A stretch of DNA of 64,000 nt, taken from assembly GCF_946479755.1 (NCBI RefSeq), contig NZ_CAMLHC010000012.1, positions 124,001 to 188,000 on the forward strand, read 5' to 3'. How positions within the stretch are numbered: position 1 is the stretch's first letter; every line of letters starts with the position of its first letter. Source of the DNA: an uncultured Chitinophaga sp. (GTDB lineage: Bacteria; Bacteroidota; Bacteroidia; Chitinophagales; Chitinophagaceae). Below the pieces are notes generated by a model. The model did not search any database. It was not told where the DNA came from and saw only the letters and a program-made list of their open reading frames with translations. Position numbers and translations under genes: made by a program. Shown piece after piece: positions 1 through 64,000 of this stretch.

Positions 1-420
1 GGCGATGCCTATTTCAAAAAAGCACTGAATATCGTTAATAACGCGCCCGACGGAAAAGACATCTCCGGATGGAAAGCGTATGAGGGAAACCGCAACCGCT
101 ACTGGCTACAGGATAACCTCCTGAATGCCAAATTCCTCAACTTCCACGATGTCATGTACCAGTACCACCGCAACGGGCTGGACGTTATGTATGAAGATGT
201 GAACAGGGGCCGCGCGTCGATCATGAACTGCCTCAACCTGCTGTATGCCATTCACCAGGACATACCCAACTCCATGTTGATGCAGACATTTTACTCCGCT
301 AAAGCCGACGAACTGCAGAAGATATTTTCCAAGGCCATGCCACAGGAGAAAATGAGGGCCGCCGAACTGCTGGCCCAGATGGACGTGCCCAACGCACAGA
401 AATATCAGCAGATGAAATAA
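1..420 (+). CDS. PorD-like T9SS protein (DUF4835), C-terminal part
   Basis: Open from the first base of the window, so the start and N-terminus lie outside it. The visible 139 residues resemble the end of the DUF4835/PorD family of Bacteroidota, which is linked to type IX secretion and gliding and normally has about 300 residues with a signal peptide. Recognisable family features are a segment with GLDVMYEDVNRGR, a helical run around NLLYAIHQD, and a closing stretch with FYSAKADELQKIFS and LLAQMDVPNAQKY. The DUF4296 lipoprotein follows after 42 bp on the same strand, suggesting co-transcription. The family call rests on recalled sequence pattern, and its exact role in T9SS is only partly known. 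Confidence 0.7.
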   Translation, partial: GDAYFKKALNIVNNAPDGKDISGWKAYEGNRNRYWLQDNLLNAKFLNFHDVMYQYHRNGLDVMYEDVNRGRASIMNCLNLLYAIHQDIPNSMLMQTFYSAKADELQKIFSKAMPQEKMRAAELLAQMDVPNAQKYQQMK

Positions 421-462
421 CAGCCGGTGAATAGCTCCGGCAACACAATTTTTTAGAAAAGA

Positions 463-945
463 ATGAACAACCGTTTTAAAGCGCTCGTAACAGGATTTAT
501 ATTTTTAATGGCAGCTTGTGGTGACCCGGGCAATGTCCCCAGGGAGTATATCCAGAAGGACAAGATGAGCAGTATACTGGTGGACATGACGCTGGCAGAC
601 GCCTATGGCAACGAAGTGAGCGCGCTGACAGCCGGTCCCGCGATGGACTCCGTCAGACAGGACAAAGTAAAGATCTACTACAAACAGATACTGGACCTGC
701 ACCAGGTGTCCGTGAAAGACTTTATGGCCAGCTATAACTGGTATGAAAGTCACCCGGACCGGATGAAAGATGTGTTCGAAAAAGTGCAGGCGGATATCGC
801 CAACAGAAAAAATCAACTGGGCAACCCGGTGGAAGAAAATGCGCCGGTGAAATTCCGTATGAAAAGCTTTTTCCCCAATGCCGACAAAGCTTTCCTGTTA
901 CCCGCTTCCGACACGGTACGCCCCTTTATCAAGCGACAGCCATAA
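463..945 (+). CDS. DUF4296 domain lipoprotein
   Basis: A 160-residue protein with a lipoprotein signal: basic start, hydrophobic stretch, then LMAAC with the lipidated Cys at residue 19. The rest ([21 protein letters not shown], then a helical region with [23 protein letters not shown]) matches the DUF4296 pattern, a small helical lipoprotein common in Bacteroidota whose function is not established. It probably sits in the periplasm on a membrane. It follows the PorD-like gene and is 22 bp upstream of the CoA-transferase A start, so the genes may share a transcript, though no functional link is evident. Confidence 0.8.
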
Positions 946-967
946 GATCAACATAAAACACCAAAAC

Positions 968-1660
968 ATGAACAAAGTAGTAGCAAATGCAGACGAAGCC
1001 ATACAGGACATCCGGGATGGCGCGGTGGTAATGCTGGGGGGATTTGGTTTGTGTGGTATTCCGGAGAATTGTATCGCAGCGCTGGTCAGAAAGGGCGTAA
1101 AAGAACTGACCTGTATTTCCAACAACGCCGGGGTCGATGACTTCGGCCTGGGCCTGTTGCTGAAAACCCGCCAGATCCGCAAGATGATGTCTTCCTATGT
1201 CGGCGAAAACGCAGAGTTTGAACGACAGCTGCTGGCCGGCGAGCTGGAAGTGGACCTGATCCCGCAGGGCACCCTCGCCACCCGCATACAGATGGCCGGT
1301 ATGGGCATTCCCGCCTTTTTCACCCCCGCAGGTTACGGCACCGAAGTGGCTGCCGGTAAAGAAACCCGTGAATTCAACGGCAAACACTATCTCATGGAGA
1401 TGGCGCTGCACGCCGATTTCTCTATCGTAAAAGCCTGGAAAGGCGATACCATGGGCAACCTGGTATTCCGCAAAACAACCCGCAATTTCAGCACGTCCAT
1501 GGCCAAAGCAGGTAATATCACCATCGCGGAAGTGGAAGAGCTGGTACAGCCGGGAGAACTGGACCCTGACCATATCCATGTGCCGGGTATCTATGTGCAT
1601 CGCATCTTCGCGGGCGCCGGTTATGAAAAACGGATAGAACGCCGGACGGTTCAGATGTAA
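968..1660 (+). CDS. scoA: 3-oxoacid CoA-transferase, subunit A
   Basis: Subunit A of a heterodimeric succinyl-CoA:3-oxoacid (acetoacetate) CoA-transferase, which moves CoA from succinyl-CoA to a 3-oxoacid in the cytoplasm for ketone body or short-chain acid use. 230 residues, the usual length. The glycine-rich [10 protein letters not shown] motif near residue 25 and the [12 protein letters not shown] region are typical of family I CoA-transferase alpha subunits. The frame is open upstream to 878, but the ATG at 968 gives the conserved N-terminus and avoids overlapping the lipoprotein gene. The subunit B gene follows 47 bp downstream. Confidence 0.93.
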
Positions 1661-1707
1661 CCCTCACGCTTGCACGTCATTATTCCACTCTCCAAAATCA
1701 GTACGTT

Positions 1708-2364
1708 ATGCCTCTCGATAAATTTGGTATCGCCAAAAGAATAGCAAAGGAATTAAAAGACGGTATGTATGTCAACCTGGGTATCGGTATCCCTACGCTG
1801 GTTGCCAATTACATCCCCGCCGGTATCTCCATTATGCTGCAGTCTGAAAACGGTATGCTCGGTATGGGACCTTACCCCTCTGCAGATGATATAGATCCGG
1901 ACCTCATCAACGCCGGTAAAGAAACCGTGACCCTCCTGCCCGGCGGCAGCTTTTTCGATTCTGCCGAAAGTTTCGGTATGATCCGTGCCGGTAAGGTAGA
2001 CCTCACCGTGCTGGGCGCCATGGAAGTGGCCGACAATGGCGATATCGCCAACTGGAAAATACCAGGTAAAATGGTGAAAGGCATGGGCGGCGCTATGGAC
2101 CTCGTGGCCTCCGCGCAGAACATTATCGTGGCCATGATGCACACCAACCCCAAAGGCGAAAGCAAGCTGCTCCCCGCCTGTACGTTACCCCTCACCGGCG
2201 TTAGTTGCGTAAAGAAAATAGTGACCGATCTCGCCGTGATGGAAGTCACGCCCGATGGGTTCCGCCTGCTGGAACGCGCTCCGGATGTAAGCGTGGAAGA
2301 AATCAAGGCGAAAACTGCCGGCAGATTGATCGTTGAAGGAGAGATCCCCGTTGTAGTGGTTTAA
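1708..2364 (+). CDS. scoB: 3-oxoacid CoA-transferase, subunit B
   Basis: Partner of the preceding subunit A; together they form the active CoA-transferase. 218 residues, normal length. The SENG motif carries the glutamate (Glu47) that forms the covalent glutamyl-CoA intermediate in this family, followed by GMLGMGPYP. The catalytic subunit is therefore intact. A strong intrinsic terminator begins 17 bp after the stop codon and closes the transcription unit. Confidence 0.94.
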
Positions 2365-2380
2365 ATAACAACATAAAAAA

Positions 2381-2412
2381 GCCCCGCCTGGTAACAAACA
2401 GGCGGGGCTTTT
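2381..2412 (+). terminator. Intrinsic terminator after scoB
   Basis: A perfect 10-bp GC-rich stem (2381-2390 pairs with 2399-2408) with an 8-nt loop, followed by a T run. It lies just after the scoB stop. Confidence 0.9.
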
Positions 2413-2593
2413 TATGCTTATATATGATTTGGTGTACAGGTGTTTTTTAAAGCCGGAAGCGGTTGTTTTTTAACGTTTTCTTTCAGTGGCAACGGCGGTG
2501 GCATGCCGCCATGGCTGCGGTAACTCCCCGAAAAGAGGTCGCTGAAATGACAAAATAATTGGGTAACTTACAACTTGCTAAATACAGATCGAG

Positions 2594-3433
2594 GTGCAAG
2601 TTGGTTTTCTCTGTTATAATGGTAAATATTTTCCTTCCGGTGACCCGATTTTTACGGCGGACAACCGTTCCTTCCGTTACGGAGACGGCTGTTTCGAAAC
2701 GATGCGGGTACAGCGGGGCGAAGTGGTATTAGGCGACCTGCATTTCGAACGCCTGCTGGCCAGCCTTAACCTTCTCCATTTTGACATTCCGGCCCATTTC
2801 ACCAAAGCCTTTTTCCTCCGGCAGATAGCTGACCTGTGCCATAAGAATAACCTGCCGGACATGGCACGGGTGAGGTTCACCGTATTCCGCGCGGATGGCG
2901 GGTTATACGAGCCGCTTAATAACATTCCCTCGTATCTCATACAGGCATCTGAACTGAACAGCACCGTATTGGAGCTGAATGAAAACGGCCTGGTGCTCGA
3001 TATCTTTCCCGACGCCCGGAAGACCAGTGATAAATTCTCCTCGATAAAATCCAACAACTGTCTCCCGTATGTAATGGGCGCTATGTACGGCAAACAACAC
3101 GGCTTCAACGAAGTGCTGCTGCTCAATCAGTACGGCCGTGTGGCAGACAGTACCATCGCCAATGTGTTTATGGTGCATCATAAAACCATCTACACACCGC
3201 CGCTGACTGAAGGCGGGGTATGCGGGGTGATGCGCAAACACCTGTTGAGGTCAGAACTTCCTTTTAAAATAGAAGAAAAACCACTCACCGTGGAGGATCT
3301 GGAAAACGCAGATGAGATATTCCTGACGAACGCCATACAAGGCATCCGCTGGGTTGGTCTCTTCCGGGACAGCAGCTATGGTAACGCCACCGCTGCCATT
3401 TTACACGAAGTATTATTCGATGGCAAAGTCTAG
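2594..3433 (+). CDS. Class IV aminotransferase (PabC/branched-chain type)
   Basis: A PLP enzyme of the fold-IV aminotransferase/lyase family, which includes aminodeoxychorismate lyase, branched-chain and D-amino acid aminotransferases. 279 residues. FRYGDGCFETMRV near residue 30 is the family's N-terminal signature, and the region KFSSIKSNNCLPYV holds the probable PLP lysine. The strand that usually contains an acidic residue reads NQYGRVADSTIANVF. The only plausible start is GTG at 2594, because an in-frame stop lies at 2579 and the next ATG falls inside the signature. It overlaps the photolyase gene by 14 bp. Substrate cannot be told from sequence; the 4-amino-4-deoxychorismate lyase role for folate is one possibility. 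Confidence 0.8.
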   Translation: MQVGFLCYNGKYFPSGDPIFTADNRSFRYGDGCFETMRVQRGEVVLGDLHFERLLASLNLLHFDIPAHFTKAFFLRQIADLCHKNNLPDMARVRFTVFRADGGLYEPLNNIPSYLIQASELNSTVLELNENGLVLDIFPDARKTSDKFSSIKSNNCLPYVMGAMYGKQHGFNEVLLLNQYGRVADSTIANVFMVHHKTIYTPPLTEGGVCGVMRKHLLRSELPFKIEEKPLTVEDLENADEIFLTNAIQGIRWVGLFRDSSYGNATAAILHEVLFDGKV

Positions 3434-4739
3434 TATAAAACCTGTTGTTAACCTTTGCTGGTTTCGCCGCGATCTGCGGCTATACGACCAGGCAGCTTTA
3501 TATCACGCTTTAAAAGACGAACACCCTGTAGTACCGGTGTTTGTGTTTGATACAGCGATACTCGACGATCTGGAAGATAAAACAGACCGCCGTGTGCACT
3601 TCATTCATCAGGCGCTCGAAGCGATGCAGCAGCAACTGACCGCCGCGGGCGCCTCAATGGATGTTTTTTACGGAACACCCGAAGCCGCCTTTCAGCACTG
3701 GACCTCCCGCTATAACGTCCGTAAAGTATTTACCAACAACGATTATGAACCGTATGCCCGTAAACGTGATTCGGCCATCGCAGCGCTGCTGAAAGCGGAG
3801 AATATCTCTTTTCATAGTTATAAAGACCATGTCGTCTTTGAAAAGAAAGAAGTATTGAAGGATAACGGTGACCCCTATACGATATTTACGCCTTACAGTA
3901 AAAGATGGCTGGCCACCCTGACGCCTTTTTATTACAAGCCTTACCCGGTGGAGAAGTATACAGGCAACTGGCACCGGCAGGCGCCGTTGAAAATACCTTC
4001 GCTGAAAACGATGGGGTTCACTGCTGCACAAACGACATTTCCGCCAGCAGAGATTCCGGATAATATTATTCGTCATTACGGGGAAACCCGCGATATCCCT
4101 GCCATACAGGGCACTTCCCGGTTGGGGGTACATCTGCGGTTTGGCACGGTCAGTATCCGTGAACTGGTAAAAACAGCGCTGGAAGAGAATGACACCTTCC
4201 TGAAAGAATTGATCTGGCGGGAGTTTTTCCAGATGATCCTGTGGCATTTTCCGGAGGTAGCGCACACTTCGTTTAAGAAAGAATACGATCGTATTGTGTG
4301 GCGGAATGATGAAAAGGATTTTGAGCGCTGGTGTCAGGGACAGACAGGTTATCCTATTGTGGATGCAGGGATGCGGGAACTGAATGCCACCGGCTTTATG
4401 CATAACCGGGTGAGGATGATCACCGCCAGCTTTCTGACCAAACACCTGTTGATCGACTGGCGCTGGGGAGAAGCTTATTTTGCAGCAAAGCTGCTGGACT
4501 ACGATCTGGCTTCCAACAACGGTAACTGGCAATGGGCAGCGGGTTGTGGTTGTGATGCGGCACCTTATTTCAGGGTGTTTAATCCATCGTTGCAAACACA
4601 GAAGTTTGATAAAGAACTGCGTTATATCCGTCGCTGGGTGCCGGAGCTGGACGAGTTTTCTTACCCGGCTCCGATGGTGGAGCATGATGTGGCGAGGAAA
4701 AGAGCGTTGGAAGTGTATGGAAAGGCGCTTTCACGCTAA
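3420..4739 (+). CDS. phrB: Deoxyribodipyrimidine photolyase
   Basis: Light-driven repair enzyme that splits UV-induced pyrimidine dimers using FAD. 439 residues. The N-terminal Rossmann-type antenna domain begins with NLCWFRRDLRLYDQAAL. The C-terminal FAD domain shows RLGVHLRFGTVS, the WREFFQMIL segment, GYPIVDAGMRELNATGFMHNR, and NGNWQWAAGCGCDAAPYF followed by FNPSLQ, all hallmarks of class I photolyase/cryptochromes. The frame is open upstream to 3354, but the ATG at 3420 fits the conserved N-terminus. The last codons and stop lie inside the left arm of a long inverted repeat, so its C-terminal tail may have been set by that element. A cryptochrome-type photoreceptor is the alternative. Confidence 0.9.
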   Translation: MAKSSIKPVVNLCWFRRDLRLYDQAALYHALKDEHPVVPVFVFDTAILDDLEDKTDRRVHFIHQALEAMQQQLTAAGASMDVFYGTPEAAFQHWTSRYNVRKVFTNNDYEPYARKRDSAIAALLKAENISFHSYKDHVVFEKKEVLKDNGDPYTIFTPYSKRWLATLTPFYYKPYPVEKYTGNWHRQAPLKIPSLKTMGFTAAQTTFPPAEIPDNIIRHYGETRDIPAIQGTSRLGVHLRFGTVSIRELVKTALEENDTFLKELIWREFFQMILWHFPEVAHTSFKKEYDRIVWRNDEKDFERWCQGQTGYPIVDAGMRELNATGFMHNRVRMITASFLTKHLLIDWRWGEAYFAAKLLDYDLASNNGNWQWAAGCGCDAAPYFRVFNPSLQTQKFDKELRYIRRWVPELDEFSYPAPMVEHDVARKRALEVYGKALSR

Positions 4740-4998
4740 GTTTTTTTCTCGCAAAGCCCGCAGAGAACATGGGTTGTTTTAAGCTCGCAAAGGAGCGGAG
4801 ATTGGCTGCTCGCGCTCATCTTTTATTTTTCCTCTTTTTCCTCTTTTTTTCTTTTGCTTTTTTATAATGCTATTGCTGAAGTTATTATTCAGCAGGCAGG
4901 TGTTTAATGTGATCAACAACTGTTGATCTTCGCTTCTTTGCGAGCTTAAAACAACCCATGTTCTCTGCGGGCTTTGCGAGAGAAGATCTTAACGTGAA
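4730..4998. repeat. Long inverted repeat with about 71-bp arms
   Basis: The arm at 4730-4800 is almost identical to the reverse complement of 4928-4998, with a few mismatches near the ends and one short stretch close to 4740. The arms surround about 127 bp of AT-rich DNA. Each arm contains the stop codon of its neighbouring gene (phrB at 4737-4739 and mqnD at 4989-4991). The core words GCTTTGCGAGAG and GCGGGCTTTGCG recur elsewhere in the window, so this is one copy of a dispersed intergenic repeat family. In RNA it would form a very stable hairpin and could end transcription from both sides. Confidence 0.85.
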
Positions 4999-5789
4999 GC
5001 AATTTTTTCGGCGGCTGTCATCAGGGCATCCACCGCTGCGTGGCCTTCTTTACCAAGGTCAAGACTGAAATCGTTGACATACAGATCTATATGCTGGCGC
5101 ATCACCTGTTCGTCCATTTCCTGTGCGTGTGATTTGATGTAGTCGGACAGCTGCGGATATTCATTGTAGGCATGCTGCAGGCTTTTATGGATCAGGGCAT
5201 CTACCTGCGCGCGTGTATCGGCGGGAACGTCTTTACGGATGAAGATACCACCGAGGGGGATCGGGTTGCCCGTGGTGGACTCCCAGTATTCGCCCATGTC
5301 CATAAGTTTCACGAGGCCTTTGAGCTGATAGGTGAAACGGTTTTCGTGGATGATCACGCCGGCGTCCACGTCACCGTTGAGCACTGCATTTTCGATATCT
5401 GAAAACACCATCACCTTTTTACGGGTCGCTTCCGGAAAAGCAATGGAAAAGAGGAGGTTGGCGGTAGTATTTTCGCCGGGGATGGCTATTGTCAGATTTT
5501 TGATTTCTTCCCGTGGGATATCTTTCTTCGCGATGAGCAGGGGACCGCAGCCGCGGCCCAGGGCGCTGCCGCTGTTGAGCAGGTCATATTTGTCCTTTAC
5601 TTTCAGGTATACGGCAAAACTCAGCTTGGTGACGGGCAGTTTCCCTTCGAGGGCCCAGCGGTTGAGCGTTTCCACGTCTTCCAGCTGTGTATCAAATGTC
5701 AGTCCTTGCGTATCGATCTTGTTATTAACCATGGCATCGAAGATAAATGTATCGTTCGGGCAGGGTGAGAAACCTAATGATAAGTGCAT
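4989..5789 (-). CDS. mqnD: 1,4-dihydroxy-6-naphthoate synthase (menaquinone, futalosine pathway)
   Basis: Converts cyclic dehypoxanthine futalosine to 1,4-dihydroxy-6-naphthoate in the futalosine route to menaquinone. 266 residues, typical length. The start LSLGFSPCPNDTFIF is diagnostic of MqnD, which has a periplasmic-binding-protein-like two-lobed fold; the middle shows GRGCGPLLIAK and VIIHENRFTY, also typical. It lies 21 bp downstream of mqnB, so the two pathway genes form an operon. Its stop codon lies in the right arm of the inverted repeat. Confidence 0.94.
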   Translation of the reverse strand: MHLSLGFSPCPNDTFIFDAMVNNKIDTQGLTFDTQLEDVETLNRWALEGKLPVTKLSFAVYLKVKDKYDLLNSGSALGRGCGPLLIAKKDIPREEIKNLTIAIPGENTTANLLFSIAFPEATRKKVMVFSDIENAVLNGDVDAGVIIHENRFTYQLKGLVKLMDMGEYWESTTGNPIPLGGIFIRKDVPADTRAQVDALIHKSLQHAYNEYPQLSDYIKSHAQEMDEQVMRQHIDLYVNDFSLDLGKEGHAAVDALMTAAEKIASR

Positions 5790-5810
5790 ATACTTAGAAA
5801 ATTTTATTTG

Positions 5811-6497
5811 TTAACATAAGCCGGCCAGTGACTTGACAGTTGAAACGAGTTCATCATTCAACTGTTTGACGGCCAGCGGGATATTCCATTTGCTCTTGTC
5901 CCGTATTTCCACATAGTTGGAGATACTGCGCAGCTGGAGGAAGGGAATATTTTCCGAGAGGCAGGCGTAATGGAAGGCGGCGCCTTCCATGCTTTCCACG
6001 TCGGGCATGTATTTGCTTTCCAGCCGGGTGATGGTGGGGATGCTGCCGCTGACCATATTCACGCTGACGCCGGTAGCTTTGGGCAGGTGGGGCAGGTAAG
6101 GCAGGCCGGCGAAGGAATTCACCAGGGCATTGCCGGAGAAGGGAGGCTGTGAGGCCTGCCAGAGTTGTATATCAAATAAATCTTTAAACTGATCCTGGTC
6201 TTCCGCGCCGAGGTCGGCGAGGTATTCGCGTTCTACCATCACGACGGAGCCGAGGGCCCATTCATGGCGGAAAGAGCCGGCGATACCGGCCTGCAGGGCC
6301 ACATCGGGGCGGTTGGTGGCAAGGTAGCGGCCCAGGCTGTAGGCGTAATGCATCATGCCGATACCGGCAATCAGTAATTGAATGTCGCAGTTGGCCAGGC
6401 GGTATTGGTGGGCAGATACTTTTTGGCTTTCACGGTCCAGGAATTGCAGAAAAGGCTGGACTTCCAGTATGGTCGCAGCGGTAACCAATAATTTCAT
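5811..6497 (-). CDS. mqnB: Futalosine hydrolase
   Basis: Nucleoside hydrolase that removes hypoxanthine from futalosine to give dehypoxanthine futalosine in menaquinone synthesis. 228 residues from the ATG at 6497; an upstream ATG at 6515 would add six residues. The purine phosphorylase/hydrolase fold shows at LLVTAATILEVQPFL, IAGIGMMHYAYSLG, and VESMEGAAFHYAC, the last being the conserved substrate-binding glutamate region. Pairing with mqnD 21 bp downstream supports MqnB rather than MTA/SAH nucleosidase. Confidence 0.92.
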   Translation of the reverse strand: MKLLVTAATILEVQPFLQFLDRESQKVSAHQYRLANCDIQLLIAGIGMMHYAYSLGRYLATNRPDVALQAGIAGSFRHEWALGSVVMVEREYLADLGAEDQDQFKDLFDIQLWQASQPPFSGNALVNSFAGLPYLPHLPKATGVSVNMVSGSIPTITRLESKYMPDVESMEGAAFHYACLSENIPFLQLRSISNYVEIRDKSKWNIPLAVKQLNDELVSTVKSLAGLC

Positions 6498-6562
6498 GCG
6501 GTAAAAATACGGCAAAAATGATCGCTGGCAGTGTAAAACAATTGACAGGAATAAGGATAAAC

Positions 6563-6594
6563 TTGGGACTACTCAGAGAATAGTGGTATTTTTG
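6563..6594 (+). promoter_or_regulatory. Bacteroidota-type promoter for queD
   Basis: TTG at 6563-6565, 21 nt spacer, then TATTTTTG at 6587-6594, matching the -33 and -7 elements of the Bacteroidota housekeeping sigma factor. Transcription would start near 6599-6601, 12-14 nt before the ATG at 6613. This also argues against the longer frame start at 6583, which lies inside the promoter. Confidence 0.6.
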
Positions 6595-6612
6595 CGAAAA
6601 TTTTTTGCAATA

Positions 6613-7026
6613 ATGATTTATTTAACGCGAGTAGAGAACTTTAATGCAGCGCATAAGTTGTCTAACCCGGCATGGAGCAAAGAAAAGAACGAGGAAGTAT
6701 TTGGAAAATGTGCCAATGACAACTGGCATGGTCATAACTATGAATTGCATGTAACCATAAAAGGTAACCCTGATCCGGAAACCGGTTTTGTGTTCAATGC
6801 CAAGACTTTGGGTGTGATTATCCGGGATGCTGTTATTGAGAAGATAGACCATCGGAACCTCAATCTGGACGTGGATTTTATGGCGGGTAAGTTTACATCG
6901 GCCGAAAATCTGGCGATCGCTATCTGGGACCAGTTGACCCCGCATTTACCGGCAGAGGTACAGCTGCATTGCATCAAGCTGTATGAAACTCCCCGTATAT
7001 ACGTGGAATATTACGGCGGCAAATAA
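6613..7026 (+). CDS. queD: 6-carboxytetrahydropterin synthase (QueD/PTPS family)
   Basis: Acts on dihydroneopterin triphosphate; in queuosine synthesis it makes 6-carboxy-tetrahydropterin, the substrate of QueE, whose gene is at 50385-51011. 137 residues. Zinc ligands are His14 (NAAHKL) and His39/His41 (WHGHNY), with the candidate catalytic Cys33. The Cys and His spacing (19, 25, 27) equals that of eukaryotic-type PTPS, so a 6-pyruvoyl-tetrahydropterin synthase activity cannot be excluded. The start at ATG 6613 follows a good promoter. folE, making its substrate, follows 85 bp downstream. Confidence 0.9.
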   Translation: MIYLTRVENFNAAHKLSNPAWSKEKNEEVFGKCANDNWHGHNYELHVTIKGNPDPETGFVFNAKTLGVIIRDAVIEKIDHRNLNLDVDFMAGKFTSAENLAIAIWDQLTPHLPAEVQLHCIKLYETPRIYVEYYGGK

Positions 7027-7111
7027 CATTGCCCACGCCTAATAGTATGACTTTGTGCAGTATTGGCAGGTGCGGGATAAGCATTTGGAATTCGAATAAA
7101 ATCATATAAGA

Positions 7112-7699
7112 ATGGCGTATAATAAGGTTGAAAGTTACGATGAAAAGATCACGTCCGGTCTTGTAAAGAACTATAAAGAATGCCTCGAGCTGCTGGGAGA
7201 AGATGCTGAAAGGGAAGGATTGCTGAAAACACCGGAAAGGATGGCGAAAGCCATGCAATACCTGACGCAGGGGTATCAGCTCGATGCACGGGAAATACTG
7301 AACGGCGCCAAATTTACGGAGGCCTACAGTGAAATGGTGATCGTAAAAGATATAGAGCTGTATTCCATGTGCGAGCACCATATGCTGCCTTTCTTCGGGA
7401 AAGCGCATGTGGCATATATCCCCAACGGCTATATCACCGGTCTGAGCAAACTGGCCCGCGTGGTGGACGTATATGCCCGCCGGCTCCAGGTGCAGGAACG
7501 CATGACCCACCAGATCCTGGATGCTATCCAGGAAACACTGCAGCCCCAGGGCGTAGCGGTGGTGATCGAAGCGCAGCACCTCTGCATGATGATGCGCGGC
7601 GTGTCCAAACAAAACTCCATTACCACCACTTCCGCTTTCAGCGGCCAGTTCCAGGATGGTACCACCAGGAGCGAGTTCATGAAACTGATTAAAAAATAA
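7112..7699 (+). CDS. folE: GTP cyclohydrolase I
   Basis: Opens the GTP ring to form 7,8-dihydroneopterin triphosphate, the first step toward folate and queuosine. 195 residues, the standard length. The zinc site is complete: Cys87 and His90 in [10 protein letters not shown], and Cys158 in QHLCMMMRG, at the same spacing as the E. coli enzyme. [14 protein letters not shown] and the end TTTSAFSG are typical. It lies just after queD, which consumes its product, and a perfect hairpin terminator follows. Confidence 0.97.
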
Positions 7700-7715
7700 G
7701 TCCCCCCGGACACCC

Positions 7716-7755
7716 AAAAATGGTTTAACCAGCAACTGGTTAAACCATTTTTTGT
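7716..7755 (+). terminator. Intrinsic terminator after folE
   Basis: Perfect 17-bp stem (7716-7732 with 7736-7752) around a CAA loop, with T-rich sequence on the 3' side. It lies about 17 bp after the folE stop. Confidence 0.88.
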
Positions 7756-7821
7756 TTTAATGCTTTTTTGATGCAGCTTTGCAGCACCTGTAATAATTCT
7801 TTATTAAATTCTAATTGATTG

Positions 7822-7829
7822 TATATTTG
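7822..7829 (+). promoter_or_regulatory. Possible -7 box for fabD
   Basis: TATATTTG matches the TAnnTTTG element and lies 41 nt before the fabD ATG. No TTG is found at the expected distance upstream, so this is a weak call. Confidence 0.35.
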
Positions 7830-7870
7830 AATTATTTTTTATCTGATATAAACACTACAATATAGCAACC

Positions 7871-8761
7871 ATGAAGCATGCATATGTATTTCCCGGGCAG
7901 GCATCGCAATTTCCGGGTATGGGTAAAAACCTGTATGACACCAACGAGAAAGCAAAGGAACTGTTTGAGAAAGCCAACGAAATCCTGGGATTCCGCATCT
8001 CTGATGTAATGTTTACCGGCACTGAAGAAGACCTGAAACAAACCAAAGTAACGCAGCCGGCCGTATTTCTTCATGCTGTGATCGCTTTCCTGACCACAGA
8101 ACATTCCCAGCCGGAAATGGTCGCAGGTCACTCCCTGGGAGAATTCTCCGCCCTCGTTGCCAACGGGGTGCTGTCTTTCGAGGAAGCGCTGCGCCTGGTA
8201 GCCATCAGGGCTAATGCCATGCAGAAAGCATGCGAACAACAACCTTCTACCATGGCCGTGATCCTCGGCATGGAAGATGCCAAAGTAGAAGAAATTTGCG
8301 CCAAAGTAGCCGCTGAAACCAATGAAGTGGTAGTACCGGCCAACTATAACAGCCCTGGTCAGCTGGTGATCTCCGGCACCCTGAAAGCGGTGGAGACAGC
8401 CTGTGCGGAATTAAAAGCTGCCGGCGCTAAAAGAGCGATGATCCTGCCGGTAGGAGGCGCCTTCCACTCTCCGCTGATGGAATCAGCCCGTGAAGAACTG
8501 AAAGCTGCTATCGAAAAAGCGGCCTTCAATACACCGGTCTGCCCGGTATACCAAAACGTGGTAGCTGCTGCGGTGACAGAACCGGCTCAGATCAAACAGA
8601 ACCTGATCGACCAGCTCACCGGCCCGGTAAAATGGAGCCAGTCTGTATTGGCCATGGTAGCTGATGGTGCGACTGAATTCACCGAAGTAGGTCCGGGTAA
8701 AGTGTTACAGGGACTGGTGCAGAAAATTGCCAAAGAAGTGACTGTTAATGGCATCAGCTGA
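7871..8761 (+). CDS. fabD: Malonyl-CoA:ACP transacylase
   Basis: Transfers malonyl from CoA to acyl carrier protein, providing the extender for fatty acid synthesis. 296 residues. The nucleophile Ser88 sits in AGHSLGEFSAL, and the catalytic His is in GGAFHSPLM near residue 198. QASQFPGMG near the N-terminus and NYNSPGQLVISG are family signatures. It stands alone between two strong terminators, unlike the fab clusters of many other bacteria; fabH lies about 9 kb away on the other strand. Confidence 0.96.
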   Translation: MKHAYVFPGQASQFPGMGKNLYDTNEKAKELFEKANEILGFRISDVMFTGTEEDLKQTKVTQPAVFLHAVIAFLTTEHSQPEMVAGHSLGEFSALVANGVLSFEEALRLVAIRANAMQKACEQQPSTMAVILGMEDAKVEEICAKVAAETNEVVVPANYNSPGQLVISGTLKAVETACAELKAAGAKRAMILPVGGAFHSPLMESAREELKAAIEKAAFNTPVCPVYQNVVAAAVTEPAQIKQNLIDQLTGPVKWSQSVLAMVADGATEFTEVGPGKVLQGLVQKIAKEVTVNGIS

Positions 8762-8782
8762 TTAACGGAACGTTACGAATAG

Positions 8783-8820
8783 AAAAAGCAGCAGTGATCA
8801 TTGATCGCTGCTGCTTTTTT
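8783..8820 (+). terminator. Intrinsic terminator after fabD
   Basis: Long stem of about 17 bp between 8783-8800 and 8802-8820 with one G-T type pair and a run of T at the end. Confidence 0.9.
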
Positions 8821-8844
8821 AATTGTCTCTTATCTTATCGGGAG

Positions 8845-9696
8845 TTAAATCTCTATCGCCATTTCATATTGCGACAGATAGTGCCCAAGCCCTGACTTCT
8901 CCAGGAAAGCACTTATCTCCGGGTTTTTTTCATCGATGTTGATAATGCTCATCGGTCCATCCAGTAAGGTGGCTACCTGCTGCAGCAGCGTGCTGGCGAT
9001 GCCGCGGCGGCGGAAGCCAGGATGTACGCCGATGTTGCGGATACGCCGGCTGTCTTTGTGCACGGTGATATAACCTGCCGTCTGTCCGTCCAGCAGTGCC
9101 TCCCAGGTGGTGGTAACCGGGTGTTCCCTTTCTATGCTGTCCGCATTATTGCTCCAGGCGGGTTCCATGTCCATGAAAGTATTGAATAAGGTCCAGTCCG
9201 GCCGCGCTGTTTCCCGGATGGTGACATCGGGATTGGTGGCGGTAACGGCGACGGTACCTTTGTAGCAGTGGAGCGTACGCAGTTTGTGAAACCCGCTGTT
9301 CGTATAGGCTTTAATGGCAGGTAGATTGGAGGTGATCACTTCCAGCAGTATTTTCCGGATGCCGGCACGTTGATAGTGCGGAATAAATTGCTGATACATT
9401 TTTTGTATCAGGTGTTGTCCGCGATAGGCGGGCGTTACACCGGTGCCGCCATTATACAGCACAGTAGGATGTGTGTCATGGTTGGTGCCATGGAGGATAA
9501 ACGCTCCGAGCGCGTTGCCGTTAAAAGCGCCGATAGACCACTCGCGCCGGAGGTTTTCAGCTTTCATCTTCTGTTCAAGGATGGAAGGGGTGAGGTGCAT
9601 CGGTACGATATAGTCGCTGAATGCGTCGTTGAACGTATGGCTGAGGGTTTCGGTGGATTCTCCCCGGAGGTCTCTGAAATCGTGAAGAAAAATCAT
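8845..9696 (-). CDS. GNAT family N-acetyltransferase, double-domain
   Basis: About 283 residues, nearly twice a single GNAT domain. The first half contains the acetyl-CoA loop GVTPAYRGQHLIQKMY and the end NLPAIKAYTNSGF. The second half contains another, GVHPGFRRRGIASTLLQQV, with INIDEKNPEISAFLEKSG. Both copies keep the R/Q-x-x-G-x-G/A-like core, so it is a tandem GNAT. Substrate unknown. Start chosen at ATG 9696, giving MIFLHDFRDL; ATG at 9714 is possible but lies inside an inverted repeat. It follows a second GNAT gene on the same strand. Confidence 0.78.
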   Translation of the reverse strand: MIFLHDFRDLRGESTETLSHTFNDAFSDYIVPMHLTPSILEQKMKAENLRREWSIGAFNGNALGAFILHGTNHDTHPTVLYNGGTGVTPAYRGQHLIQKMYQQFIPHYQRAGIRKILLEVITSNLPAIKAYTNSGFHKLRTLHCYKGTVAVTATNPDVTIRETARPDWTLFNTFMDMEPAWSNNADSIEREHPVTTTWEALLDGQTAGYITVHKDSRRIRNIGVHPGFRRRGIASTLLQQVATLLDGPMSIINIDEKNPEISAFLEKSGLGHYLSQYEMAIEI

Positions 9697-9706
9697 GGTA
9701 AAAATG

Positions 9707-9740
9707 TATGTCATCAATATTAACGATGATTGATGACATA
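9707..9740. repeat. 12-bp inverted repeat between the GNAT genes
   Basis: Perfect arms at 9707-9718 and 9729-9740 with a 10-bp spacer. On the minus strand it lies after the SSAT-like gene and is followed by CATTTTTA, so it may be a terminator; it also sits directly upstream of the next GNAT start and could be an operator. Confidence 0.6.
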
Positions 9741-9768
9741 CCGGATGAGAATATTATAAGCGGGAAGT

Positions 9769-10239
9769 TTAGGATAACTCGACGCTGACGTTCACCCATT
9801 CTGCGTCGAACTTCGCCGCATACTTTTTGTAGAAGTTGATGGCTGGTTCGTTCCACTCCAGCACCTGCCAGAGAACGCCGCTGTATTGCCTTTCCTTCGC
9901 TTCTTCGATGATGCGGTCCAGCAGCAGTTTACCGATGCCTTTACCGCGCCATTGTTCTGTCACGATGAGGTCCTCCATGTACAAACGGCAACCTTTCCAG
10001 GTAGAGTAGCGGATGTAAAACAGGGCAAAGCCCACAATGAGCTCTTTACCGTCCGCGTCGGGAGCGGTGGCTACAAAAGCTTTCCATACCGGGCTGGCGC
10101 CAAAGCCGGCTTCTTCAAAATGGGCAAGGCTTACGGTCACTTCCTGCGGCGCGTTTTCATATTCGGCCAGCTCCCGGATCAGTTCCATCAGCCGGGGACA
10201 ATCTTCTTTTCGTGCAATCCTTAACGTTATATCTGCCAT
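9769..10239 (-). CDS. GNAT acetyltransferase, diamine (spermidine/spermine) acetyltransferase-like
   Basis: 156 residues, single GNAT domain. The pattern YSTWKGCRLYMEDLIVTEQWRGKGIGKLLL, read here as YSTWKG, LYMEDLIV and RGKGIGKLLL, is typical of the SSAT group, as is the tail VLEWNEPAINFYKKYAAKF. Such enzymes acetylate polyamines or thialysine-like amines in the cytoplasm. The acetyl-CoA P-loop RGKGIG is intact. Substrate within the SSAT-like group is inferred. Possibly co-transcribed with the tandem GNAT downstream, unless the intervening inverted repeat terminates. Confidence 0.85.
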   Translation of the reverse strand: MADITLRIARKEDCPRLMELIRELAEYENAPQEVTVSLAHFEEAGFGASPVWKAFVATAPDADGKELIVGFALFYIRYSTWKGCRLYMEDLIVTEQWRGKGIGKLLLDRIIEEAKERQYSGVLWQVLEWNEPAINFYKKYAAKFDAEWVNVSVELS

Positions 10240-10542
10240 GTTGTGTTTGTTTATGCAGGTAAACCGGCCGAATGAGGCTACTTCCGCGGATTCACCTGCT
10301 GCAAAATAATCAAAATTGCGGGTATCTGTTTGGCGTCCGCACCAAAGGCAGGGTGGCGGGCAGATAGGGCTGACGGTCTGCTGGCAGCAACTTGTTGATG
10401 CCGCCGGCAGAGAAGGCCGGCAAGCTGCTGCGTGACGGAAAGCGGTGCGCCGTCATTTTTTCCGGTGCGCGCAGGTAAATTGACAAACAATATTGTAATT
10501 TGTTGGGGAATCATTAGGATTTGATTAATTAACCTTTTGTCC
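10240..10542. other. Intergenic region with no supported gene
   Basis: About 300 bp between the divergent SSAT-like and DinB genes. Frames crossing it lack family patterns. It holds short complementary GC-rich segments (GCCGGC/GGCCGGC near 10400-10424) and a near-match inverted pair at 10255-10263 and 10291-10299. Promoters for both genes are expected here but no convincing TTG/TAnnTTTG pair is seen. Confidence 0.5.
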
Positions 10543-11034
10543 ATGAAAGAAATCCTGGTGCGGTTCGCATCTTATAACCACTGGGCTAACCAACAGCTGG
10601 TGGCGGTCATGTTGAAGCTGAATGCGGAGCAGGTCATGCAGGACCCTGGAGGCAGTTTCCCTTCCCTGTTTAAAACGGTGTGTCATATATGGCAACGGGA
10701 GAGTATCTGGTATCAGCGGTTGCAGTTGACGGAGCAGCCGGTGGACCCTACGGTGTCGTTTAGCGGTACTTTTACAGAAGCCTGCGAGGCATGGCTGCGG
10801 CAGTCGCTCCGGCTGCAGGACTGGGTGAAGCAGGCTACCGAAGCAAGATTGAACCATACCATCGCCTTTGCGCCCCGTAAAGGGGAACAGGTGAAGCTGC
10901 CGGTACAGGATGCTGTGATGGATGCCTGCAACCACAGTACTTTTTACCGCGGGCAGCTGGTGCGTATGTTGCACCAACTGGGGGTTAACCGGATTCCTGC
11001 TACGGACTACCATCGTTTTAAGCCTAAAAAGTAG
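10543..11034 (+). CDS. DinB/YfiT-like putative metal-dependent protein
   Basis: 163-residue four-helix DinB family protein, starting at an ATG that gives MKEILVRFASYNHWANQQL, the usual first helix. The family binds a metal with three histidines; here His48 (VCHIW) and His131 (CNHSTFYRGQ) are present, but the third position is Tyr135. The GQL that follows is typical. Some family members are thiol transferases (bacillithiol or similar), many are uncharacterised. The changed ligand suggests weaker or altered metal binding. No functional link to neighbours is seen. Confidence 0.8.
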   Translation: MKEILVRFASYNHWANQQLVAVMLKLNAEQVMQDPGGSFPSLFKTVCHIWQRESIWYQRLQLTEQPVDPTVSFSGTFTEACEAWLRQSLRLQDWVKQATEARLNHTIAFAPRKGEQVKLPVQDAVMDACNHSTFYRGQLVRMLHQLGVNRIPATDYHRFKPKK

Positions 11035-11082
11035 GCGATTTATATTATTTTTACCTCATATACGCAGGAAAAATTCCCTTTT

Positions 11083-11778
11083 ATGAATGCAGCTTCTTTT
11101 TATGGGCAAGCCCCGAAACACCTGGTGGCAGTAGATTGTATCATCTTTGGTTTCGATGAAGGCAAGCTGAAGTTGTTGGTGATGAAGCGAAAGCTGGCCC
11201 CTATGGCCGGCGAATGGTCGCTGGTAGGCGGCTTTGTGCAGGAGGAAGAGAGCACCGACGACGCTGCAGCGAGGGTCCTCAAACTGACCACCGGCCTGGA
11301 AAATATCTATATGGACCAGCTGCATTGTTACGGAGAGGTAAACCGTGATACCGGCGCCCGGGTAATATCCGTAGCCTATTACGCACTGATCCGCATCAAA
11401 GACCATGACCGGCCGCTGGCACAGGAACATGGCGCCCACTGGCTGGAGCTGCACGAAATCCCCGCGCTCATATTCGACCACAACAGGATGATCAACGACG
11501 CGTTGGTACAACTGCGTAACAATGCGCATTTTCATCCTATCGGGTTTGAACTGCTGCCGGAGAAATTTACCTTGTCACAGCTCAGAAGCCTCTACGAAGA
11601 AATATACCAAAAGACACTTGATAAGCGTAACTTCAGAAAGAAAATACTATCATTGGACGTAATGGAGAAGCTGGAGGAAAAGGATAAGACCTCTTCCAAA
11701 AAAGGCGCGCACCTGTATCGTTTTGATCCCGCGCGGTATGAAGCACTGATGCGTAAAGGACTGGTGTTCGAGATATAG
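11083..11778 (+). CDS. Nudix-fold transcriptional regulator (NrtR/AraR-like)
   Basis: 231 residues: an N-terminal Nudix domain (about 10-140) and a C-terminal winged-helix region (about 155-231, with FTLSQLRSLYEEIYQKTLDKRNFRKKIL). This layout is that of NrtR/AraR-type Nudix-related regulators. The Nudix box at 50-72 keeps Gly50, Glu56, Arg64 and Gly71, but the three catalytic glutamates of REUxEE are Val65, Leu68 and Thr69. It is therefore almost surely not a hydrolase but a ligand-sensing repressor or activator. In Bacteroides a relative (AraR) senses a sugar. No target genes are adjacent in the same transcription unit, so its regulon is unknown; the sensor kinase array begins 84 bp downstream. 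Confidence 0.85.
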   Translation: MNAASFYGQAPKHLVAVDCIIFGFDEGKLKLLVMKRKLAPMAGEWSLVGGFVQEEESTDDAAARVLKLTTGLENIYMDQLHCYGEVNRDTGARVISVAYYALIRIKDHDRPLAQEHGAHWLELHEIPALIFDHNRMINDALVQLRNNAHFHPIGFELLPEKFTLSQLRSLYEEIYQKTLDKRNFRKKILSLDVMEKLEEKDKTSSKKGAHLYRFDPARYEALMRKGLVFEI

Positions 11779-11862
11779 CCGGTGCCGGGTGAAAATGAAC
11801 AAAATGAACAGCCGTCAACGGTGCAGGGTTCGCTGTATTATTTTTACTTTTCCGGTTGAATT

Positions 11863-13791
11863 ATGATAATCCTCAGACGATATATGCTGTTGCATATGTG
11901 CTGGTTGTTGTTTGTTTTCCCGACATTGCTGCATGGGCAGCATAAAGAGATCGGCAGGATTAAATCACAACTGCCGCACATTGGCGACAGCGTGACTTAC
12001 GTAGATGCCCTGAACAGACTGGCGGCGGTGTATCAGGCCTGTCAGCTGGACAGTTGCGGACGTTACGCGTCCATGGCGAGAGATATGGCCGTCCGTATCG
12101 GTTACCCCTCCGGTAAAGCGCGGGCCCTGCGCAACCTGGGAAATTATTATGCCCTCCGTCCCCATCGTTACCTCTCTTATCTTTTTTATAACGATGCCCT
12201 CGAAGAAAGCCGTAAAGCCGGTGATTCTGTCAATGTATCACAGGTGATGATGAACATCGGCATCTATCACTATTTTACGGGTAAACTTGCTTCGGCCAAT
12301 GATTATGTGGCACAGTCGCTGAAGCTCACGCGGGAACTGAAAGAAGACTCGCTGCACGCCCTGGGGCTGGGCAACTATTACGCCATCAATTATACCGACA
12401 GCAGCACCAAAGCGGCAGCAGCTACCGCTTTGTCTGAAGCTACCACGCTGGCAGAGCGCTACCGCGATACCCGGGAGCTGCTGTATATCCGGCTGCTGCT
12501 GGCCAACGAAGACTACCTGGCCGAACGTTTTGAAGCCGCCAAAAACAGGGTGCGGCAGGTGCTCGACACCGCCATCAGGGAAGGGTTTGAGTATTATGCT
12601 ATGCGTGCCTCGATGGAGCTGTCGGAATACAAAAGCCGGCTCGGGGAACCGGACTCGCTGATACATCTCCAGGATGCGGTATCACATGCTGTCGCCGGTG
12701 GATACATCGGTCTGCTGCTGCCGCAGGTAACACAGCTGTACCATTATTTCCAGCAGAAAAAAGACACGCTGCAGGCCGCCCGCTACAGCCGCATTGCGCT
12801 GAATATCATGCAACAGCAGCAAGATGATATGCAACAGGGAGAAATGGACTATATCGCCTATTCCCTGCAGGACCAGACACTGGATTCCCTGAAAATGCAG
12901 TCAGACCTGCAGCAGACGGCGCTGCAGAAAACGAGGCTGGCGCAGCGCTACTCGCAATACCTGTTCATTTTCGTGGTAGCTATTATCCTGCTGCTGATCG
13001 TGCTTACCTGGTTCCTGGTGCGCTCCTACCGTTCTTCCCGCCTGCGCTCCCAGCGCCTTGCCCGCGTGAAGACGGAGATCGCCGCTGCCAATGAAGTACT
13101 GAAGAAAAACGACGATTTCAAGAACAAACTGATCTCGCTGATTGCACATGATTTCAGGACGCCGTTGTATAACATAATCGATATTACCGGTTTTGTGAAT
13201 GAAGATATTCTAACCCCTGAAGATGCAACCAGTATGGTGATGGAAGTGGAACAAACCGCTACCGCCACCCTGACTGTTTTTGAAGAAATACTCAGCTGGA
13301 TGCGGACGCAGCTGTCGGGCTTTGTATACCGGCCGCATTCCTTTGTACTGGAAGATATGCTGGAGATGTCCGCCCGTAATGTGCAGCACCTGCTGCGCGA
13401 AAAAAATATCCGGCTGGAGCAGCAGGTGCCGGAAGGATTAACGGTGCAGGGCGACTTTGAAATGCTGCAGTTCATCCATCGTAATTTCCTGCATAACGCC
13501 ATCAAGTTCTCACCGGAAAATGGGGTGATAACGATAACGGCTATACGTAAAGATGGACACGTTGAAGTTTTTTTCCGTGACCAGGGGCCGGGCATTGACC
13601 CGGAGGTGCTGCCGGGGCTGTTTACCTACAACAGTGAAAGTTATGCCCGGAAGCGGTCCGGTAAGGGTGCAGGCCTGGCATTGATCATCTGCCGTGATTT
13701 TATTGATAAAATGGACGGGGACGCGGGCGCGCAGAATAACGAAGAAGGCGGAAGCACCTTTTTCTACCGGGTGCCGGAAATAGATGTTTAA
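11863..13791 (+). CDS. TPR-containing sensor histidine kinase, intact
   Basis: 642 residues. Signal peptide (about 1-25, ending LLHGQ), a periplasmic helical-repeat TPR-like region (about 30-350), one membrane segment (about 366-386), a coiled linker, then the kinase core. The H-box has the phosphoacceptor His429 in LIAHDFRTPL. The ATPase domain has Asn545 in the N-box (FLHNAIKFSP), Asp573 in DQGPGID, and the G2 loop GKGAGLAL. It is thus a complete membrane sensor kinase. No response regulator is encoded nearby. It is the first of three tandem paralogues, 15 bp before the second, so it probably shares their transcript. The signal sensed is unknown. Confidence 0.88.
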   Translation: MIILRRYMLLHMCWLLFVFPTLLHGQHKEIGRIKSQLPHIGDSVTYVDALNRLAAVYQACQLDSCGRYASMARDMAVRIGYPSGKARALRNLGNYYALRPHRYLSYLFYNDALEESRKAGDSVNVSQVMMNIGIYHYFTGKLASANDYVAQSLKLTRELKEDSLHALGLGNYYAINYTDSSTKAAAATALSEATTLAERYRDTRELLYIRLLLANEDYLAERFEAAKNRVRQVLDTAIREGFEYYAMRASMELSEYKSRLGEPDSLIHLQDAVSHAVAGGYIGLLLPQVTQLYHYFQQKKDTLQAARYSRIALNIMQQQQDDMQQGEMDYIAYSLQDQTLDSLKMQSDLQQTALQKTRLAQRYSQYLFIFVVAIILLLIVLTWFLVRSYRSSRLRSQRLARVKTEIAAANEVLKKNDDFKNKLISLIAHDFRTPLYNIIDITGFVNEDILTPEDATSMVMEVEQTATATLTVFEEILSWMRTQLSGFVYRPHSFVLEDMLEMSARNVQHLLREKNIRLEQQVPEGLTVQGDFEMLQFIHRNFLHNAIKFSPENGVITITAIRKDGHVEVFFRDQGPGIDPEVLPGLFTYNSESYARKRSGKGAGLALIICRDFIDKMDGDAGAQNNEEGGSTFFYRVPEIDV

Positions 13792-13806
13792 AAGGATACT
13801 GTCAGG

Positions 13807-15711
13807 ATGATAAAAGCGTTGAAGCGTAAAGGTTATATAGCAGCATTCGTGATACTGGGCTGTTTATTATTGCCGGTGCAGGAGAGCAGCGGCCAGGCAG
13901 CCATATTGCCCCGTTTGCAGCGTGACCTGGCGCAGCAGCAGGACAGCGCCGGTTATGTATCTGTATTGGGCAAGATCGGCGCGTTGTACGCCAGCATCCA
14001 CCTCGACAGCTCCTTTTATTACGCCCGCCAGGTACTGGAGATCGCCAGCCGCCGTCAGGACCTCAAAGGCATGGCAGACGCCAATAACATGCTGGGATGG
14101 TATTATACCGCTAAAACAGATTACAATGTAGGTATCCAGTATGCGTATAAGGCTTTGCTGCTCAATGCGCAGCTGGGCGATTCCGCGCAGATGGTCCGCT
14201 CGCTGAACATTATTTATGGCTGTTACAAAAACTCAGGCCACCCGGTAGAAGCCAATAATTATTTCTACCGTGCTTTTCATATGGCCAACCGCCTCCCGCC
14301 GGATAAAGACTCCATGGCGGCCACCATGCTGGTCAACTATGCCTGGCGCTTTTTCGGCGACAGCACTAAAACAGACTCTGTACGCCTGGTGCTGAGGAGG
14401 GCCGGCGCTATCCTCAAAAAATATCCCGACAGCCGGGCTGCTTTTTACGTCGCAGCATTTGAGGCCGATCTTATGGTGCAGGCAGGCAAAGGGAAAGCGG
14501 CAGAGGAACGGATTTACACCCTCGCTAACCTGGCCCGGCAAAAAGGGATGCCTTATGTAGCCATGGACATGTACGGCCGGCTATACGATTTTCAACGCCT
14601 GGGTTACTTTGCCGATTCTACCCGCTACCAGGAGCAGGCGTACGAAGTGGCGCGGCAGTCGGCCAGCATGGAACTGAACCTGTACTGGCTGGGACGGTTG
14701 TACGATTATTACCGTCACCATCAGCAACCGGAACGGGTGGTGTATTATGGCAACGAAATTATGCGGCTGGCCGCGAAGGACCGCTATCACAACAGTCAGC
14801 CCCAGGCCGCCTACATCGATTTTTTCCTGAAGGAAAAAAAGCTGGAAGCGCTGTCGCTCTCTACCCGGATGCAACAGCAGGAACTGGAAAAAGAGCTGGC
14901 AGAGAAAAAGAACCGCTCCCTCCTTGTGGGGGGACTATTGATCGTCATATTCCTGTTGCTGGCGTTACTGACCAGCCGGTACCTGCATTACCGCCGCTGG
15001 AAACAGCAGGAGAACGCGCTGGCGTTCAGTTATGTACAGCTGGCCAGAAACAACGCGGCGCTGACGGAGAACGATGTTTTTAAGAACAGGCTGATCAGTA
15101 TGCTGGCCACAGATTTCAGAACACCGCTGCATCATATCATCGCTGTGGCCGATCAGCTGAAGACCGGCACGCTCACGCAACCGGAGGTGGTAAGCCTGTT
15201 GAAGCAGATTGGTAACGCCTCCCGGAAAACACTGGATGCGTTCAACAATATCCTGAAGTGGCTGAAGCTGCAGCTGTCAGGCTTTATTTACAAGCCAGTC
15301 ACTACAGCGCTGCTGCCGGTGATTGCAGAGGCGCTGGAGCCGATGCAGGCGGAGATCCGGGACAAGCAGCTGACCATCGTGAACCGGGTAGGACCGCGGC
15401 TTACGGTGGTTGCAGATCCGGAGATACTGCAGCTGGTGAATGTGCAGTTGTTGCAGGTGGCTGTCAGCACCGCGCGACCGGGTACCCTGCTCCTGATCTC
15501 GTCATACGGGGAGAAGGGAAAAGTAACCGTGCGGTTGATGGCCGATGGCGGCGCCGCCACCCGTAAGTTGCTCGAAGAACTAAAAGACAAAGAACACAAT
15601 ATTTTTGCGTTAGGTATTATTATCAGCCGGGACTTTATGCAAAAGATGAAGGGAGGGCTCACCGTGGAAGAAGAGGCAGGTGGGTTCCTCATGATGGAGT
15701 ACACAATTTAA
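13807..15711 (+). CDS. Degenerate sensor kinase paralogue 1 (pseudokinase)
   Basis: 634 residues with the same plan as the preceding kinase: signal peptide, TPR-like periplasmic region, membrane segment at about 373-393, then a kinase-like module. In the H-box the phosphoacceptor His is Thr435 (LATDFRTPL). The ATP site is also lost: the N-box equivalent reads VNVQLLQVAVSTA without the Asn, the G1 aspartate motif is missing, and the G2 glycine loop is replaced by NIFALGIIISRDFM. The reading frame is long and clean, so it is maintained as a protein, not a decayed gene. Likely role is signal reception or control of a partner kinase by heterodimerisation; this is inference. Confidence 0.85.
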   Translation: MIKALKRKGYIAAFVILGCLLLPVQESSGQAAILPRLQRDLAQQQDSAGYVSVLGKIGALYASIHLDSSFYYARQVLEIASRRQDLKGMADANNMLGWYYTAKTDYNVGIQYAYKALLLNAQLGDSAQMVRSLNIIYGCYKNSGHPVEANNYFYRAFHMANRLPPDKDSMAATMLVNYAWRFFGDSTKTDSVRLVLRRAGAILKKYPDSRAAFYVAAFEADLMVQAGKGKAAEERIYTLANLARQKGMPYVAMDMYGRLYDFQRLGYFADSTRYQEQAYEVARQSASMELNLYWLGRLYDYYRHHQQPERVVYYGNEIMRLAAKDRYHNSQPQAAYIDFFLKEKKLEALSLSTRMQQQELEKELAEKKNRSLLVGGLLIVIFLLLALLTSRYLHYRRWKQQENALAFSYVQLARNNAALTENDVFKNRLISMLATDFRTPLHHIIAVADQLKTGTLTQPEVVSLLKQIGNASRKTLDAFNNILKWLKLQLSGFIYKPVTTALLPVIAEALEPMQAEIRDKQLTIVNRVGPRLTVVADPEILQLVNVQLLQVAVSTARPGTLLLISSYGEKGKVTVRLMADGGAATRKLLEELKDKEHNIFALGIIISRDFMQKMKGGLTVEEEAGGFLMMEYTI

Positions 15712-15736
15712 TACTGCAGTGTACCATTAAACGTAT

Positions 15737-17614
15737 ATGCGTAACTGTTACATCATCGCTTTACTGTCCCTGTTGAGCTGGCAGCTCATGGCGCAGACGC
15801 CGCAGCTGCCGGAACTGCAGCGGGAGCTGTCGCGCCAGCATGACAGCGCCGGCTATCTCGCGGTACTGGGCCGCATCAGCGCGTTGTATGCCGTGATAAA
15901 CGTAGACAGCAGCTTTCAATACGCCATAAAAGTACGGGACATGGCCGCAAGGCTGCACGATGCGAGGGGACAGGCAGACGCTAACGACCTGATGAGCTGG
16001 TATTACGCCCTGAAAACAGATTTTGGCGTGGCTGGCATCTATGCCTACCGGGCCCTCAAAATACACGAACAGCTGGGGGATTCTGCCCGGGTAGCCAAAA
16101 CGCTCAGTAATATTTACCTGTACTACCGCAACACCGGCCGGAAGGAAGACGCCAACAACTACTTCTACCAGGCGTTTAAGATGGCCGGCCGGTTGCCTCC
16201 GGACAATGATTCCGTATATGGGATCCTGTTAATCAACTACGTCATGCGTTTTTATAAAGACAGTACGCATGCGGACTCAGTGCATTGGGCATTAAAACGG
16301 GCACGGCAGGTAGTGGATAAATACCCGCGCTCCAAAATCGGTTTTTATATAGATGCTTATTCGCTGAACGACCTGGTACAACAGGGGCAGGGCAGGCAGG
16401 CCGAAGAAGCCATCTACCGGCTGGCAGATAACGCGTTGCGTGCAGGGATGCCTTATGTGGCCATGGACATGTATGGCCGGCTGGACGATTTTCCCCGCAT
16501 GGGTTACCATCCTGATACCGCCAGGTACCAGGAAAAGGCGTACCTGTTAGGAGTGCAAACCGGTAGCATTGAGTTGAACCTCTATTGGCTGGCACGACTA
16601 TACGATTATTACAAACAGAAAAAGGATAACGCCCGCATGGTGCAGTATGGCCGCGAGATCATGCAACTGGCTGCGGAGAAACGTTACCAGCCTAACGCCC
16701 ATTCCTTTGACTATATCGAGATTTTCCTGAAAGAGAAAGCCGTATCCGACCTGGCGCAGCAGAATAAGCATCAGCAACAGGTGCTGGCAGCTGAACTGGC
16801 GGCGTCGGACAATAACCGGTTGCTGGCGGTAGGCGTGCTGATCGTGCTGGTGCTGTTCCTGGTGGTGGCTTTTGAACGGTATTGGCATTACCAGCGGTTA
16901 AAGCAGCAGGATGAAGCGCTGTTGCGTAGCTACCGGGATATGGCTGCACTCCATGCGGCGCTCACAGAAACAGACGCTTTTAAAAACAAGCTGATAAGTA
17001 TACTGGCCCGTGATTTCAGGGGGCCATTGGTACATCTGACCGAGGTAGCGGCGCGGTTTAAATCAGGCAAGCTGTCGAAAGCGGAAATGGCCATCTGGTT
17101 GAAGCATATCAGCGCCACCTCCGGAAAAGTGCTGGAGGTTTTCGACAATGTCCTCAAATGGCTGCGGCTGCAATTGTCCGGTTACCGTTATGAGCCGGTG
17201 CGCTGCCGGCTGCTGCCGCTGATGCAGAGTGCCCTGGGGCCGCTGGAAGCGGAGCTGGAAAAGAAGCGGCTGTTGGTGAAGAACTATATTCCGGAAAATG
17301 TATCGGCACTGGCAGACGAGGAGATGCTGAAGCTGGTGAACATACAGCTGTTGCAGATAGCCGTGGCCGTAGCCGTGACGGGCAGTATGCTGGAAATCAC
17401 CGTTGACCAGACGATGGGCCAAACGGAAATGCACATCAAAGTAAAGACAGGGGAGGATACCCGTTTTGTGCTGGCCGGACTGGAAAACTGGCAGGATAAC
17501 GGGCTGGCGTTAGGGCTGGTGATCAGCCGGGACCTGATGAAGATGATGCAGGGCTATATTATAGCAGAAGGCCAGGAACTTTCGTACCTGGCCTTCGGGT
17601 ATATTTTACCGTGA
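15737..17614 (+). CDS. Degenerate sensor kinase paralogue 2 (pseudokinase)
   Basis: 625 residues, closely similar to the previous protein through the TPR region (both have ADAN, YAY+AL, EANNYFY-like and MDMYGRL words) and clearly a tandem duplicate. Signal peptide 1-20 (ends LMAQ), membrane segment about 361-381. The H-box His is Arg425 (LARDFRGPL), and the N-box, G1 and G2 motifs are missing, as in its neighbour. It ends 4 bp before the convergent fabH stop. Since both degenerate copies lack kinase residues but differ at the His position, the core was probably already free to drift before or soon after duplication. Confidence 0.85.
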   Translation: MRNCYIIALLSLLSWQLMAQTPQLPELQRELSRQHDSAGYLAVLGRISALYAVINVDSSFQYAIKVRDMAARLHDARGQADANDLMSWYYALKTDFGVAGIYAYRALKIHEQLGDSARVAKTLSNIYLYYRNTGRKEDANNYFYQAFKMAGRLPPDNDSVYGILLINYVMRFYKDSTHADSVHWALKRARQVVDKYPRSKIGFYIDAYSLNDLVQQGQGRQAEEAIYRLADNALRAGMPYVAMDMYGRLDDFPRMGYHPDTARYQEKAYLLGVQTGSIELNLYWLARLYDYYKQKKDNARMVQYGREIMQLAAEKRYQPNAHSFDYIEIFLKEKAVSDLAQQNKHQQQVLAAELAASDNNRLLAVGVLIVLVLFLVVAFERYWHYQRLKQQDEALLRSYRDMAALHAALTETDAFKNKLISILARDFRGPLVHLTEVAARFKSGKLSKAEMAIWLKHISATSGKVLEVFDNVLKWLRLQLSGYRYEPVRCRLLPLMQSALGPLEAELEKKRLLVKNYIPENVSALADEEMLKLVNIQLLQIAVAVAVTGSMLEITVDQTMGQTEMHIKVKTGEDTRFVLAGLENWQDNGLALGLVISRDLMKMMQGYIIAEGQELSYLAFGYILP

Positions 17615-17618
17615 AAAA

Positions 17619-18629
17619 TTATTTGCCGTATTTTTCGCCGTCGTAAGCCCATTTGATATAGCTGGCGCCCCAGGTGAAACCACCGCCAAAAGCGGCCATG
17701 ATAAGGTTATCGCCTTTCTTCAGCTGTTTTTCGTAGTCCCACAGGCACAAAGGAATGGTGCCCGCGGTGGTGTTGCCATAGCGGTGGATGTTCATCATTA
17801 CCTTTTCTTCCGGCAGGTTGATGTACTGCGCGGTAGCTGCGATGATACGTTTGTTGGCCTGGTGCGGTACGAGCCATGCGATGCTTTCCGCAGTGAGGTT
17901 GTTGCGCTCGAGGATGCCGTTGGCAGCTTCGGACATATTGGAAACAGCGTATTTGAACACCATTTTACCTTCCTGGTACACAAAGTGTTCGCGGTTCTGC
18001 ACTGTTTCGAGGGTAGCCGGTTTTACGGAGCCGCCGGCTTTCATGTGCAGGTATTCGCGGCCGTGGCCATCGCTTTTCAGGATGCTGTCCACCACGCCGT
18101 ATCCTTCATGGTTAGGCTCCAGCAGTACGCCGCCGCCGCCGTCACCGAAGATGATGCAGGTAGTTCTGTCTGTATAGTCCATGATAGCGCTCATTTTGTC
18201 GGCGCCAATCACCATTACTTTCTGATAACGGCCACTTTCAATGAACCGTGCGCCGGTGTCCAGTGCATACAGGAAGCCGGAGCAGGCAGCGCTGATGTCG
18301 AAACCGAATGCATTTTTTGCACCGATTTTATCTGTTACAACATTGGCTGTGGCGGGGAAGGTCATGTCGGGGGTTACGGTGGCAACGATCAGCAGGTCGA
18401 TGTCTTCGGGGGTGATGCCTCTCTTTCTGCAGATTTCAAGGGCGATCGGTACACATAAGTCGGAAGTACCTTTTCCTTCTCCTTTGAGAATTCTTCTTTC
18501 GGAGATGCCTGTTCTGGTTAAAATCCACTCATCTGTTGTGTCTACCAGTTTTTCCAGTTCCTGATTGGTCAGTACGTAGTCAGGAACATATCCACCCACC
18601 GCTGTAATAGCGGCCGTAATTTTATTCAT
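17619..18629 (-). CDS. fabH: 3-oxoacyl-ACP synthase III
   Basis: Condenses an acyl-CoA starter with malonyl-ACP to begin fatty acid synthesis. 336 residues. The Cys-His-Asn triad is visible: Cys116 in SAACSGFL, His in VPHQANKRI, Asn in HRYGNTTAG. The start NKITAAITAVGGYVP and RTGISERR are typical of KASIII. Bacteroidota FabH enzymes often accept branched starters, which cannot be judged here. It is transcribed divergently from ruvA. Confidence 0.96.
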   Translation of the reverse strand: MNKITAAITAVGGYVPDYVLTNQELEKLVDTTDEWILTRTGISERRILKGEGKGTSDLCVPIALEICRKRGITPEDIDLLIVATVTPDMTFPATANVVTDKIGAKNAFGFDISAACSGFLYALDTGARFIESGRYQKVMVIGADKMSAIMDYTDRTTCIIFGDGGGGVLLEPNHEGYGVVDSILKSDGHGREYLHMKAGGSVKPATLETVQNREHFVYQEGKMVFKYAVSNMSEAANGILERNNLTAESIAWLVPHQANKRIIAATAQYINLPEEKVMMNIHRYGNTTAGTIPLCLWDYEKQLKKGDNLIMAAFGGGFTWGASYIKWAYDGEKYGK

Positions 18630-18719
18630 ATAAACTAAAATATGTGTTTAAATCGAGGCGTAAAAATACGATATAAACGAATATTTCCTAAAAAAGTCCC
18701 ATATGAACCCGTTAAAGGC

Positions 18720-18749
18720 TTGTCAATCCGTTAAAAGTTAGCATCTTTG
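18720..18749 (+). promoter_or_regulatory. Bacteroidota-type promoter for ruvA
   Basis: TTG at 18720-18722, a 19-nt spacer, then CATCTTTG at 18742-18749, one mismatch from TAnnTTTG. It would give a leader of about 70 nt before ruvA and may also serve sprA. Confidence 0.5.
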
Positions 18750-18822
18750 CCGTTATTATCACAGGGATAAATTATTCCTCTTTTTTCGTAAGTTTAAGTA
18801 AATTATCGAACCTTTACCTTCT

Positions 18823-19413
18823 ATGATCGCTTATTTGGATGGAAAATTGGCTTATAAGTCACCGGCTTTGGTTCATATGGATGTGCACGGAGTGGGGTAT
18901 GAAGTTCAGATCAGTCTGAACACCTATTCGAGGATACAGGGCCTGGACAGCTGCAAATTGTTAACCTTCCTGCAGATCAAAGAGGATGCACATACGCTGT
19001 ATGGTTTTTTCGAGGAAGCAGAAAAAAACCTCTTTTTATTGCTGATCAGCGTATCGGGAGTAGGCGCCAGTACGGCGAGAATGATGTTGTCTTCTCTTCA
19101 ACCGGAAGACGTCCAGCGGGCCATTATGATGGAAAACGAAAAAATGCTGGAGAGTGTAAAAGGCATAGGGGCCAAAACAGCCAAAAGAATTATTCTGGAA
19201 CTAAAAGATAAGGTTAAGAAACAAAAGGATACAGTCGGACTACAATTATCTGCCACTGTAAACAATACAATTCATGAAGATGCGTTAAATGCTCTGGTAA
19301 CTCTTGGCATAGCCCGAAATATGGCGGATGCGGCGATCCAGAGAGTTATGAAGAACGAACCACTATTGCAAAACTTGGAAGAGCTGATCAAAAAGGCCCT
19401 GAAGAGTTTATAA
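18823..19413 (+). CDS. ruvA: Holliday junction branch migration protein RuvA
   Basis: DNA-binding subunit of the RuvAB branch migration complex in recombination repair. 196 residues. N-terminal OB fold (MIAYLDGKLAYKSPALVHMD, read as MIAYLDGKL onward), two helix-hairpin-helix motifs (VSGVGASTARMML and VKGIGAKTAKRIILEL), and the C-terminal RuvB-contacting three-helix domain (ALVTLGIARNMADAAI). It is immediately followed by sprA, a gene order common in Bacteroidota. Confidence 0.96.
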   Translation: MIAYLDGKLAYKSPALVHMDVHGVGYEVQISLNTYSRIQGLDSCKLLTFLQIKEDAHTLYGFFEEAEKNLFLLLISVSGVGASTARMMLSSLQPEDVQRAIMMENEKMLESVKGIGAKTAKRIILELKDKVKKQKDTVGLQLSATVNNTIHEDALNALVTLGIARNMADAAIQRVMKNEPLLQNLEELIKKALKSL

Positions 19414-19446
19414 TTATATCAAGACCTCTATAAAAACCTATTTTTC

Positions 19447-22400
19447 TTGGCAAGAAGGACTTATTATGGCGCTTTTGCAGTAATAGGAATTGTATCTTTT
19501 ATCATTGTTGACACCGCCGCAAGGGATCGATCCGGGAATTTTCATTTTTTGAACAGAACGAGCTGGAAGTCGGACACCACAATTACTGGTAATACCAAAA
19601 TCGATACTACCGGGAAGAAAGATACCTTGAAATATCCCCTTAAGGACAGGCGCGGCCCCAGTATCTCTGACCCGGCGTCCAGGAACGCTATTGACCTGAA
19701 CGACCCGGCAAATATCAACAAAAAAGTAGAATACGATCCCGTTACCAGGCAATACACTGTTACCGAAAAAATCGGCAACCAGAACTACCGTAACCCCACT
19801 TATATGAACTTCGACGAGTTCTATAAGCTCCAGTCGGCACAAAGCGAAAAAAACTACTGGCAGAAAAGGGCCAGCGCCCTGGGTAACCTCAACCAACGAG
19901 GCAACGGACCGCTGCTGTATAACGGTAACAACCTGTTTGACCGCATCTTCGGCGGCAGTAAAGTAGATATCCGCCCGCAAGGTAGCCTGGACCTTACCTT
20001 CGGCTACCAGGGCCAGAATATCAAAAATCCCGTACTGGTAGAACAAGCCCGTAAAAACAGCGGGTTCAACTTCGACATGGGTATCAACATGAACGTCACC
20101 GGCAGGATAGGGGATAAACTGAAACTCATCACCAACTATAACACCCAGTCCACCTTCGATTTCGAAAACCAGGTGAAACTGGAATACACCGGCTATAACG
20201 ACGAAATTATCAAGAAGATAGAAGCCGGTAACGTGAGCTTCCCCCTGCGTAGCTCCCTGATCTCCGGTATCCAGTCCCTCTTCGGGGTGAAAACACAACT
20301 GCAGTTCGGCCGCCTTACCGTGACCAGCGTGCTGTCTAACCAGAAATCGCAGAAACAAAACCTCATGCTCAAAGGCGGCACCATGGTGCAGGACTATAAC
20401 ATCCGGGCCGATGAATATGAAGACAACCGCCACTTCCTGCTGGCGCAGTTCTTCCGCGATACCTTCAACTACGCCATGTCCAACCTCCCCATCATCCGCT
20501 CCCTGTCCAACATTACCCGGATAGAGGTGTGGGTGACGAATAAAACAGGGGCCACCACCCAAACCCGCGACATCGTGGGCCTGATGGACCTCGGGGAATA
20601 CAAACCCTACAACAGCAATATCAGGGTAAACACTACCTCCCATCTGCCGGACAGGGCCACGAACGACCTGTATCAGAACCTGATCCGCGATGCCGCCAGC
20701 CGCAACACCAGCATCGTCGTCAGCCGGTTGCTGGCGCTGGGCCTTAAACCCGTTTCGGAATTTGAGAAAACATTCGCCCGCAAACTGGACTCCACCGAGT
20801 ATACCATCAACAAACAACTGGGCTTCATCTCCCTTAACCAACAGCTGCAGCCGGACGAAGTACTGGCGGTAGCTTATCAATATACCTATAACGGCCGTAC
20901 CTACCAGGTGGGTGAATTCTCGCAGGACGTACCGCCGGACCAGAACAATAGCGCCAACTCCCCGGTGCTGTTCCTGAAATTGCTCAAAGCCACGTCCGCT
21001 CGTCCGGTATTGCCTATCTGGAAACTGATGATGAAAAACATCTACGCCACCGGCGCCTTCCAGGTAAACAAGGAAGACTTTAAAATGGACGTGTTCTATA
21101 AAGACCCCGGTGGGGAAAACAGGCCTCCCAGCGATAAACGTTACCTGCCAGACGGTAAAAACGAATACGCCGGCGCCCCTATCATCACCGTATTAAACCT
21201 GGATCGCCTTAACAATCAGCTGGACCCCCAGCCCGACGGTGTGTTTGACTACGTGGAAGGTTACACGATCAACTCCATGATGGGTAAGATCATGTTCCCG
21301 ATGCTGGAACCGTTTGCCGATGGTCTGAAAAAAGCATTCGGCGGAGACGCCGCCCTCGAAAAACAATACCTGTACCGGGTACTGTACGACTCCATCAAAG
21401 TAGTGGCGCAGCAGTTCCCGCAGCTGAACCGCTATGTGATCCGCGGTTCCTATAAGTCGGCCAACTCGTCGGAAATTAACCTTGGCGGGGGGATCACTAT
21501 CCCGCCCGGCTCCGTGACGGTGACCGCCGGCGGCCAGATGCTGCGCGAAAACGTGGACTACATCATCGACTATAACCTCGGCAGGCTTAAAATCATCAAC
21601 GGCGGCGTGCTCAACTCCGGCGTGCCGATCAACGTACAGTTTGAAAACAACGCCTTGTTCGGGCAGCAGGTCCGTAACTACTTCGGTACCCGCCTCGATT
21701 ACCTGGTGAATGATAAACTCAGTATCGGCGGTACCATCGTCCGCATGAGCGAACGGCCCTACTATCAGAAAGTGAACTACGGCGAAGACCCTATCAAGAA
21801 CACCATGGTAGGCCTGGACGTGAACTACGCTTCCGAATGGAAAGGCCTCACGCGTTTCCTCGATAAACTGCCCAACTACAGCACTACCGCGCCTTCCAGC
21901 ATCCTGTTCACCGGTGAGGTGGCCCGCCTGTTCCCGGGTCACAGTAAGTTGATCAACCAGGCCGGCAGCAAACAGGGTACTGCTTTTATCGATGATTTCG
22001 AAGGGGTGAAAAGCGGTTATGACCTGAAATTCCCGGCTACCAGCTGGGCGCTGGCCTCCACTCCCAAAGGAGCCACCAATTCGTCCGGTACGGTGCTGTT
22101 CCCGGAAGCGGAAGAAAGTAACGTCTTTGAATATGGTAAGAACAGGGCTAAACTGGCCTGGTATATCCTGGAGCCTACGCTCCAGCTGCCAAAATCGCCT
22201 AACCTGCCGGCAGGCATCTCCCTGGATGATCAGTCAGACCCCCGTGTAAGGCTCGTATACCAGAAAGAAGTGTTCCGCAACAGGTCCACCGACTTCGGCC
22301 AAAGCCAGCTCAGTACCCTTGACCTGGCCTATTATCCAACAGAAAGAGGCCCGTATAACTTCACCAGCAGCCCGCTGGCCATGGACCGCAATGGTAAACT

Positions 22401-25400
22401 GGCCCGCCCGAGGTCCAGGTGGGGTGGTATCATGCGCGCCATCGACAACAGCGACTTCGAAACAGCCAATATCGAATATATCGAGTTCTGGATACAGGAC
22501 CCCTTCATCAAAACACCCGGCAGCAACGGTGGTTCCCTCTACTTCAACCTGGGTAACGTTTCTGAAGACATCCTCAAAGACTCCAAGAAATTCTTCGAAA
22601 ACGGTATGCCCGATCCCCGGCAGGAACCGAATAAGATCGATTCCTCCAAATGGGGCCGCCAGCCGAAGTTCCAGCAGCAGATCACGCAGGCCTTCGACAA
22701 CGATCCCAACATCCGCGCTTACCAGGACGTAGGATATGACGGTCTGAAATCTACCGATGAAGCAGCCTTCTACAGAAGTTACATGGACACGCTGTCACAA
22801 AACTTCGGTGGGTCGCCGGTATTCCAGCAGGCGCAGCGAGATCCGTCCAACGACGACTACAAGCACTATCGTAACGCCGATTACGACGCTGCCCGCGCCG
22901 GGATCCTGGAACGTTATAAAAACTACAGCAACCCAGAAGGCAACTCACCGGTGTCCGATCCGAAATCTACCTTCTCCACCGCGGCCACCAACATCCCCGA
23001 GTCAGAAGACCTGAACAGGGATAATACCATGAACGAAACGGAAGAATACTTCCAGTACCGGGTAGACCTTAAACCGGGCATGGCTGTTGGTTCCAACTTT
23101 ATCGTGGATAAAATAGAAGCGCCGGTAGACCTGCCCAATGGCCAGAAAACGAACGAAACATGGTACCAGTTTAAAATTCCGCTGAACCAGTTCAACGCAA
23201 AAGTGGGCAACATCCCCGACTTCAAGTCCATCCGCTTTATGCGTATGTTCATGACGGACTTTGCAGAGCCGGTGGTAGTGCGTTTTGCCAAACTGGAACT
23301 GGTCCGCAGCCAATGGCGCCGTTATATGTACGAACTGAGGCCCGGTGATCCTGTGCCTTTGGACCAGACCACCACCTTCAACTCCTCCGCTGTAAATATT
23401 GAGGAGAACTCCTCCCGCAGCCCTATTCCTTACGTGCTGCCGCCGGGAGTGGTAAGACAGAATACCATCAGCACCAACAATACCACCCTGCAGCTGAACG
23501 AACAGTCGCTGTCCGTTCAGGTATGTAACCTGCAGGACGGTGAGGTACGTGCCCTGTATAAGACGCTCAACATGGACCTGCGCCAGTACAAGAAAATGGA
23601 AATGTACATGCACGCAGAAGCCGTGGGCTCCGCCACCGCGCTGAAAGACGGTCAGGTGCAAGCCGTGATCCGCATCGGTAGCGATTTTGTGAGCAACTAC
23701 TACGAATACCGCATTCCGCTGAAAGTAACGGCATGGAATTCCAAAGCGCCGGTCGAAATCTGGCCCGACGGTAACAACATGCAGCTCATCATGGAACGCC
23801 TGAGCCAGCTGAAACAGAAACGCAATATGTGCGATTCCTGCTCTCCGCTCCAGGCATATCCCATGACACCGGTGGCCGACGAATTCGGCAACTTCATGTC
23901 CGTAGTAGGTAACCCCAGCCTGGGCGATGCCCGCACCATGATGATCGGTGTCCTGAACCCGAAAGACGACGGTCTGCCGCGTTGCGCCGAAGTATGGTTC
24001 GATGAACTGCGGTTGTCAGACTTCGACGAAAAAGGTGGTTACGCCGCCCTGGCAAGGGTAGACGTGCAGCTGGCCGATCTGGGTACCATCTCCGTGTCCG
24101 GCAACATGCACACCGCCGGCTTCGGCAACATCGACCAGCGCGTGAATGAACGCTTCCGTGATAACTTCCTGCAATACGACGCCGCTGCCAACCTGGACCT
24201 GGGTAAACTGCTGCCAAAAAGCACAGGTATGTCTATCCCGGTATACGCCGGCTATTCACAGGCTGTCAGCAACCCGGAATATGATCCTTACGATCTTGAT
24301 ATCAAACTGAAAGATAAACTGGCACTGGCGAGGTCCCGGTGGGAAAGGGACTCGATGCGTAAAAACGCGCAGGACTTTACCTCTATCACCAGCCTGAACT
24401 TTACCAACGTCCGGAAACTCAATACACGACAGGGTAAACGTCACCTGTGGGATATCGAAAACTTCGATATCAGCTACTCGTTCTCGCAGATCAACCGGCA
24501 TAATCCGCTTATCCAGAGCGACCTGCTGACGAAGCACCGTGGCGGCATCGGCTATAACTACTCCGGTCAGCCGAAATACCTGGAGCCGTTCAAAAAACTG
24601 ATCAAAACCAAAACACACTGGCTGGACCTCATACGGGATTTCAATGTCAACTATGTGCCGTCTATCATCAGCTTCCGGGCAGACATTATCCGGCAGTTTG
24701 GCGCGTCGCGTATCCGTAACGTTGGCGGAGATGTGAAATACCAGTTGCCCGAAACGTATGATAAATACTTCACGTTCGACCGGTATTACACCCTGAAGTG
24801 GGACATCACCCGCAGTATTAATATTGAATTTAATGCGGTGAACAACTCCCGCGTGGATGAGCCTGCGGGCAGGATCAATACCGGCGCGAAGAAAGACACC
24901 ATCTGGCGTAACTTCTTCAAAGGCGGCCGTTCGGTGAACTACATGCATAACGCTAACTTTACCTATACGCTGCCTACCGCCAAGTTCCCGGCCCTGAGCT
25001 GGACCAACGTGGCCTTCGGCTACAGCACGGAATACCGCTGGACCGGCGCTTCCCGTCTGGCGCTCTACCTGGGTAACGCCATCGAGAACAGCATGCAGAA
25101 AACACTAACGGCAGAGTTCAAGTTTGTGGAACTGTATAACAAGTCCAAGTTCCTCCGGCAGGTAAATGCCCGCAAACCGGTGTCCAACAACAATAATAAT
25201 CAGAACAAAAACAATAACAATAACAACAACCAACAGAATAATCAGCAGAACAACAACCAGTCGTCCGGAGAGGAGATTTCCCCCTGGATAAAAGCGGTGT
25301 TGAAACCGCTGATGGCCCTGAAGCGGGTAGGCTTCAACTATAACGAGAACGCCGGTACCCGTTTGCCTGGTTACCTGGACAGCGCCAAGCTGGTGGGGAT

Positions 25401-26736
25401 GAACTGGCAGTCGATGGCGCCGGGCCTCGGTTTTGTGCTGGGCAAACAACCCGATAAAAAATGGCTGGATGATTTTGCGAATCGCGGACTGATCACGAAA
25501 GACCCGTCGCTGAACATACAGTTCCAGCAGCAGTACACCCAACGTTGGGATTTACAGGCGCAACTGGAACCGTTCAACGATCTGCGTATCGATCTGAGCA
25601 TGACCAAGTCGTTTACCAAAACACATACGGAACTGTTCAAGAGCATGCAGGATTCTACCGGCGCTGATCTTGGCTTCCAGCACCTGAGCCCGTACGACGC
25701 CGGTGGTTTCGAAATCTCCTACATCGCTATTAAAACGATGTTCGGCAGGATCAATACGGCTAACGGCGTGTCGGAAACGTTCCGCAACTTTGAAGCATAC
25801 CGGAATATCATTTCCCAGCGGCTGGGCGCGTCCAACCCGTATAACAAAGACCCGGGCATTCCGTCAGGCGATCCTAAAGATCCTACTTACGCTTACGGCT
25901 ATACGCGATATGCACAGGACGTGCTGATCCCGGCTTTCCTGGCAGCGTACACCGGTAAATCGCCCGAGAGCATAGGACTGTTGAACGGGCCTGGTAATAC
26001 TGTGAAGAGCAATCCGTTTAAAAGTTATATGCCTAAACCGAACTGGCGTGTCACGTACAATGGTTTGACCAAACTGGAGCCATTCCGCAGCTTCCTGACC
26101 AACTTTACGCTGACACATGGTTATGTTGGTACATTGTCCATGAACTCTTATAATACTTCCATGTATTATGAAGATCCCAGGCTGGCGGGTTACCCCGCGT
26201 TCAGGGATACGCTGTCCGGTAACTACTATCCGTACTTCCTGGTGCCTAACCTGACGCTGACGGAGCAATTCTCTCCGCTGCTGGGGGTTGACCTCACCTT
26301 TACCAACAGTCTCAATGCGCGGCTGGAATACCGGAAGAGCCGTTCTCTCAGTCTCAGTTTGATCGATTACCAGTTGACCGAGCTGCGCTCCAGTGAAATT
26401 GTGGTAGGCGCCGGTTACCGGGTGAGAGGGCTGCAGTTGCCCTTTGCCGTGGGTAAAAACGGTGGCAAACGTCTTCAGAACGATCTTAACTTCCGGCTGG
26501 ACCTGAGCTTCCGGGACGACAAGACCGCCAATAACCGCCTGGATGCGGACCTGGTTATTCCTACCAGCGGCCAGAAGGTGGTAGGCATTGCGCCGTCCAT
26601 CGACTATGTGGTGAACAACAGGCTGAACCTGCGTTTCTTCTACGACCGCAGGCAAACGATTCCTGTTATTTCCACCGCTTATCCGATTACCAATACCAGG
26701 GGTGGTATCACCTTCCGGTTCGTATTGTCGCAATAG
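19447..26736 (+). CDS. sprA: T9SS outer membrane translocon protein SprA (Sov)
   Basis: Very large (2429 residues) outer membrane barrel that is the translocation channel of the type IX secretion system and is needed for gliding and for export of proteins with T9SS sorting domains. Length fits SprA/Sov. The first 25 residues form a hydrophobic signal segment. Starts at TTG 19447: the frame has a stop at 19411 and no ATG before residue about 118. Around residues 1914-1938 lies an Asn/Gln-rich tract (N, Q and a K only), an unusual low-complexity insertion in a barrel protein. The end has the aromatic strand pattern RGGITFRFVLSQ, read as GGITFRFV, of outer membrane barrels. ruvA is 33 bp upstream. 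Confidence 0.95.
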   Translation: MARRTYYGAFAVIGIVSFIIVDTAARDRSGNFHFLNRTSWKSDTTITGNTKIDTTGKKDTLKYPLKDRRGPSISDPASRNAIDLNDPANINKKVEYDPVTRQYTVTEKIGNQNYRNPTYMNFDEFYKLQSAQSEKNYWQKRASALGNLNQRGNGPLLYNGNNLFDRIFGGSKVDIRPQGSLDLTFGYQGQNIKNPVLVEQARKNSGFNFDMGINMNVTGRIGDKLKLITNYNTQSTFDFENQVKLEYTGYNDEIIKKIEAGNVSFPLRSSLISGIQSLFGVKTQLQFGRLTVTSVLSNQKSQKQNLMLKGGTMVQDYNIRADEYEDNRHFLLAQFFRDTFNYAMSNLPIIRSLSNITRIEVWVTNKTGATTQTRDIVGLMDLGEYKPYNSNIRVNTTSHLPDRATNDLYQNLIRDAASRNTSIVVSRLLALGLKPVSEFEKTFARKLDSTEYTINKQLGFISLNQQLQPDEVLAVAYQYTYNGRTYQVGEFSQDVPPDQNNSANSPVLFLKLLKATSARPVLPIWKLMMKNIYATGAFQVNKEDFKMDVFYKDPGGENRPPSDKRYLPDGKNEYAGAPIITVLNLDRLNNQLDPQPDGVFDYVEGYTINSMMGKIMFPMLEPFADGLKKAFGGDAALEKQYLYRVLYDSIKVVAQQFPQLNRYVIRGSYKSANSSEINLGGGITIPPGSVTVTAGGQMLRENVDYIIDYNLGRLKIINGGVLNSGVPINVQFENNALFGQQVRNYFGTRLDYLVNDKLSIGGTIVRMSERPYYQKVNYGEDPIKNTMVGLDVNYASEWKGLTRFLDKLPNYSTTAPSSILFTGEVARLFPGHSKLINQAGSKQGTAFIDDFEGVKSGYDLKFPATSWALASTPKGATNSSGTVLFPEAEESNVFEYGKNRAKLAWYILEPTLQLPKSPNLPAGISLDDQSDPRVRLVYQKEVFRNRSTDFGQSQLSTLDLAYYPTERGPYNFTSSPLAMDRNGKLARPRSRWGGIMRAIDNSDFETANIEYIEFWIQDPFIKTPGSNGGSLYFNLGNVSEDILKDSKKFFENGMPDPRQEPNKIDSSKWGRQPKFQQQITQAFDNDPNIRAYQDVGYDGLKSTDEAAFYRSYMDTLSQNFGGSPVFQQAQRDPSNDDYKHYRNADYDAARAGILERYKNYSNPEGNSPVSDPKSTFSTAATNIPESEDLNRDNTMNETEEYFQYRVDLKPGMAVGSNFIVDKIEAPVDLPNGQKTNETWYQFKIPLNQFNAKVGNIPDFKSIRFMRMFMTDFAEPVVVRFAKLELVRSQWRRYMYELRPGDPVPLDQTTTFNSSAVNIEENSSRSPIPYVLPPGVVRQNTISTNNTTLQLNEQSLSVQVCNLQDGEVRALYKTLNMDLRQYKKMEMYMHAEAVGSATALKDGQVQAVIRIGSDFVSNYYEYRIPLKVTAWNSKAPVEIWPDGNNMQLIMERLSQLKQKRNMCDSCSPLQAYPMTPVADEFGNFMSVVGNPSLGDARTMMIGVLNPKDDGLPRCAEVWFDELRLSDFDEKGGYAALARVDVQLADLGTISVSGNMHTAGFGNIDQRVNERFRDNFLQYDAAANLDLGKLLPKSTGMSIPVYAGYSQAVSNPEYDPYDLDIKLKDKLALARSRWERDSMRKNAQDFTSITSLNFTNVRKLNTRQGKRHLWDIENFDISYSFSQINRHNPLIQSDLLTKHRGGIGYNYSGQPKYLEPFKKLIKTKTHWLDLIRDFNVNYVPSIISFRADIIRQFGASRIRNVGGDVKYQLPETYDKYFTFDRYYTLKWDITRSINIEFNAVNNSRVDEPAGRINTGAKKDTIWRNFFKGGRSVNYMHNANFTYTLPTAKFPALSWTNVAFGYSTEYRWTGASRLALYLGNAIENSMQKTLTAEFKFVELYNKSKFLRQVNARKPVSNNNNNQNKNNNNNNNQQNNQQNNNQSSGEEISPWIKAVLKPLMALKRVGFNYNENAGTRLPGYLDSAKLVGMNWQSMAPGLGFVLGKQPDKKWLDDFANRGLITKDPSLNIQFQQQYTQRWDLQAQLEPFNDLRIDLSMTKSFTKTHTELFKSMQDSTGADLGFQHLSPYDAGGFEISYIAIKTMFGRINTANGVSETFRNFEAYRNIISQRLGASNPYNKDPGIPSGDPKDPTYAYGYTRYAQDVLIPAFLAAYTGKSPESIGLLNGPGNTVKSNPFKSYMPKPNWRVTYNGLTKLEPFRSFLTNFTLTHGYVGTLSMNSYNTSMYYEDPRLAGYPAFRDTLSGNYYPYFLVPNLTLTEQFSPLLGVDLTFTNSLNARLEYRKSRSLSLSLIDYQLTELRSSEIVVGAGYRVRGLQLPFAVGKNGGKRLQNDLNFRLDLSFRDDKTANNRLDADLVIPTSGQKVVGIAPSIDYVVNNRLNLRFFYDRRQTIPVISTAYPITNTRGGITFRFVLSQ

Positions 26737-26778
26737 TTAACTTACAGATAAGGCTAACCGTAGCCGTCTAACCTTTTG

Positions 26779-26809
26779 TCCCCGGGGCTTTTACCCCGGG
26801 GATTTTTTT
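26779..26809 (+). terminator. Intrinsic terminator after sprA
   Basis: Perfect 9-bp stem TCCCCGGGG (26779-26787) with 26794-26802, loop of 6 nt, then seven T residues. A second small hairpin follows at GCCCTTCGGGC. Confidence 0.9.
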
Positions 26810-26906
26810 GCCCTTCGGGCGATGCTTAACAAAAACATGATAACGCTTAACAAACACGCTGATAAAAATCATGATCTCTTTAACATTTCTTTTATAAGTT
26901 TGTGTC

Positions 26907-27275
26907 GTGAAATATTTCCTCATCATATGCATTTCGTTGGGCCTCTTGCTGCAGACTTTCAGCAAAAGCCTTATAGTGCTGCAGTTCAGGATGCAACAGT
27001 CCTTTATTGCGCAGGTGCTTTGCGAAAACCGCAATAAGCCCGAAATGCATTGTAACGGTAAATGTTATCTGAAAAAGGAACTGGACCGCGATGCCAGCCA
27101 GGACAAAAACAACAGCAGTAACAAAGAACGTTACGAAGTAATGTTTGTGAATGCCCTGCCGGAACGGCTCACAGCGCCGTCTGCAGCGCCTGTGGTACAC
27201 ATTGTATTTTACGCGGAACCCTTCCTTGAAACCCCTGTCCACACTATTTTCCACCCGCCGCAATCCCTGGTTTGA
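26907..27275 (+). CDS. Small Cys/His-containing membrane-anchored protein, unknown function
   Basis: 122 residues, start GTG at 26907. One hydrophobic N-terminal segment (residues about 3-26) that could be a membrane anchor or uncleaved signal, then a compact motif CENRNKPEMHCNGKCYLKKEL with three Cys and one His, then a charged linker and a Pro/His-rich end. I recognise this type as recurrent in Bacteroidota near outer membrane receptors, but know no function. The Cys/His cluster suggests metal binding. A -7 box TAAGTTTG ends five bases before the GTG, so the message may be leaderless. The TonB receptor gene follows after 222 bp. Confidence 0.7.
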   Translation: MKYFLIICISLGLLLQTFSKSLIVLQFRMQQSFIAQVLCENRNKPEMHCNGKCYLKKELDRDASQDKNNSSNKERYEVMFVNALPERLTAPSAAPVVHIVFYAEPFLETPVHTIFHPPQSLV

Positions 27276-27497
27276 CCATCTCCGGAATGCCTTTTTAGTT
27301 AGATGTAGTTAGATAACCTGACGATAAGACGCCCGTACCGGGTTGTCTGAAGGCATGTTCCATCCTTCCCGTGGGCTAAAGTCCCGGGTTACGATATCGG
27401 TAAAGCTTTTAGCCGGCTCTCTGCCTTTATGCGTAAATGTTTTTCCTGACAAACCAAGATGTATGTCTGCAAAGATGTGCATCCAACTGACGACCTG

Positions 27498-29783
27498 ATG
27501 AAACAAATTTATTTACTGCTCATTGCCTGTTTGGCGATGCGGGCGAGTTATGCCCAGGAACTGGCCGGGAGCGTGGCAGACGCAAGAACACGGGAAGCCC
27601 TGCCGGGCGTAAGTGTGAACCTCGTAGCAGCCGGAAAAGGCTGTATGAGTAATGCACAGGGGAGATACCAGCTGCCGGTGGCAGCTGGCCCGGACACCCT
27701 GAAGATATCCTATGTAGGTTACATCACCCGGAAGATAGCCGCGTCAGCGGCGGCGGAAATGCCGGTGATCTACCTGGAAGCCAGTTCCACCAACCTGAAC
27801 GAAGTAATTGTATCCTCTTCCCGGGAAAAACAAAGGCGCACAGAAGCGCCCGTAGCTATCAGCACCATTTCTCCGCAAACACTGCAGGAAACCAAGGCCA
27901 CCACGCTGGATAAAGTCCTTAACAAAGTGAGCGGCGTATATATGGTGGACCTGGGCAATGAACAGCATACCATGGCAATCCGTCAGCCTATCGGTTATAA
28001 AAGCCTTTTCCTGTATCTCGAAGACGGTATTCCCATCCGCACCGTGGGCGATTTTAATCATAATGCCCTGATAGAAGTCAACATGGCGGCCCTGCGTAAC
28101 ATCGAAGTGATCCGCGGCCCTGCCTCTTCCTTGTATGGCAGCGAGGCCGTAGGCGGCGCCGTGAATTTTATTACGGCAGCGCCAACACTGGTGCCCACGG
28201 CCAAAGTACAGCTGGAAGCCAGCAACTGGGGATATAAACGGACTGACTTCAGCGTTTCCGATACCAAAGGAAAAGCAGGTTTCTTTGTCGGTGGGTATTA
28301 TGCCAACCAACGGAATGGCTATATGGACCACAGCGATTTCCATAAGCTGGCGGTGACCGCCCGTACGGACGTGCAACTGAATGAACGTAATAAATGGACC
28401 ACTACCGCCACGCTGATCAACTATAAGACAGATCAGACCGGCGGCCTCGACAGCGCTCATTTCTTTGCCAAAGATTATCGCAACTTCCAGACATTCAGTT
28501 ACCGGGAAGTAAAGGCATTGCGTATCCGCAGCACCCTGGACCATGCCTGGAATACCAGCAACCACACCAGTGTGACTGCTTTCTTTCGGCACAGTACTAT
28601 CGGGCAAAACCCTTTTTATGCCATCAGGGATATCCGTAACACGCTCAAGGCCAGGGGAGAAATCAACAGCGACGCTTTTTACAGCTACGGCGTGATCGCA
28701 CAGCATAAAAAAGATTTCAACTGGAAGCAGGCGTCCCTGATTGCCGGTGTCAGCGCGGATTACAGCCCTGCCACCTATCATGCCAACTATATCGATATCA
28801 CCAAAGACGCCGCCGGTTATTATGCCAGCTATAAAGCCACCGATTCTGTGCTGACCAGCTACCGCGTTGGCTTGCTGAATACTGCCGTATATACCCAGTT
28901 TGCTTTTGCGCCGGTGGAAAATATGCGGGTAGTCGCAGCCTTGCGGTATGACCGGATGGATTATGATTTTAATAATCATCTGCCACCATCTGCATTTACC
29001 GGTGCTCCCAGCGAAAAAAATAATTTCAATGCGCTAACGCCCAAGTTGGGACTGACGTACAACCTGCAACACAATCGGGGCTTGTATGCCAATTACAGCA
29101 GGGGCTTTGCGCCGCCTAATATTTCTGAACTGTACAGGGGCGTGAAAGTGCCGGTGCTGAAGTCTGCCACCTATGACAACTATGAAGCCGGCGGCTGGTT
29201 CGCATTTGCCCGGCAGAAAGGTTATGTGGACGTGAGCGTTTACCAGATGAAAGGTACCAACGAAATTATCAGCGTACGGGATGCCGATGGTTCTTATGCC
29301 AACCAGAATGCCGGCGCTACCACGCACCGCGGAATAGAATGGAATGTGCGCTATGCGCCACTGACGTCTTTGTTCTTACGCACCAGCGGATCTTATGCGC
29401 GTCATATCTTCGACGCCTATACGGAGAATGGAAAAACCTATAATAACAATGAAATGAACGGTGCGCCAAAGTGGATCACCAATACAGAGCTTACCTGGAA
29501 ACCGGGGTTCCTGAAAGGGTTCCGCATTGGCGGTGAATGGCAGCACATCAGTGGTTATTATATGGATGCCGCTAATACAGCGTGGTACAAAGGGTATGAC
29601 TTGTTCAACATCCGTACCGGGTACCAGTGGAAAGGATTTGAGTGCTGGCTGAACTGTATGAATGTGGGCGACCGGTTATATGCTACTACCGCAGAAAAAT
29701 CTGCTTATGGCAAGAGTTATCGTATAGGGCCGAGGCAGACGTTCAATTTTGGAGTAGCCTATACATTTGTGGGAAAGAAGTGA
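27498..29783 (+). CDS. TonB-dependent outer membrane receptor
   Basis: 761 residues from ATG 27498; signal peptide 1-20 (ends ASYAQ). A carboxypeptidase-regulatory-like domain (about 23-100, with GSVADARTREALPGVSV and ISYVGYITR), then a plug domain with LNEVIVSSSREKQRRTEAPV, read as LNEVIVSSSR, and VIRGPASSLYGSEAVGGAVNFIT, read as RGPASSLYGSEAVGG, then a 22-strand barrel ending FNFGVAYTF. It is of the siderophore/metal receptor type, not SusC. Placed between a Cys-rich mini-protein and an Asp-box lipoprotein, it could import a metal complex or small ligand; this is inference. Confidence 0.9.
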   Translation: MKQIYLLLIACLAMRASYAQELAGSVADARTREALPGVSVNLVAAGKGCMSNAQGRYQLPVAAGPDTLKISYVGYITRKIAASAAAEMPVIYLEASSTNLNEVIVSSSREKQRRTEAPVAISTISPQTLQETKATTLDKVLNKVSGVYMVDLGNEQHTMAIRQPIGYKSLFLYLEDGIPIRTVGDFNHNALIEVNMAALRNIEVIRGPASSLYGSEAVGGAVNFITAAPTLVPTAKVQLEASNWGYKRTDFSVSDTKGKAGFFVGGYYANQRNGYMDHSDFHKLAVTARTDVQLNERNKWTTTATLINYKTDQTGGLDSAHFFAKDYRNFQTFSYREVKALRIRSTLDHAWNTSNHTSVTAFFRHSTIGQNPFYAIRDIRNTLKARGEINSDAFYSYGVIAQHKKDFNWKQASLIAGVSADYSPATYHANYIDITKDAAGYYASYKATDSVLTSYRVGLLNTAVYTQFAFAPVENMRVVAALRYDRMDYDFNNHLPPSAFTGAPSEKNNFNALTPKLGLTYNLQHNRGLYANYSRGFAPPNISELYRGVKVPVLKSATYDNYEAGGWFAFARQKGYVDVSVYQMKGTNEIISVRDADGSYANQNAGATTHRGIEWNVRYAPLTSLFLRTSGSYARHIFDAYTENGKTYNNNEMNGAPKWITNTELTWKPGFLKGFRIGGEWQHISGYYMDAANTAWYKGYDLFNIRTGYQWKGFECWLNCMNVGDRLYATTAEKSAYGKSYRIGPRQTFNFGVAYTFVGKK

Positions 29784-29850
29784 GCCCGTAAAGGAGCGAA
29801 GTGGGCTCGCAAAGAAACAAAAGTGAGCAAAGGAGCAAAGTACAAATGGT
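29784..29850. repeat. Degenerate copy of the GCAAAGGAGCGAAG repeat family
   Basis: Between the receptor and lipoprotein genes lies a run of related words (GTAAAGGAGCGAAG, CTCGCAAAG, GCAAAGGAGCAAAG). The same words occur in the arms of the inverted repeat at 4730-4998, so this is a partial copy of that dispersed family. Confidence 0.6.
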
Positions 29851-29877
29851 TTAAAGACGTTTTTTAAAGAGATAAGT

Positions 29878-31086
29878 ATGAAAAGAATCATATGGTTGTT
29901 GGTTTTATTGTGGATGGGTTTTGCCGCCTGTAGTCTGAAAGATACCACGCCGGCGGGACCGGTAGTATTATCCCATGCAGGTAAAGACGCCTCATGCCCG
30001 TACATTACCAAAGACGGGAAAGGACGTGCCGTGATCAGCTGGGTAGAGAAAGACAGTGCCGCAGATACCGGTACGATGTGTTATGCCGTGTCTAACGATG
30101 GCGGTTATACGTTTTCGCAACCGGTTAAAATTGAAGCTACCGCTGGTGTGTACCCGCATGCGGAAAATCTACCCAAACTGTTGTTCCGGCCCGATGGCGG
30201 CATTATAGCCTTGTTTGGCGTAGAACAGCATGATCCGCGTAATAAGTACGCCGGCAAGGTAATGTATGCAGTATCACCCGACAGTGGTCGTAGCTGGGCA
30301 GCGCCTCAGTCGCTGGTAACTGATACTGCCGGTTATGATCAGCGTTATTTCGATATGGCTTTGCTGCCCAACGGCGAGGCGGCGGCCATCTGGCTGGACA
30401 ATCGTAAGGACACCAAAGCGGAAGGATCTACCCTGTACTGGGCGATGACTGCCGGAGGTAAAGGCTTTCAGGCTGCGAAGCCGATTGCGCAAACCGTTTG
30501 CCAGTGTTGCCGTACCCGTTTGTATGTGGCGGGCAACGGGGATGTGCATGTGGCCTATCGTGATATCATCAACGATTCCATCCGGGACATGGTGCACCAG
30601 GTGTCTGTAGATGGTGGGCAGTCTTTTGGCGAGCCGGTACGGATCAGTGCTGATAACTGGGTGGTGAACGGCTGTCCGCATACAGGGCCGGCGTTGACGG
30701 CCAACAAACACGGGCTGCATTTCGCCTGGTTTACCATGGGCGGCGGTCAGGGGGTTTTTTACGCCGGGTCGGTAGATAACGGTAAAACCTATACGCAGAA
30801 GGAATCACTGAGCAAAGCACCGATGGCCAAGCACCCGCAGATAGTGACCACTCCGGACGACCGGGTGGTGATTGTGTGGGACGAGCCGGTGAAATGGCAG
30901 GGAGATTTCCGGAGCAGGGTAGGGATAGCGATAAAATCGCCCGAAGGGCAAACCATTACCAGCAGGGCGTTAACGGCCGACAGTATGTACGCTACCTATC
31001 CGGTAGCCGGTGCGCTGGATGGCAAAACCGTGCTGGTGGCTTATACCCGTAAGGGCGAAATTGTTTATGAACGGGTTTCCATATAA
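29878..31086 (+). CDS. Asp-box (sialidase-fold) beta-propeller lipoprotein with Cys motifs
   Basis: 402 residues with a lipoprotein signal, Cys18 in GFAAC. At least four Asp-box repeats are visible (SNDGGYTF, SPDSGRSW, SVDGGQSF, SVDNGKTY), giving a six-bladed BNR/sialidase-like propeller. Sialidase catalytic features (an RIP motif, arginine triad) are not evident, so glycosidase activity is doubtful. Distinctive are VCQCCRTR and NGCPHTGP, conserved-looking Cys motifs. It follows the TonB receptor after a short repeat and is probably co-expressed. A surface or periplasmic ligand-binding partner of the receptor is the best guess. Confidence 0.75.
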   Translation: MKRIIWLLVLLWMGFAACSLKDTTPAGPVVLSHAGKDASCPYITKDGKGRAVISWVEKDSAADTGTMCYAVSNDGGYTFSQPVKIEATAGVYPHAENLPKLLFRPDGGIIALFGVEQHDPRNKYAGKVMYAVSPDSGRSWAAPQSLVTDTAGYDQRYFDMALLPNGEAAAIWLDNRKDTKAEGSTLYWAMTAGGKGFQAAKPIAQTVCQCCRTRLYVAGNGDVHVAYRDIINDSIRDMVHQVSVDGGQSFGEPVRISADNWVVNGCPHTGPALTANKHGLHFAWFTMGGGQGVFYAGSVDNGKTYTQKESLSKAPMAKHPQIVTTPDDRVVIVWDEPVKWQGDFRSRVGIAIKSPEGQTITSRALTADSMYATYPVAGALDGKTVLVAYTRKGEIVYERVSI

Positions 31087-31115
31087 TTTTTGAAGACCCC
31101 AATGCTTACAAACAA

Positions 31116-31143
31116 ACAGGGCCGGACATTTGTCCGGCCCTGT
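31116..31143. terminator. Bidirectional hairpin between convergent genes
   Basis: Perfect 13-bp stem (31116-31128 with 31131-31143) and minimal loop. On the minus strand it is followed by TTTGTTTG. It sits after the Asp-box lipoprotein on plus and after the small minus-strand ORF. Confidence 0.65.
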
Positions 31144-31162
31144 TCATTCGATAATTTCTTAC

Positions 31163-31300
31163 TCAGCTATAGCTCCAGCTATAACCCTCACTCCAGTCTT
31201 TGCGGGACGCCCACCGGCCATAAGTGCCTCTGCGGGTCTTGCCGAAATAAAGGCGCCATTGTTCTTTCCATCTTGGATAATACAGGCGCAATACGTACAT
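31163..31300 (-). CDS. Possible 45-residue Trp/Tyr/Arg-rich small protein
   Basis: An ATG at 31300 opens a 45-codon frame ending in TGA at 31163-31165. The product begins MYVLRLYYPRWKEQW and ends WSEGYSWSYS; it has 6 Trp, 8 Tyr and many Arg, which is far from random composition. It lies in an otherwise empty 386-bp gap, and its stop is followed by the shared hairpin 20 bp downstream, as expected for a real gene. A TATATTTG -7 box occurs on the minus strand at 31429-31436, 129 nt upstream. No family recognised. Chance or a remnant of a longer gene is possible. A competing 70-residue plus-strand frame crosses the terminator and is less convincing. Confidence 0.4.
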   Translation of the reverse strand: MYVLRLYYPRWKEQWRLYFGKTRRGTYGRWASRKDWSEGYSWSYS

Positions 31301-31459
31301 AGTTAAGAACGTAAGCATAGGGATATGGTTTTCACATTAAGGATAGTCTTATCTCGTCTTGGATTAGTCTGATGGCATTGGTATAAATTCTTTACATATA
31401 GGTGATGTAAAAAATATATAAATGATTTCAAATATAGAAAAACGGACTTAACTATGTAC
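31295..31459. repeat. 13-bp inverted repeats enclosing AT-rich DNA
   Basis: GTACATAGTTAAG at 31295-31307 is exactly inverted at 31447-31459. The 139 bp between them is AT-rich and has no gene. The left arm covers the start codon of the small minus-strand ORF. No target duplication is seen. Could be a non-autonomous mobile element remnant or a large leader fold. Confidence 0.55.
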
Positions 31460-31472
31460 TCACATAAACGTG

Positions 31473-32228
31473 TTAATTTTTATCAATATAATAGGCGTTC
31501 GCCTGCTGGAGCGGCGTCAGCACCAGGTCATTGATACAAACATGCGGTGGAAGGGAGGTGCAGTAATACACTACATCGGCCACGTCCTGCGCGCTCAGCG
31601 GGATAAAGCCCTTATATACATCCCTGGCTTTGTCTTCATCGCCTTTAAAGCGTACAAGGGAGAATTCAGTTTCAGCGGCACCGGGGTGGATAGCGGTCAC
31701 CTTGATCCGGTATGGCAGCAGGTCTATCCGCATACCCTGTGAAATAGCATCCACAGCAGCTTTGGTGGCGCAATACACGTTGCCTTTGGCGTAAACATGT
31801 TTGGCGGCGGTAGATCCGATATTGATGATATGGCCGGTGGTACGGGCACGCATCCACGGAATCACCACCCTGGACACATACAACAGGCCTTTCACATTAG
31901 TATCTATCATATTGTTCCAGTCGTCCAGGTCGCCTTCATCGATGGTGCTGAGACCGGCAGCCAGCCCGGCATTGTTGACCAGGATATCCACGGCTTTCCA
32001 TTCCTGGGGGATATTATTCAATGCGTCCGATACGGCTTTCTCGTCCCGTACATCGAAATTCAACGCCAGCACATTGGCGCCGTATTCCTGTGACAACTGT
32101 GTATGTAAAGCGTCGAGCCTTTCTTTGCGCCGGCCGGTGATGATCACATCATAACCTTTCGCGGCAAATGTTTCTGCGCATGCCTGGCCAAAACCAGCGG
32201 TAGCGCCTGTGATAAGAACGATTCCCAT
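31473..32228 (-). CDS. Short-chain dehydrogenase, YdfG-like
   Basis: 251 residues from ATG 32228. NAD(P)-binding GATAGFGQA at residues 8-16 and TGRRKERL, where the arginines suggest NADP preference. NNAG at 85-88 and the catalytic Ser139, Tyr152 and Lys156 (VYCATK) are all present. The sequence resembles YdfG, which oxidises L-allo-threonine and 3-hydroxy acids and reduces malonic semialdehyde; substrate identity is inferred from resemblance only. It lies downstream of the large surface protein genes with about 100 bp between. Confidence 0.87.
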   Translation of the reverse strand: MGIVLITGATAGFGQACAETFAAKGYDVIITGRRKERLDALHTQLSQEYGANVLALNFDVRDEKAVSDALNNIPQEWKAVDILVNNAGLAAGLSTIDEGDLDDWNNMIDTNVKGLLYVSRVVIPWMRARTTGHIINIGSTAAKHVYAKGNVYCATKAAVDAISQGMRIDLLPYRIKVTAIHPGAAETEFSLVRFKGDEDKARDVYKGFIPLSAQDVADVVYYCTSLPPHVCINDLVLTPLQQANAYYIDKN

Positions 32229-32326
32229 AATATCGGATTGATGGCCGTCACCTGTAGCGGCAGCCTGTTGAAACAATACTGTAAAATTAGCGTGATATTA
32301 CCTAAAAACGATACTTTTTCCGCGGG

Positions 32327-34255
32327 TCAGCGGATGAGGGTGACAGTCCCTTTTTTGAGTATCTCCCTGCCGTTGAAATCAGTGCCCTGCAATATCCACA
32401 GGTAAGTGTCTACCGATGCGGGCATTCCTTTGTACGTACCGTCCCATCCATTTCTGAAGTCAGTGGAGGAATAAATTTCCTGCCCCCATCGGTTGAATAT
32501 CCGGAAGAATTTATAATGGACGATGCCTACGGGGATGAACCTGAAACGGTCGTTGATACCATCGCCGTTGGGGGTAAACGCATTAGGGATATACATCTCA
32601 GGCCCGGTGTAGTATTTCACGCTGATGGTATCATAGCCGGTACAGCCCTGCTGGTTGGATACCCGCAGCACATAGGTGATGTCTTTGTTGTAGTTCAGCA
32701 GCGGATGTGCGGTGCCGGGATCGCTCAAGCCATCGGAAGGCTGCCAGGAATAAATATCTCCGCCGCTGCCCTGCATCACCAGCGTTTGCCCTTTGGCAAG
32801 GATGGTATCGTTGCCGGCGAAGGGTATTACTTCGTATATGCGTACATTTTGGGTGACGGTTTTTTCACATTGTTTGTCCGTATGCAGCGTCAGGGAAACC
32901 GTATAGACGTTGCCTTTATCGAACCGGTGCAGTATGTTCCGTTCATCGCCGGTCACCACTACGCTGTCGGCTATCCCGAATTCCCAGGTGCGGCTGGTAA
33001 TGTGACCATACTGGTAGGAAGAAGTGTCGTTGAAGCTAATGGGGTTTTCCTTACAGAGGCCGGCTGTGGTGAAACCGGCACGGAGCCCCGGATAGTTGCG
33101 GACTTCCCCGGTAGTGCTGTCCCGGCAGGTAAGCGTGGGATTAACGACCAGTTTTACTTTGTACACTCCCGTGTCGGGATACTGGTGAAAGAAGATGGTT
33201 TTGGTGTCTGTCACGGTATCGGTGCCGTCCCCGAATGTCCAGTGATAGGTGGAAGTGTAACCGGCTTCGCTGTAGTTGGGAAAGGCCACCTGCAGCTCCG
33301 GTGATTCCGCACAGTTGCTGAGCACAGCAGGAAAACCGGCCACGATTCTGGTGGTACAGTCAAACACGGTGAGCAGGATGTCTTTACTATGCGTGCCCAG
33401 CAGCCTTTTCGTTACCCGGTCATATTCGTTTACGCAAACCGTGATCACGAACTTGCCGGCCCTGTCGGGCGTGCAGGTAATCATGCCCTGGTTGTTGATC
33501 GAAATGGCCGGACTGCCGCCCATAGGGTTGGCGCCGGAATAAGGCGGAATATAGCGTACGGTGGAGTTATAAGGCGGCGGCGTGGTGGAATTGGTTTCGT
33601 TATTGACAGTGCCGTCTGTTAACGCGCTGCAAAGCTGATAAGTGAGGCTGTCGCCGTCTTCGTCATAGGCGGCGTAGTTGATTTTAAACGGCAGCTTGTT
33701 ACAAATAACAATAGCGGAATCTTTATCGAAGTAGGCGCTGTTATTGTTTGGCCTGGATTCCATTCCCGGAATCACTGTATAGTAGGTAGAGCCTTCATGT
33801 TCGGAGTCATAGATGTTGGTCAGTTTTTCACCGCGGCAGCAGCGCTGTGATGCCACATAATAACCGCCCGGTATGGGCGCCAGTTCTATAGTGGCTGTAT
33901 AGAAGGCGACTTCCAGGTGTTGCGCCTGCGGCGCGAGGCAGGGGTTTTTCAGCGTATCTATCAGGGGAACCACCTTGCTGATATAAAGATATACGGAAGA
34001 CATCACCCGTTCCCCGCCGGCGGTATACACATTGGCCACGACCGGATTTTCAAACCGGTCAATACAACCCTGCCGGTCGCCGCAGGTAAAGTCTGCGTCG
34101 CGGTATAGTTTAAGGGTGATGAGATAACGGTAGCGGGAATTATCTCCACTCATACCTACTGTCTTGTAATAAATTTCGCCACCAATGATGTGGTAAGCAG
34201 CTGTGTGGAGATACATTAAACAACAGCCGAGAACCAATAACAAGGTGCTCTTCAT
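32327..34255 (-). CDS. PKD-domain surface protein with gliding-associated C-terminal domain
   Basis: 642 residues with a signal peptide (about 1-20) followed by HIIGGEIYYK, a conserved N-terminal start in this group. Middle part has a PKD domain (YHWTFGDGTDTVTD) and a second Ig-like fold. The last about 85 residues are the gliding-motility-associated C-terminal domain, with YIPNAFTPNGDGIND, FRIFNRWGQEIY and NGWDGTYKG, a type B T9SS sorting signal. It is therefore a probable T9SS cargo displayed on or released from the cell surface, exported through SprA. Function unknown, adhesion is plausible. Paralogous to the next gene upstream. Confidence 0.87.
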   Translation of the reverse strand: MKSTLLLVLGCCLMYLHTAAYHIIGGEIYYKTVGMSGDNSRYRYLITLKLYRDADFTCGDRQGCIDRFENPVVANVYTAGGERVMSSVYLYISKVVPLIDTLKNPCLAPQAQHLEVAFYTATIELAPIPGGYYVASQRCCRGEKLTNIYDSEHEGSTYYTVIPGMESRPNNNSAYFDKDSAIVICNKLPFKINYAAYDEDGDSLTYQLCSALTDGTVNNETNSTTPPPYNSTVRYIPPYSGANPMGGSPAISINNQGMITCTPDRAGKFVITVCVNEYDRVTKRLLGTHSKDILLTVFDCTTRIVAGFPAVLSNCAESPELQVAFPNYSEAGYTSTYHWTFGDGTDTVTDTKTIFFHQYPDTGVYKVKLVVNPTLTCRDSTTGEVRNYPGLRAGFTTAGLCKENPISFNDTSSYQYGHITSRTWEFGIADSVVVTGDERNILHRFDKGNVYTVSLTLHTDKQCEKTVTQNVRIYEVIPFAGNDTILAKGQTLVMQGSGGDIYSWQPSDGLSDPGTAHPLLNYNKDITYVLRVSNQQGCTGYDTISVKYYTGPEMYIPNAFTPNGDGINDRFRFIPVGIVHYKFFRIFNRWGQEIYSSTDFRNGWDGTYKGMPASVDTYLWILQGTDFNGREILKKGTVTLIR

Positions 34256-34408
34256 GTTTCGGGGTACTACTATCTGAATTTAACAAAAAAAAAGCAGCCC
34301 CGGTTCAATCCGGCAAAGTATTATTTCCCTTTACTACAGTGGGTTTGAGGTGAATTGATTACATGCAATTAAATATCAAAATACCTAATGGATTACCTGT
34401 CAGCAGCT

Positions 34409-37054
34409 TTATCTGACCAGGGTGACGGTACCTTTCCGGAGCACGGTTTTGTTGTCCACGTCCCGGCCCTGTACCACCCATACATAGGTGCCTACAGCGG
34501 CGGGCTGCCCATTGACCCTGCCATCCCATCCTTTCATATAGGCGGTATTGTCGTACATCAGTTTCCCCCAGCGGTCAAACACCCGGAAGAAGTCCATTTG
34601 AACCATGCCTACCGGTATGGGACGGAACACGTCGTTCTGTCCGTCGCCATTCGGTGAAAAGGCGTTAGGGATATAGATTTCCGGTCCTGCGATAAAACGG
34701 ACGAAGATATCATCGGTGCCGCTACAGCCTTCCTGTGAATAGGCGGTGACGGTGTAGGTGATATCGCGGTTGATCATCGTCACCGGATTGGGGATCTTGG
34801 GGTTGTTCAGGCCGGTGACGGGTGTCCAGGTATAGCGTACGCCGCCTGTAGCCTGTAACTGGAAGGGTACATTGAGCATCACAATGGTATCGTTGCCGGC
34901 GAAAGCGCGCACCTTTGGCACTACCTGTACCAGGGCGCTGGCGGTCACCTTTTTGGGGCATCCCAGTGTGTCCGTTACCGTTACCGTGAAGCGGGTGGTG
35001 TCTTCAGGGTAGGCCAGCGTCATGGCATGCGTGGGGTCTTTGACGTAATAGGAGGGCGACCACCGGTAGTAGGCGCCGCCTTCTGCCCGCAGGAGCACCG
35101 GGGTGCCGAAGCAGATCGTCGTGTCGGGGTAAGCGATAGCTTTGGGAGGATCTACTACTTTCAGGCTAACGGTATCGGCAGTATGACATTTCCCGAGGGA
35201 AGCCACTACTTCATAAGTCTGCCGTGGTGGGGCAGGCGTCACAAAAGCGTCGATGAGGTTGCTGACCACCTGGTTGTTGCCCAGGTTGGTCCACTGATAC
35301 GCATAGGCGCCATCTGCCTGTACGGTCAGATGGACTTCGTCGCCGGTGCAGACGGTGCTGTCAGGCTGCGTATGGATCAACAGGGAATCCCTGACGTCTA
35401 CCAGTATCTTTTTATCGTTGGTGCATCCCTGTTGGTCGGTGAACTTAACGGTGTAAGCGGTATCGATCCTGGGGAATACAATGGGGTTGGGCGTATTGGG
35501 ATTCAGTATTTTATAGTTGTCCGGCGTCCACTGGTAGGTGCCCGGCAAATCACTGGCAGCCCACATACGGAGGCTGTCGCGGTAACACAGCAGCGTGTCT
35601 GCAGTAGCGCGGAAAGGGGGCCGGTCGTACACCGTGAGCGGATGGGTGACGGTTTTCTCGCAACCTACGGTAGAGCGGAGGAACAGCTGCACGTTGTAGG
35701 TGCCGGGTTGTTTATACTGGAACCGGGGCGAGGGTGTGTTGGAGGTATCGCCGGCGACGCCGGTGCCGAAATCCCATTTGTAATAGGACACGATACCACG
35801 ATCTACCCGGGTCACGTCTGGCGTAAATACCGAAGGTTTTTCTGTGCACAGCCCGGCTACCCGGAAATCGGGGTCAAATTTCGGATAGGCGTATACGGTA
35901 GCCAGGGCGCTGTCGCCACAGTTGCTGCTTTTATCTACATACAGTTTTACGTGGTAGGTCCCTTCTCTGGCGTAGGTATGCGGCAGGGGATCGGCGGAAG
36001 TGGTGGTCACCTGCGGCGTCCCGTCGCCGAAGTCCCAGGTGTAGGGCTTGCCGAGGGTGCTGTTATTGAGGAAAGTGATGGTCAGGCTGCTGCAGTCAGC
36101 GTATTTGTCCGGCATGGCGGCCGTCACCTGTTTGACGCAGGTGGTAACGGTGATGTGAAAGTCTTTGCGGAGGGTACCTATTTTTTTCCCGTTACGGTAT
36201 TCGTTGACACATACGGTCACCACATATTTGCCGGCTGCGGGCGCGGTGCCGCTGATAATGCCTGTTCTCCGGTCGATGGTCACTTTGGGCCCGAGGGGCG
36301 ATTGTCCGCTGAAGGGGCTGATGTACTGCACAAAGCGATAGGGCGGATTGGTTGCTGCCGGTGGGATGCCGGACTGGTCGGTCAGCTGGCCGCCGGTGTA
36401 GGCGTCGCAGAATTCGTATTCCAGCTGGTCGCCGTCGGCGTCGGTAGCGGAGAAATCGTAGGTGAATTTTTTATCAGCACACACCAGGATGGCTTCTTCT
36501 TTGGTAAAGGCGGGGCCGGAGTTTTTTACCGCGCCGGTGGCATCTACGGCGCCGCTGCTGGTGCCGGGGATTTCCGCGAAATAGGTGGCGCCGGTACCGC
36601 GATCATTGGAGCCGGGGATGCGTTCCGCCACGATATTCATCATGAACGGGTCGCGGCAGCAGCTCTGAAAAGCGATCGTATACCCGTCTGCGTTATTGGG
36701 CAGGGTAATGGTCGTTTGATAGGTGCCCACCTGGAAACAGATCCTGGGCGGGTTAACAATACAGGGATCTATCTGGGTGGCCTGTTTGGTTTCAAAGTTG
36801 GTCCGGTCGATCCGGTAGTCGGCGACGAAGCTGTTGTTTTTTTTATCGAAGGAAGCGAGGATAATGGTCTTTGGCATTTCGGCGATCCGGTCGCCACTCT
36901 CACAGATGCGGTATAACTTCATGGTGACCTGGTAGGTATTGGTACCGGGACTGGATTGCACCAGCTTATAGAAAATCTGGCCGCCGATAATATGGCTGGC
37001 ATACACGGGAAGGATGTATGCAAAACATATCAGGAGAAGGGTTATTTTCTTCAA
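34409..37054 (-). CDS. Large PKD-domain surface protein with gliding-associated C-terminal domain
   Basis: 881 residues, a longer paralogue of the neighbouring protein. Start TTG at 37054, giving a clean signal peptide ending PVYA and then SHIIGGQIFYK; no ATG is available upstream in frame. PKD units show YTWDFGDGTPQVTT and YKWDFGTGVAGD, followed by several Ig-like repeats with Cys pairs (TVCTGDEVHLTV, TICFGTPVLL). The end has IYIPNAFSPNGDGQNDVF, read as NAFSPNGDGQNDVF, then FDRWGKLMYD and KGWDGRVNG, a type B T9SS sorting domain. Likely adhesin or matrix protein. The two genes are 153 bp apart and probably arose by duplication. Confidence 0.87.
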   Translation of the reverse strand: MKKITLLLICFAYILPVYASHIIGGQIFYKLVQSSPGTNTYQVTMKLYRICESGDRIAEMPKTIILASFDKKNNSFVADYRIDRTNFETKQATQIDPCIVNPPRICFQVGTYQTTITLPNNADGYTIAFQSCCRDPFMMNIVAERIPGSNDRGTGATYFAEIPGTSSGAVDATGAVKNSGPAFTKEEAILVCADKKFTYDFSATDADGDQLEYEFCDAYTGGQLTDQSGIPPAATNPPYRFVQYISPFSGQSPLGPKVTIDRRTGIISGTAPAAGKYVVTVCVNEYRNGKKIGTLRKDFHITVTTCVKQVTAAMPDKYADCSSLTITFLNNSTLGKPYTWDFGDGTPQVTTTSADPLPHTYAREGTYHVKLYVDKSSNCGDSALATVYAYPKFDPDFRVAGLCTEKPSVFTPDVTRVDRGIVSYYKWDFGTGVAGDTSNTPSPRFQYKQPGTYNVQLFLRSTVGCEKTVTHPLTVYDRPPFRATADTLLCYRDSLRMWAASDLPGTYQWTPDNYKILNPNTPNPIVFPRIDTAYTVKFTDQQGCTNDKKILVDVRDSLLIHTQPDSTVCTGDEVHLTVQADGAYAYQWTNLGNNQVVSNLIDAFVTPAPPRQTYEVVASLGKCHTADTVSLKVVDPPKAIAYPDTTICFGTPVLLRAEGGAYYRWSPSYYVKDPTHAMTLAYPEDTTRFTVTVTDTLGCPKKVTASALVQVVPKVRAFAGNDTIVMLNVPFQLQATGGVRYTWTPVTGLNNPKIPNPVTMINRDITYTVTAYSQEGCSGTDDIFVRFIAGPEIYIPNAFSPNGDGQNDVFRPIPVGMVQMDFFRVFDRWGKLMYDNTAYMKGWDGRVNGQPAAVGTYVWVVQGRDVDNKTVLRKGTVTLVR

Positions 37055-37089
37055 AACAGGCGATTTTGGTTGTGGTGATAAAAGTTATG

Positions 37090-37881
37090 TCATAGCTGAC
37101 AGAACTCCACGAACTGCTGCAAGACCACGTTGGCAGTTTCATATATTTCCCACATTCCCATATGTCCTACCTGATCAAAAATATGAATGCTGCTTACCCG
37201 GGGTAAAGTAATCTGCGGCAATATGATGTCTGTCGGTACGGCTGCATCATCTTTCCCGATGATGAACAGCACGGGTGTCGTTGTGTTTTTGAGTACGGCG
37301 GTGCGGTCGGGGCGTTGCATCATAGCTTCATAGTAGGCTATCATGGCTGCTTCGGGGCACTGCATACCCATTTGAACATAGGCGTCTGTCCGGTCAGGCT
37401 GCGCGGTTTTAAAGGCAGGGCTGAACATATTTGGCAGGGTTTGCCTGGCAAAGGTTTCAGCGCCATATTGTTGTATCATCCGGATGGATTTCCGGCGGGC
37501 CTCTTTTTTATCTTCGGTATCAGCGGTGGCGGTGGAGTGGAACAATCCCAGCCCCTGCACCAGCTGCGGGTATTTTTCGACGAAAGCCAGGGCTACATAA
37601 CCGCCCATAGAGTGGCCGATGATAGTTGCTTTTTCCACATTTTCGGCTAACAGGATGGCATATACGTAATCAGCCATGGATTCGATGGTCAGTGGTGTTG
37701 TTACCGGTACCCCGCCGGCGCCCGGGAAGTCCGGGGTGATCACGCGGAAGCGGTCTTTGAGATAAGCCTGCTGGATGTCCCACAGACCGGCGTTTTCGGC
37801 GAAGCCGTGGAGGAGTACCACCACCGGGCCTTTGCCCTGATCATCGTATTGGCTGGTTCCGTTATGCATTGTTTTCCGCAT
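37090..37881 (-). CDS. Alpha/beta hydrolase
   Basis: 263 residues. Oxyanion region VVLLHGFAENAGLWD, nucleophile elbow GHSMGGYVAL, a late acid region FIIGKDDAAVP, and the catalytic His in DQVGHMGMWE, so the triad is complete. Closest in style to esterase/peroxidase-like hydrolases of broad function; substrate unknown. The start at 37881 overlaps the lnt end by 20 bp; an ATG at 37869 that overlaps the lnt stop by 8 bp is equally plausible. Either way translation is probably coupled to lnt. Confidence 0.85.
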   Translation of the reverse strand: MRKTMHNGTSQYDDQGKGPVVVLLHGFAENAGLWDIQQAYLKDRFRVITPDFPGAGGVPVTTPLTIESMADYVYAILLAENVEKATIIGHSMGGYVALAFVEKYPQLVQGLGLFHSTATADTEDKKEARRKSIRMIQQYGAETFARQTLPNMFSPAFKTAQPDRTDAYVQMGMQCPEAAMIAYYEAMMQRPDRTAVLKNTTTPVLFIIGKDDAAVPTDIILPQITLPRVSSIHIFDQVGHMGMWEIYETANVVLQQFVEFCQL

Positions 37882-39475
37882 GTCTTAAGCCGGGAATAAA
37901 TCGTGAAATAAAAGCATGTACCAGCAACAAGATACAAAATATTACCGCTCCTTTAGACAGAAGATCGCCATTTCTGACGTAGAACGTTTGTTCCTGCCTG
38001 GGTGTTACAGTTGCCTTAAAAACAGCCTCTTCCCAGTAGGGCTGGGGCTGATAGATATTGCCGGCAGGGTCTACTACGGCGGAGATGCCGGTATTGGCGC
38101 TTCTGACTACCCATTTCCGCGTTTCGATGGCGCGTATGCGGGCATACTGCAGGTGCTGGCGGTGGCCTTCCGTGCGTCCCCACCAGCCATCGTTGGTGAT
38201 CACCATCAGCAGGTTGGCGCCGGGTTTCACGCCGGCGGCTACGTAGTCGCTGAAAACAGATTCATAACAGATGGTGGGAAATATGCGGATACTGTCTGCC
38301 GGACTGGTGAGCATGGTAGCGGCAGGTGTACGGCCATAGCTGCCGGAGATGCCGCCAAAATCGAGCGCCAGCTTTTGCATAAAAGAGAGATACCGTACGT
38401 AGGGTGTCAGCTCTACGCCAGGCACCAGTTCATATTTATGATACACCTGGATGTTTTGGGATGTGTCGATCTGGAGGGCGGTGTTAAACGGTTCCCAGGG
38501 GGTGCCGTCTTCCATACGGCGGGCGGTGACCGGCGCCTCGTCCGTTTCCCGGTATTGTTTCATGGTCACGGCGCCGGTGATCACTTTGGCTTTTGGGTAC
38601 CGCAACAACATGCGGCGGATGGCCTGCACTTCCGGCTGGTAGTTTAGCTGGTGTTCCCAGGCGCCGTTGGGGAACAGTGCTGTTTCAGGCCATACAAAAT
38701 ACCGGGTGTTGCTGTCTGCTTTCGACTCCGACAGCCGGATGAACTTTTCCAGTTGCTCCGTCACGGAGCTGGCGGTAAATTTTTCATCATAGGGATCAAT
38801 GTTCGGTTGTACCACTACCACACCGATTTGCCTGGCCGGATCGTCCGGCGTGGGACGGATGAAAACGGCACACAGCAGGGGCAGCAGGATAACGGCGGCC
38901 GGTTTCCATATTTCTTTGCGCAGCAACTGGCTCCAGCTAAGATCGTATATCCGTGCCCGTTTCCAGGCCTGGTAAAGGGTAATATTAGCCAGCAGTACCC
39001 AGAGGGTGCCGCCGGAGGCGCCGGTGAACTGGTACCATTGTATCCATCCCGGTCGCATGGCGAAGGCGTTGCCCAGTACCAGCCAGGGCCAGCTCAGCTC
39101 CCAGCTCTGATGTATCAGTTCAAAGGTGAGCCAGAACACGATCAGCGCAAAATAGGACATTGTTTCCGGGAGGCGGCGGCGGCTGCCTTTGTAGGCCACC
39201 CAGGGGATGCTCATCAGCAGCGCGTTGAAACTGTTGGCGAATACACCGCTGGCCGGCACGGTGGTATTGCCCACCCACCACGTGGTGGCCACGTTCCATA
39301 GTAGCAGGGAGAAAAATATCCAGCCGAAATACTTTCCCCTGTGGTGTATTTTTTCCGTCAGGTACAGCAATGGGGTGAAACCGACGAAAATCAGCGGAGT
39401 AAAGGGCATGGTGGGCCAGGCCAGCCAGAGGAGCAAGCCGCTGATAACACTGCAGAGGAAGTAAGATAATTTCAT
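37862..39475 (-). CDS. lnt: Apolipoprotein N-acyltransferase
   Basis: Adds the third acyl chain to the N-terminal Cys of lipoproteins at the inner membrane. 537 residues. About six hydrophobic segments at 1-210, then a nitrilase-fold periplasmic domain. The catalytic glutamate lies in FVWPETALFPNGAW and the cysteine in PTICYESVFSDY, with VITNDGWWGRTEGHRQHLQ, read as NDGWWGRTEGHRQH, as the conserved following segment. It would modify the several lipoproteins encoded in this window. Overlaps the next gene. Confidence 0.94.
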   Translation of the reverse strand: MKLSYFLCSVISGLLLWLAWPTMPFTPLIFVGFTPLLYLTEKIHHRGKYFGWIFFSLLLWNVATTWWVGNTTVPASGVFANSFNALLMSIPWVAYKGSRRRLPETMSYFALIVFWLTFELIHQSWELSWPWLVLGNAFAMRPGWIQWYQFTGASGGTLWVLLANITLYQAWKRARIYDLSWSQLLRKEIWKPAAVILLPLLCAVFIRPTPDDPARQIGVVVVQPNIDPYDEKFTASSVTEQLEKFIRLSESKADSNTRYFVWPETALFPNGAWEHQLNYQPEVQAIRRMLLRYPKAKVITGAVTMKQYRETDEAPVTARRMEDGTPWEPFNTALQIDTSQNIQVYHKYELVPGVELTPYVRYLSFMQKLALDFGGISGSYGRTPAATMLTSPADSIRIFPTICYESVFSDYVAAGVKPGANLLMVITNDGWWGRTEGHRQHLQYARIRAIETRKWVVRSANTGISAVVDPAGNIYQPQPYWEEAVFKATVTPRQEQTFYVRNGDLLSKGAVIFCILLLVHAFISRFIPGLRHAENNA

Positions 39476-39723
39476 ATCGGATATACATCAAAACAGGGGC
39501 GAAGATAAGGAAAGCACCCACGCCATTTTAAGTAGATTTTAATGATTTAATTCAATATTAAAACAGACATTTATTATCAGCGCCATAGGAATAAAAAGAA
39601 AATGTCCTGATAGGTTGAGGATACGAATTATTAAAAATCATATATATTTATACTAGAAAATTTTAACATTTTTTTCATAATTTAGACCATTCATTGATAC
39701 ATGGCGGACTGATCACATAAAAA

Positions 39724-39965
39724 GTAGGTGACTGTCCGGATCGCGCTATAAAAAGTCAACTGAAGAGCCATAGGAACGAACGATGAAAAAACAGGCTGCA
39801 GACCACAGCCGACGACCGAATTAGAGGCGCTTGTTAAGTAATCGAAAAAAAGACGAAAGCTGGTCGTCTGAATTATCCAGCAGGTTACTCGACCTTACTC
39901 GTGAAGCAACGATATGGGCTCGTCCTCCCGGACCAGGCACCGCATATTGTGCTTAAAAGGTTTTT
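39724..39965 (+). ncRNA. Candidate structured RNA, unidentified
   Basis: Nested complementarity over about 215 nt. A closing helix pairs 39727-39739 (GGTGACTGTCCGG) with 39928-39941 (CCGGACCAGGCACC): 12 base pairs with one bulge and one mismatch. Inside it, AGCCATA (39766-39772) pairs with TATGGGCT (39913-39920) with one bulge. Further inside are the hairpins GGCTG/CAGCC (39794-39810) and GACGACC/GGTCGTC (39811-39868). At the 3' end GCAC/GTGC (39937-39952) would compete with the closing helix, followed by a T run near 39961. I do not recognise it as 6S, RNase P, tmRNA, SRP or a known riboswitch. Strand is assumed to be that of susC; helices exist on both. Confidence 0.4.
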
Positions 39966-40025
39966 GCATCATCTAAATCAAAAAAACAACGTCTAAATCT
40001 AAAACAGCGACCAATTATCTGAACA

Positions 40026-40044
40026 TTTAAGCCAGGGGCTTAAA
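40026..40044. repeat. Palindrome in the susC leader
   Basis: TTTAAGCC, AGG, GGCTTAAA: perfect 8-bp arms around 3 bp. Could be an operator or a short hairpin in the leader RNA. Confidence 0.55.
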
Positions 40045-40114
40045 CGAAACACCGTTATCCAGGAATATTATTGTCACCGCAACCGGTAATATCCCGGATC
40101 AGGGTTTTATTGTC

Positions 40115-40132
40115 TACTAAAACCTTTTAGTA
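40115..40132. repeat. Palindrome 83 bp upstream of susC
   Basis: TACTAAAA, CC, TTTTAGTA: perfect 8-bp arms with a 2-bp centre. The size and symmetry suit a dimeric regulator binding site; a hairpin is unlikely because of the short loop. Confidence 0.55.
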
Positions 40133-40214
40133 CGTATAACTTTTATGGCTATACGAACTAAGAGATGGCCATGCCATTGCTATCAGAAATCATCTTTCAA
40201 AATCTAAATTGCTC

Positions 40215-43200
40215 ATGAAGAAAGGATTATTCCTTTGGTTGTTCGTGACCATCTGTATGCTGCAGGCATACGCACAAACACGGACCATTACCGGTAAAGT
40301 GACCGACGCTAAGGACGGTTCTCCCTTGCCTGGTGTAAACGTGCTCGTTAAAGGCACCTCAAAAGGCACCATTTCCGGACCGGACGGACAATTCAAGCTG
40401 GAAGCTCCCGCAGGCGCTTCCCTCATTTTCTCCTTTGTGGGATATGCCAACCAGACCGTGGTGACGGACGCCAGTGGCAACACGCTCACCGTAGCCCTGA
40501 AAGGCAGCAACCAGTCGCTCAACGAACTGGTGGTAACAGCATTAGGTATCAAACGTGACAAACGCACCCTTACCTATGCTACGCAGGAAGTAAAAGGCGC
40601 CGCCATCGTGGATGCGAAACAAAATAACCTGGTAAACGCCCTGTCCGGTAAAGTGGCCGGCGTACAGATCACCAACTCCAGCGGTATGCCCGGAAGCTCC
40701 GCCAGGATCGTGATCCGCGGTAACAGCTCCCTCACCGGCGGTAACCAGGCCCTCGTAGTGATCGATGGTATTCCCATGGACAACAACGAAGCAGGTAACC
40801 CGGACGGCCCCCTCAGCAGCGGCGGTACCTCCAACCGCGCTGCCGATATCGATCCTAACATCATCGAAAGCATCAACGTGCTGAAAGGTTCTGCGGCGAC
40901 TGCCCTCTATGGCTCCGCTGCCGCCAAAGGCGCCATCATCATTACCACTAAAAACGGTATGGGGGCCAAATCCGGTAAACCTACCGTATCCGTAGGTACC
41001 AGCTACTCTTTCGAGAATCCCATCCAGCCCAGCTTCCAGGACAAATACGCACAAGGCACCGGCGGTAAATATGTAAATGGTAACGCAGGCCAGTTAGGCT
41101 CTACTTCCTGGGGACCACTCATCGATACCCTGAAAGTAGGCGGCGTAGCTGTTCCTAAAAGAGATAACGTAAAAGACTTCTTCCGCACCGGTCACACCAC
41201 TGATAACAACGTGTCCGTAAGCGGTTTCGGAGATAGGTCCAACTACCTGGTATCGTACTCTTTCCTGAAGACCAACGGTACCATGCCTAACACCGATTAC
41301 TCCCGTCATGCGCTGTTCGTGAAATATGGTGTAGAACTGGCTAAAAATCTGTCCCTCACCACGCAGTTCAACTACATCTACTCCGATAACCATCGTCTGC
41401 TGGAAGGTAACAGCCTCGCCAGCCCGCTATGGACCGTCTATGCAGCACCTATCTCCTGGAATCCGCTTCCTACCACCAAACCGGACGGCTCTCAGCAGAT
41501 ATACCGCGCTGCCCGTAATAATCCTTACTGGCTCGTAGATAATACCGGCCTGCGTGACAGGACCAACCGCATCATCCCGGTGATCAACCTGTCTTATTCC
41601 CCGCTCTCCTGGCTGACGATCACAGAGAGATTTGGCGCCGATATGTATGTCAACAATACAGACTACCACGAAAATGTGGGTATCATCGGTTCCAAATCCG
41701 TTGATGGCAGGCTGTTCAAACGCGATATCCAGTATCAGCAGTTCAACCATGACCTGATGATCCAGGCACGTAAAAACTTCGGAGAAGACTGGACCACCGA
41801 CCTGCTCATCGGTAACAACATCCTGTCCAACTACAACAACAATAACTATGTAGAAGGAGTGGCGCTGTCTGTTCCCGGTCTGTATACCATTGCCAATACC
41901 AGCAACGTGAGCTCTACCTACAACCTGTACAAATCCAGGAAAGTAGGCTTCTATGCACAGGCAAACGTAGAATGGAGAAAAATGCTGACACTGGCCATCA
42001 CCGGTCGTTATGACGGTTCCTCCGTACTGTCCGCCGATAAACAGTTCTATCCTTACGGATCTGTGAGCGGTGGCTTCATCTTTACAGAAGCACTGGGCAT
42101 GTCCGACAACAAAATCATGAACTTCGGTAAAATCAGGGTGTCCTATTCTGCCGTAGGTAACGATAACGTAGGTCCTTATGCGTTAACAACGCCTTACATC
42201 AAAGCATCTGTAGGCAACATCAACTTCCCCTTCCAGGGACAGAACGGTTACCTGCAAAGTACCACCTACGGTTATCCGCTTAAAAATGAAAGCGTGAAAG
42301 AATTTGAAGTAGGTCTCGAAACCAAATTCTTCCAGAACAGAGCCGGATTGGAAATCAGCTATTTTGACAAGAAAAGTGAAGACCTGATCACGACTTCTCC
42401 TATTTCAGGTGCTGCCGGTTATCCTACCGCGAGCCTGAACTCCGGCGATATGCGTAATAAAGGGGTGGAAGTAGTGCTGAACATCACTCCGGTGAAAACT
42501 AAAAACCTGACATGGGACATCGGTGTTAACTTCACCAAGATCGATAACAAGGTGACCAGACTGGCGCCGGGCCTCAACAGCATCTTCCTCGCCGGTTTCA
42601 CCACCCCTGGTATCTACGCCTTTGCTGACAAAGATTATGGCGTAATCATGGGTACCCACTTCAAACGCAATGATGCCGGTCAGATGCTGCTGAGCGATGA
42701 TGGTTATCCGCAGGTAGCCGACGACATCGCACCTATCGGTTACGTAACACCGAAATGGCTGGGTGGCATCACCAGCACCCTCACCTGGAAAGCGCTCACT
42801 TTCTCCTTCGTGCTGGACCACAAACATGGCGGCGACATCCTCAACCTGGACAACCACTACCTCCTGATCTACGGTACGCCTAAAGTGACCGAGAACCGCG
42901 GTTCCAATGTGGTATTCCCCGGTATTATAGAAAGCACCCAGAAACAGAATACGCTGTCAGTGCCGTTGACACAAGACTACTACACTGCTATCTATTCTGC
43001 AGCGGATGAAAGTTCTATCGAAGACGGTTCTTTCCTGAAATTAAGGCAGGTATCACTGGGTTACAACTTTGGCGGTATGCTGAAAGGAACACCTTTTAAA
43101 TCACTGGCGCTGAACGTTACCGGTACCAACTTTATCCTGCATAAAAACTATACCGGTTCAGATCCGGAAGTGAGTCTCAACGGAAGTGGCAACGGACAAG

Positions 43201-43265
43201 GCTTTGCCAACTTTATGGCGCCTTCCAACCACACCGTGATCATCGGATTAAAAGCAACCTTTTAG
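40215..43265 (+). CDS. SusC/RagA family TonB-linked outer membrane protein
   Basis: 1016 residues from ATG 40215, with a signal peptide ending AYAQ. Carboxypeptidase-regulatory-like domain at about 23-105 (ITGKVTDAKDGSPLPGVNVLV, read as GSPLPGVNVLV), then a plug domain with NELVVTALGIKRD, GKVAGVQITNSSG, IRGNSSLTGGNQALVVIDG, read as IRGNSSLTGGNQ, and a long barrel. It is the channel that, with the lidding lipoprotein SusD, imports oligosaccharides or peptides in a TonB-driven way. No FecR-interacting N-terminal domain is present. No glycoside hydrolase or peptidase is next to it, so the substrate cannot be predicted. The SusD gene is 23 bp downstream. Confidence 0.95.
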   Translation: MKKGLFLWLFVTICMLQAYAQTRTITGKVTDAKDGSPLPGVNVLVKGTSKGTISGPDGQFKLEAPAGASLIFSFVGYANQTVVTDASGNTLTVALKGSNQSLNELVVTALGIKRDKRTLTYATQEVKGAAIVDAKQNNLVNALSGKVAGVQITNSSGMPGSSARIVIRGNSSLTGGNQALVVIDGIPMDNNEAGNPDGPLSSGGTSNRAADIDPNIIESINVLKGSAATALYGSAAAKGAIIITTKNGMGAKSGKPTVSVGTSYSFENPIQPSFQDKYAQGTGGKYVNGNAGQLGSTSWGPLIDTLKVGGVAVPKRDNVKDFFRTGHTTDNNVSVSGFGDRSNYLVSYSFLKTNGTMPNTDYSRHALFVKYGVELAKNLSLTTQFNYIYSDNHRLLEGNSLASPLWTVYAAPISWNPLPTTKPDGSQQIYRAARNNPYWLVDNTGLRDRTNRIIPVINLSYSPLSWLTITERFGADMYVNNTDYHENVGIIGSKSVDGRLFKRDIQYQQFNHDLMIQARKNFGEDWTTDLLIGNNILSNYNNNNYVEGVALSVPGLYTIANTSNVSSTYNLYKSRKVGFYAQANVEWRKMLTLAITGRYDGSSVLSADKQFYPYGSVSGGFIFTEALGMSDNKIMNFGKIRVSYSAVGNDNVGPYALTTPYIKASVGNINFPFQGQNGYLQSTTYGYPLKNESVKEFEVGLETKFFQNRAGLEISYFDKKSEDLITTSPISGAAGYPTASLNSGDMRNKGVEVVLNITPVKTKNLTWDIGVNFTKIDNKVTRLAPGLNSIFLAGFTTPGIYAFADKDYGVIMGTHFKRNDAGQMLLSDDGYPQVADDIAPIGYVTPKWLGGITSTLTWKALTFSFVLDHKHGGDILNLDNHYLLIYGTPKVTENRGSNVVFPGIIESTQKQNTLSVPLTQDYYTAIYSAADESSIEDGSFLKLRQVSLGYNFGGMLKGTPFKSLALNVTGTNFILHKNYTGSDPEVSLNGSGNGQGFANFMAPSNHTVIIGLKATF

Positions 43266-43288
43266 TAGTATTTAAAAGCATAACAATC

Positions 43289-44689
43289 ATGAGAAGATTA
43301 CATATAGCCACCATATTTTTAGGCACCGTGCTGTTGGGTAGCGGCTGTAAAAAATTCCTGGATGTGAACCAGGACCCTAATAACCCGATGCAGGTATCGG
43401 AAAAACTGATCCTGCCGCCCGTAGAAGTGACCATGTCCACACAGGTGGTAGGTGGCTTCAATGGCGTAAATAATGCCTACTGGATGCAGCAGCTGTCTCA
43501 GAACCAGCCCTCTCCCGGTCAGGAAACCTTCCGTATTTTCCCGGTAGATGTGGATAACACCTGGACTTTCTACATCTATCCGAACATTCTCAATAACCTG
43601 CGCCTGATGATGGACCAGGCCAGGGCTGCCGGTCATAATGAATACATGGCGATCGGTAAAACACTGTTTGCGTTTAACCTTGCTATTGCCACCGATGTGT
43701 GGGGCAATGTGCCTTACACCGAGGCGATGAAGCTTCCCGCAAACGCTACTCCTAAATATGACAGCCAGGAATCTATTTATCAACAGCTGCAGGCGCAGCT
43801 GGACAGCGCCATCTATTTCGCCAGTCAGCCGAAAAGCGCTATTGCTCCCGGTACAGATGACTACATCTACCAGGGTAACATGGCGAAATGGAAAAAACTG
43901 GCTTACATGCTGAAAGCCCGTTTTTACCTGCGCCTTACCAAAGCGCCCGGCCATACCGCTGCTGCTCAGGCAGACCTGGCACTGGCGGCGCTCGCCAATG
44001 CCTTTGTGGATAACAGCGACAACGCGACGGTAAGTTATACCGGTGGCGCTCAGGCCGAAAGCCCGTGGTTTAAGAATACAGAGCCCGGCGCCGGCGGCGT
44101 GGTGATGAACAAAACTTTCATCGACTTCCTTAAAAACAGCAATGACCCTCGCCTGCCCATCATCGCCACCAAAGATGTGGATGGCGGTTACACCGGCCGC
44201 GTACCGGGTGCTACCACCATTCCGGACCCGGACGTGCTGTCAAAGGTGAATGCTTTCTATGCAGCCACTGATGCGCCGCTGTTCCTCGCTACCTATACAG
44301 AAGCGTTGTTCATTAAAGCAGAAGCTACCTTCATCAAATCCGGCGCCGCCGCCGCTACGCCTGTTTACCAGGCAGCGATCAAAGCGCACATGGACATGCT
44401 GAAAGTAGACGGTGCTGCTGCACAGGCGTATATCAACAGCCGCCCGGCACTCACTGCTGCCAATGGTATTAAAGAAATCATCTACGAAAAATATGTGGCT
44501 GGTTTCCTCTCTATCGAAACGTACAACGACTGGAGACGTACCGGTTTCCCGCAACTGCAGCTGCCGGAAAATCCTTTCGTGAACTACATTCCGAGAAGAT
44601 GGCCTTATCCTTCCAACGAGATACTGGCCAACCCGCAGCCGGACCAGAAGGCGACCACTGCTGACCGCGTATGGTGGGATGCAAAATGA
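43289..44689 (+). CDS. SusD/RagB family nutrient-binding lipoprotein
   Basis: 466 residues with a lipoprotein signal, Cys20 in LLGSGCKK. The sequence fits the SusD-like 2 branch: FLDVNQDPNNP, NNAYWMQQLSQNQPSP, read as NNAYWMQQLSQ, VWGNVPYTEA, YLRLTKAPGH and the closing RRWPYPSNEIL. It binds substrate at the surface and forms the lid of the upstream SusC barrel. Ends at the large palindromic terminator shared with guaB. Confidence 0.94.
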   Translation: MRRLHIATIFLGTVLLGSGCKKFLDVNQDPNNPMQVSEKLILPPVEVTMSTQVVGGFNGVNNAYWMQQLSQNQPSPGQETFRIFPVDVDNTWTFYIYPNILNNLRLMMDQARAAGHNEYMAIGKTLFAFNLAIATDVWGNVPYTEAMKLPANATPKYDSQESIYQQLQAQLDSAIYFASQPKSAIAPGTDDYIYQGNMAKWKKLAYMLKARFYLRLTKAPGHTAAAQADLALAALANAFVDNSDNATVSYTGGAQAESPWFKNTEPGAGGVVMNKTFIDFLKNSNDPRLPIIATKDVDGGYTGRVPGATTIPDPDVLSKVNAFYAATDAPLFLATYTEALFIKAEATFIKSGAAAATPVYQAAIKAHMDMLKVDGAAAQAYINSRPALTAANGIKEIIYEKYVAGFLSIETYNDWRRTGFPQLQLPENPFVNYIPRRWPYPSNEILANPQPDQKATTADRVWWDAK

Positions 44690-44704
44690 TAATAACGTTA
44701 CCAT

Positions 44705-44750
44705 ATAAACGAAAAAGACCGGAGCGATCGCTCCGGTCTTTTTCGTTTAT
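44705..44750. terminator. Perfect 46-bp palindrome, bidirectional terminator of susD and guaB
   Basis: Both halves (44705-44727 and 44728-44750) are exact reverse complements. In RNA each direction gives a long hairpin with an A run before and a T run after the GC-rich core, ideal for ending both convergent transcripts. Confidence 0.92.
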
Positions 44751-44763
44751 ACTACGTTGTTAG

Positions 44764-46236
44764 TTATCGGCTGTAGTTCGGCGCTTCTTTCGTGATCACC
44801 ACATCGTGCGGGTGGTTTTCTTTCACGGTAGCAGCGGTGATTTTTACGAACTGTGCACCTTGTAACGCTTTCACGTCTTTGGAACCAGTGAGGCCCATAC
44901 CGGCGCGCAGACCGCCAACGAATTGCTGGATCACTTCAGACAGGTAACCTTTGTAAGGTACGCGGCCTACGATGCCTTCCGGAACCAGTTTCTTGATATC
45001 GTCTTCGTCCTGGAAGTAACGGTCTTTACTACCTTCCTGCATGGCTTCGATGGAGCCCATGCCGCGGTAGGATTTGAATTTACGGCCTTCGTAGATGATA
45101 GTTTCTCCGGGGCTTTCTTCCACACCGGCGAAGATGGAACCTGCCATGATGCAGGAGGCGCCGGCAGCGATGGCTTTTACCATGTCGCCGGTATAACGGA
45201 TACCGCCATCGGCGATGACCGGAATGCCCATTTTCTTCAGTGCTTCAGATGCTTCCAGGATGGCAGAGAGCTGAGGGAAACCAGCGCCGGTGACGATACG
45301 GGTGGTACAGATAGAACCGGGTCCCACACCTACTTTCACCGCGTCGGCTCCGGCTTGTGCCAGTGCCAGTGCTCCTTCTGCGGTGGCCACGTTACCGGCA
45401 ATCACCTGCAGTTTAGGGAAGGCTTTCTTTAATTTCTTGAGTGTGTTGATCACCGCGATAGAGTGACCATGAGAGCTGTCCAGGCAAACGACGTCCACAC
45501 CTACATTGATGAGGGCCTGGGCACGGTCCAGTACATCGGGGGTAATACCCAGTGCAGCACCTACCAGCAGGCGGCCAAATTCATCTTTTACGGCATTGGG
45601 ATAGCTGGTCAGCTGGAGAATGTCGCGATAAGTGATCAGGCCAACCAGTTTACCTTGTTTGTTAACAACCGGCAGCTTTTCTATTTTATATTGCTGAAGG
45701 ATTTTTTCCGCCTTCTTCAGGTCGGTGCCTTCTGGTGCTGTGATGAGTTTTTCACTGGTCATTACTTCAGCCACCAGGCGCTTTTTGTTTCTTTCGAAAC
45801 GCAGGTCCCTGTTGGTCAGAATGCCAACCAGTTTGTTATTGTCATCGATAATGGGAATACCACCAATGCCGTTTTCTTTCATGAGCTTCAGCGCCTGGCC
45901 AATAGTGGCGTCGGCTTTCAGGGTAACGGGGTCCATAATCAGACCGCTTTCGCTACGTTTTACCCTTCTCACCATCTCCGCTTGTCTTTCGATGCTCATG
46001 TTTTTGTGGAGAATACCTATACCCCCTTCTCTCGCCAGCGCGATAGCCAGGTTGGCTTCTGTCACAGTGTCCATAGCCGCTGATACCATTGGTATGTTCA
46101 GGCGTACGTTCTTGGTGAGTTGCGTGGAGATGTTTACTTCTTTAGGCAGAACTTCGCTGTAGGCCGGCACGAGGAGCACGTCGTCAAAGGTAAGGCCGTC
46201 AGCTACAAATTTGGGTTTAGATTTTCCCGCAGGCAT
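44764..46236 (-). CDS. guaB: IMP dehydrogenase
   Basis: Oxidises IMP to XMP with NAD, the committed step to GMP. 490 residues. TIM-barrel catalytic domain split by two CBS domains at about 95-205 ([13 protein letters not shown] and [11 protein letters not shown], typical CBS words). The catalytic Cys310 lies in [17 protein letters not shown], and the flap region holds [11 protein letters not shown] -7 box TACATTTG lies on the minus strand at 46273-46280, 36 nt upstream of the ATG. Transcribed alone. Confidence 0.97.
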
Positions 46237-46272
46237 GATGCAATTATTAATCAGTTAAAAAATAATTGCACG

Positions 46273-46280
46273 CAAATGTA
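46273..46280 (-). promoter_or_regulatory. Possible -7 box for guaB
   Basis: TACATTTG on the minus strand matches TAnnTTTG, 36 nt before the guaB ATG. No TTG at the expected upstream distance. Confidence 0.4.
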
Positions 46281-46367
46281 GCTCTATTTTGCCAATAAAT
46301 AAAATATTCACCACCAACACACCCCTGGCAGACTGTTAACATTACGTTATTGACCTCCCTTGCATCC

Positions 46368-47468
46368 TTAGATGACCAGCTCGTAACGCTGTCCGGGTAA
46401 GCTTTTGAGGATGCTTTGCATTTCCATGCTGAACACCGCTTCCGCCACTTCGCTGCCGGTAAGGCCGGTCAGCAGATACAGCTCTTCTACGTGGCGGGGT
46501 GACTTCTCCCGCAGTAAATGCATGAGTTTTTGTTCATTGTCTGATAATTGTAAAAACAATTCCCGCTGTATAACCGGCGGCCGGGAACGCTCTTCTCAGC
46601 CCATCATCTGTAAAACGTCTGCCGCTCCGGTGATCAGCATCGCTTTATTATTTTTTATAAGATGATTGCAGCCTGCCGCCTGTGGATCATCTGCCCGGCC
46701 GGGAACACAGAACACATCCCGGTTATAACCGCCCGCCAGATCAGCGGTGATCAGCGATCCGCCCTGCAACCCGCTCTCAATAACAATAGTAGCATCGCAA
46801 ATGCCCGCCACAATACGGTTGCGCTTCGGGAAGTTCTGCCTGTCAGGCAGATGGCCACTCATAAAGTCGGTCAGCAGCCCGCCCTGCGTCATCATGGCTA
46901 CCGCCGTGTTTTTATGCGCCGCAGGATAAATACGGTCCAACCCGTGCGCCAGTACGCCAATCGTGGGCGTACCGGCCTGTAAAGCCGTTTCATGGGCCAA
47001 TATGTCGATGCCGTAAGCCAGTCCGCTCACCACCGTTACCTGTGCAGCAGCCAACTCTTCCGTAATTTGATGACATATCCGCCGCCCATAGGCCGTCGGT
47101 TTCCGCGTGCCCACCACACTGATCATCCGCGGGGCATTCAGGGAAGCCGTGCCTTTGTAATACAACAGTGACGGACTGTCGTAACAATGATGCAGCCGTT
47201 GCGGATAATCCGGCTCCGTACAAAACAACGCCCGGATACCATACTTTTCCATAAAATGAATTTCTTTCTCCGCTTCGCTGAAATCGCGGAAAGCACAGAT
47301 CGCATTGGCACGGATGCTTCCCACCGTTTCAATGCGCTCCAGCTCGCGCCGCCGTGCACGGAAGATATCGCCGGCACTGCCAAACGTCTCCAGCAGCTTA
47401 CGGATAATGACATCGCCAATTAAAGGAATACGGGTTAAGGCTATCTGGTATAGCAACTCCTCGGGCAT
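46368..47468 (-). pseudogene. dprA: dprA interrupted by an in-frame TGA
   Basis: DprA loads RecA on incoming single-stranded DNA in natural transformation. From ATG 47468, 290 codons read the N-terminal helical part and the Rossmann-like domain (VVGTRKPTAYG, SGLAYGID, FPKRNRIVAG, GGSLITADLA), then TGA at 46596-46598. The same frame then continues without a break for 75 more codons and reads the usual C-terminal winged helix (LSDNEQKLMHLL, HVEELYLLTGL, SLPGQRYELV). The residue before EERS is normally Trp in relatives, so a TGG to TGA change is the simplest explanation. The truncated 290-residue product keeps the DNA-binding domain and may still work. Real nonsense mutation or sequence error cannot be told apart here. 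Confidence 0.85.
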
Positions 47469-47529
47469 AACAAACAATTTCCTTTTAAATTACGATTTTC
47501 CCTTCAGCGCGCATGTTGCAGGAACCGAT

Positions 47530-47537
47530 TATTTTTG
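47530..47537 (+). promoter_or_regulatory. Possible -7 box for the e(P4) phosphatase gene
   Basis: TATTTTTG matches TAnnTTTG, 22 nt before the ATG at 47559. No TTG at 18-21 nt upstream. Confidence 0.4.
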
Positions 47538-47558
47538 CAGTCAACAAGAGTAATTTTT

Positions 47559-48374
47559 ATGATGATGAAACGGTTATGGTCAGGCGTACTGCTGCTGGGA
47601 ATGCTGGCCTGTAAAACAACAACTCCGGTCACCGTGCAAACGCCCGCTGCCCCGGCCACACAGCTTACGCCTTATGGACCGGCATGGGCCGCCTTATGGC
47701 AGCAACAGTCCGGCGAATACAAAGCCCTTTGCCTGCAAGCCTATCAGCTGGCAGCGCTGCGGCTCGACCAGTACCTCGCGCAGCCGCATCATCTGCCGCT
47801 CGCCGTGGTAACAGACATTGACGAAACGGTGCTCGACAACAGCCCGTACTCCGTTCATCAGGCATTGAACGGCAAAAGCTACGACGATAAAAGCTGGATG
47901 GAATGGACCGCCAAAGCTATTGCCGATACCGTGCCGGGCGCCCCTGCTTTCTTTAAATATGCGGCTTCCAAAGGGGTGAAAGTGTTTTATATCACCAACA
48001 GGCTGGAAGCGGAAAGAGCCGCCACCCTGAAAAACCTGCAGCACTACGGCTTTCCGGATGCTGTAGATCAACATCTGTTGCTGAAAACAGCCGGCTCCGG
48101 CAAAGAACCGCGGCGCCAGCAAGTGTTGCAGCAGTATGAAATTGTACTCCTCTTCGGTGATAACCTCAGCGACTTTGCCAATGTTTTCGATAAAAAGCCG
48201 GTGGCAGAAAGAAATGCTGCCGCCCTGAAATCCGCTGCCAGCTTCGGTAGCAGGTTTATTGTGCTGCCTAATCCGATGTACGGCGACTGGGAAGGGGCGC
48301 TGTATAATTATCAGTATAAGCTCACGCCTCAGCAAAAAGACAGCGTGATGAAAGCGCAGCTGCGGAACTACTAG
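47559..48374 (+). CDS. Lipoprotein e(P4)-type acid phosphatase/5'-nucleotidase
   Basis: 271 residues. Lipoprotein signal with LLGMLAC ahead of the mature Cys. HAD superfamily class B-like (C-type) phosphatase: catalytic DxD in VVTDIDETVLDNSPY, the KVFYITNR strand with the phosphate-binding Thr/Asn, and the acidic FGDNLSDF motif. In Haemophilus e(P4) dephosphorylates NMN and nucleotides at the outer membrane. Three consecutive ATG codons open the frame; the first is taken. Divergent from dprA and convergent with the PorE-like gene. Confidence 0.9.
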   Translation: MMMKRLWSGVLLLGMLACKTTTPVTVQTPAAPATQLTPYGPAWAALWQQQSGEYKALCLQAYQLAALRLDQYLAQPHHLPLAVVTDIDETVLDNSPYSVHQALNGKSYDDKSWMEWTAKAIADTVPGAPAFFKYAASKGVKVFYITNRLEAERAATLKNLQHYGFPDAVDQHLLLKTAGSGKEPRRQQVLQQYEIVLLFGDNLSDFANVFDKKPVAERNAAALKSAASFGSRFIVLPNPMYGDWEGALYNYQYKLTPQQKDSVMKAQLRNY

Positions 48375-48380
48375 GTTTCT

Positions 48381-48400
48381 TTCACGCAACTTTGCGTGAA
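48381..48400. terminator. Hairpin between convergent genes
   Basis: TTCACGCA (48381-48388), ACTT loop, TGCGTGAA (48393-48400). No strong T run follows. The words resemble the ends of the repeat family at 4730-4998. Confidence 0.55.
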
Positions 48401-48401
48401 T

Positions 48402-50291
48402 CTACTCCACGCCCACGATGCGGAATACCGTTCTCCTGTTGGCGGCGCGGCCTTCTTCTGTGTCGTTGGTGGCAATGGGTTGTGTTTCCCCGTAACCTTT
48501 GGAAGTCAGACGACTGATGCTGATCCCTTTATCTGTCAGGTATTTCACGACTGCCTTCGCACGATTGGTGGATAATGTGATGTTATCCTTATCCGAGCCC
48601 ACATTATCAGTATGACCGGCAATTTCGATCTTCAGCGCCGGGTTGTCCTGCATCAGTTTTACGAGTTTGTCCAGTTCAGTCACCGATGCCGGTTCCAGGC
48701 TGTACTGGTTGCTCTGGAAGAAGATGTTGTGCAGAATGATGCTGGCGTTAACGGCGAGTGGTTGCAAGGGGATGTTTTTCTCAAAAGGGACTCCCGGGTG
48801 ATGATCTTTCAGGGAGAAGTTATCAGAGTAAAACAGGTACCCTTTTTTATTGACGTGAAAAGCATAGTCCTTGCCTACGGGCAATGGCGCCAGAAAGTCG
48901 CCGTTATCGTTTGTTTTCACGGCGGCTATCGGGTAGCCTCCCTGCAGGTCTATCACGTCGATATTGGCGGTGAGTCTTTTATGCGTGGTGGTATCGTACA
49001 CATATCCTTTTACATAGAGCGTTTGCAGGGGGCGTGCTTCCGGGTAGAGTTCAAAGCGGTAGATATCCAATGCGCCGCGGGTATCGGAACGATCGGAGGC
49101 GAAGTAGGCGGTTTTACCGTTGGCCTCTACCACCAGCGAAGCGTCTTCATCGATGGTGTTGATGGGATAACCGAGGTTGGTGGCGGGCCCCCAGCTGCCG
49201 TCAGGCTGGCGGCGGGAATAGAAGATATCGAGGCCGCCATAACCGGGATGCCCGTTGGACGCGAAGTACAGCGTTTGACCGTCGGCATGGATGAAAGGAG
49301 TGGTTTCCCTGCCGCGGGTGTTGATGTTGGGGCCAAGTCTCTCCGGAGCGCTCCAGCGGCCGTTTTCGAGGCGGCGGCTCATGAACAGGTCCGCGCCGGC
49401 GTCCGTCGTTTCACGGGCGAAATACAACGTTTGTTTATCGGCAGAGAGGCAGGGCTGTGACTCCCAGTCGCGCGTATTAATGGGTGCGCCGATGTTCTGG
49501 GGCGGCGTCCAGCCGTTAACCGTTTTTTCGGAGTAGTAGATGTCGCAGCTGCCTTTGCCTTCGGGGAATTCGCAGCCGGTGAATACGAGCAGCGTACCGT
49601 CCTGTGAGATGTTCTGTGCGCCTTCGTTGAACGAGCTGTTCACCGGTTCGCCCATGTTCTGTGCAGGCTGCCAGCCGCTGCTGTCGCGGCGGGAAATGAA
49701 GAAGTCTTCATTGCGGCCGTTGACGCGGCGGGTATAAATGAGTATTTGTGCGTCGATGGTGAGAGACGGAAAGTATTCCGGGTCTTTGCTGTTGATCTGG
49801 TCTCCCAGGTTTTCCGGATGAAAGGGCACCTGTTGATGCTGGGCGACCGCGAAGGTATAATTGGCTTTTAGCTTTTCTGCGTTGGCGTTGGGTGATTTGG
49901 CGGAGGCAAGGTGTTGTGTGATCGTGTTCAGGGCGCCCTGAAAATCGCCGGTGCCGGCCAGCGAGCGGGAATAGGCTACCATGACAGGTTTGAGCCCGCT
50001 GCTATCGAGTTGTTTCAATTTGGTGAAACTTTCTTTGGCGGCGGCATAGTCTTTCAGGTCTATGTAGCAGAGGCCCATCTGGCCGTAGGCGTCGGTGAAG
50101 CCGGGGGCGGTTTTGAGTGCGTTTTGCAGCAGGGCGATGGCTTCCCTGCTTTTGTACATACGGACGGCGTCTACCGCCTGGTCAAAAAGGGCTTTGGCTT
50201 TCTTAGGGGCTGTTTCGTAGGTGACTGTCTGGGCCTGTATCTGCAGGCAGCAGCACCATAAACAGGCGGATAATAACAGCGCACGTTTCAT
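48402..50291 (-). CDS. PorE-like OmpA-family protein with TPR and beta-propeller
   Basis: 629 residues from ATG 50291. Signal peptide ending QIQAQ, TPR repeats (about 25-130, AIALLQNALKTAPGFTDAYG, read as LQNALKTAPGF), PD40/WD40-like propeller blades (about 170-430, FPSLTIDAQILIY, GLDIFYSRR, ALDIYRFE), a carboxypeptidase-regulatory-like domain (about 445-510), and a C-terminal OmpA peptidoglycan-binding domain (IEIAGHTDNVGSD, RAKAVVKYL, GETQPIATN). This exact order is that of PorE, a periplasmic T9SS component tethered to peptidoglycan. Close paralogues with other roles are common in Bacteroidota, so the PorE identity is likely but not certain. Confidence 0.85.
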   Translation of the reverse strand: MKRALLLSACLWCCCLQIQAQTVTYETAPKKAKALFDQAVDAVRMYKSREAIALLQNALKTAPGFTDAYGQMGLCYIDLKDYAAAKESFTKLKQLDSSGLKPVMVAYSRSLAGTGDFQGALNTITQHLASAKSPNANAEKLKANYTFAVAQHQQVPFHPENLGDQINSKDPEYFPSLTIDAQILIYTRRVNGRNEDFFISRRDSSGWQPAQNMGEPVNSSFNEGAQNISQDGTLLVFTGCEFPEGKGSCDIYYSEKTVNGWTPPQNIGAPINTRDWESQPCLSADKQTLYFARETTDAGADLFMSRRLENGRWSAPERLGPNINTRGRETTPFIHADGQTLYFASNGHPGYGGLDIFYSRRQPDGSWGPATNLGYPINTIDEDASLVVEANGKTAYFASDRSDTRGALDIYRFELYPEARPLQTLYVKGYVYDTTTHKRLTANIDVIDLQGGYPIAAVKTNDNGDFLAPLPVGKDYAFHVNKKGYLFYSDNFSLKDHHPGVPFEKNIPLQPLAVNASIILHNIFFQSNQYSLEPASVTELDKLVKLMQDNPALKIEIAGHTDNVGSDKDNITLSTNRAKAVVKYLTDKGISISRLTSKGYGETQPIATNDTEEGRAANRRTVFRIVGVE

Positions 50292-50334
50292 AAGAGTATC
50301 TGGCTTGTGTGACGAAGATAGAAGATAAAACGAA

Positions 50335-50363
50335 GAAGCCACTGCTTTCATTGCAGCGGCTTC
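50335..50363 (-). terminator. Terminator after queE
   Basis: Stem of 10 pairs with one mismatch (50335-50345 with 50353-50363), 7-nt loop, followed on the minus strand by TTCGTTTTATC. Confidence 0.65.
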
Positions 50364-50384
50364 CCCGTTTTTATCGTTATCCTG

Positions 50385-51011
50385 TTAAGGTACGTTGATG
50401 TATTTGTGTACCTGTAAGGACAGGCCCCATTCAGGGTGGTCTTTGATGTAGTCGATGATCAGCGGCGTCATTTCGGCGCTGCGGTCCCATTCCGGCGCGA
50501 GGTACAACTTACATTGTTTGCCAACCAGCGCGGCGTATTTCTCAGCCCAGGCGAAGTCGGATTTGTTGAAGATGACCACCTTCAGTTCGCTGGCCACTTC
50601 ACATACTTCCGGCAACGGCGCCTTGAACTTTTTGGGTGACAGGGTGATCCAGTCCCAGCTGCCGCTGAGCGGAGAGGAGCCGGATGTTTCCATATGGGTA
50701 CGGAAGCCCTTTTTATGCAGGGCTTTGGTGAGCGCGTCGAGGTTGTGCATTAACGGTTCGCCGCCGGTGATCACGGCGAGGCGTCCCGGATGAGAAGCGG
50801 CCTCTTCCACAATATCAACGATTTCCCGTTGCGGGTGTTTAGCGGCGTCCCAGCTCTCTTTTACATCGCACCAATGGCAACCTACGTCGCAACCGCCCAG
50901 CCTGATAAAATAGGCTGCTTTGCCCTGATAGTAGCCTTCTCCCTGGAGGGTGTAGAAGCTTTCCATCACCGGCAGGGTGCTGGTCTTAATATTTGTGGTA
51001 ATAACTGACAT
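50385..51011 (-). CDS. queE: 7-carboxy-7-deazaguanine synthase
   Basis: Radical SAM enzyme converting 6-carboxytetrahydropterin to 7-carboxy-7-deazaguanine for queuosine. 208 residues. The start ESFYTLQGEGYYQG is diagnostic of QueE, and the iron-sulphur cluster Cys are 41, 45 and 48 (CDVGCHWC, spacing CxxxCxxC). GGEPLMH is the usual GGEP motif. It acts directly after QueD (6613-7026). It is 36 bp downstream of folD and may be co-transcribed. Confidence 0.94.
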   Translation of the reverse strand: MSVITTNIKTSTLPVMESFYTLQGEGYYQGKAAYFIRLGGCDVGCHWCDVKESWDAAKHPQREIVDIVEEAASHPGRLAVITGGEPLMHNLDALTKALHKKGFRTHMETSGSSPLSGSWDWITLSPKKFKAPLPEVCEVASELKVVIFNKSDFAWAEKYAALVGKQCKLYLAPEWDRSAEMTPLIIDYIKDHPEWGLSLQVHKYINVP

Positions 51012-51047
51012 GACTTACGGCACAAAGTTCGGGTTTTACCTGAACTT

Positions 51048-51935
51048 TTAGTTCATACTTCCTTTCAGGCCGATGTTGGCGTGATAGGTATTTTTCAGCA
51101 GCGCTGCGATGGTCATAGGACCAACGCCGCCCGGCACAGGTGTGATAAAGCTGCATTTAGGCGCTACTTCATCAAATTTCACATCTCCTTTCAGGCGGAA
51201 ACCGCTCTTTTTGGTAGCGTCTTCCACCCGGTTGATCCCTACGTCCACCACTACGGCGCCTTCTTTTACCATATCGGCGGTCACGAAGTCTGGTCTGCCG
51301 ATGGCGGCGATGATGATATCGGCCTGGCGGCAGATGTCTGCCAGATTTTGTGTGCGGGAGTGGGTGAGGGTAACGGTGCAGTTGCCCGGATTGGTATTGC
51401 GGCTCAGCAGGATGCTTACCGGTGTACCGACGATATGGCTGCGGCCTATTACCACGGCGTGTTTACCGGCGGTAGGAATGTTATAATGTTCCAGCATCAG
51501 CATGATGCCATAAGGAGTAGCGGGAATGAAAGCCGGTAAACCGCTGACCATTTTACCTACGTTCATCGGGTGGAAACCGTCTACGTCTTTGCTGGGATCG
51601 ATGGTGTTGATCACCAGTTCTTCGTTGATGTGTTTAGGTAAAGGCAGTTGTACCAGGATACCGTCCACGTCTGCGTTTTCGTTGAGCAGGATGATCTGGT
51701 CCAGCAGGTGTTTTTCGGAAATTTGTTCGTCGAAACGCAGCAGGGTGGAGTTGTAGCCGCATTCTGCGCATGATTTCACCTTGGAAGCTACGTAGGTTTC
51801 GCTGGCGGGGTTGTTACCTACCAGTATAGCTGCGAGATGAGGTACTTTTTTACCAGCAGCCTTTAATTCAGCCACCTGGGTGGCTAATTGGGCTTTAATA
51901 GCCTCAGAAACTAGTTTACCGTCTAAAATTTGCAT
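51048..51935 (-). CDS. folD: Bifunctional methylene-THF dehydrogenase/methenyl-THF cyclohydrolase
   Basis: Interconverts one-carbon tetrahydrofolates for purine, thymidylate and methionine supply. 295 residues from ATG 51935. The catalytic YVASKVKSC region (Tyr and Lys), [16 protein letters not shown] and the NADP loop [11 protein letters not shown] are all conserved, as is [10 protein letters not shown] near the end. A TACCTTTG box on the minus strand (51939-51946) ends just before the ATG, suggesting a very short or leaderless message. Confidence 0.96.
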
Positions 51936-52070
51936 GTGCAAAGGTAATGAAAATGAGGAATTACGAATATCGAATTCTCCATTTACATACGGGAGAGGGG
52001 AAAGAAGGAGGAAATACAGGCTAAAAGAAGACGGATTAACCGTTAAAACGCAGGGCTTTCGCTGGCATCC

Positions 52071-52106
52071 GGCAAAACAAGCGACATGGGTAGCGCTTGT
52101 TTTGCC
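52071..52106. repeat. Strong 13-bp hairpin, function unknown
   Basis: GGCAAAACAAGCG (52071-52083) is exactly inverted at 52094-52106 with a 10-nt loop. A second small stem CGGGC/GCCCG follows at once. No T run, so it does not look like a terminator. Confidence 0.6.
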
Positions 52107-52170
52107 CGGGCATTGCGCCCGTCAGAATGCGCGATAGTGGAAATTATAAGGCAAAACATGCATATAAATC

Positions 52171-52196
52171 TCCCTGCCACCCGCGGGCGGCAGGGA
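52171..52196 (-). terminator. Possible terminator after pckA
   Basis: 8-bp stem TCCCTGCC with GGCAGGGA and a GC-rich 10-nt loop, 25 bp after the pckA stop. Only a weak U-rich tail (GATTTATAT) follows on the minus strand. Confidence 0.5.
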
Positions 52197-52220
52197 AAGA
52201 TTTTGATCACAAAAGGAACA

Positions 52221-53822
52221 TCAGATTTTTGGCGCGGCAGCGAGTATTTCAGCGTCTGCAGCGGCGGCATATTTTTCGAAGTTGCGGATGAACTGGGCGG
52301 CCAGGTCTTTCGCTTTTTCGTCGTATGCTGCTTTGTCAGTCCAGGTATTGCGCGGGTCCAGGATTTCAGCCGGAACACCGGGGCAGGCATCGGGGATAGC
52401 CACGCCGAATACCGGATGATGATGGAAAGTGGCGTTGTCCAGCTGGCCTTTCAGGGCTGCAGAGATCATCGCACGGGTATAGGCCAGTTTAATACGGTTG
52501 CCGGTGCCGTAAGCGCCGCCGGTCCAGCCGGTATTGATCAGCCATACGTTTACCTGGTGCTGGCGCATTTTCTCACCGAGCATCTGGGCGTACTGCGCAG
52601 GATGCAGGGGGATGAAAGGCGCGCCAAAGCAGGCGCTGAAGGTGGATTTAGGCTCCGTAATACCTGCTTCCGTGCCAGCCACCTTAGCGGTATAACCGGA
52701 AATGAACTGGTACATGGCCTGTCCGGGCGTGAGCCGGGAAACAGGCGGTAATACGCCGTAGGCGTCGCAGGTGAGGAAGAATATGTTTTTAGGAATGCCT
52801 CCGATGGAAGGCTCCAGTGCATTGTCAATGTAAGTCAGCGGATAAGATACGCGGGTATTTTCCGTGATGGCGCAATCGGTATAGTTGACCGTATTGGTGC
52901 CGGGGAAGAACTGGATATTCTCCAGCAGGGCGCCGGGGCGCACCGCGCGGAAAATCTGCGGCTCTTTTTCTTCAGACAGGTCAATGCATTTGGCATAACA
53001 ACCGCCTTCGAAGTTAAATACGCCGGTGGACGTCCAGCCGTGCTCGTCGTCCCCGATCAGTTTACGGGAAGGATCAGCGCTGAGGGTCGTTTTACCGGTG
53101 CCGCTCAGCCCGAAGAAAATGGCGGTGTCGCCATCGTCTCCCTGGTTGGCAGAGCAGTGCATGCTCAGCACCTGTTTGTCATGCGGCAATACGTAGTTGA
53201 GGATCGTAAAAATGCCTTTTTTGATTTCGCCGGTATAAGCGCTGCCACCGATGATGATGGTTTTACGGGAGAAGCTGACCATGCTGAAGTTACCCTGACG
53301 GGTGCCGTCAATGGCGGGGTCCGCAAGGAAGCCCGGCGCCTGGATCACCGTCCAGTCAGTATGCATGTAGTCCAGCTCTTCTTCCGTTGGACGCAGGAAC
53401 ATATTATAGGCGAACAGGCTGGACCAGGGCAGTTCGGTTACCACCTTGATGTTAACCCGGTAGTCCTGATCTGCACAGGCGTAGCAGTCACGCACCCACA
53501 CGTCTTTCCCGGTGAAATAGGCGGTGATTTTTTTGTACAGATTGTCAAACACCTCCGCGGAAACGGGGATGTTAAAGTCGTTCCAGTTAACAGTGTCAGC
53601 TGTGAGGTCGTCTTTTACGATAAATTTGTCTTTGGGTGATCTGCCGGTAAATTGGCCGGTGTTGACGGCGAGTGCTCCTGTGTCGGCCAGTACGCCTTGT
53701 TTTTTGGCTAAGGTCTGTTCCACCAGTTGTTCCGGGGACAGTTGATAGAATACATTCGACACATTCTCTATGCCCAGTTCCCGTAAGTCAGCAACAGGGT
53801 TCCTTACGCTACTCATTTGCAT
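52221..53822 (-). CDS. pckA: Phosphoenolpyruvate carboxykinase (ATP)
   Basis: Converts oxaloacetate and ATP to PEP and CO2, the entry to gluconeogenesis. 533 residues. The ATP-type P-loop FFGLSGTGKTTLS, the metal-binding region KLIGDDEHGW, and GRSPKDKFIV near the N-terminus are characteristic of the ATP-dependent family, not the GTP one. Start at ATG 53822; ATG 53816 is also possible. A good promoter precedes it. Confidence 0.96.
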   Translation of the reverse strand: MQMSSVRNPVADLRELGIENVSNVFYQLSPEQLVEQTLAKKQGVLADTGALAVNTGQFTGRSPKDKFIVKDDLTADTVNWNDFNIPVSAEVFDNLYKKITAYFTGKDVWVRDCYACADQDYRVNIKVVTELPWSSLFAYNMFLRPTEEELDYMHTDWTVIQAPGFLADPAIDGTRQGNFSMVSFSRKTIIIGGSAYTGEIKKGIFTILNYVLPHDKQVLSMHCSANQGDDGDTAIFFGLSGTGKTTLSADPSRKLIGDDEHGWTSTGVFNFEGGCYAKCIDLSEEKEPQIFRAVRPGALLENIQFFPGTNTVNYTDCAITENTRVSYPLTYIDNALEPSIGGIPKNIFFLTCDAYGVLPPVSRLTPGQAMYQFISGYTAKVAGTEAGITEPKSTFSACFGAPFIPLHPAQYAQMLGEKMRQHQVNVWLINTGWTGGAYGTGNRIKLAYTRAMISAALKGQLDNATFHHHPVFGVAIPDACPGVPAEILDPRNTWTDKAAYDEKAKDLAAQFIRNFEKYAAAADAEILAAAPKI

Positions 53823-54152
53823 AAAAAGCAAGATTGTTTTGGTGTAAAAGCAAAACTAGGCATTTTTTGATATCGTCAAATTTTATCGGTGTTACACCAC
53901 TAAAATTTAGAAAAAATGAGTGGTACTAGCAGGTATTGTTGACAGATTTCTAATTTGGCTGCGTTTCCTTGCAGTATTTCAAAAGCCCGGTGTGTGAATA
54001 TAACATTAAGTATTTGCAAGGGAGTATCAGTTCTTAACCAGCTCTCTCCGCTTTTTGACCAGTTTGCCTGAATTTGAATTTATCACACAGCGGATTCATG
54101 AAATCACAAAATTTTGCCCTAGGTTTGGAGCCTCATTTGAAATACAGACGAT
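53823..54152. other. Intergenic region between pckA and pepP
   Basis: About 330 bp, divergent promoters. It holds the pckA promoter, a small palindrome GGTGT-T-ACACC at 53888-53898, and a -7-like TAGGTTTG at 54120-54127 25 nt before pepP. No small coding frame is convincing. Confidence 0.5.
53851..53880 (-). promoter_or_regulatory. Bacteroidota-type promoter for pckA
   Basis: On the minus strand: TTTG at 53880-53877, an 18-nt spacer, TAGTTTTG at 53858-53851. Predicted start near 53846, giving a leader of about 24 nt. Confidence 0.62.
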
Positions 54153-55442
54153 ATGAAGAATTTGCCCTTGGACTCGCAGCTGTTTATTAAAAACCGCGCG
54201 CGTTTTGTGGCCAAAATGCAGCCACAGTCAATAGCCATTATCAACTCTAATGATGAATTGCCGACCAACGGTGATGCGTTGTATAAGTTTAAACAAAACT
54301 CCGACCTGTACTGGCTTACCGGTATCGACCAGGAAGATACCATGCTGGTATTGTTCCCCGACAACCCGGACCCGAAATACCGCGAAGTACTGGTGCTGGT
54401 GCGTCCTAACGAACTGAAGGAGAAATGGGACGGCCACCGGCTGCGCAAGGACGAAGCTTTCGCCGTTTCCGGTATCTCCACCGTAGTATGGCTTGACAGC
54501 CTCGACGCCCTGTTGCAGCAATGGGTCAACGATGCTTCCAATATCTACCTGAACTCCAACGAGAATAACCGTAAATCCAGCCTGATAGCGGTAAGAGACT
54601 ACCGCTATGCGCAGGAGATGAAGCTCCGCTATCCGCTGCACAACTATCTCCGGGCGGCCGTGATCTTCAAAGAACTGCGTGCGGTGAAAACAGCGGAAGA
54701 AGTGAAAGTGATGCAGGAAGCCGTAGATATTACGGAAAAAGCGTTCCGCCGCGTACTGAAGTTTATCAAACCTGGTGTATGGGAACACGAAATACAGGCG
54801 GAAATTGTGCATGAATTCCTGCGCAACCGCTCTGCCGGGGAGGCTTACGGCTCTATCATCGCCTCCGGCGACCGTGCCCGTACCCTGCACTATGTGTACA
54901 ATAACCAGGAATGTAAAGATGGTGAACTGATCCTGATGGACTTCGGCGCGGAATATGGCGGTTACAATGCCGACCTTACCCGTACCGTTCCTGTAAATGG
55001 TAAATTCACCGACCGTCAGCGCCAGGTGTACAACGCCTGCCTTCACCTGCACAACTATGCGAAAAGCATCCTCCGCCCGGGTATCACCATCGCCAAATAC
55101 CACGAAATGGTGGGCGTGGAAGCCGGTAAGGAGTTTGTAAAACTGGGCCTGCTCACCGAAGCGGACATCAAAAAACAGGACCCGGAAGCGCCGGCTTACC
55201 GCAAATACCTGTACCACGGTATCTCCCACCATCTGGGGGTAGACGTGCATGACCTCGGCCCGTCTTTCCACCAACCGATTCCGGAAGGCGCTGTGATGAC
55301 CGTTGAACCGGGCATCTATATTGAAGAAGAAAAAATGGGCATCCGCATTGAAAACAACATCTGGCTCACCGCCAGCGGTAATGTGGACCTGTTCAAAAAT
55401 ATTCCTGTCACTGCCGAGGAGATCGAAGCACTGATGAAATAA
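54153..55442 (+). CDS. pepP: Xaa-Pro aminopeptidase
   Basis: Removes an N-terminal residue next to proline; cytoplasmic M24B metallopeptidase. 429 residues with an N-terminal creatinase-like domain and a C-terminal pita-bread domain. Five metal ligands are present: two Asp in DFGAEYGGYNADLTRT, His in YHGISHHLGVDVHD, Glu in MTVEPGIY, Glu in IRIENNIW. Complete and of normal length. Confidence 0.95.
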   Translation: MKNLPLDSQLFIKNRARFVAKMQPQSIAIINSNDELPTNGDALYKFKQNSDLYWLTGIDQEDTMLVLFPDNPDPKYREVLVLVRPNELKEKWDGHRLRKDEAFAVSGISTVVWLDSLDALLQQWVNDASNIYLNSNENNRKSSLIAVRDYRYAQEMKLRYPLHNYLRAAVIFKELRAVKTAEEVKVMQEAVDITEKAFRRVLKFIKPGVWEHEIQAEIVHEFLRNRSAGEAYGSIIASGDRARTLHYVYNNQECKDGELILMDFGAEYGGYNADLTRTVPVNGKFTDRQRQVYNACLHLHNYAKSILRPGITIAKYHEMVGVEAGKEFVKLGLLTEADIKKQDPEAPAYRKYLYHGISHHLGVDVHDLGPSFHQPIPEGAVMTVEPGIYIEEEKMGIRIENNIWLTASGNVDLFKNIPVTAEEIEALMK

Positions 55443-55451
55443 CGACGTCAG

Positions 55452-55533
55452 TTACGGATTACGGATTACGAATTACGAATTAAGGAGATACTTTATGTGA
55501 TATACGCCTAAATTCGTAATTCGTAATCCGTAA
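55452..55533. repeat. Heptamer repeats (TTACGRA) forming a 23-bp inverted repeat
   Basis: Four tandem 7-bp units from 55452 (TTACGGA twice, TTACGAA twice) are mirrored by inverted units at 55511-55533. The last 23 bp of the left array (55459-55481) are an exact reverse complement of 55511-55533, with a 29-bp loop. Lies between pepP and pssA. Confidence 0.85.
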
Positions 55534-55559
55534 TTTGTATTTGTATTAAAGCCATTTGA

Positions 55560-56327
55560 ATGCGACAACTTCCTAACATTATTACCCTATGCAACCTCTT
55601 TTGCGGCGCATTAGCCATTATTTGTGTGCTGCATGCTCCGGAATTCCGGGTGGAGTTTAACGGCAATGAATATACGGTGACCAATCCCGAGCCTGTCTAC
55701 TGGGCTTCCGCGCTGGTGGTGCTGGCAGCAGTTTTCGATTTCTTTGACGGACTGGTGGCCCGCCTGCTGAAGGTGCAATCGCCCATGGGCAAAGAGCTCG
55801 ACTCCCTGGCAGATGTGGTTACTTTTGGGGTGGTGCCCGGTATGATGTTGTATCGCCTGCTGCGCAGCGCCTATTACCAGATGCCTGACGCCTTCGAAGT
55901 ATCGATGGTAAACGTAGCGCCGGCCTTACTGGTGCCTTGCTTTGCAGCCTACCGGCTGGCCAAGTTCAACCTGGACACCCGGCAGTCTGAAAACTTCATC
56001 GGCGTGCCCACACCGGCTGTAGGCTTGCTGGTGGCCTCTTTTCCGATGATACTCCTGTATAATCCCTATAACCTGGCCCACTGGCTGCAGAACGTATGGG
56101 TACTCTACGGTATCATTGTGGCCCTCTGTTACCTGATGGTGGCGGAAATCCCCATGCTGAGCCTGAAAGTAAAGGAGAAATCCCTGAAGGCCAACTGGAC
56201 AAGGCTGCTGCTGGTGATATTGGTACTGGTGAGCATTCCCTTCCTGAATTATGCGACAGTTCCGTTTATATTCATTTGTTATGTGATACTCTCGCTGGCG
56301 GTGCCACCAAAGGTAACACCGGCGTGA
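55560..56327 (+). CDS. pssA: CDP-diacylglycerol-serine O-phosphatidyltransferase
   Basis: Makes phosphatidylserine from CDP-diacylglycerol and serine at the inner membrane, the route to phosphatidylethanolamine. 255 residues with about eight hydrophobic segments. The CDP-alcohol motif DG-x2-AR-x8-G-x3-D-x3-D is complete in FDGLVARLLKVQSPMGKEL and the following DSLADVV. The start RQLPNIITLCNLFCG is usual for this family. No decarboxylase gene is in the window. Confidence 0.93.
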   Translation: MRQLPNIITLCNLFCGALAIICVLHAPEFRVEFNGNEYTVTNPEPVYWASALVVLAAVFDFFDGLVARLLKVQSPMGKELDSLADVVTFGVVPGMMLYRLLRSAYYQMPDAFEVSMVNVAPALLVPCFAAYRLAKFNLDTRQSENFIGVPTPAVGLLVASFPMILLYNPYNLAHWLQNVWVLYGIIVALCYLMVAEIPMLSLKVKEKSLKANWTRLLLVILVLVSIPFLNYATVPFIFICYVILSLAVPPKVTPA

Positions 56328-56340
56328 GATTGATAAACCT

Positions 56341-56397
56341 GCAATGCAGCAAAGCACGTACAGGCCGGCAGCGGCTTTACGAACTTTGCTGCATTGC
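56341..56397. repeat. 14-bp inverted repeat between pssA and purS
   Basis: GCAATGCAGCAAAG (56341-56354) is exactly inverted at 56384-56397. It begins 14 bp after the pssA stop and may act as its terminator. Directly after it comes GCTTTGCGAGAG, a 12-mer also present at 4971-4982. Confidence 0.75.
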
Positions 56398-56400
56398 TGC

Positions 56401-56431
56401 TTTGCGAGAGTAATTATTTTCCGTAGGTTTG
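56401..56431 (+). promoter_or_regulatory. Bacteroidota-type promoter for purS
   Basis: TTTG at 56401-56404, 19-nt spacer, TAGGTTTG at 56424-56431, a full match to consensus. Predicted start near 56436, giving a 13-nt leader. The -33 TTTG lies within a copy of the dispersed GCTTTGCGAGAG repeat. Confidence 0.72.
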
Positions 56432-56448
56432 CGCCAAATTTTAGCACA

Positions 56449-56694
56449 ATGACTTTTACTGCACATATCAATGTGATGCCACTGAAAGAATTATTGGACC
56501 CGCAAGGTAAAGCGGTGATGAGTGGTCTCAAAAACCTTGGCATGGGCCAGGTACAAGATGTACGGATTGGAAAGCACATTACCCTGCAAATTGAAGCCGC
56601 CAGCAAGGAAGAAGCACATCAGATCGCTGAAAGTGCCTGCCAGAAACTGTTGGCTAACCAGGTAATGGAATACTTCGAAGTACAGATACAATAA
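56449..56694 (+). CDS. purS: Phosphoribosylformylglycinamidine synthase subunit PurS
   Basis: Small subunit of the PurLQS complex in purine synthesis, bridging PurL and PurQ. 81 residues, normal length. The sequence FTAHINVMPLKELLDPQGKAV, read as NVMPLKELLDPQGKAV, and LGMGQVQDVRIGKHITL, read as VQDVRIGKHI, match PurS. The frame is open upstream to 56344 but the promoter at 56401-56431 fixes the start at ATG 56449. purL and purQ are not in the window, an unusual separation. Confidence 0.9.
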   Translation: MTFTAHINVMPLKELLDPQGKAVMSGLKNLGMGQVQDVRIGKHITLQIEAASKEEAHQIAESACQKLLANQVMEYFEVQIQ

Positions 56695-56703
56695 AAAATC
56701 AAC

Positions 56704-56752
56704 TTACGGATTACGGCTAACGGTCATCTGACACGCTAATCGTAATCCGTAA
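56704..56752. repeat. Second TTACGGA-type inverted repeat
   Basis: TTACGGATTACG (56704-56715) is exactly inverted at 56741-56752, loop 25 bp. Same heptamer family as 55452-55533. It lies between purS and rsmI and could form a hairpin. Confidence 0.78.
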
Positions 56753-56766
56753 TTTGTTTACAGCAC

Positions 56767-57435
56767 ATGAAATTATACCTCATTCCATCTCCTATCGGCA
56801 ACCTCGCCGATATCACCTACCGGGCTGTAAAAGTGCTGGAGGAGGCGGAATTGGTGCTGGCGGAGGATACCCGCACCTCCGGCGTGCTCCTCAAACACTA
56901 CCAGATCAATAAACCGGTCACACCCTACCATCAGCATAACGAACACAAGATCGTGCAGCACCTGCTGCAACAGCTGCAATCCGGCAAAACCATGGCCCTG
57001 CTCACCGACGCAGGCACCCCCGGCGTTTCCGACCCCGGATTCCTGCTGGTCCGTGAGTGTATCCGTGCCGGCGTGCCCGTAGAATGCCTCCCCGGTGCCA
57101 CGGCTTTTGTGCCAGCACTGGTCAACAGCGGCATTCCCATGAACCGCTTTATTTTTGAAGGCTTCCTGCCACTCAAAAAAGGCCGCCATACCCTTTTTAC
57201 CCAACTCAGTACGGAAGAACGCACCTTCGCTTTTTATGAGTCGCCCATGCGGCTGGTAAAAACACTGGCCGATCTGATCCAGTACCTCGGACCCGACCGT
57301 CAATGCTGCGTTAGCCGCGAACTCACCAAAATGTTCGAGGAAAACAAACGTGGCACCCTCCGGGAAGTGCATGACTACTTCCTCGAAAAAGGAGTGAAAG
57401 GCGAAATCGTAGTCGTGGTACAGGGCGCTGACTGA
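56767..57435 (+). CDS. rsmI: 16S rRNA (cytidine-1402-2'-O)-methyltransferase
   Basis: SAM-dependent 2'-O-methylation of C1402 in 16S rRNA. 222 residues, slightly shorter than the E. coli form as usual in Bacteroidota. Tetrapyrrole-methylase fold with LYLIPSPIGNLADITYRA, read as SPIGNLADITYRA, the LAEDTRTSG motif, LLTDAGTPGVSDPG and FYESPMRLVKTL. All are diagnostic for RsmI. Confidence 0.95.
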   Translation: MKLYLIPSPIGNLADITYRAVKVLEEAELVLAEDTRTSGVLLKHYQINKPVTPYHQHNEHKIVQHLLQQLQSGKTMALLTDAGTPGVSDPGFLLVRECIRAGVPVECLPGATAFVPALVNSGIPMNRFIFEGFLPLKKGRHTLFTQLSTEERTFAFYESPMRLVKTLADLIQYLGPDRQCCVSRELTKMFEENKRGTLREVHDYFLEKGVKGEIVVVVQGAD

Positions 57436-57579
57436 CCCATCTCTCCATATCCAAAGCATTATTTCCCCACAACAACCGCCCATACAGGCCGGAAGCCTCC
57501 TGGTGTATATTTTGGCCGATTTTACGGGATACCTATCGTGAATTGTTTATTTTAGCCACGGAATCTAAACTAAAACTGA

Positions 57580-59466
57580 ATGAAGCACGGGGTATTAGGA
57601 AGCTGCCTCGCCCTTACCATGATGACGGGCAGCTGGTTACAACTAAATGCACAGTCAGACCGCTGGCAACAAAGGGTAAAGTATACGATGGACGTGGCGA
57701 TGGACGCTCCCGCCAACAAGCTGACCGGTAAACAACACCTGGAGTATTTCAATAACTCCCCGGACACACTGAAGAAAGTCTTTTATCACCTGTACTGGAA
57801 CGCATTTCAGCCGGGAAGCATGATGGACGTGCGCAGCCGCGAGCTGGGCAAAATCGTGCTCGGGAAAGACAAAAATGGTAATCCCCGCCAGGACTGGGAT
57901 GGCCGCGTGCGCGACCGCATCTCCAAACTGAAACAGGATGAAATAGGCTACCAGAAAATCATCTCCCTGAAAAGAGATGGTAAAACACAGGACTTTAAAG
58001 TGGTGGAAACCATCCTCGAAGTGCCGCTGGACAAACCCATCCTGCCCCATTCCAAAGCCGTGTTCGACATGGAATTTGAAGCGCAGGTGCCCGTACAGAT
58101 CCGCAGAAGCGGCCGTCACAACGCCGAAGGCGTGGACTTCTCCATGTCACAGTGGTATCCTAAAATGTGCGAATACGACTATGAAGGCTGGCATCCCACG
58201 CCTTATATCGCCCGTGAGTTCTACGGCATATGGGGCGATTATGACGTGAAAATCACCATCGATAAAAAGTACGTGCTGGGCGGTACCGGTTACCTCCAGA
58301 ACCCCAACCAGATCGGGCACGGCTACGAAGCACCGGGCGCTAAAGTAAACCGCCCCGCCGGCAACAACCTGACCTGGCATTTTGTGGCGCCCAACGTACA
58401 CGATTTCGTGTGGGCGGCGGATCCGGACTACAAGCACATCACACAGAAAGTGGATGGCTTCACGGCGCATTTCTTCTACATAGAAAACGACGCTACCCGC
58501 GAATCATGGCCACAACTGGCGAAGATGGTCCCGGTAGCCTATAACTATATCAAAACACATTACGGCGCTTATCCTTACCAGCAGTACTCCTTTATACAGG
58601 GCGGCGACGGCGGTATGGAATACCCCATGGCCACGCTGATACAGGGCAACCGTAACATCGCTGCGCTCTATAACCTGGCGCTGCACGAATGGATGCACAG
58701 CTGGTACCAGGGTATGCTGGCTACCAATGAAAGCCTTTATCCTTGGATGGATGAAGGTTTTACAACGTTTGCGGAAGATGCTACCTACCACAATACCATC
58801 GATTCCCTGAAAGGGAAAAATCCGCACGAAGGCTCGTATGACGGCTATTTCGCGCTCGTCAGAAGCCCGTTTGAAGAACCCGCTTCCACCCACGCAGACC
58901 ACTTCAACAGCAACTACGGCTACAGCCTTACGGCTTATTCCAAAGGCGCCGTGTTCCTGGAACAGCTGGGCTACGTGATCGGTAAAGACAACCGCGATGC
59001 CGGATTGCTGCGCTATTACAACGAATGGCGCTTCAAACATCCGAACGCAAACGATTTTATCCGTGTAATGGAAAAACAGAGCGGTATCCAGCTGGACTGG
59101 TACAAACAATACTTTATCAATTCCACCAAACACATTGATTATGGTATTGACAGCGTATACAGCAAAGGCAGCAAAACCGTGGTGCGCCTGCGTCGCGTGG
59201 GGCTCTTCCCCATGCCTGTTGACTTTATGGTGACAGATAAGAAAGGTAACCAGGTGATGCACTACATTCCACTGTCGCTCATGTTCGGCGAAAAGCCCAA
59301 CGAGCAGCCGGCCGTAAAACGTGTAGTCGATCCCGTTTGGTACTGGACCAACCTGACCTACGAGGTGGAACTGGACCTGCCACTGTCTGACATCAAGGAG
59401 CTGGAAATAGATCCCAGCCAGCGTTTGGCAGATATCGACAGAAGTAATAACAAAGCAGTTTCCTAA
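57580..59466 (+). CDS. M1 family metallopeptidase, secreted
   Basis: 628 residues with a signal peptide (about 1-25, ends QLNAQ). Aminopeptidase N-type: N-terminal beta domain, the GGDGGMEYPMAT exopeptidase-like motif, zinc motif His369-Glu370-x-x-His373 (LHEWMHSW), and the third ligand Glu in MDEGFTTFAE. The usual GAMEN reads GGMEY, so substrate recognition may differ from classical aminopeptidases. Probably periplasmic or surface peptide degradation. It lacks a T9SS sorting domain. Confidence 0.92.
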   Translation: MKHGVLGSCLALTMMTGSWLQLNAQSDRWQQRVKYTMDVAMDAPANKLTGKQHLEYFNNSPDTLKKVFYHLYWNAFQPGSMMDVRSRELGKIVLGKDKNGNPRQDWDGRVRDRISKLKQDEIGYQKIISLKRDGKTQDFKVVETILEVPLDKPILPHSKAVFDMEFEAQVPVQIRRSGRHNAEGVDFSMSQWYPKMCEYDYEGWHPTPYIAREFYGIWGDYDVKITIDKKYVLGGTGYLQNPNQIGHGYEAPGAKVNRPAGNNLTWHFVAPNVHDFVWAADPDYKHITQKVDGFTAHFFYIENDATRESWPQLAKMVPVAYNYIKTHYGAYPYQQYSFIQGGDGGMEYPMATLIQGNRNIAALYNLALHEWMHSWYQGMLATNESLYPWMDEGFTTFAEDATYHNTIDSLKGKNPHEGSYDGYFALVRSPFEEPASTHADHFNSNYGYSLTAYSKGAVFLEQLGYVIGKDNRDAGLLRYYNEWRFKHPNANDFIRVMEKQSGIQLDWYKQYFINSTKHIDYGIDSVYSKGSKTVVRLRRVGLFPMPVDFMVTDKKGNQVMHYIPLSLMFGEKPNEQPAVKRVVDPVWYWTNLTYEVELDLPLSDIKELEIDPSQRLADIDRSNNKAVS

Positions 59467-59487
59467 AACAGGAACTGGTATAATACG

Positions 59488-59533
59488 GCGAAGACCGGAG
59501 CGGACAGAACGCCTGCTTTGGTCTTCGCTTTTT
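59488..59533 (+). terminator. Terminator after the M1 peptidase
   Basis: 9-bp stem GCGAAGACC (59488-59496) with 59520-59528, large GC-rich loop, then CTTTTTAG. Its end touches the convergent patatin gene stop. Confidence 0.72.
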
Positions 59534-60542
59534 AGTTTCCTGCCCCGCCCAGCACCTGCCTGGCTTTCGCTTCTCCATCAGCGATCATGTTCCTGATGGC
59601 GCGGTTAATGAATTCCAGTCCGCCCATCCCGGCCGTTACCGGTGCATCCGGTCGGATCACGTGCAGGTTTAATATTTTCTTTCCCCTGAAAGGAGCCGCT
59701 TCCGGTATATCAAAACATTCCTGGATGGTGTCTGCTGCCACGCCGGCGGCCTGCAGCCTGTGTTGTATCGCTTCGAGGTAACGGAGCGAGTGGTTGTATA
59801 CTGTTGGTACGGCAATGTCTCCGTCAGACATATTAATGGTGCCCCAGTCCATGGTGCGTTCCAGTACGTCCACCAGGTTTTTGAACTGCATGGGATATTC
59901 TTCCTGGGTCACCGGTGTGTGCAATACAACGTAGATATCCGTGGCGCCCCGGTCTATGGCAAGTTTTACCGGGGCGTACAAGGGGCCGCCGCCGTCTGTG
60001 AGTTGTTGCAGTGGTTGGCCTTCCTCGATAATATCTATCGGCGGCATAAACGCCGGTTGCATGAAAGAAGCCACCATAGCATCGCGCAGCATGTGTACAT
60101 CACTGAGCTTTTTTACCGTATACCCGTTGCTGTTAGATTCCCGGTTGGAGAAATAGATATTGCGGCCGGTTTGCAGGCTCCTGGTAGCAATATAGAGTTC
60201 GCGCGGGGCGGCCATCAGCTGGCGGAAGCGCTCTTCTGTAACGATGGCGTTGACCTTATGCAGCAGTGGGATAATGTTGTACAGCGAAAGCTGGTTGTTG
60301 GCCAGCCGCTGGATAGCGTGATTGGTGGAAAAGAAATCCTGTGTGACATTGGCGGTAAAGATCTTTTCCGCCAGTTCTGCGTCGTCGATGGCTGTCAGCA
60401 GGGCGATCAGTGAGCCGGTACTGGTACCACAAATGATATCGAATGACTTGTCCGGATAATGTTGCTGAAGATACCTGACCACTCCTATGGCGAAGGCGCA
60501 ACGGGCACCGCCTCCTCCCAATACTAATGCTGTTTTCGTCAT
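59532..60542 (-). CDS. Patatin-like phospholipase
   Basis: 336 residues. The patatin core is complete: oxyanion loop GGGGAR at 9-14, nucleophile Ser41 in GTSTG, and the Asp of the dyad in LTDGGGPLYAPVKLA, read as TDGGGPLYAP. Hydrolyses acyl ester bonds of lipids; physiological substrate unknown. No signal peptide, so cytoplasmic. It is followed downstream by the M1 peptidase terminator region on the opposite strand. Confidence 0.9.
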   Translation of the reverse strand: MTKTALVLGGGGARCAFAIGVVRYLQQHYPDKSFDIICGTSTGSLIALLTAIDDAELAEKIFTANVTQDFFSTNHAIQRLANNQLSLYNIIPLLHKVNAIVTEERFRQLMAAPRELYIATRSLQTGRNIYFSNRESNSNGYTVKKLSDVHMLRDAMVASFMQPAFMPPIDIIEEGQPLQQLTDGGGPLYAPVKLAIDRGATDIYVVLHTPVTQEEYPMQFKNLVDVLERTMDWGTINMSDGDIAVPTVYNHSLRYLEAIQHRLQAAGVAADTIQECFDIPEAAPFRGKKILNLHVIRPDAPVTAGMGGLEFINRAIRNMIADGEAKARQVLGGAGN

Positions 60543-60645
60543 GATGGATTTTTCAAGAATGATGTACGGTTACTAACTGCTAAAACGGGCAAGGGGTTAT
60601 GATATGACAATCGGCGGTCATCTCTCAAATTACAAAATCCGGGTA

Positions 60646-60677
60646 AAAAAAAATCAGGACGGCGGCGCGGTCCTGAT
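60646..60677 (-). terminator. Terminator after the DinB gene
   Basis: 8-bp stem (60653-60660 with 60670-60677), GC loop, then nine U on the minus strand. A textbook terminator for the upstream minus-strand DinB gene. Confidence 0.87.
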
Positions 60678-60708
60678 GGCGTGTACAAATAAGTGTTATG
60701 CCGGGCGG

Positions 60709-61275
60709 TTAAAATATGAGTTGTTGTAACTGGTTTTCCCAGTTATGGCGCTGCAATTCATGGAATTTCAGCTGTTCAAGATGGTGTTCCGTATGATAGG
60801 CGGTGAAATACAACATTTCCCGCATAGTGATTTTGCCGAGCAGGGGGTGGGGCAGGCGATACTTATCAAGATCGTTTTCAGACCATTTCCCGAGATTTTC
60901 CAGCAGCCGCTCCTTTTGTTTGAGGAAAGCCTGTATGAGTACGGGGCGCTGGGCGCTATAGATAACGCCGGGCAGATAAGTAAGGGTGGATTTGCCTCCG
61001 TGGGCCAGCACATTCCGGTAGTCTTCCACCAGCGCTGTATAAGAGCGGGAGGGCTGGCGGCTGGCGCCGAAGTAGCGCAGCAGTATTTTCGGATAGCCCA
61101 TGGCGGTAGCTACAGGCCTGGCCGATTTAATGAGATGTTGCAGTTGTTGCCCAGCGGACCATTTGCCGTAAGGCGTGGCGGTAAAGCGTTGATCCGGTAA
61201 TGTCTGTACGAAATCAACAAAATGATCGAAGCTGCTATTTATCTGAGAATGGATCTCATGCTGGTTCAGGTACAT
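60709..61275 (-). CDS. DinB_2-like putative metal-dependent protein
   Basis: 188 residues from ATG 61275, giving MYLNQHEIHSQINSSFDHF, read as EIHSQINSSFDHF. Four-helix DinB superfamily. Histidines at QQLQHLI and YFTAYHTEHHLEQ are those of the metal site, here apparently complete, unlike in the DinB protein at 10543-11034. Function unknown; relatives are thiol transferases or hydrolases. Single-gene unit. Confidence 0.82.
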   Translation of the reverse strand: MYLNQHEIHSQINSSFDHFVDFVQTLPDQRFTATPYGKWSAGQQLQHLIKSARPVATAMGYPKILLRYFGASRQPSRSYTALVEDYRNVLAHGGKSTLTYLPGVIYSAQRPVLIQAFLKQKERLLENLGKWSENDLDKYRLPHPLLGKITMREMLYFTAYHTEHHLEQLKFHELQRHNWENQLQQLIF

Positions 61276-61473
61276 AGGAAATGATTTAGAGGGTGCGTTA
61301 AACACAAAACCGGACGCTTCAAACTAAACTGTTACCCGGGCCATTTGCATTCTTCCTGAAGTTACGCCGGTTTTGTGACCTGTCCAATAAATTGATAGAT
61401 ATAAAAAGTAATAATATTTATTTTTCAGGTAGCGGAATGGATCATTTGACGTTTTTACCTTGCAAAAGTTTAA

Positions 61474-61683
61474 TTATTCCAGCACTTCACACATAAAACC
61501 CTGTTTCTGCACAAAATCTATAATAATATTTTCAGTTACCTGGAGGTCCCCAATCCTGAGCACCCTGTCGCAGTCGTCGAGGTCCACGTGACAGCTGGCC
61601 ACCTCGAAGCTGGAGGTGATGGCCTGTATCATGGCTTGCTTTTCCTGGTGACTTCTGATATTGGTTTTGAAGATGCCTATCAT
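61474..61683 (-). CDS. Small HMA-like-fold protein without CxxC
   Basis: 69 residues: MIGIFKTNIRSHQE, a helix, then ASCHVDLDDCDRVLRIGD and a second helix ending GFMCEVLE. The alternating strand-helix-strand order and length resemble a heavy-metal-associated (ferredoxin-like) domain, but the CxxC metal motif is absent, so copper binding in the usual way is not expected. It lies 20 bp after the membrane protein and within a likely three-gene operon headed by the ECF sigma factor. Function unknown. Confidence 0.6.
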   Translation of the reverse strand: MIGIFKTNIRSHQEKQAMIQAITSSFEVASCHVDLDDCDRVLRIGDLQVTENIIIDFVQKQGFMCEVLE

Positions 61684-61703
61684 AGCGGAATGATTTAGGT
61701 GGG

Positions 61704-62102
61704 TTATGCTTCTTTGTTGTCCTGGTTGGCTTCGCGGGGATTGTCTTTCGGGTTGGTGAATTCCTCTTCGCGCCAGTCGAACCGGCGGGGATCGCAGTAG
61801 TTACGGAAGCGTTCCCGCATTTTCTCCCGTTGTTCGGGTGTCATGTTAGCCAGTTTTTCTTTCCATTCCTTGCGTTGGCGTCCCCATCCGCCGCCCCATT
61901 TGGCGCCCCCGGGTTTGTGGCCATGCCAGCCAAACAGCAGTTTACCCAGTACGAGCAGGCCAAGGGCTTGCCAGTAGGAGATAACGGGGCCGTGGAAAAG
62001 TTCTGGTATCAGGTTGTTCCACAACACTTGTGTGAGCAGGATCACGAGGGCAAAGAAGGTGATGCCTAACAAGATCAATCCTATTTTTTTGATGGGTCGC
62101 AT
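61704..62102 (-). CDS. Two-segment membrane protein next to the ECF sigma gene
   Basis: 132 residues. Two hydrophobic segments (about 8-30 and 42-59), then a Gly/Trp/His-rich linker (GWHGHKPGG, GGGWGRQ) and a charged helical tail with LANMTPEQREKMRERFRNY, read as MTPEQREKMRERF. Such MTPEQRE words recall the LTxxQ repeats of CpxP/Spy-like sensors, though only one copy is seen. Being 17 bp behind the sigma factor gene, it is in the position of a regulator (anti-sigma) and could be one, but it has no recognised anti-sigma domain. Confidence 0.72.
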   Translation of the reverse strand: MRPIKKIGLILLGITFFALVILLTQVLWNNLIPELFHGPVISYWQALGLLVLGKLLFGWHGHKPGGAKWGGGWGRQRKEWKEKLANMTPEQREKMRERFRNYCDPRRFDWREEEFTNPKDNPREANQDNKEA

Positions 62103-62119
62103 ATCTTGAATAATTTGAT

Positions 62120-62707
62120 TTAGTTATTAAATAGTTCCTGGTAAAGTTCTGCCAGCCGTTCCCGCAGATACAGTACTGCATAGCGTTTCCGGGACAACAG
62201 TGTATTTACGCCGACGCCTGTTTCTTCGCTCATTTCTTTAAAGGATTTCCCTTCCAGTTCATGTTGCAGAAAGACCTGTTTTTGTTCCGGCGGCAGTTCG
62301 TCGATCGCCTGTGTAATGGCTTCCGATATGATCTTCCGCGTCAGCGGGGTGTCGGCCTGTAAGTTTTCATCAGCAAGGATTTCCGGCAGGAAAAGGACTT
62401 CCTCTCCTTCAATTTCGCGCGTAAAGTCGGTGAAAGGCGTTTCTTTTTTCTTGCGGAACCAGTCGGTGATACGGTTGCGCGTCACGGCAAACAGCCATCC
62501 GGTGATGGAGTCTATCTGGCTGCCCAGGCGCAGGTATTCGGTAAATTGATACAGTACGTCCTGCAATATGTCCTCCGCATCCGACGCGTTGTTGACACGC
62601 TGCCGGATGAAGTGCAGTAAACGCTTGCGTTCCTGCTTTACCGTAGCCTGTATGCGGTCGTTTTGCTCTTGGGCCATCATGCTGTTTGTGAGGAGCAACT
62701 GTTTCAT
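62120..62707 (-). CDS. ECF RNA polymerase sigma factor
   Basis: 195 residues from ATG 62707; ATG at 62680 or 62677 is also possible. Region 2 shows HFIRQRVNNASDAEDILQDV, with ITGWLFAVTRNRITDWFRK, read as WLFAVTRNRITDWFRK, and region 4 shows LPPEQKQVFLQHELEG, GKSFKEMSEETG and TLLSRKRYAVLYLRE, read as NTLLSRKRYAVLYL. All typical of an ECF sigma-70. It heads a three-gene minus-strand operon with two small proteins of unknown role. Its targets are unknown; it is not next to a FecR-type gene or SusC, so it is not of the FecI type. Confidence 0.9.
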   Translation of the reverse strand: MKQLLLTNSMMAQEQNDRIQATVKQERKRLLHFIRQRVNNASDAEDILQDVLYQFTEYLRLGSQIDSITGWLFAVTRNRITDWFRKKKETPFTDFTREIEGEEVLFLPEILADENLQADTPLTRKIISEAITQAIDELPPEQKQVFLQHELEGKSFKEMSEETGVGVNTLLSRKRYAVLYLRERLAELYQELFNN

Positions 62708-62800
62708 CGTAATAAGGAAGACGAAACAGGGAAATCGATATTTTATTTTCCGGGAAAAAAATATCAGGGGCAACAAAACCGGCATCCATGGCGGTTATCC

Positions 62801-63430
62801 TCAGCTCTTCACCATCACGATGTATTTTTCCTTAAAGCTTTCTTCCGGAAAAATCTCGTAAAGCTCCAGCAACCGCGGTTTAACGCCGCTTTCGGAGATT
62901 TCCTGCGCCAGGTCGCCGCCTTTCAGGCAGATCAGTCCTTTTTCGAACTGTTTGCCGGGCACGGCCGATTTTTTCAGGAGAGGTTTGCTCCACCGCCAGA
63001 GGTCGGCCAGCGGGGCTACCGCCCTTGATACAACGATATCGAATTTACGGTTTTTAATTTCTTCCACGCGGGTATGCGCGCTGGTAACGTTTTTCAGGCC
63101 GAGCGCTTCGGAAACGCCCTGTACCACCTTGATTTTTTTGCCGATGGAGTCTACCAGGTGGAACTGTACTTCCGGGAAAAAGATGGCCAGCGGGATACCG
63201 GGGAAGCCACCTCCCGTGCCCAGGTCCAGTATCTGGGTGCCCGGCTGGAAATCTGCAATGGCCGCTATGCTCAGGGAATGCAGCACATGCCGCTCATACA
63301 GGGAGTCAATGTCTTTCCGGGAGATGACGTTGATCTTTCCGTTCCATTCCTCATATAATCCTTTCAGGGCTTCCAACTGTTGCAACTGGGCAGGCGTAAA
63401 ATCACTGAAGTACTTTAATACAATTTCCAT
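62801..63430 (-). CDS. rsmG: 16S rRNA (guanine-527-N7)-methyltransferase
   Basis: Methylates G527 of 16S rRNA. 209 residues. SAM-binding ILDLGTGGGFPGIPLA and the acidic LVDSIGKKIKV follow the family pattern, as does VSRAVAPLADLWRW. The gene is 93 bp upstream of the sigma factor on the same strand and ends the rRNA-modifying unit. Confidence 0.95.
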   Translation of the reverse strand: MEIVLKYFSDFTPAQLQQLEALKGLYEEWNGKINVISRKDIDSLYERHVLHSLSIAAIADFQPGTQILDLGTGGGFPGIPLAIFFPEVQFHLVDSIGKKIKVVQGVSEALGLKNVTSAHTRVEEIKNRKFDIVVSRAVAPLADLWRWSKPLLKKSAVPGKQFEKGLICLKGGDLAQEISESGVKPRLLELYEIFPEESFKEKYIVMVKS

Positions 63431-63466
63431 GGCGCAAAAGTAAAGAATTGGCCTTTATAAAACGAC

Positions 63467-63491
63467 GAATGGCGGAGTATCTCCGCCATTC
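63467..63491 (-). terminator. Terminator after the glycosyltransferase gene
   Basis: Perfect 11-bp stem GAATGGCGGAG (63467-63477) with 63481-63491, TAT loop, T-rich tail on the minus strand. 24 bp after the gene's stop codon. Confidence 0.78.
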
Positions 63492-63514
63492 TGTTATCTT
63501 TTCAGGCAGATGAC

Positions 63515-64000
63515 CTACCATTTGTTTTTAGACCTGAACATCAGTGCCGGTGTGAATATGATGTAATACAGCACCATAAAAATGTCCATCAGCCAGCTGA
63601 ACTTGAAAAGATCGCTCTCGTCGAGCCGGCGCATGGCCGAGTAGGTGATAATGGACTGTATCAGCACTTTGCCTGCGAAGATGCCCAGCACATACCACAG
63701 GATGGGCGGCGGGAAAAACAGCGCGAAGATCAGGGCCGGATAAAACAGGAAATGCGTCAGGGAAAACAGGCCCAGCACAAACTTATGCCCGAAGCGGTAG
63801 TGTTTGCCGGTGGACATATGCCTGGTTTTTTGCCTGAACCAGCTTTTCCAGCTCAACTTAGGCTCGGAGTAGGTAAAGGCCTGCTTGTCGATCACCACCC
63901 CCACGTTTTTACGGTTAGCGGCGGAATTGACGAACAGGTCATCGTCGCCGCTGGCGAGATGCTGATGGCTGGTGAAACCTTTGTGCCGGAAAAACAGCTC
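63515..64000 (-). CDS. Family 2 glycosyltransferase, membrane-bound, C-terminal part
   Basis: Runs off the right edge of the window, so the N-terminus is missing; 161 residues are visible. It reads HKGFTSHQHLASGDDDLFVN, then SWFRQKTRHMSTGKHY, both typical of processive GT-2 enzymes: a DDD-like acid motif and a QxxRW-like segment (QKTRH). Two or three hydrophobic segments follow at the end (FVLGLFSLTHFLFYPALIF, read as SLTHFLFYPALIF, and WLMDIFMVLYYIIF). Likely inner-membrane glycosyl transfer in surface polysaccharide synthesis; sugar and acceptor unknown. Confidence 0.8.
   Translation of the reverse strand, partial: ELFFRHKGFTSHQHLASGDDDLFVNSAANRKNVGVVIDKQAFTYSEPKLSWKSWFRQKTRHMSTGKHYRFGHKFVLGLFSLTHFLFYPALIFALFFPPPILWYVLGIFAGKVLIQSIITYSAMRRLDESDLFKFSWLMDIFMVLYYIIFTPALMFRSKNKW

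Follow-up and report, generated by a model that had tools for sequence, protein, structure and literature searches.

Organisation of the A-B-C locus

The 64,000-nt stretch of Chitinophaga DNA analysed here (the window) carries three consecutive genes on one strand, designated A, B and C (Table 1), with intergenic gaps of 15 bp (A-B) and 25 bp (B-C) and no internal stops in any of the three frames, which confirmed the clean 1.9-kb frames of the second and third genes given in the preliminary description of this DNA. Three such frames, all with orthologues in eight further genomes, place the trio beyond chance. The B protein was 95% identical to a C. oryzae protein, and relatives of B were found on contigs of C. 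eiseniae, C. fulva, C. varians, C. qingshengii and C. solisilvae. No response regulator gene adjoins A-B-C in the window, where the trio is preceded by a Nudix-wHTH gene without receiver domain and followed by a convergent gene, which we take to be FabH.

Table 1. Features of the A-B-C locus (positions in the window)
Feature	Position	Strand	Remarks
AraR/NrtR-like Nudix-wHTH regulator	11083-11778	+	Upstream; conserved-locus marker, 53/53 genomes
A, intact TPR-TM-HisKA-HATPase sensor histidine kinase	11863-13791	+	642 aa; His429, Asn541/Asn545, DxGxG 573-577, G602/G604
B, pseudokinase paralogue	13807-15711	+	634 aa; Thr435 at His position, ATP site lost
C, second pseudokinase paralogue	15737-17614	+	625 aa; Arg425 at His position, ATP site lost
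FabH-like gene	17619-18629	-	Downstream, convergent; locus marker, 52/53 genomes

Searches with Pfam identified an HATPase_c domain in A (E 4.8e-19, above its cut-off) next to a weak HisKA match (E 0.018; 15.5 bits, below the curated cut-off of 26.9), HisKA as the sole kinase-domain match in B (1e-3), no kinase domain in C, and no C-terminal receiver domain in any of the three proteins, which all end after the CA module. The best NCBIfam match of each was FimS (NF053520), which spans the kinase module of A, B and C with scores of 129.6, 66.3 and 51.3 bits, far below its curated cut-off of 600, and none of the three is thus assigned to FimS. Each protein has one strong membrane segment (A 368-386, B 371-389, C 362-380). 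A signal peptide had also been ascribed to all three. By a simple hydropathy cut, the N-terminal hydrophobic stretch was recovered for A and B, whereas that of C fell short, and the signal peptide of C is recognised by eye only. A further hydrophobic stretch of C (530-556) lies within its dead catalytic module. Given a signal peptide and a single membrane segment, the TPR sensors would be periplasmic.

Loss of catalytic residues in B and C

The alignment of A, B and C bore out the earlier assignment of His429, the N-box Asn545 and the G1/G2 loops to the first gene only; the second has Thr435 in place of the His and the third Arg425, and the ATP site is lost from both. A retains N541/N545, D573-x-G575-x-G577 and G602/G604, whereas both N-box Asn residues, D573, G577 and G604 are gone from B and C, which keep a leftover Gly at the G575 column (B) or the G602 column (C), and a few of the ATP-lid columns 596-600 are deleted in each. 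A thus combines the phosphoacceptor His and ATP-site motifs of a sensor histidine kinase, which B and C lack, and the latter two have the properties of histidine pseudokinases, with a transmitter fold that is kept, catalytic residues that are lost, selection on the protein and orthologues across species.

The same division extends to the relatives described below, from which broken rows (L128_1-3) and rows of other kinase subfamilies (L125_3, L126_3, L075_1-2, L129_1 and L130_1) were left out. All 59 paired kinases, including that of the window, have His429, N541, N545, D573, G575, G577 and G604, and 58/59 have G602. In contrast, N541, N545 and D573 were each found in 0/69 pseudokinases, in which residual Gly is limited to G575 (9), G577 (3), G602 (8) and G604 (3). 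The His position is occupied by Asn (25), Arg (23), His (12), Thr (7) or Ser (2), and is conserved within the window's lineage, with seven Thr and two Ser in the nine B orthologues and Arg in 9/9 C orthologues, as the preliminary description had asked to be checked. The adjacent Asp430 is kept in 68 of the 69 pseudokinases and is Glu in the other, and the DHp face directly following the His differs between kinases and pseudokinases. Judged by these residues, B and C are predicted to be incapable of phosphorylating, and most members are predicted to be without a phosphorylatable His site. Eighteen kinases found as single genes keep the His and both Asn, and since Asn replaces D573 in 18/18, they too depart from the textbook kinase.

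The twelve pseudokinases combining a His with a dead catalytic domain raise the question of whether B and C offer an alternative phosphoryl route from A, in which A would phosphorylate the DHp of its partner in trans. This has been proposed for FasC of group A Streptococcus, a proposed pseudokinase reported to need its H246 but not its kinase domain (PMC12675982). Such a route is very improbable here, as the remaining 57/69 have no His at the site, B and C of the window included, and the conserved Thr/Ser of B (9/9) is matched in the others by Asn, Arg or His.

Distribution and gene order in the genus

Using C as query against 79 Chitinophaga genomes (up to 16 candidates scored per genome; 80 regions fetched), the gene order DinB - AraR/Nudix - kinase - pseudokinase(s) - FabH (minus strand) - RuvA was found in 53/79 genomes among the matches listed, so that synteny is conserved in relatives. 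The AraR gene, a marker of the locus and at most a candidate member of the kinase system, is always upstream, at a distance of 1.5 kb in locus L077; the FabH-like gene is about 4 kb away in L090, and the single locus without it (L071) is on a contig that stops before it. DinB was not found at loci L095-L097, and L125 and L126 have an extra kinase-like gene between pseudokinase and FabH-like gene.

The two-gene form, with one kinase and one pseudokinase, accounts for 45/53 genomes, and the three-gene form for 8/53 (L051-L058), plus the window. The three-gene relay suggested in the preliminary description is thus a late elaboration of a usual unit of one kinase and one pseudokinase, and its Thr and Arg are just two of the substitutes (N, R, T and S) at a position where His is kept in 12/69. 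Five genomes (L060, L062, L064, L067 and L078) have a second locus elsewhere with the kinase-then-pseudokinase order repeated, that of L078 with two pseudokinases. Wherever a locus of the kinase clade was fetched (58, besides the window), the kinase has a pseudokinase next to it.

The 26/79 genomes without the locus comprise 18 with a single kinase elsewhere, one with a broken gene (L128) and seven without a match better than 2e-20. In genomes drawn from the wider taxonomic family (195 genomes, threshold 1e-30, up to six candidates scored each), there were matches in nine, three of which were already in the genus set, and the other six (L131-L136) each had one kinase with all motifs and no partner in the fetched stretch.

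Phylogeny and selection on the dead module

Two trees were built, one from the DHp+CA part and one from the full-length proteins minus eight catalytic columns with six outgroups, both of them quick trees with SH-aLRT support only and with long end branches, many belonging to pseudokinases, which calls for caution. The pseudokinases form one clade in the DHp+CA and full-length trees (SH-aLRT 99 and 100, respectively), as do the paired kinases (94 and 98), and given the single pseudokinase clade in both trees, separate degeneration in each lineage was rejected. As to the position of the 18 single kinases relative to the duplication, the full-length tree contained no split for 'paired kinases + pseudokinases', for 'singles' or for 'singles + outgroups'. 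The lone pseudokinase of C. solisilvae groups with B and C (SH-aLRT 99, DHp+CA tree), and B and C thus stem from a later pseudokinase duplication; C. solisilvae may have branched off before this duplication, or may have lost one copy. At least four transitions between His and other residues, and at least eight changes among residues at the His position, are required on the tree. Since loss of the N-box and D-box is universal and loss of the His is patchy, the ATP site was probably lost before the His.

Values of dN/dS (Nei-Gojobori; those with dS >1.5 are saturated) show that the dead catalytic module is under purifying selection. Between the window and the two relatives closest to it, whole-gene values were 0.035-0.061 for A, 0.055-0.060 for B and 0.053-0.061 for C, with 0.08-0.12 for the catalytic modules of B and C versus 0.04-0.09 for that of A. 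Dead modules had values of 0.04-0.24 over ten pairs in the window's lineage, with that of C the least constrained, and in 13 of 14 pairs from other lineages the pseudokinase catalytic module had 0.04-0.30. In the remaining pair (L100/L101) this module was too alike for an estimate, and the kinase module gave 0.85 on a near-zero dS. The highest value over all pseudokinase domains with an estimate was 0.30.

B and C could have been decaying duplicates of A, with their catalytic residues gone and the His swapped for various residues, but this is refuted and keeps next to no probability, as frames are intact (interrupted copies were found in 0/69 pseudokinase rows, the only broken family copy seen being the single kinase L128), dN/dS is low and the pseudokinases are a single old clade. 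The degenerate copies are kept as proteins, as first proposed, with orthologues, conserved synteny and purifying selection in place of absence or interruption in close relatives and neutral drift.

Possible coupling of kinase and pseudokinase

The first two genes overlap or are at most 21 bp apart in 57/58 fetched loci, although overlaps hinge on the chosen start. In L127, the TPR sensor is largely missing from both partners (438 and 351 aa long), and both are full length in its sister L076, whereas in one clade (L121-L126) only the pseudokinase has lost its TPR sensor and retained the cytoplasmic module. If B and C were mainly periplasmic TPR proteins acting in ligand capture or as envelope scaffold, with the cytoplasmic module a folded remnant, the opposite would be predicted, and the purifying selection on the dead module likewise makes this an improbable explanation.

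Branch rates were compared over 42/54 loci, the 12 omitted being seven sensor-less loci and five without a control gene. Covariation was highest for kinase and pseudokinase among 15 pairs (0.76; TPR-TPR 0.69), and this remained so after addition of SprA (21 pairs; 0.66, interval 0.48-0.79; TPR-TPR 0.57), with the interval overlapping that of A-DinB (0.54, interval 0.34-0.68), where A, the pseudokinase and DinB are all fast genes. Rate covariation and sensor co-loss are no more than suggestive of coupling, and the interpretation below does not lean on the covariation.

Structure models and the search for an output partner

Models of the A and B monomers had a DHp part of low confidence (pLDDT about 46-65), and the catalytic-domain fold was retained in the model of B. 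Foldseek searches with B gave the RetS kinase region (PDB 7N0E) among the best matches, and DivL (PDB 4q20) was also among the structural matches.

Receiver domains were absent from the scanned neighbour genes of A in the window, neither receiver nor kinase was found in 20 selected ORFs of the window, and ten neighbour genes (five beside the single kinase L104, five beside second loci) lacked a receiver, encoding PNPOx, Exo_endo_phos, AA_kinase, ECF sigma, cNMP-binding, SnoaL, aldo/keto reductase and HipA_C proteins and two without match.

Residues following the phosphoacceptor His help to face the response regulator, and these differ between kinase and pseudokinase. This difference, like the lack of a regulator gene beside the locus, argues against B and C being DivL-like homodimers in which the dead transmitter binds a response regulator or other protein and relays its state to A or elsewhere. 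Retention of the DHp and of a folded catalytic domain where chemistry is impossible, the almost invariant Asp430 and the match to DivL itself are all consistent with such a role, but direct contact would better account for the close pairing with one kinase at all loci fetched, and we regard the DivL-like role as unlikely.

A putative kinase-pseudokinase sensor unit

B and C lack the His and key ATP residues, yet keep the DHp signature, membrane segment and TPR region, and are accordingly read as regulatory subunits; the intact arrangement in related species also points to a regulatory partnership of the dead copies with A. We consider it fairly likely that A works as one sensor unit with the paralogues downstream of it, the dead copies regulating the live one. 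B and C would be made together with A and reside in the same membrane, and by analogy with FasB/FasC, RocA/CovS and RetS/GacS may pair with it via the DHp helices, as heterodimer or higher oligomer. Control of A through heterodimers, one of the two readings offered in the preliminary description, is thus plausible. Their TPR sensors would read signals and set the autokinase/phosphatase balance of A. With neither a target His nor ATP chemistry on offer from B and C, mixed dimers would keep half their activity if A phosphorylates in cis, and none if it does so in trans. A would act on a response regulator encoded elsewhere. Several observations weigh against a sensor unit: the covariation interval overlaps that of A-DinB, all three being fast genes; the different DHp face would also fit separate homodimers; the scanned neighbours lack receiver domains; 26/79 genus genomes lack the locus; and confidence in the DHp is low in both models.

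Comparison with known systems

Genes for kinase and pseudokinase may lie apart, as rocA is unlinked to covRS, and RetS and GacS are encoded at separate loci. RetS has a sensor type other than TPR and C-terminal receiver domains, DivL has PAS sensors and a Tyr at the His position, and we know of no tandem kinase for DivL.

The principle of kinase-pseudokinase control is already known, contrary to the initial impression that such a system had not been described, with precedents in FasB/FasC, RocA/CovS, RetS/GacS and DivL. FasB and FasC are sensor kinase-like, as are the proteins studied here; the two genes share one transcript, and two-hybrid assays gave evidence of heterodimers but not of homodimers (PMC12675982, in part). 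They differ in their six-TM sensors, the FasA regulator in the same transcript and the required FasC His, whereas the Chitinophaga proteins have TPR sensors and for the most part lack the His, and no regulator gene adjoins them in the window; the FasBCA operon layout, with a response regulator alongside the two kinases, was not found at A-B-C. RocA resembles B and C as a pseudokinase with degenerate CA domain tied to a true kinase; it co-precipitates with CovS and is a proposed enhancer with dispensable His, although contact was absent in that study's own two-hybrid test, and it is a six-TM accessory protein rather than a tandem CovS paralogue (PMC7028121, in part). RetS and GacS of Pseudomonas aeruginosa have a solved heterodimeric DHp-DHp interface that displaces the homodimer (PMC12148439, in part; PDB 7N0E), and are hybrid kinases, unlike A, B and C.

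DivL of Caulobacter, a kinase in which the output domain is reported to have turned into an input sensor (PMC4211667, in part), shares a pseudokinase transmitter with DHp-CA fold that controls another kinase. A broken CA domain in a pseudokinase variant of ChrS of Corynebacterium glutamicum likewise alters signalling of a paralogous kinase, but this variant arose in laboratory evolution, and while the native proteins formed heterodimers, none were observed with the truncated form (PMC9491836, in part). FimS of Porphyromonas gingivalis has the periplasmic TPR sensor and transmitter, but works with the regulator FimR (PMC11053733, in part).

What appears to be new is a TPR-sensor kinase-pseudokinase unit at one place in 53 genomes of one genus, and the duplicated dead subunit in the window's lineage; none of the open-licence papers that literature searches listed reports a pair of this kind from Chitinophaga or Bacteroidota in its title or abstract opening. 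We tentatively propose, as a possibility somewhat short of an even one, that the envelope sensor of much of Chitinophaga is an obligate hetero-oligomer, in which a single live histidine kinase is joined by one or two dead ones. The dead subunit would be ancestral to this clade, all observed members of which have it. One lineage would have duplicated it (B/C, with different His-site residues) into a three-input sensor, a six-member clade would have stripped the sensor from the dead subunit and one species from both. Within what was searched, Bacteroidota would have no earlier example of such a pair. The published kinase-pseudokinase pairs found are few, each from a single model species. The 53 genomes with the pair in place provide a natural series, in which the His is lost by stages, partners are duplicated or have no sensor, and relatives have a single kinase. 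The role and needed parts of a dead histidine kinase are thus testable by comparison and simple gene removal in these harmless soil bacteria.

Kinases related to the tandem genes

The single kinases of other Chitinophaga genomes, which belong to the family of the intact sensor kinase but lack a pseudokinase partner, had the phosphoacceptor-position His and both N-box Asn residues in 18/18 loci by motif count (L103-L120). At the DxGxG position of the same 18 proteins Asn always replaced Asp, unlike the six outgroup kinases, which are single kinases from other genera of the family and have Asp here. This Asp-to-Asn substitution in the ATP site is conserved and unusual. A further single kinase, in genome G066, was split into three frames of 320, 256 and 108 aa.

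In one kinase-pseudokinase locus (L127) neither partner retained more than a small part of the TPR sensor, leaving a kinase of 438 aa with a pseudokinase of 351 aa; in its sister locus, L076, both proteins were full length. Directly 3′ of kinase-pseudokinase pairs at second loci elsewhere in the genome were genes for an ECF sigma factor (L062) and a cNMP-binding protein (L060).

Coordinates of the features in fetched loci of relatives and in the window
Sequence	Positions	Feature
L128	3848-5752	Split single kinase
L127	4724-7167	Pair with reduced sensors
L062	8777-9304	ECF sigma factor gene
L125	2498-4669	Extra protein between short pseudokinase and FabH
L126	2492-4660	Extra protein between short pseudokinase and FabH
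L075	4961-8862	Two kinase-like genes in tandem
Window	19447-26736	2429-aa ORF, presumably SprA-like
Window	32327-37054	Genes for two large PKD proteins that carry the type IX secretion signal domain CHU_C

Kinase-like genes of other subfamilies

The extra proteins of L125 and L126 (722-723 aa) have intact kinase motifs and belong to a different subfamily. Both tandem proteins of L075, from a more distant subfamily, have the His and an Asn at the position of N545, so a dead copy is not an invariable outcome of tandem duplication.
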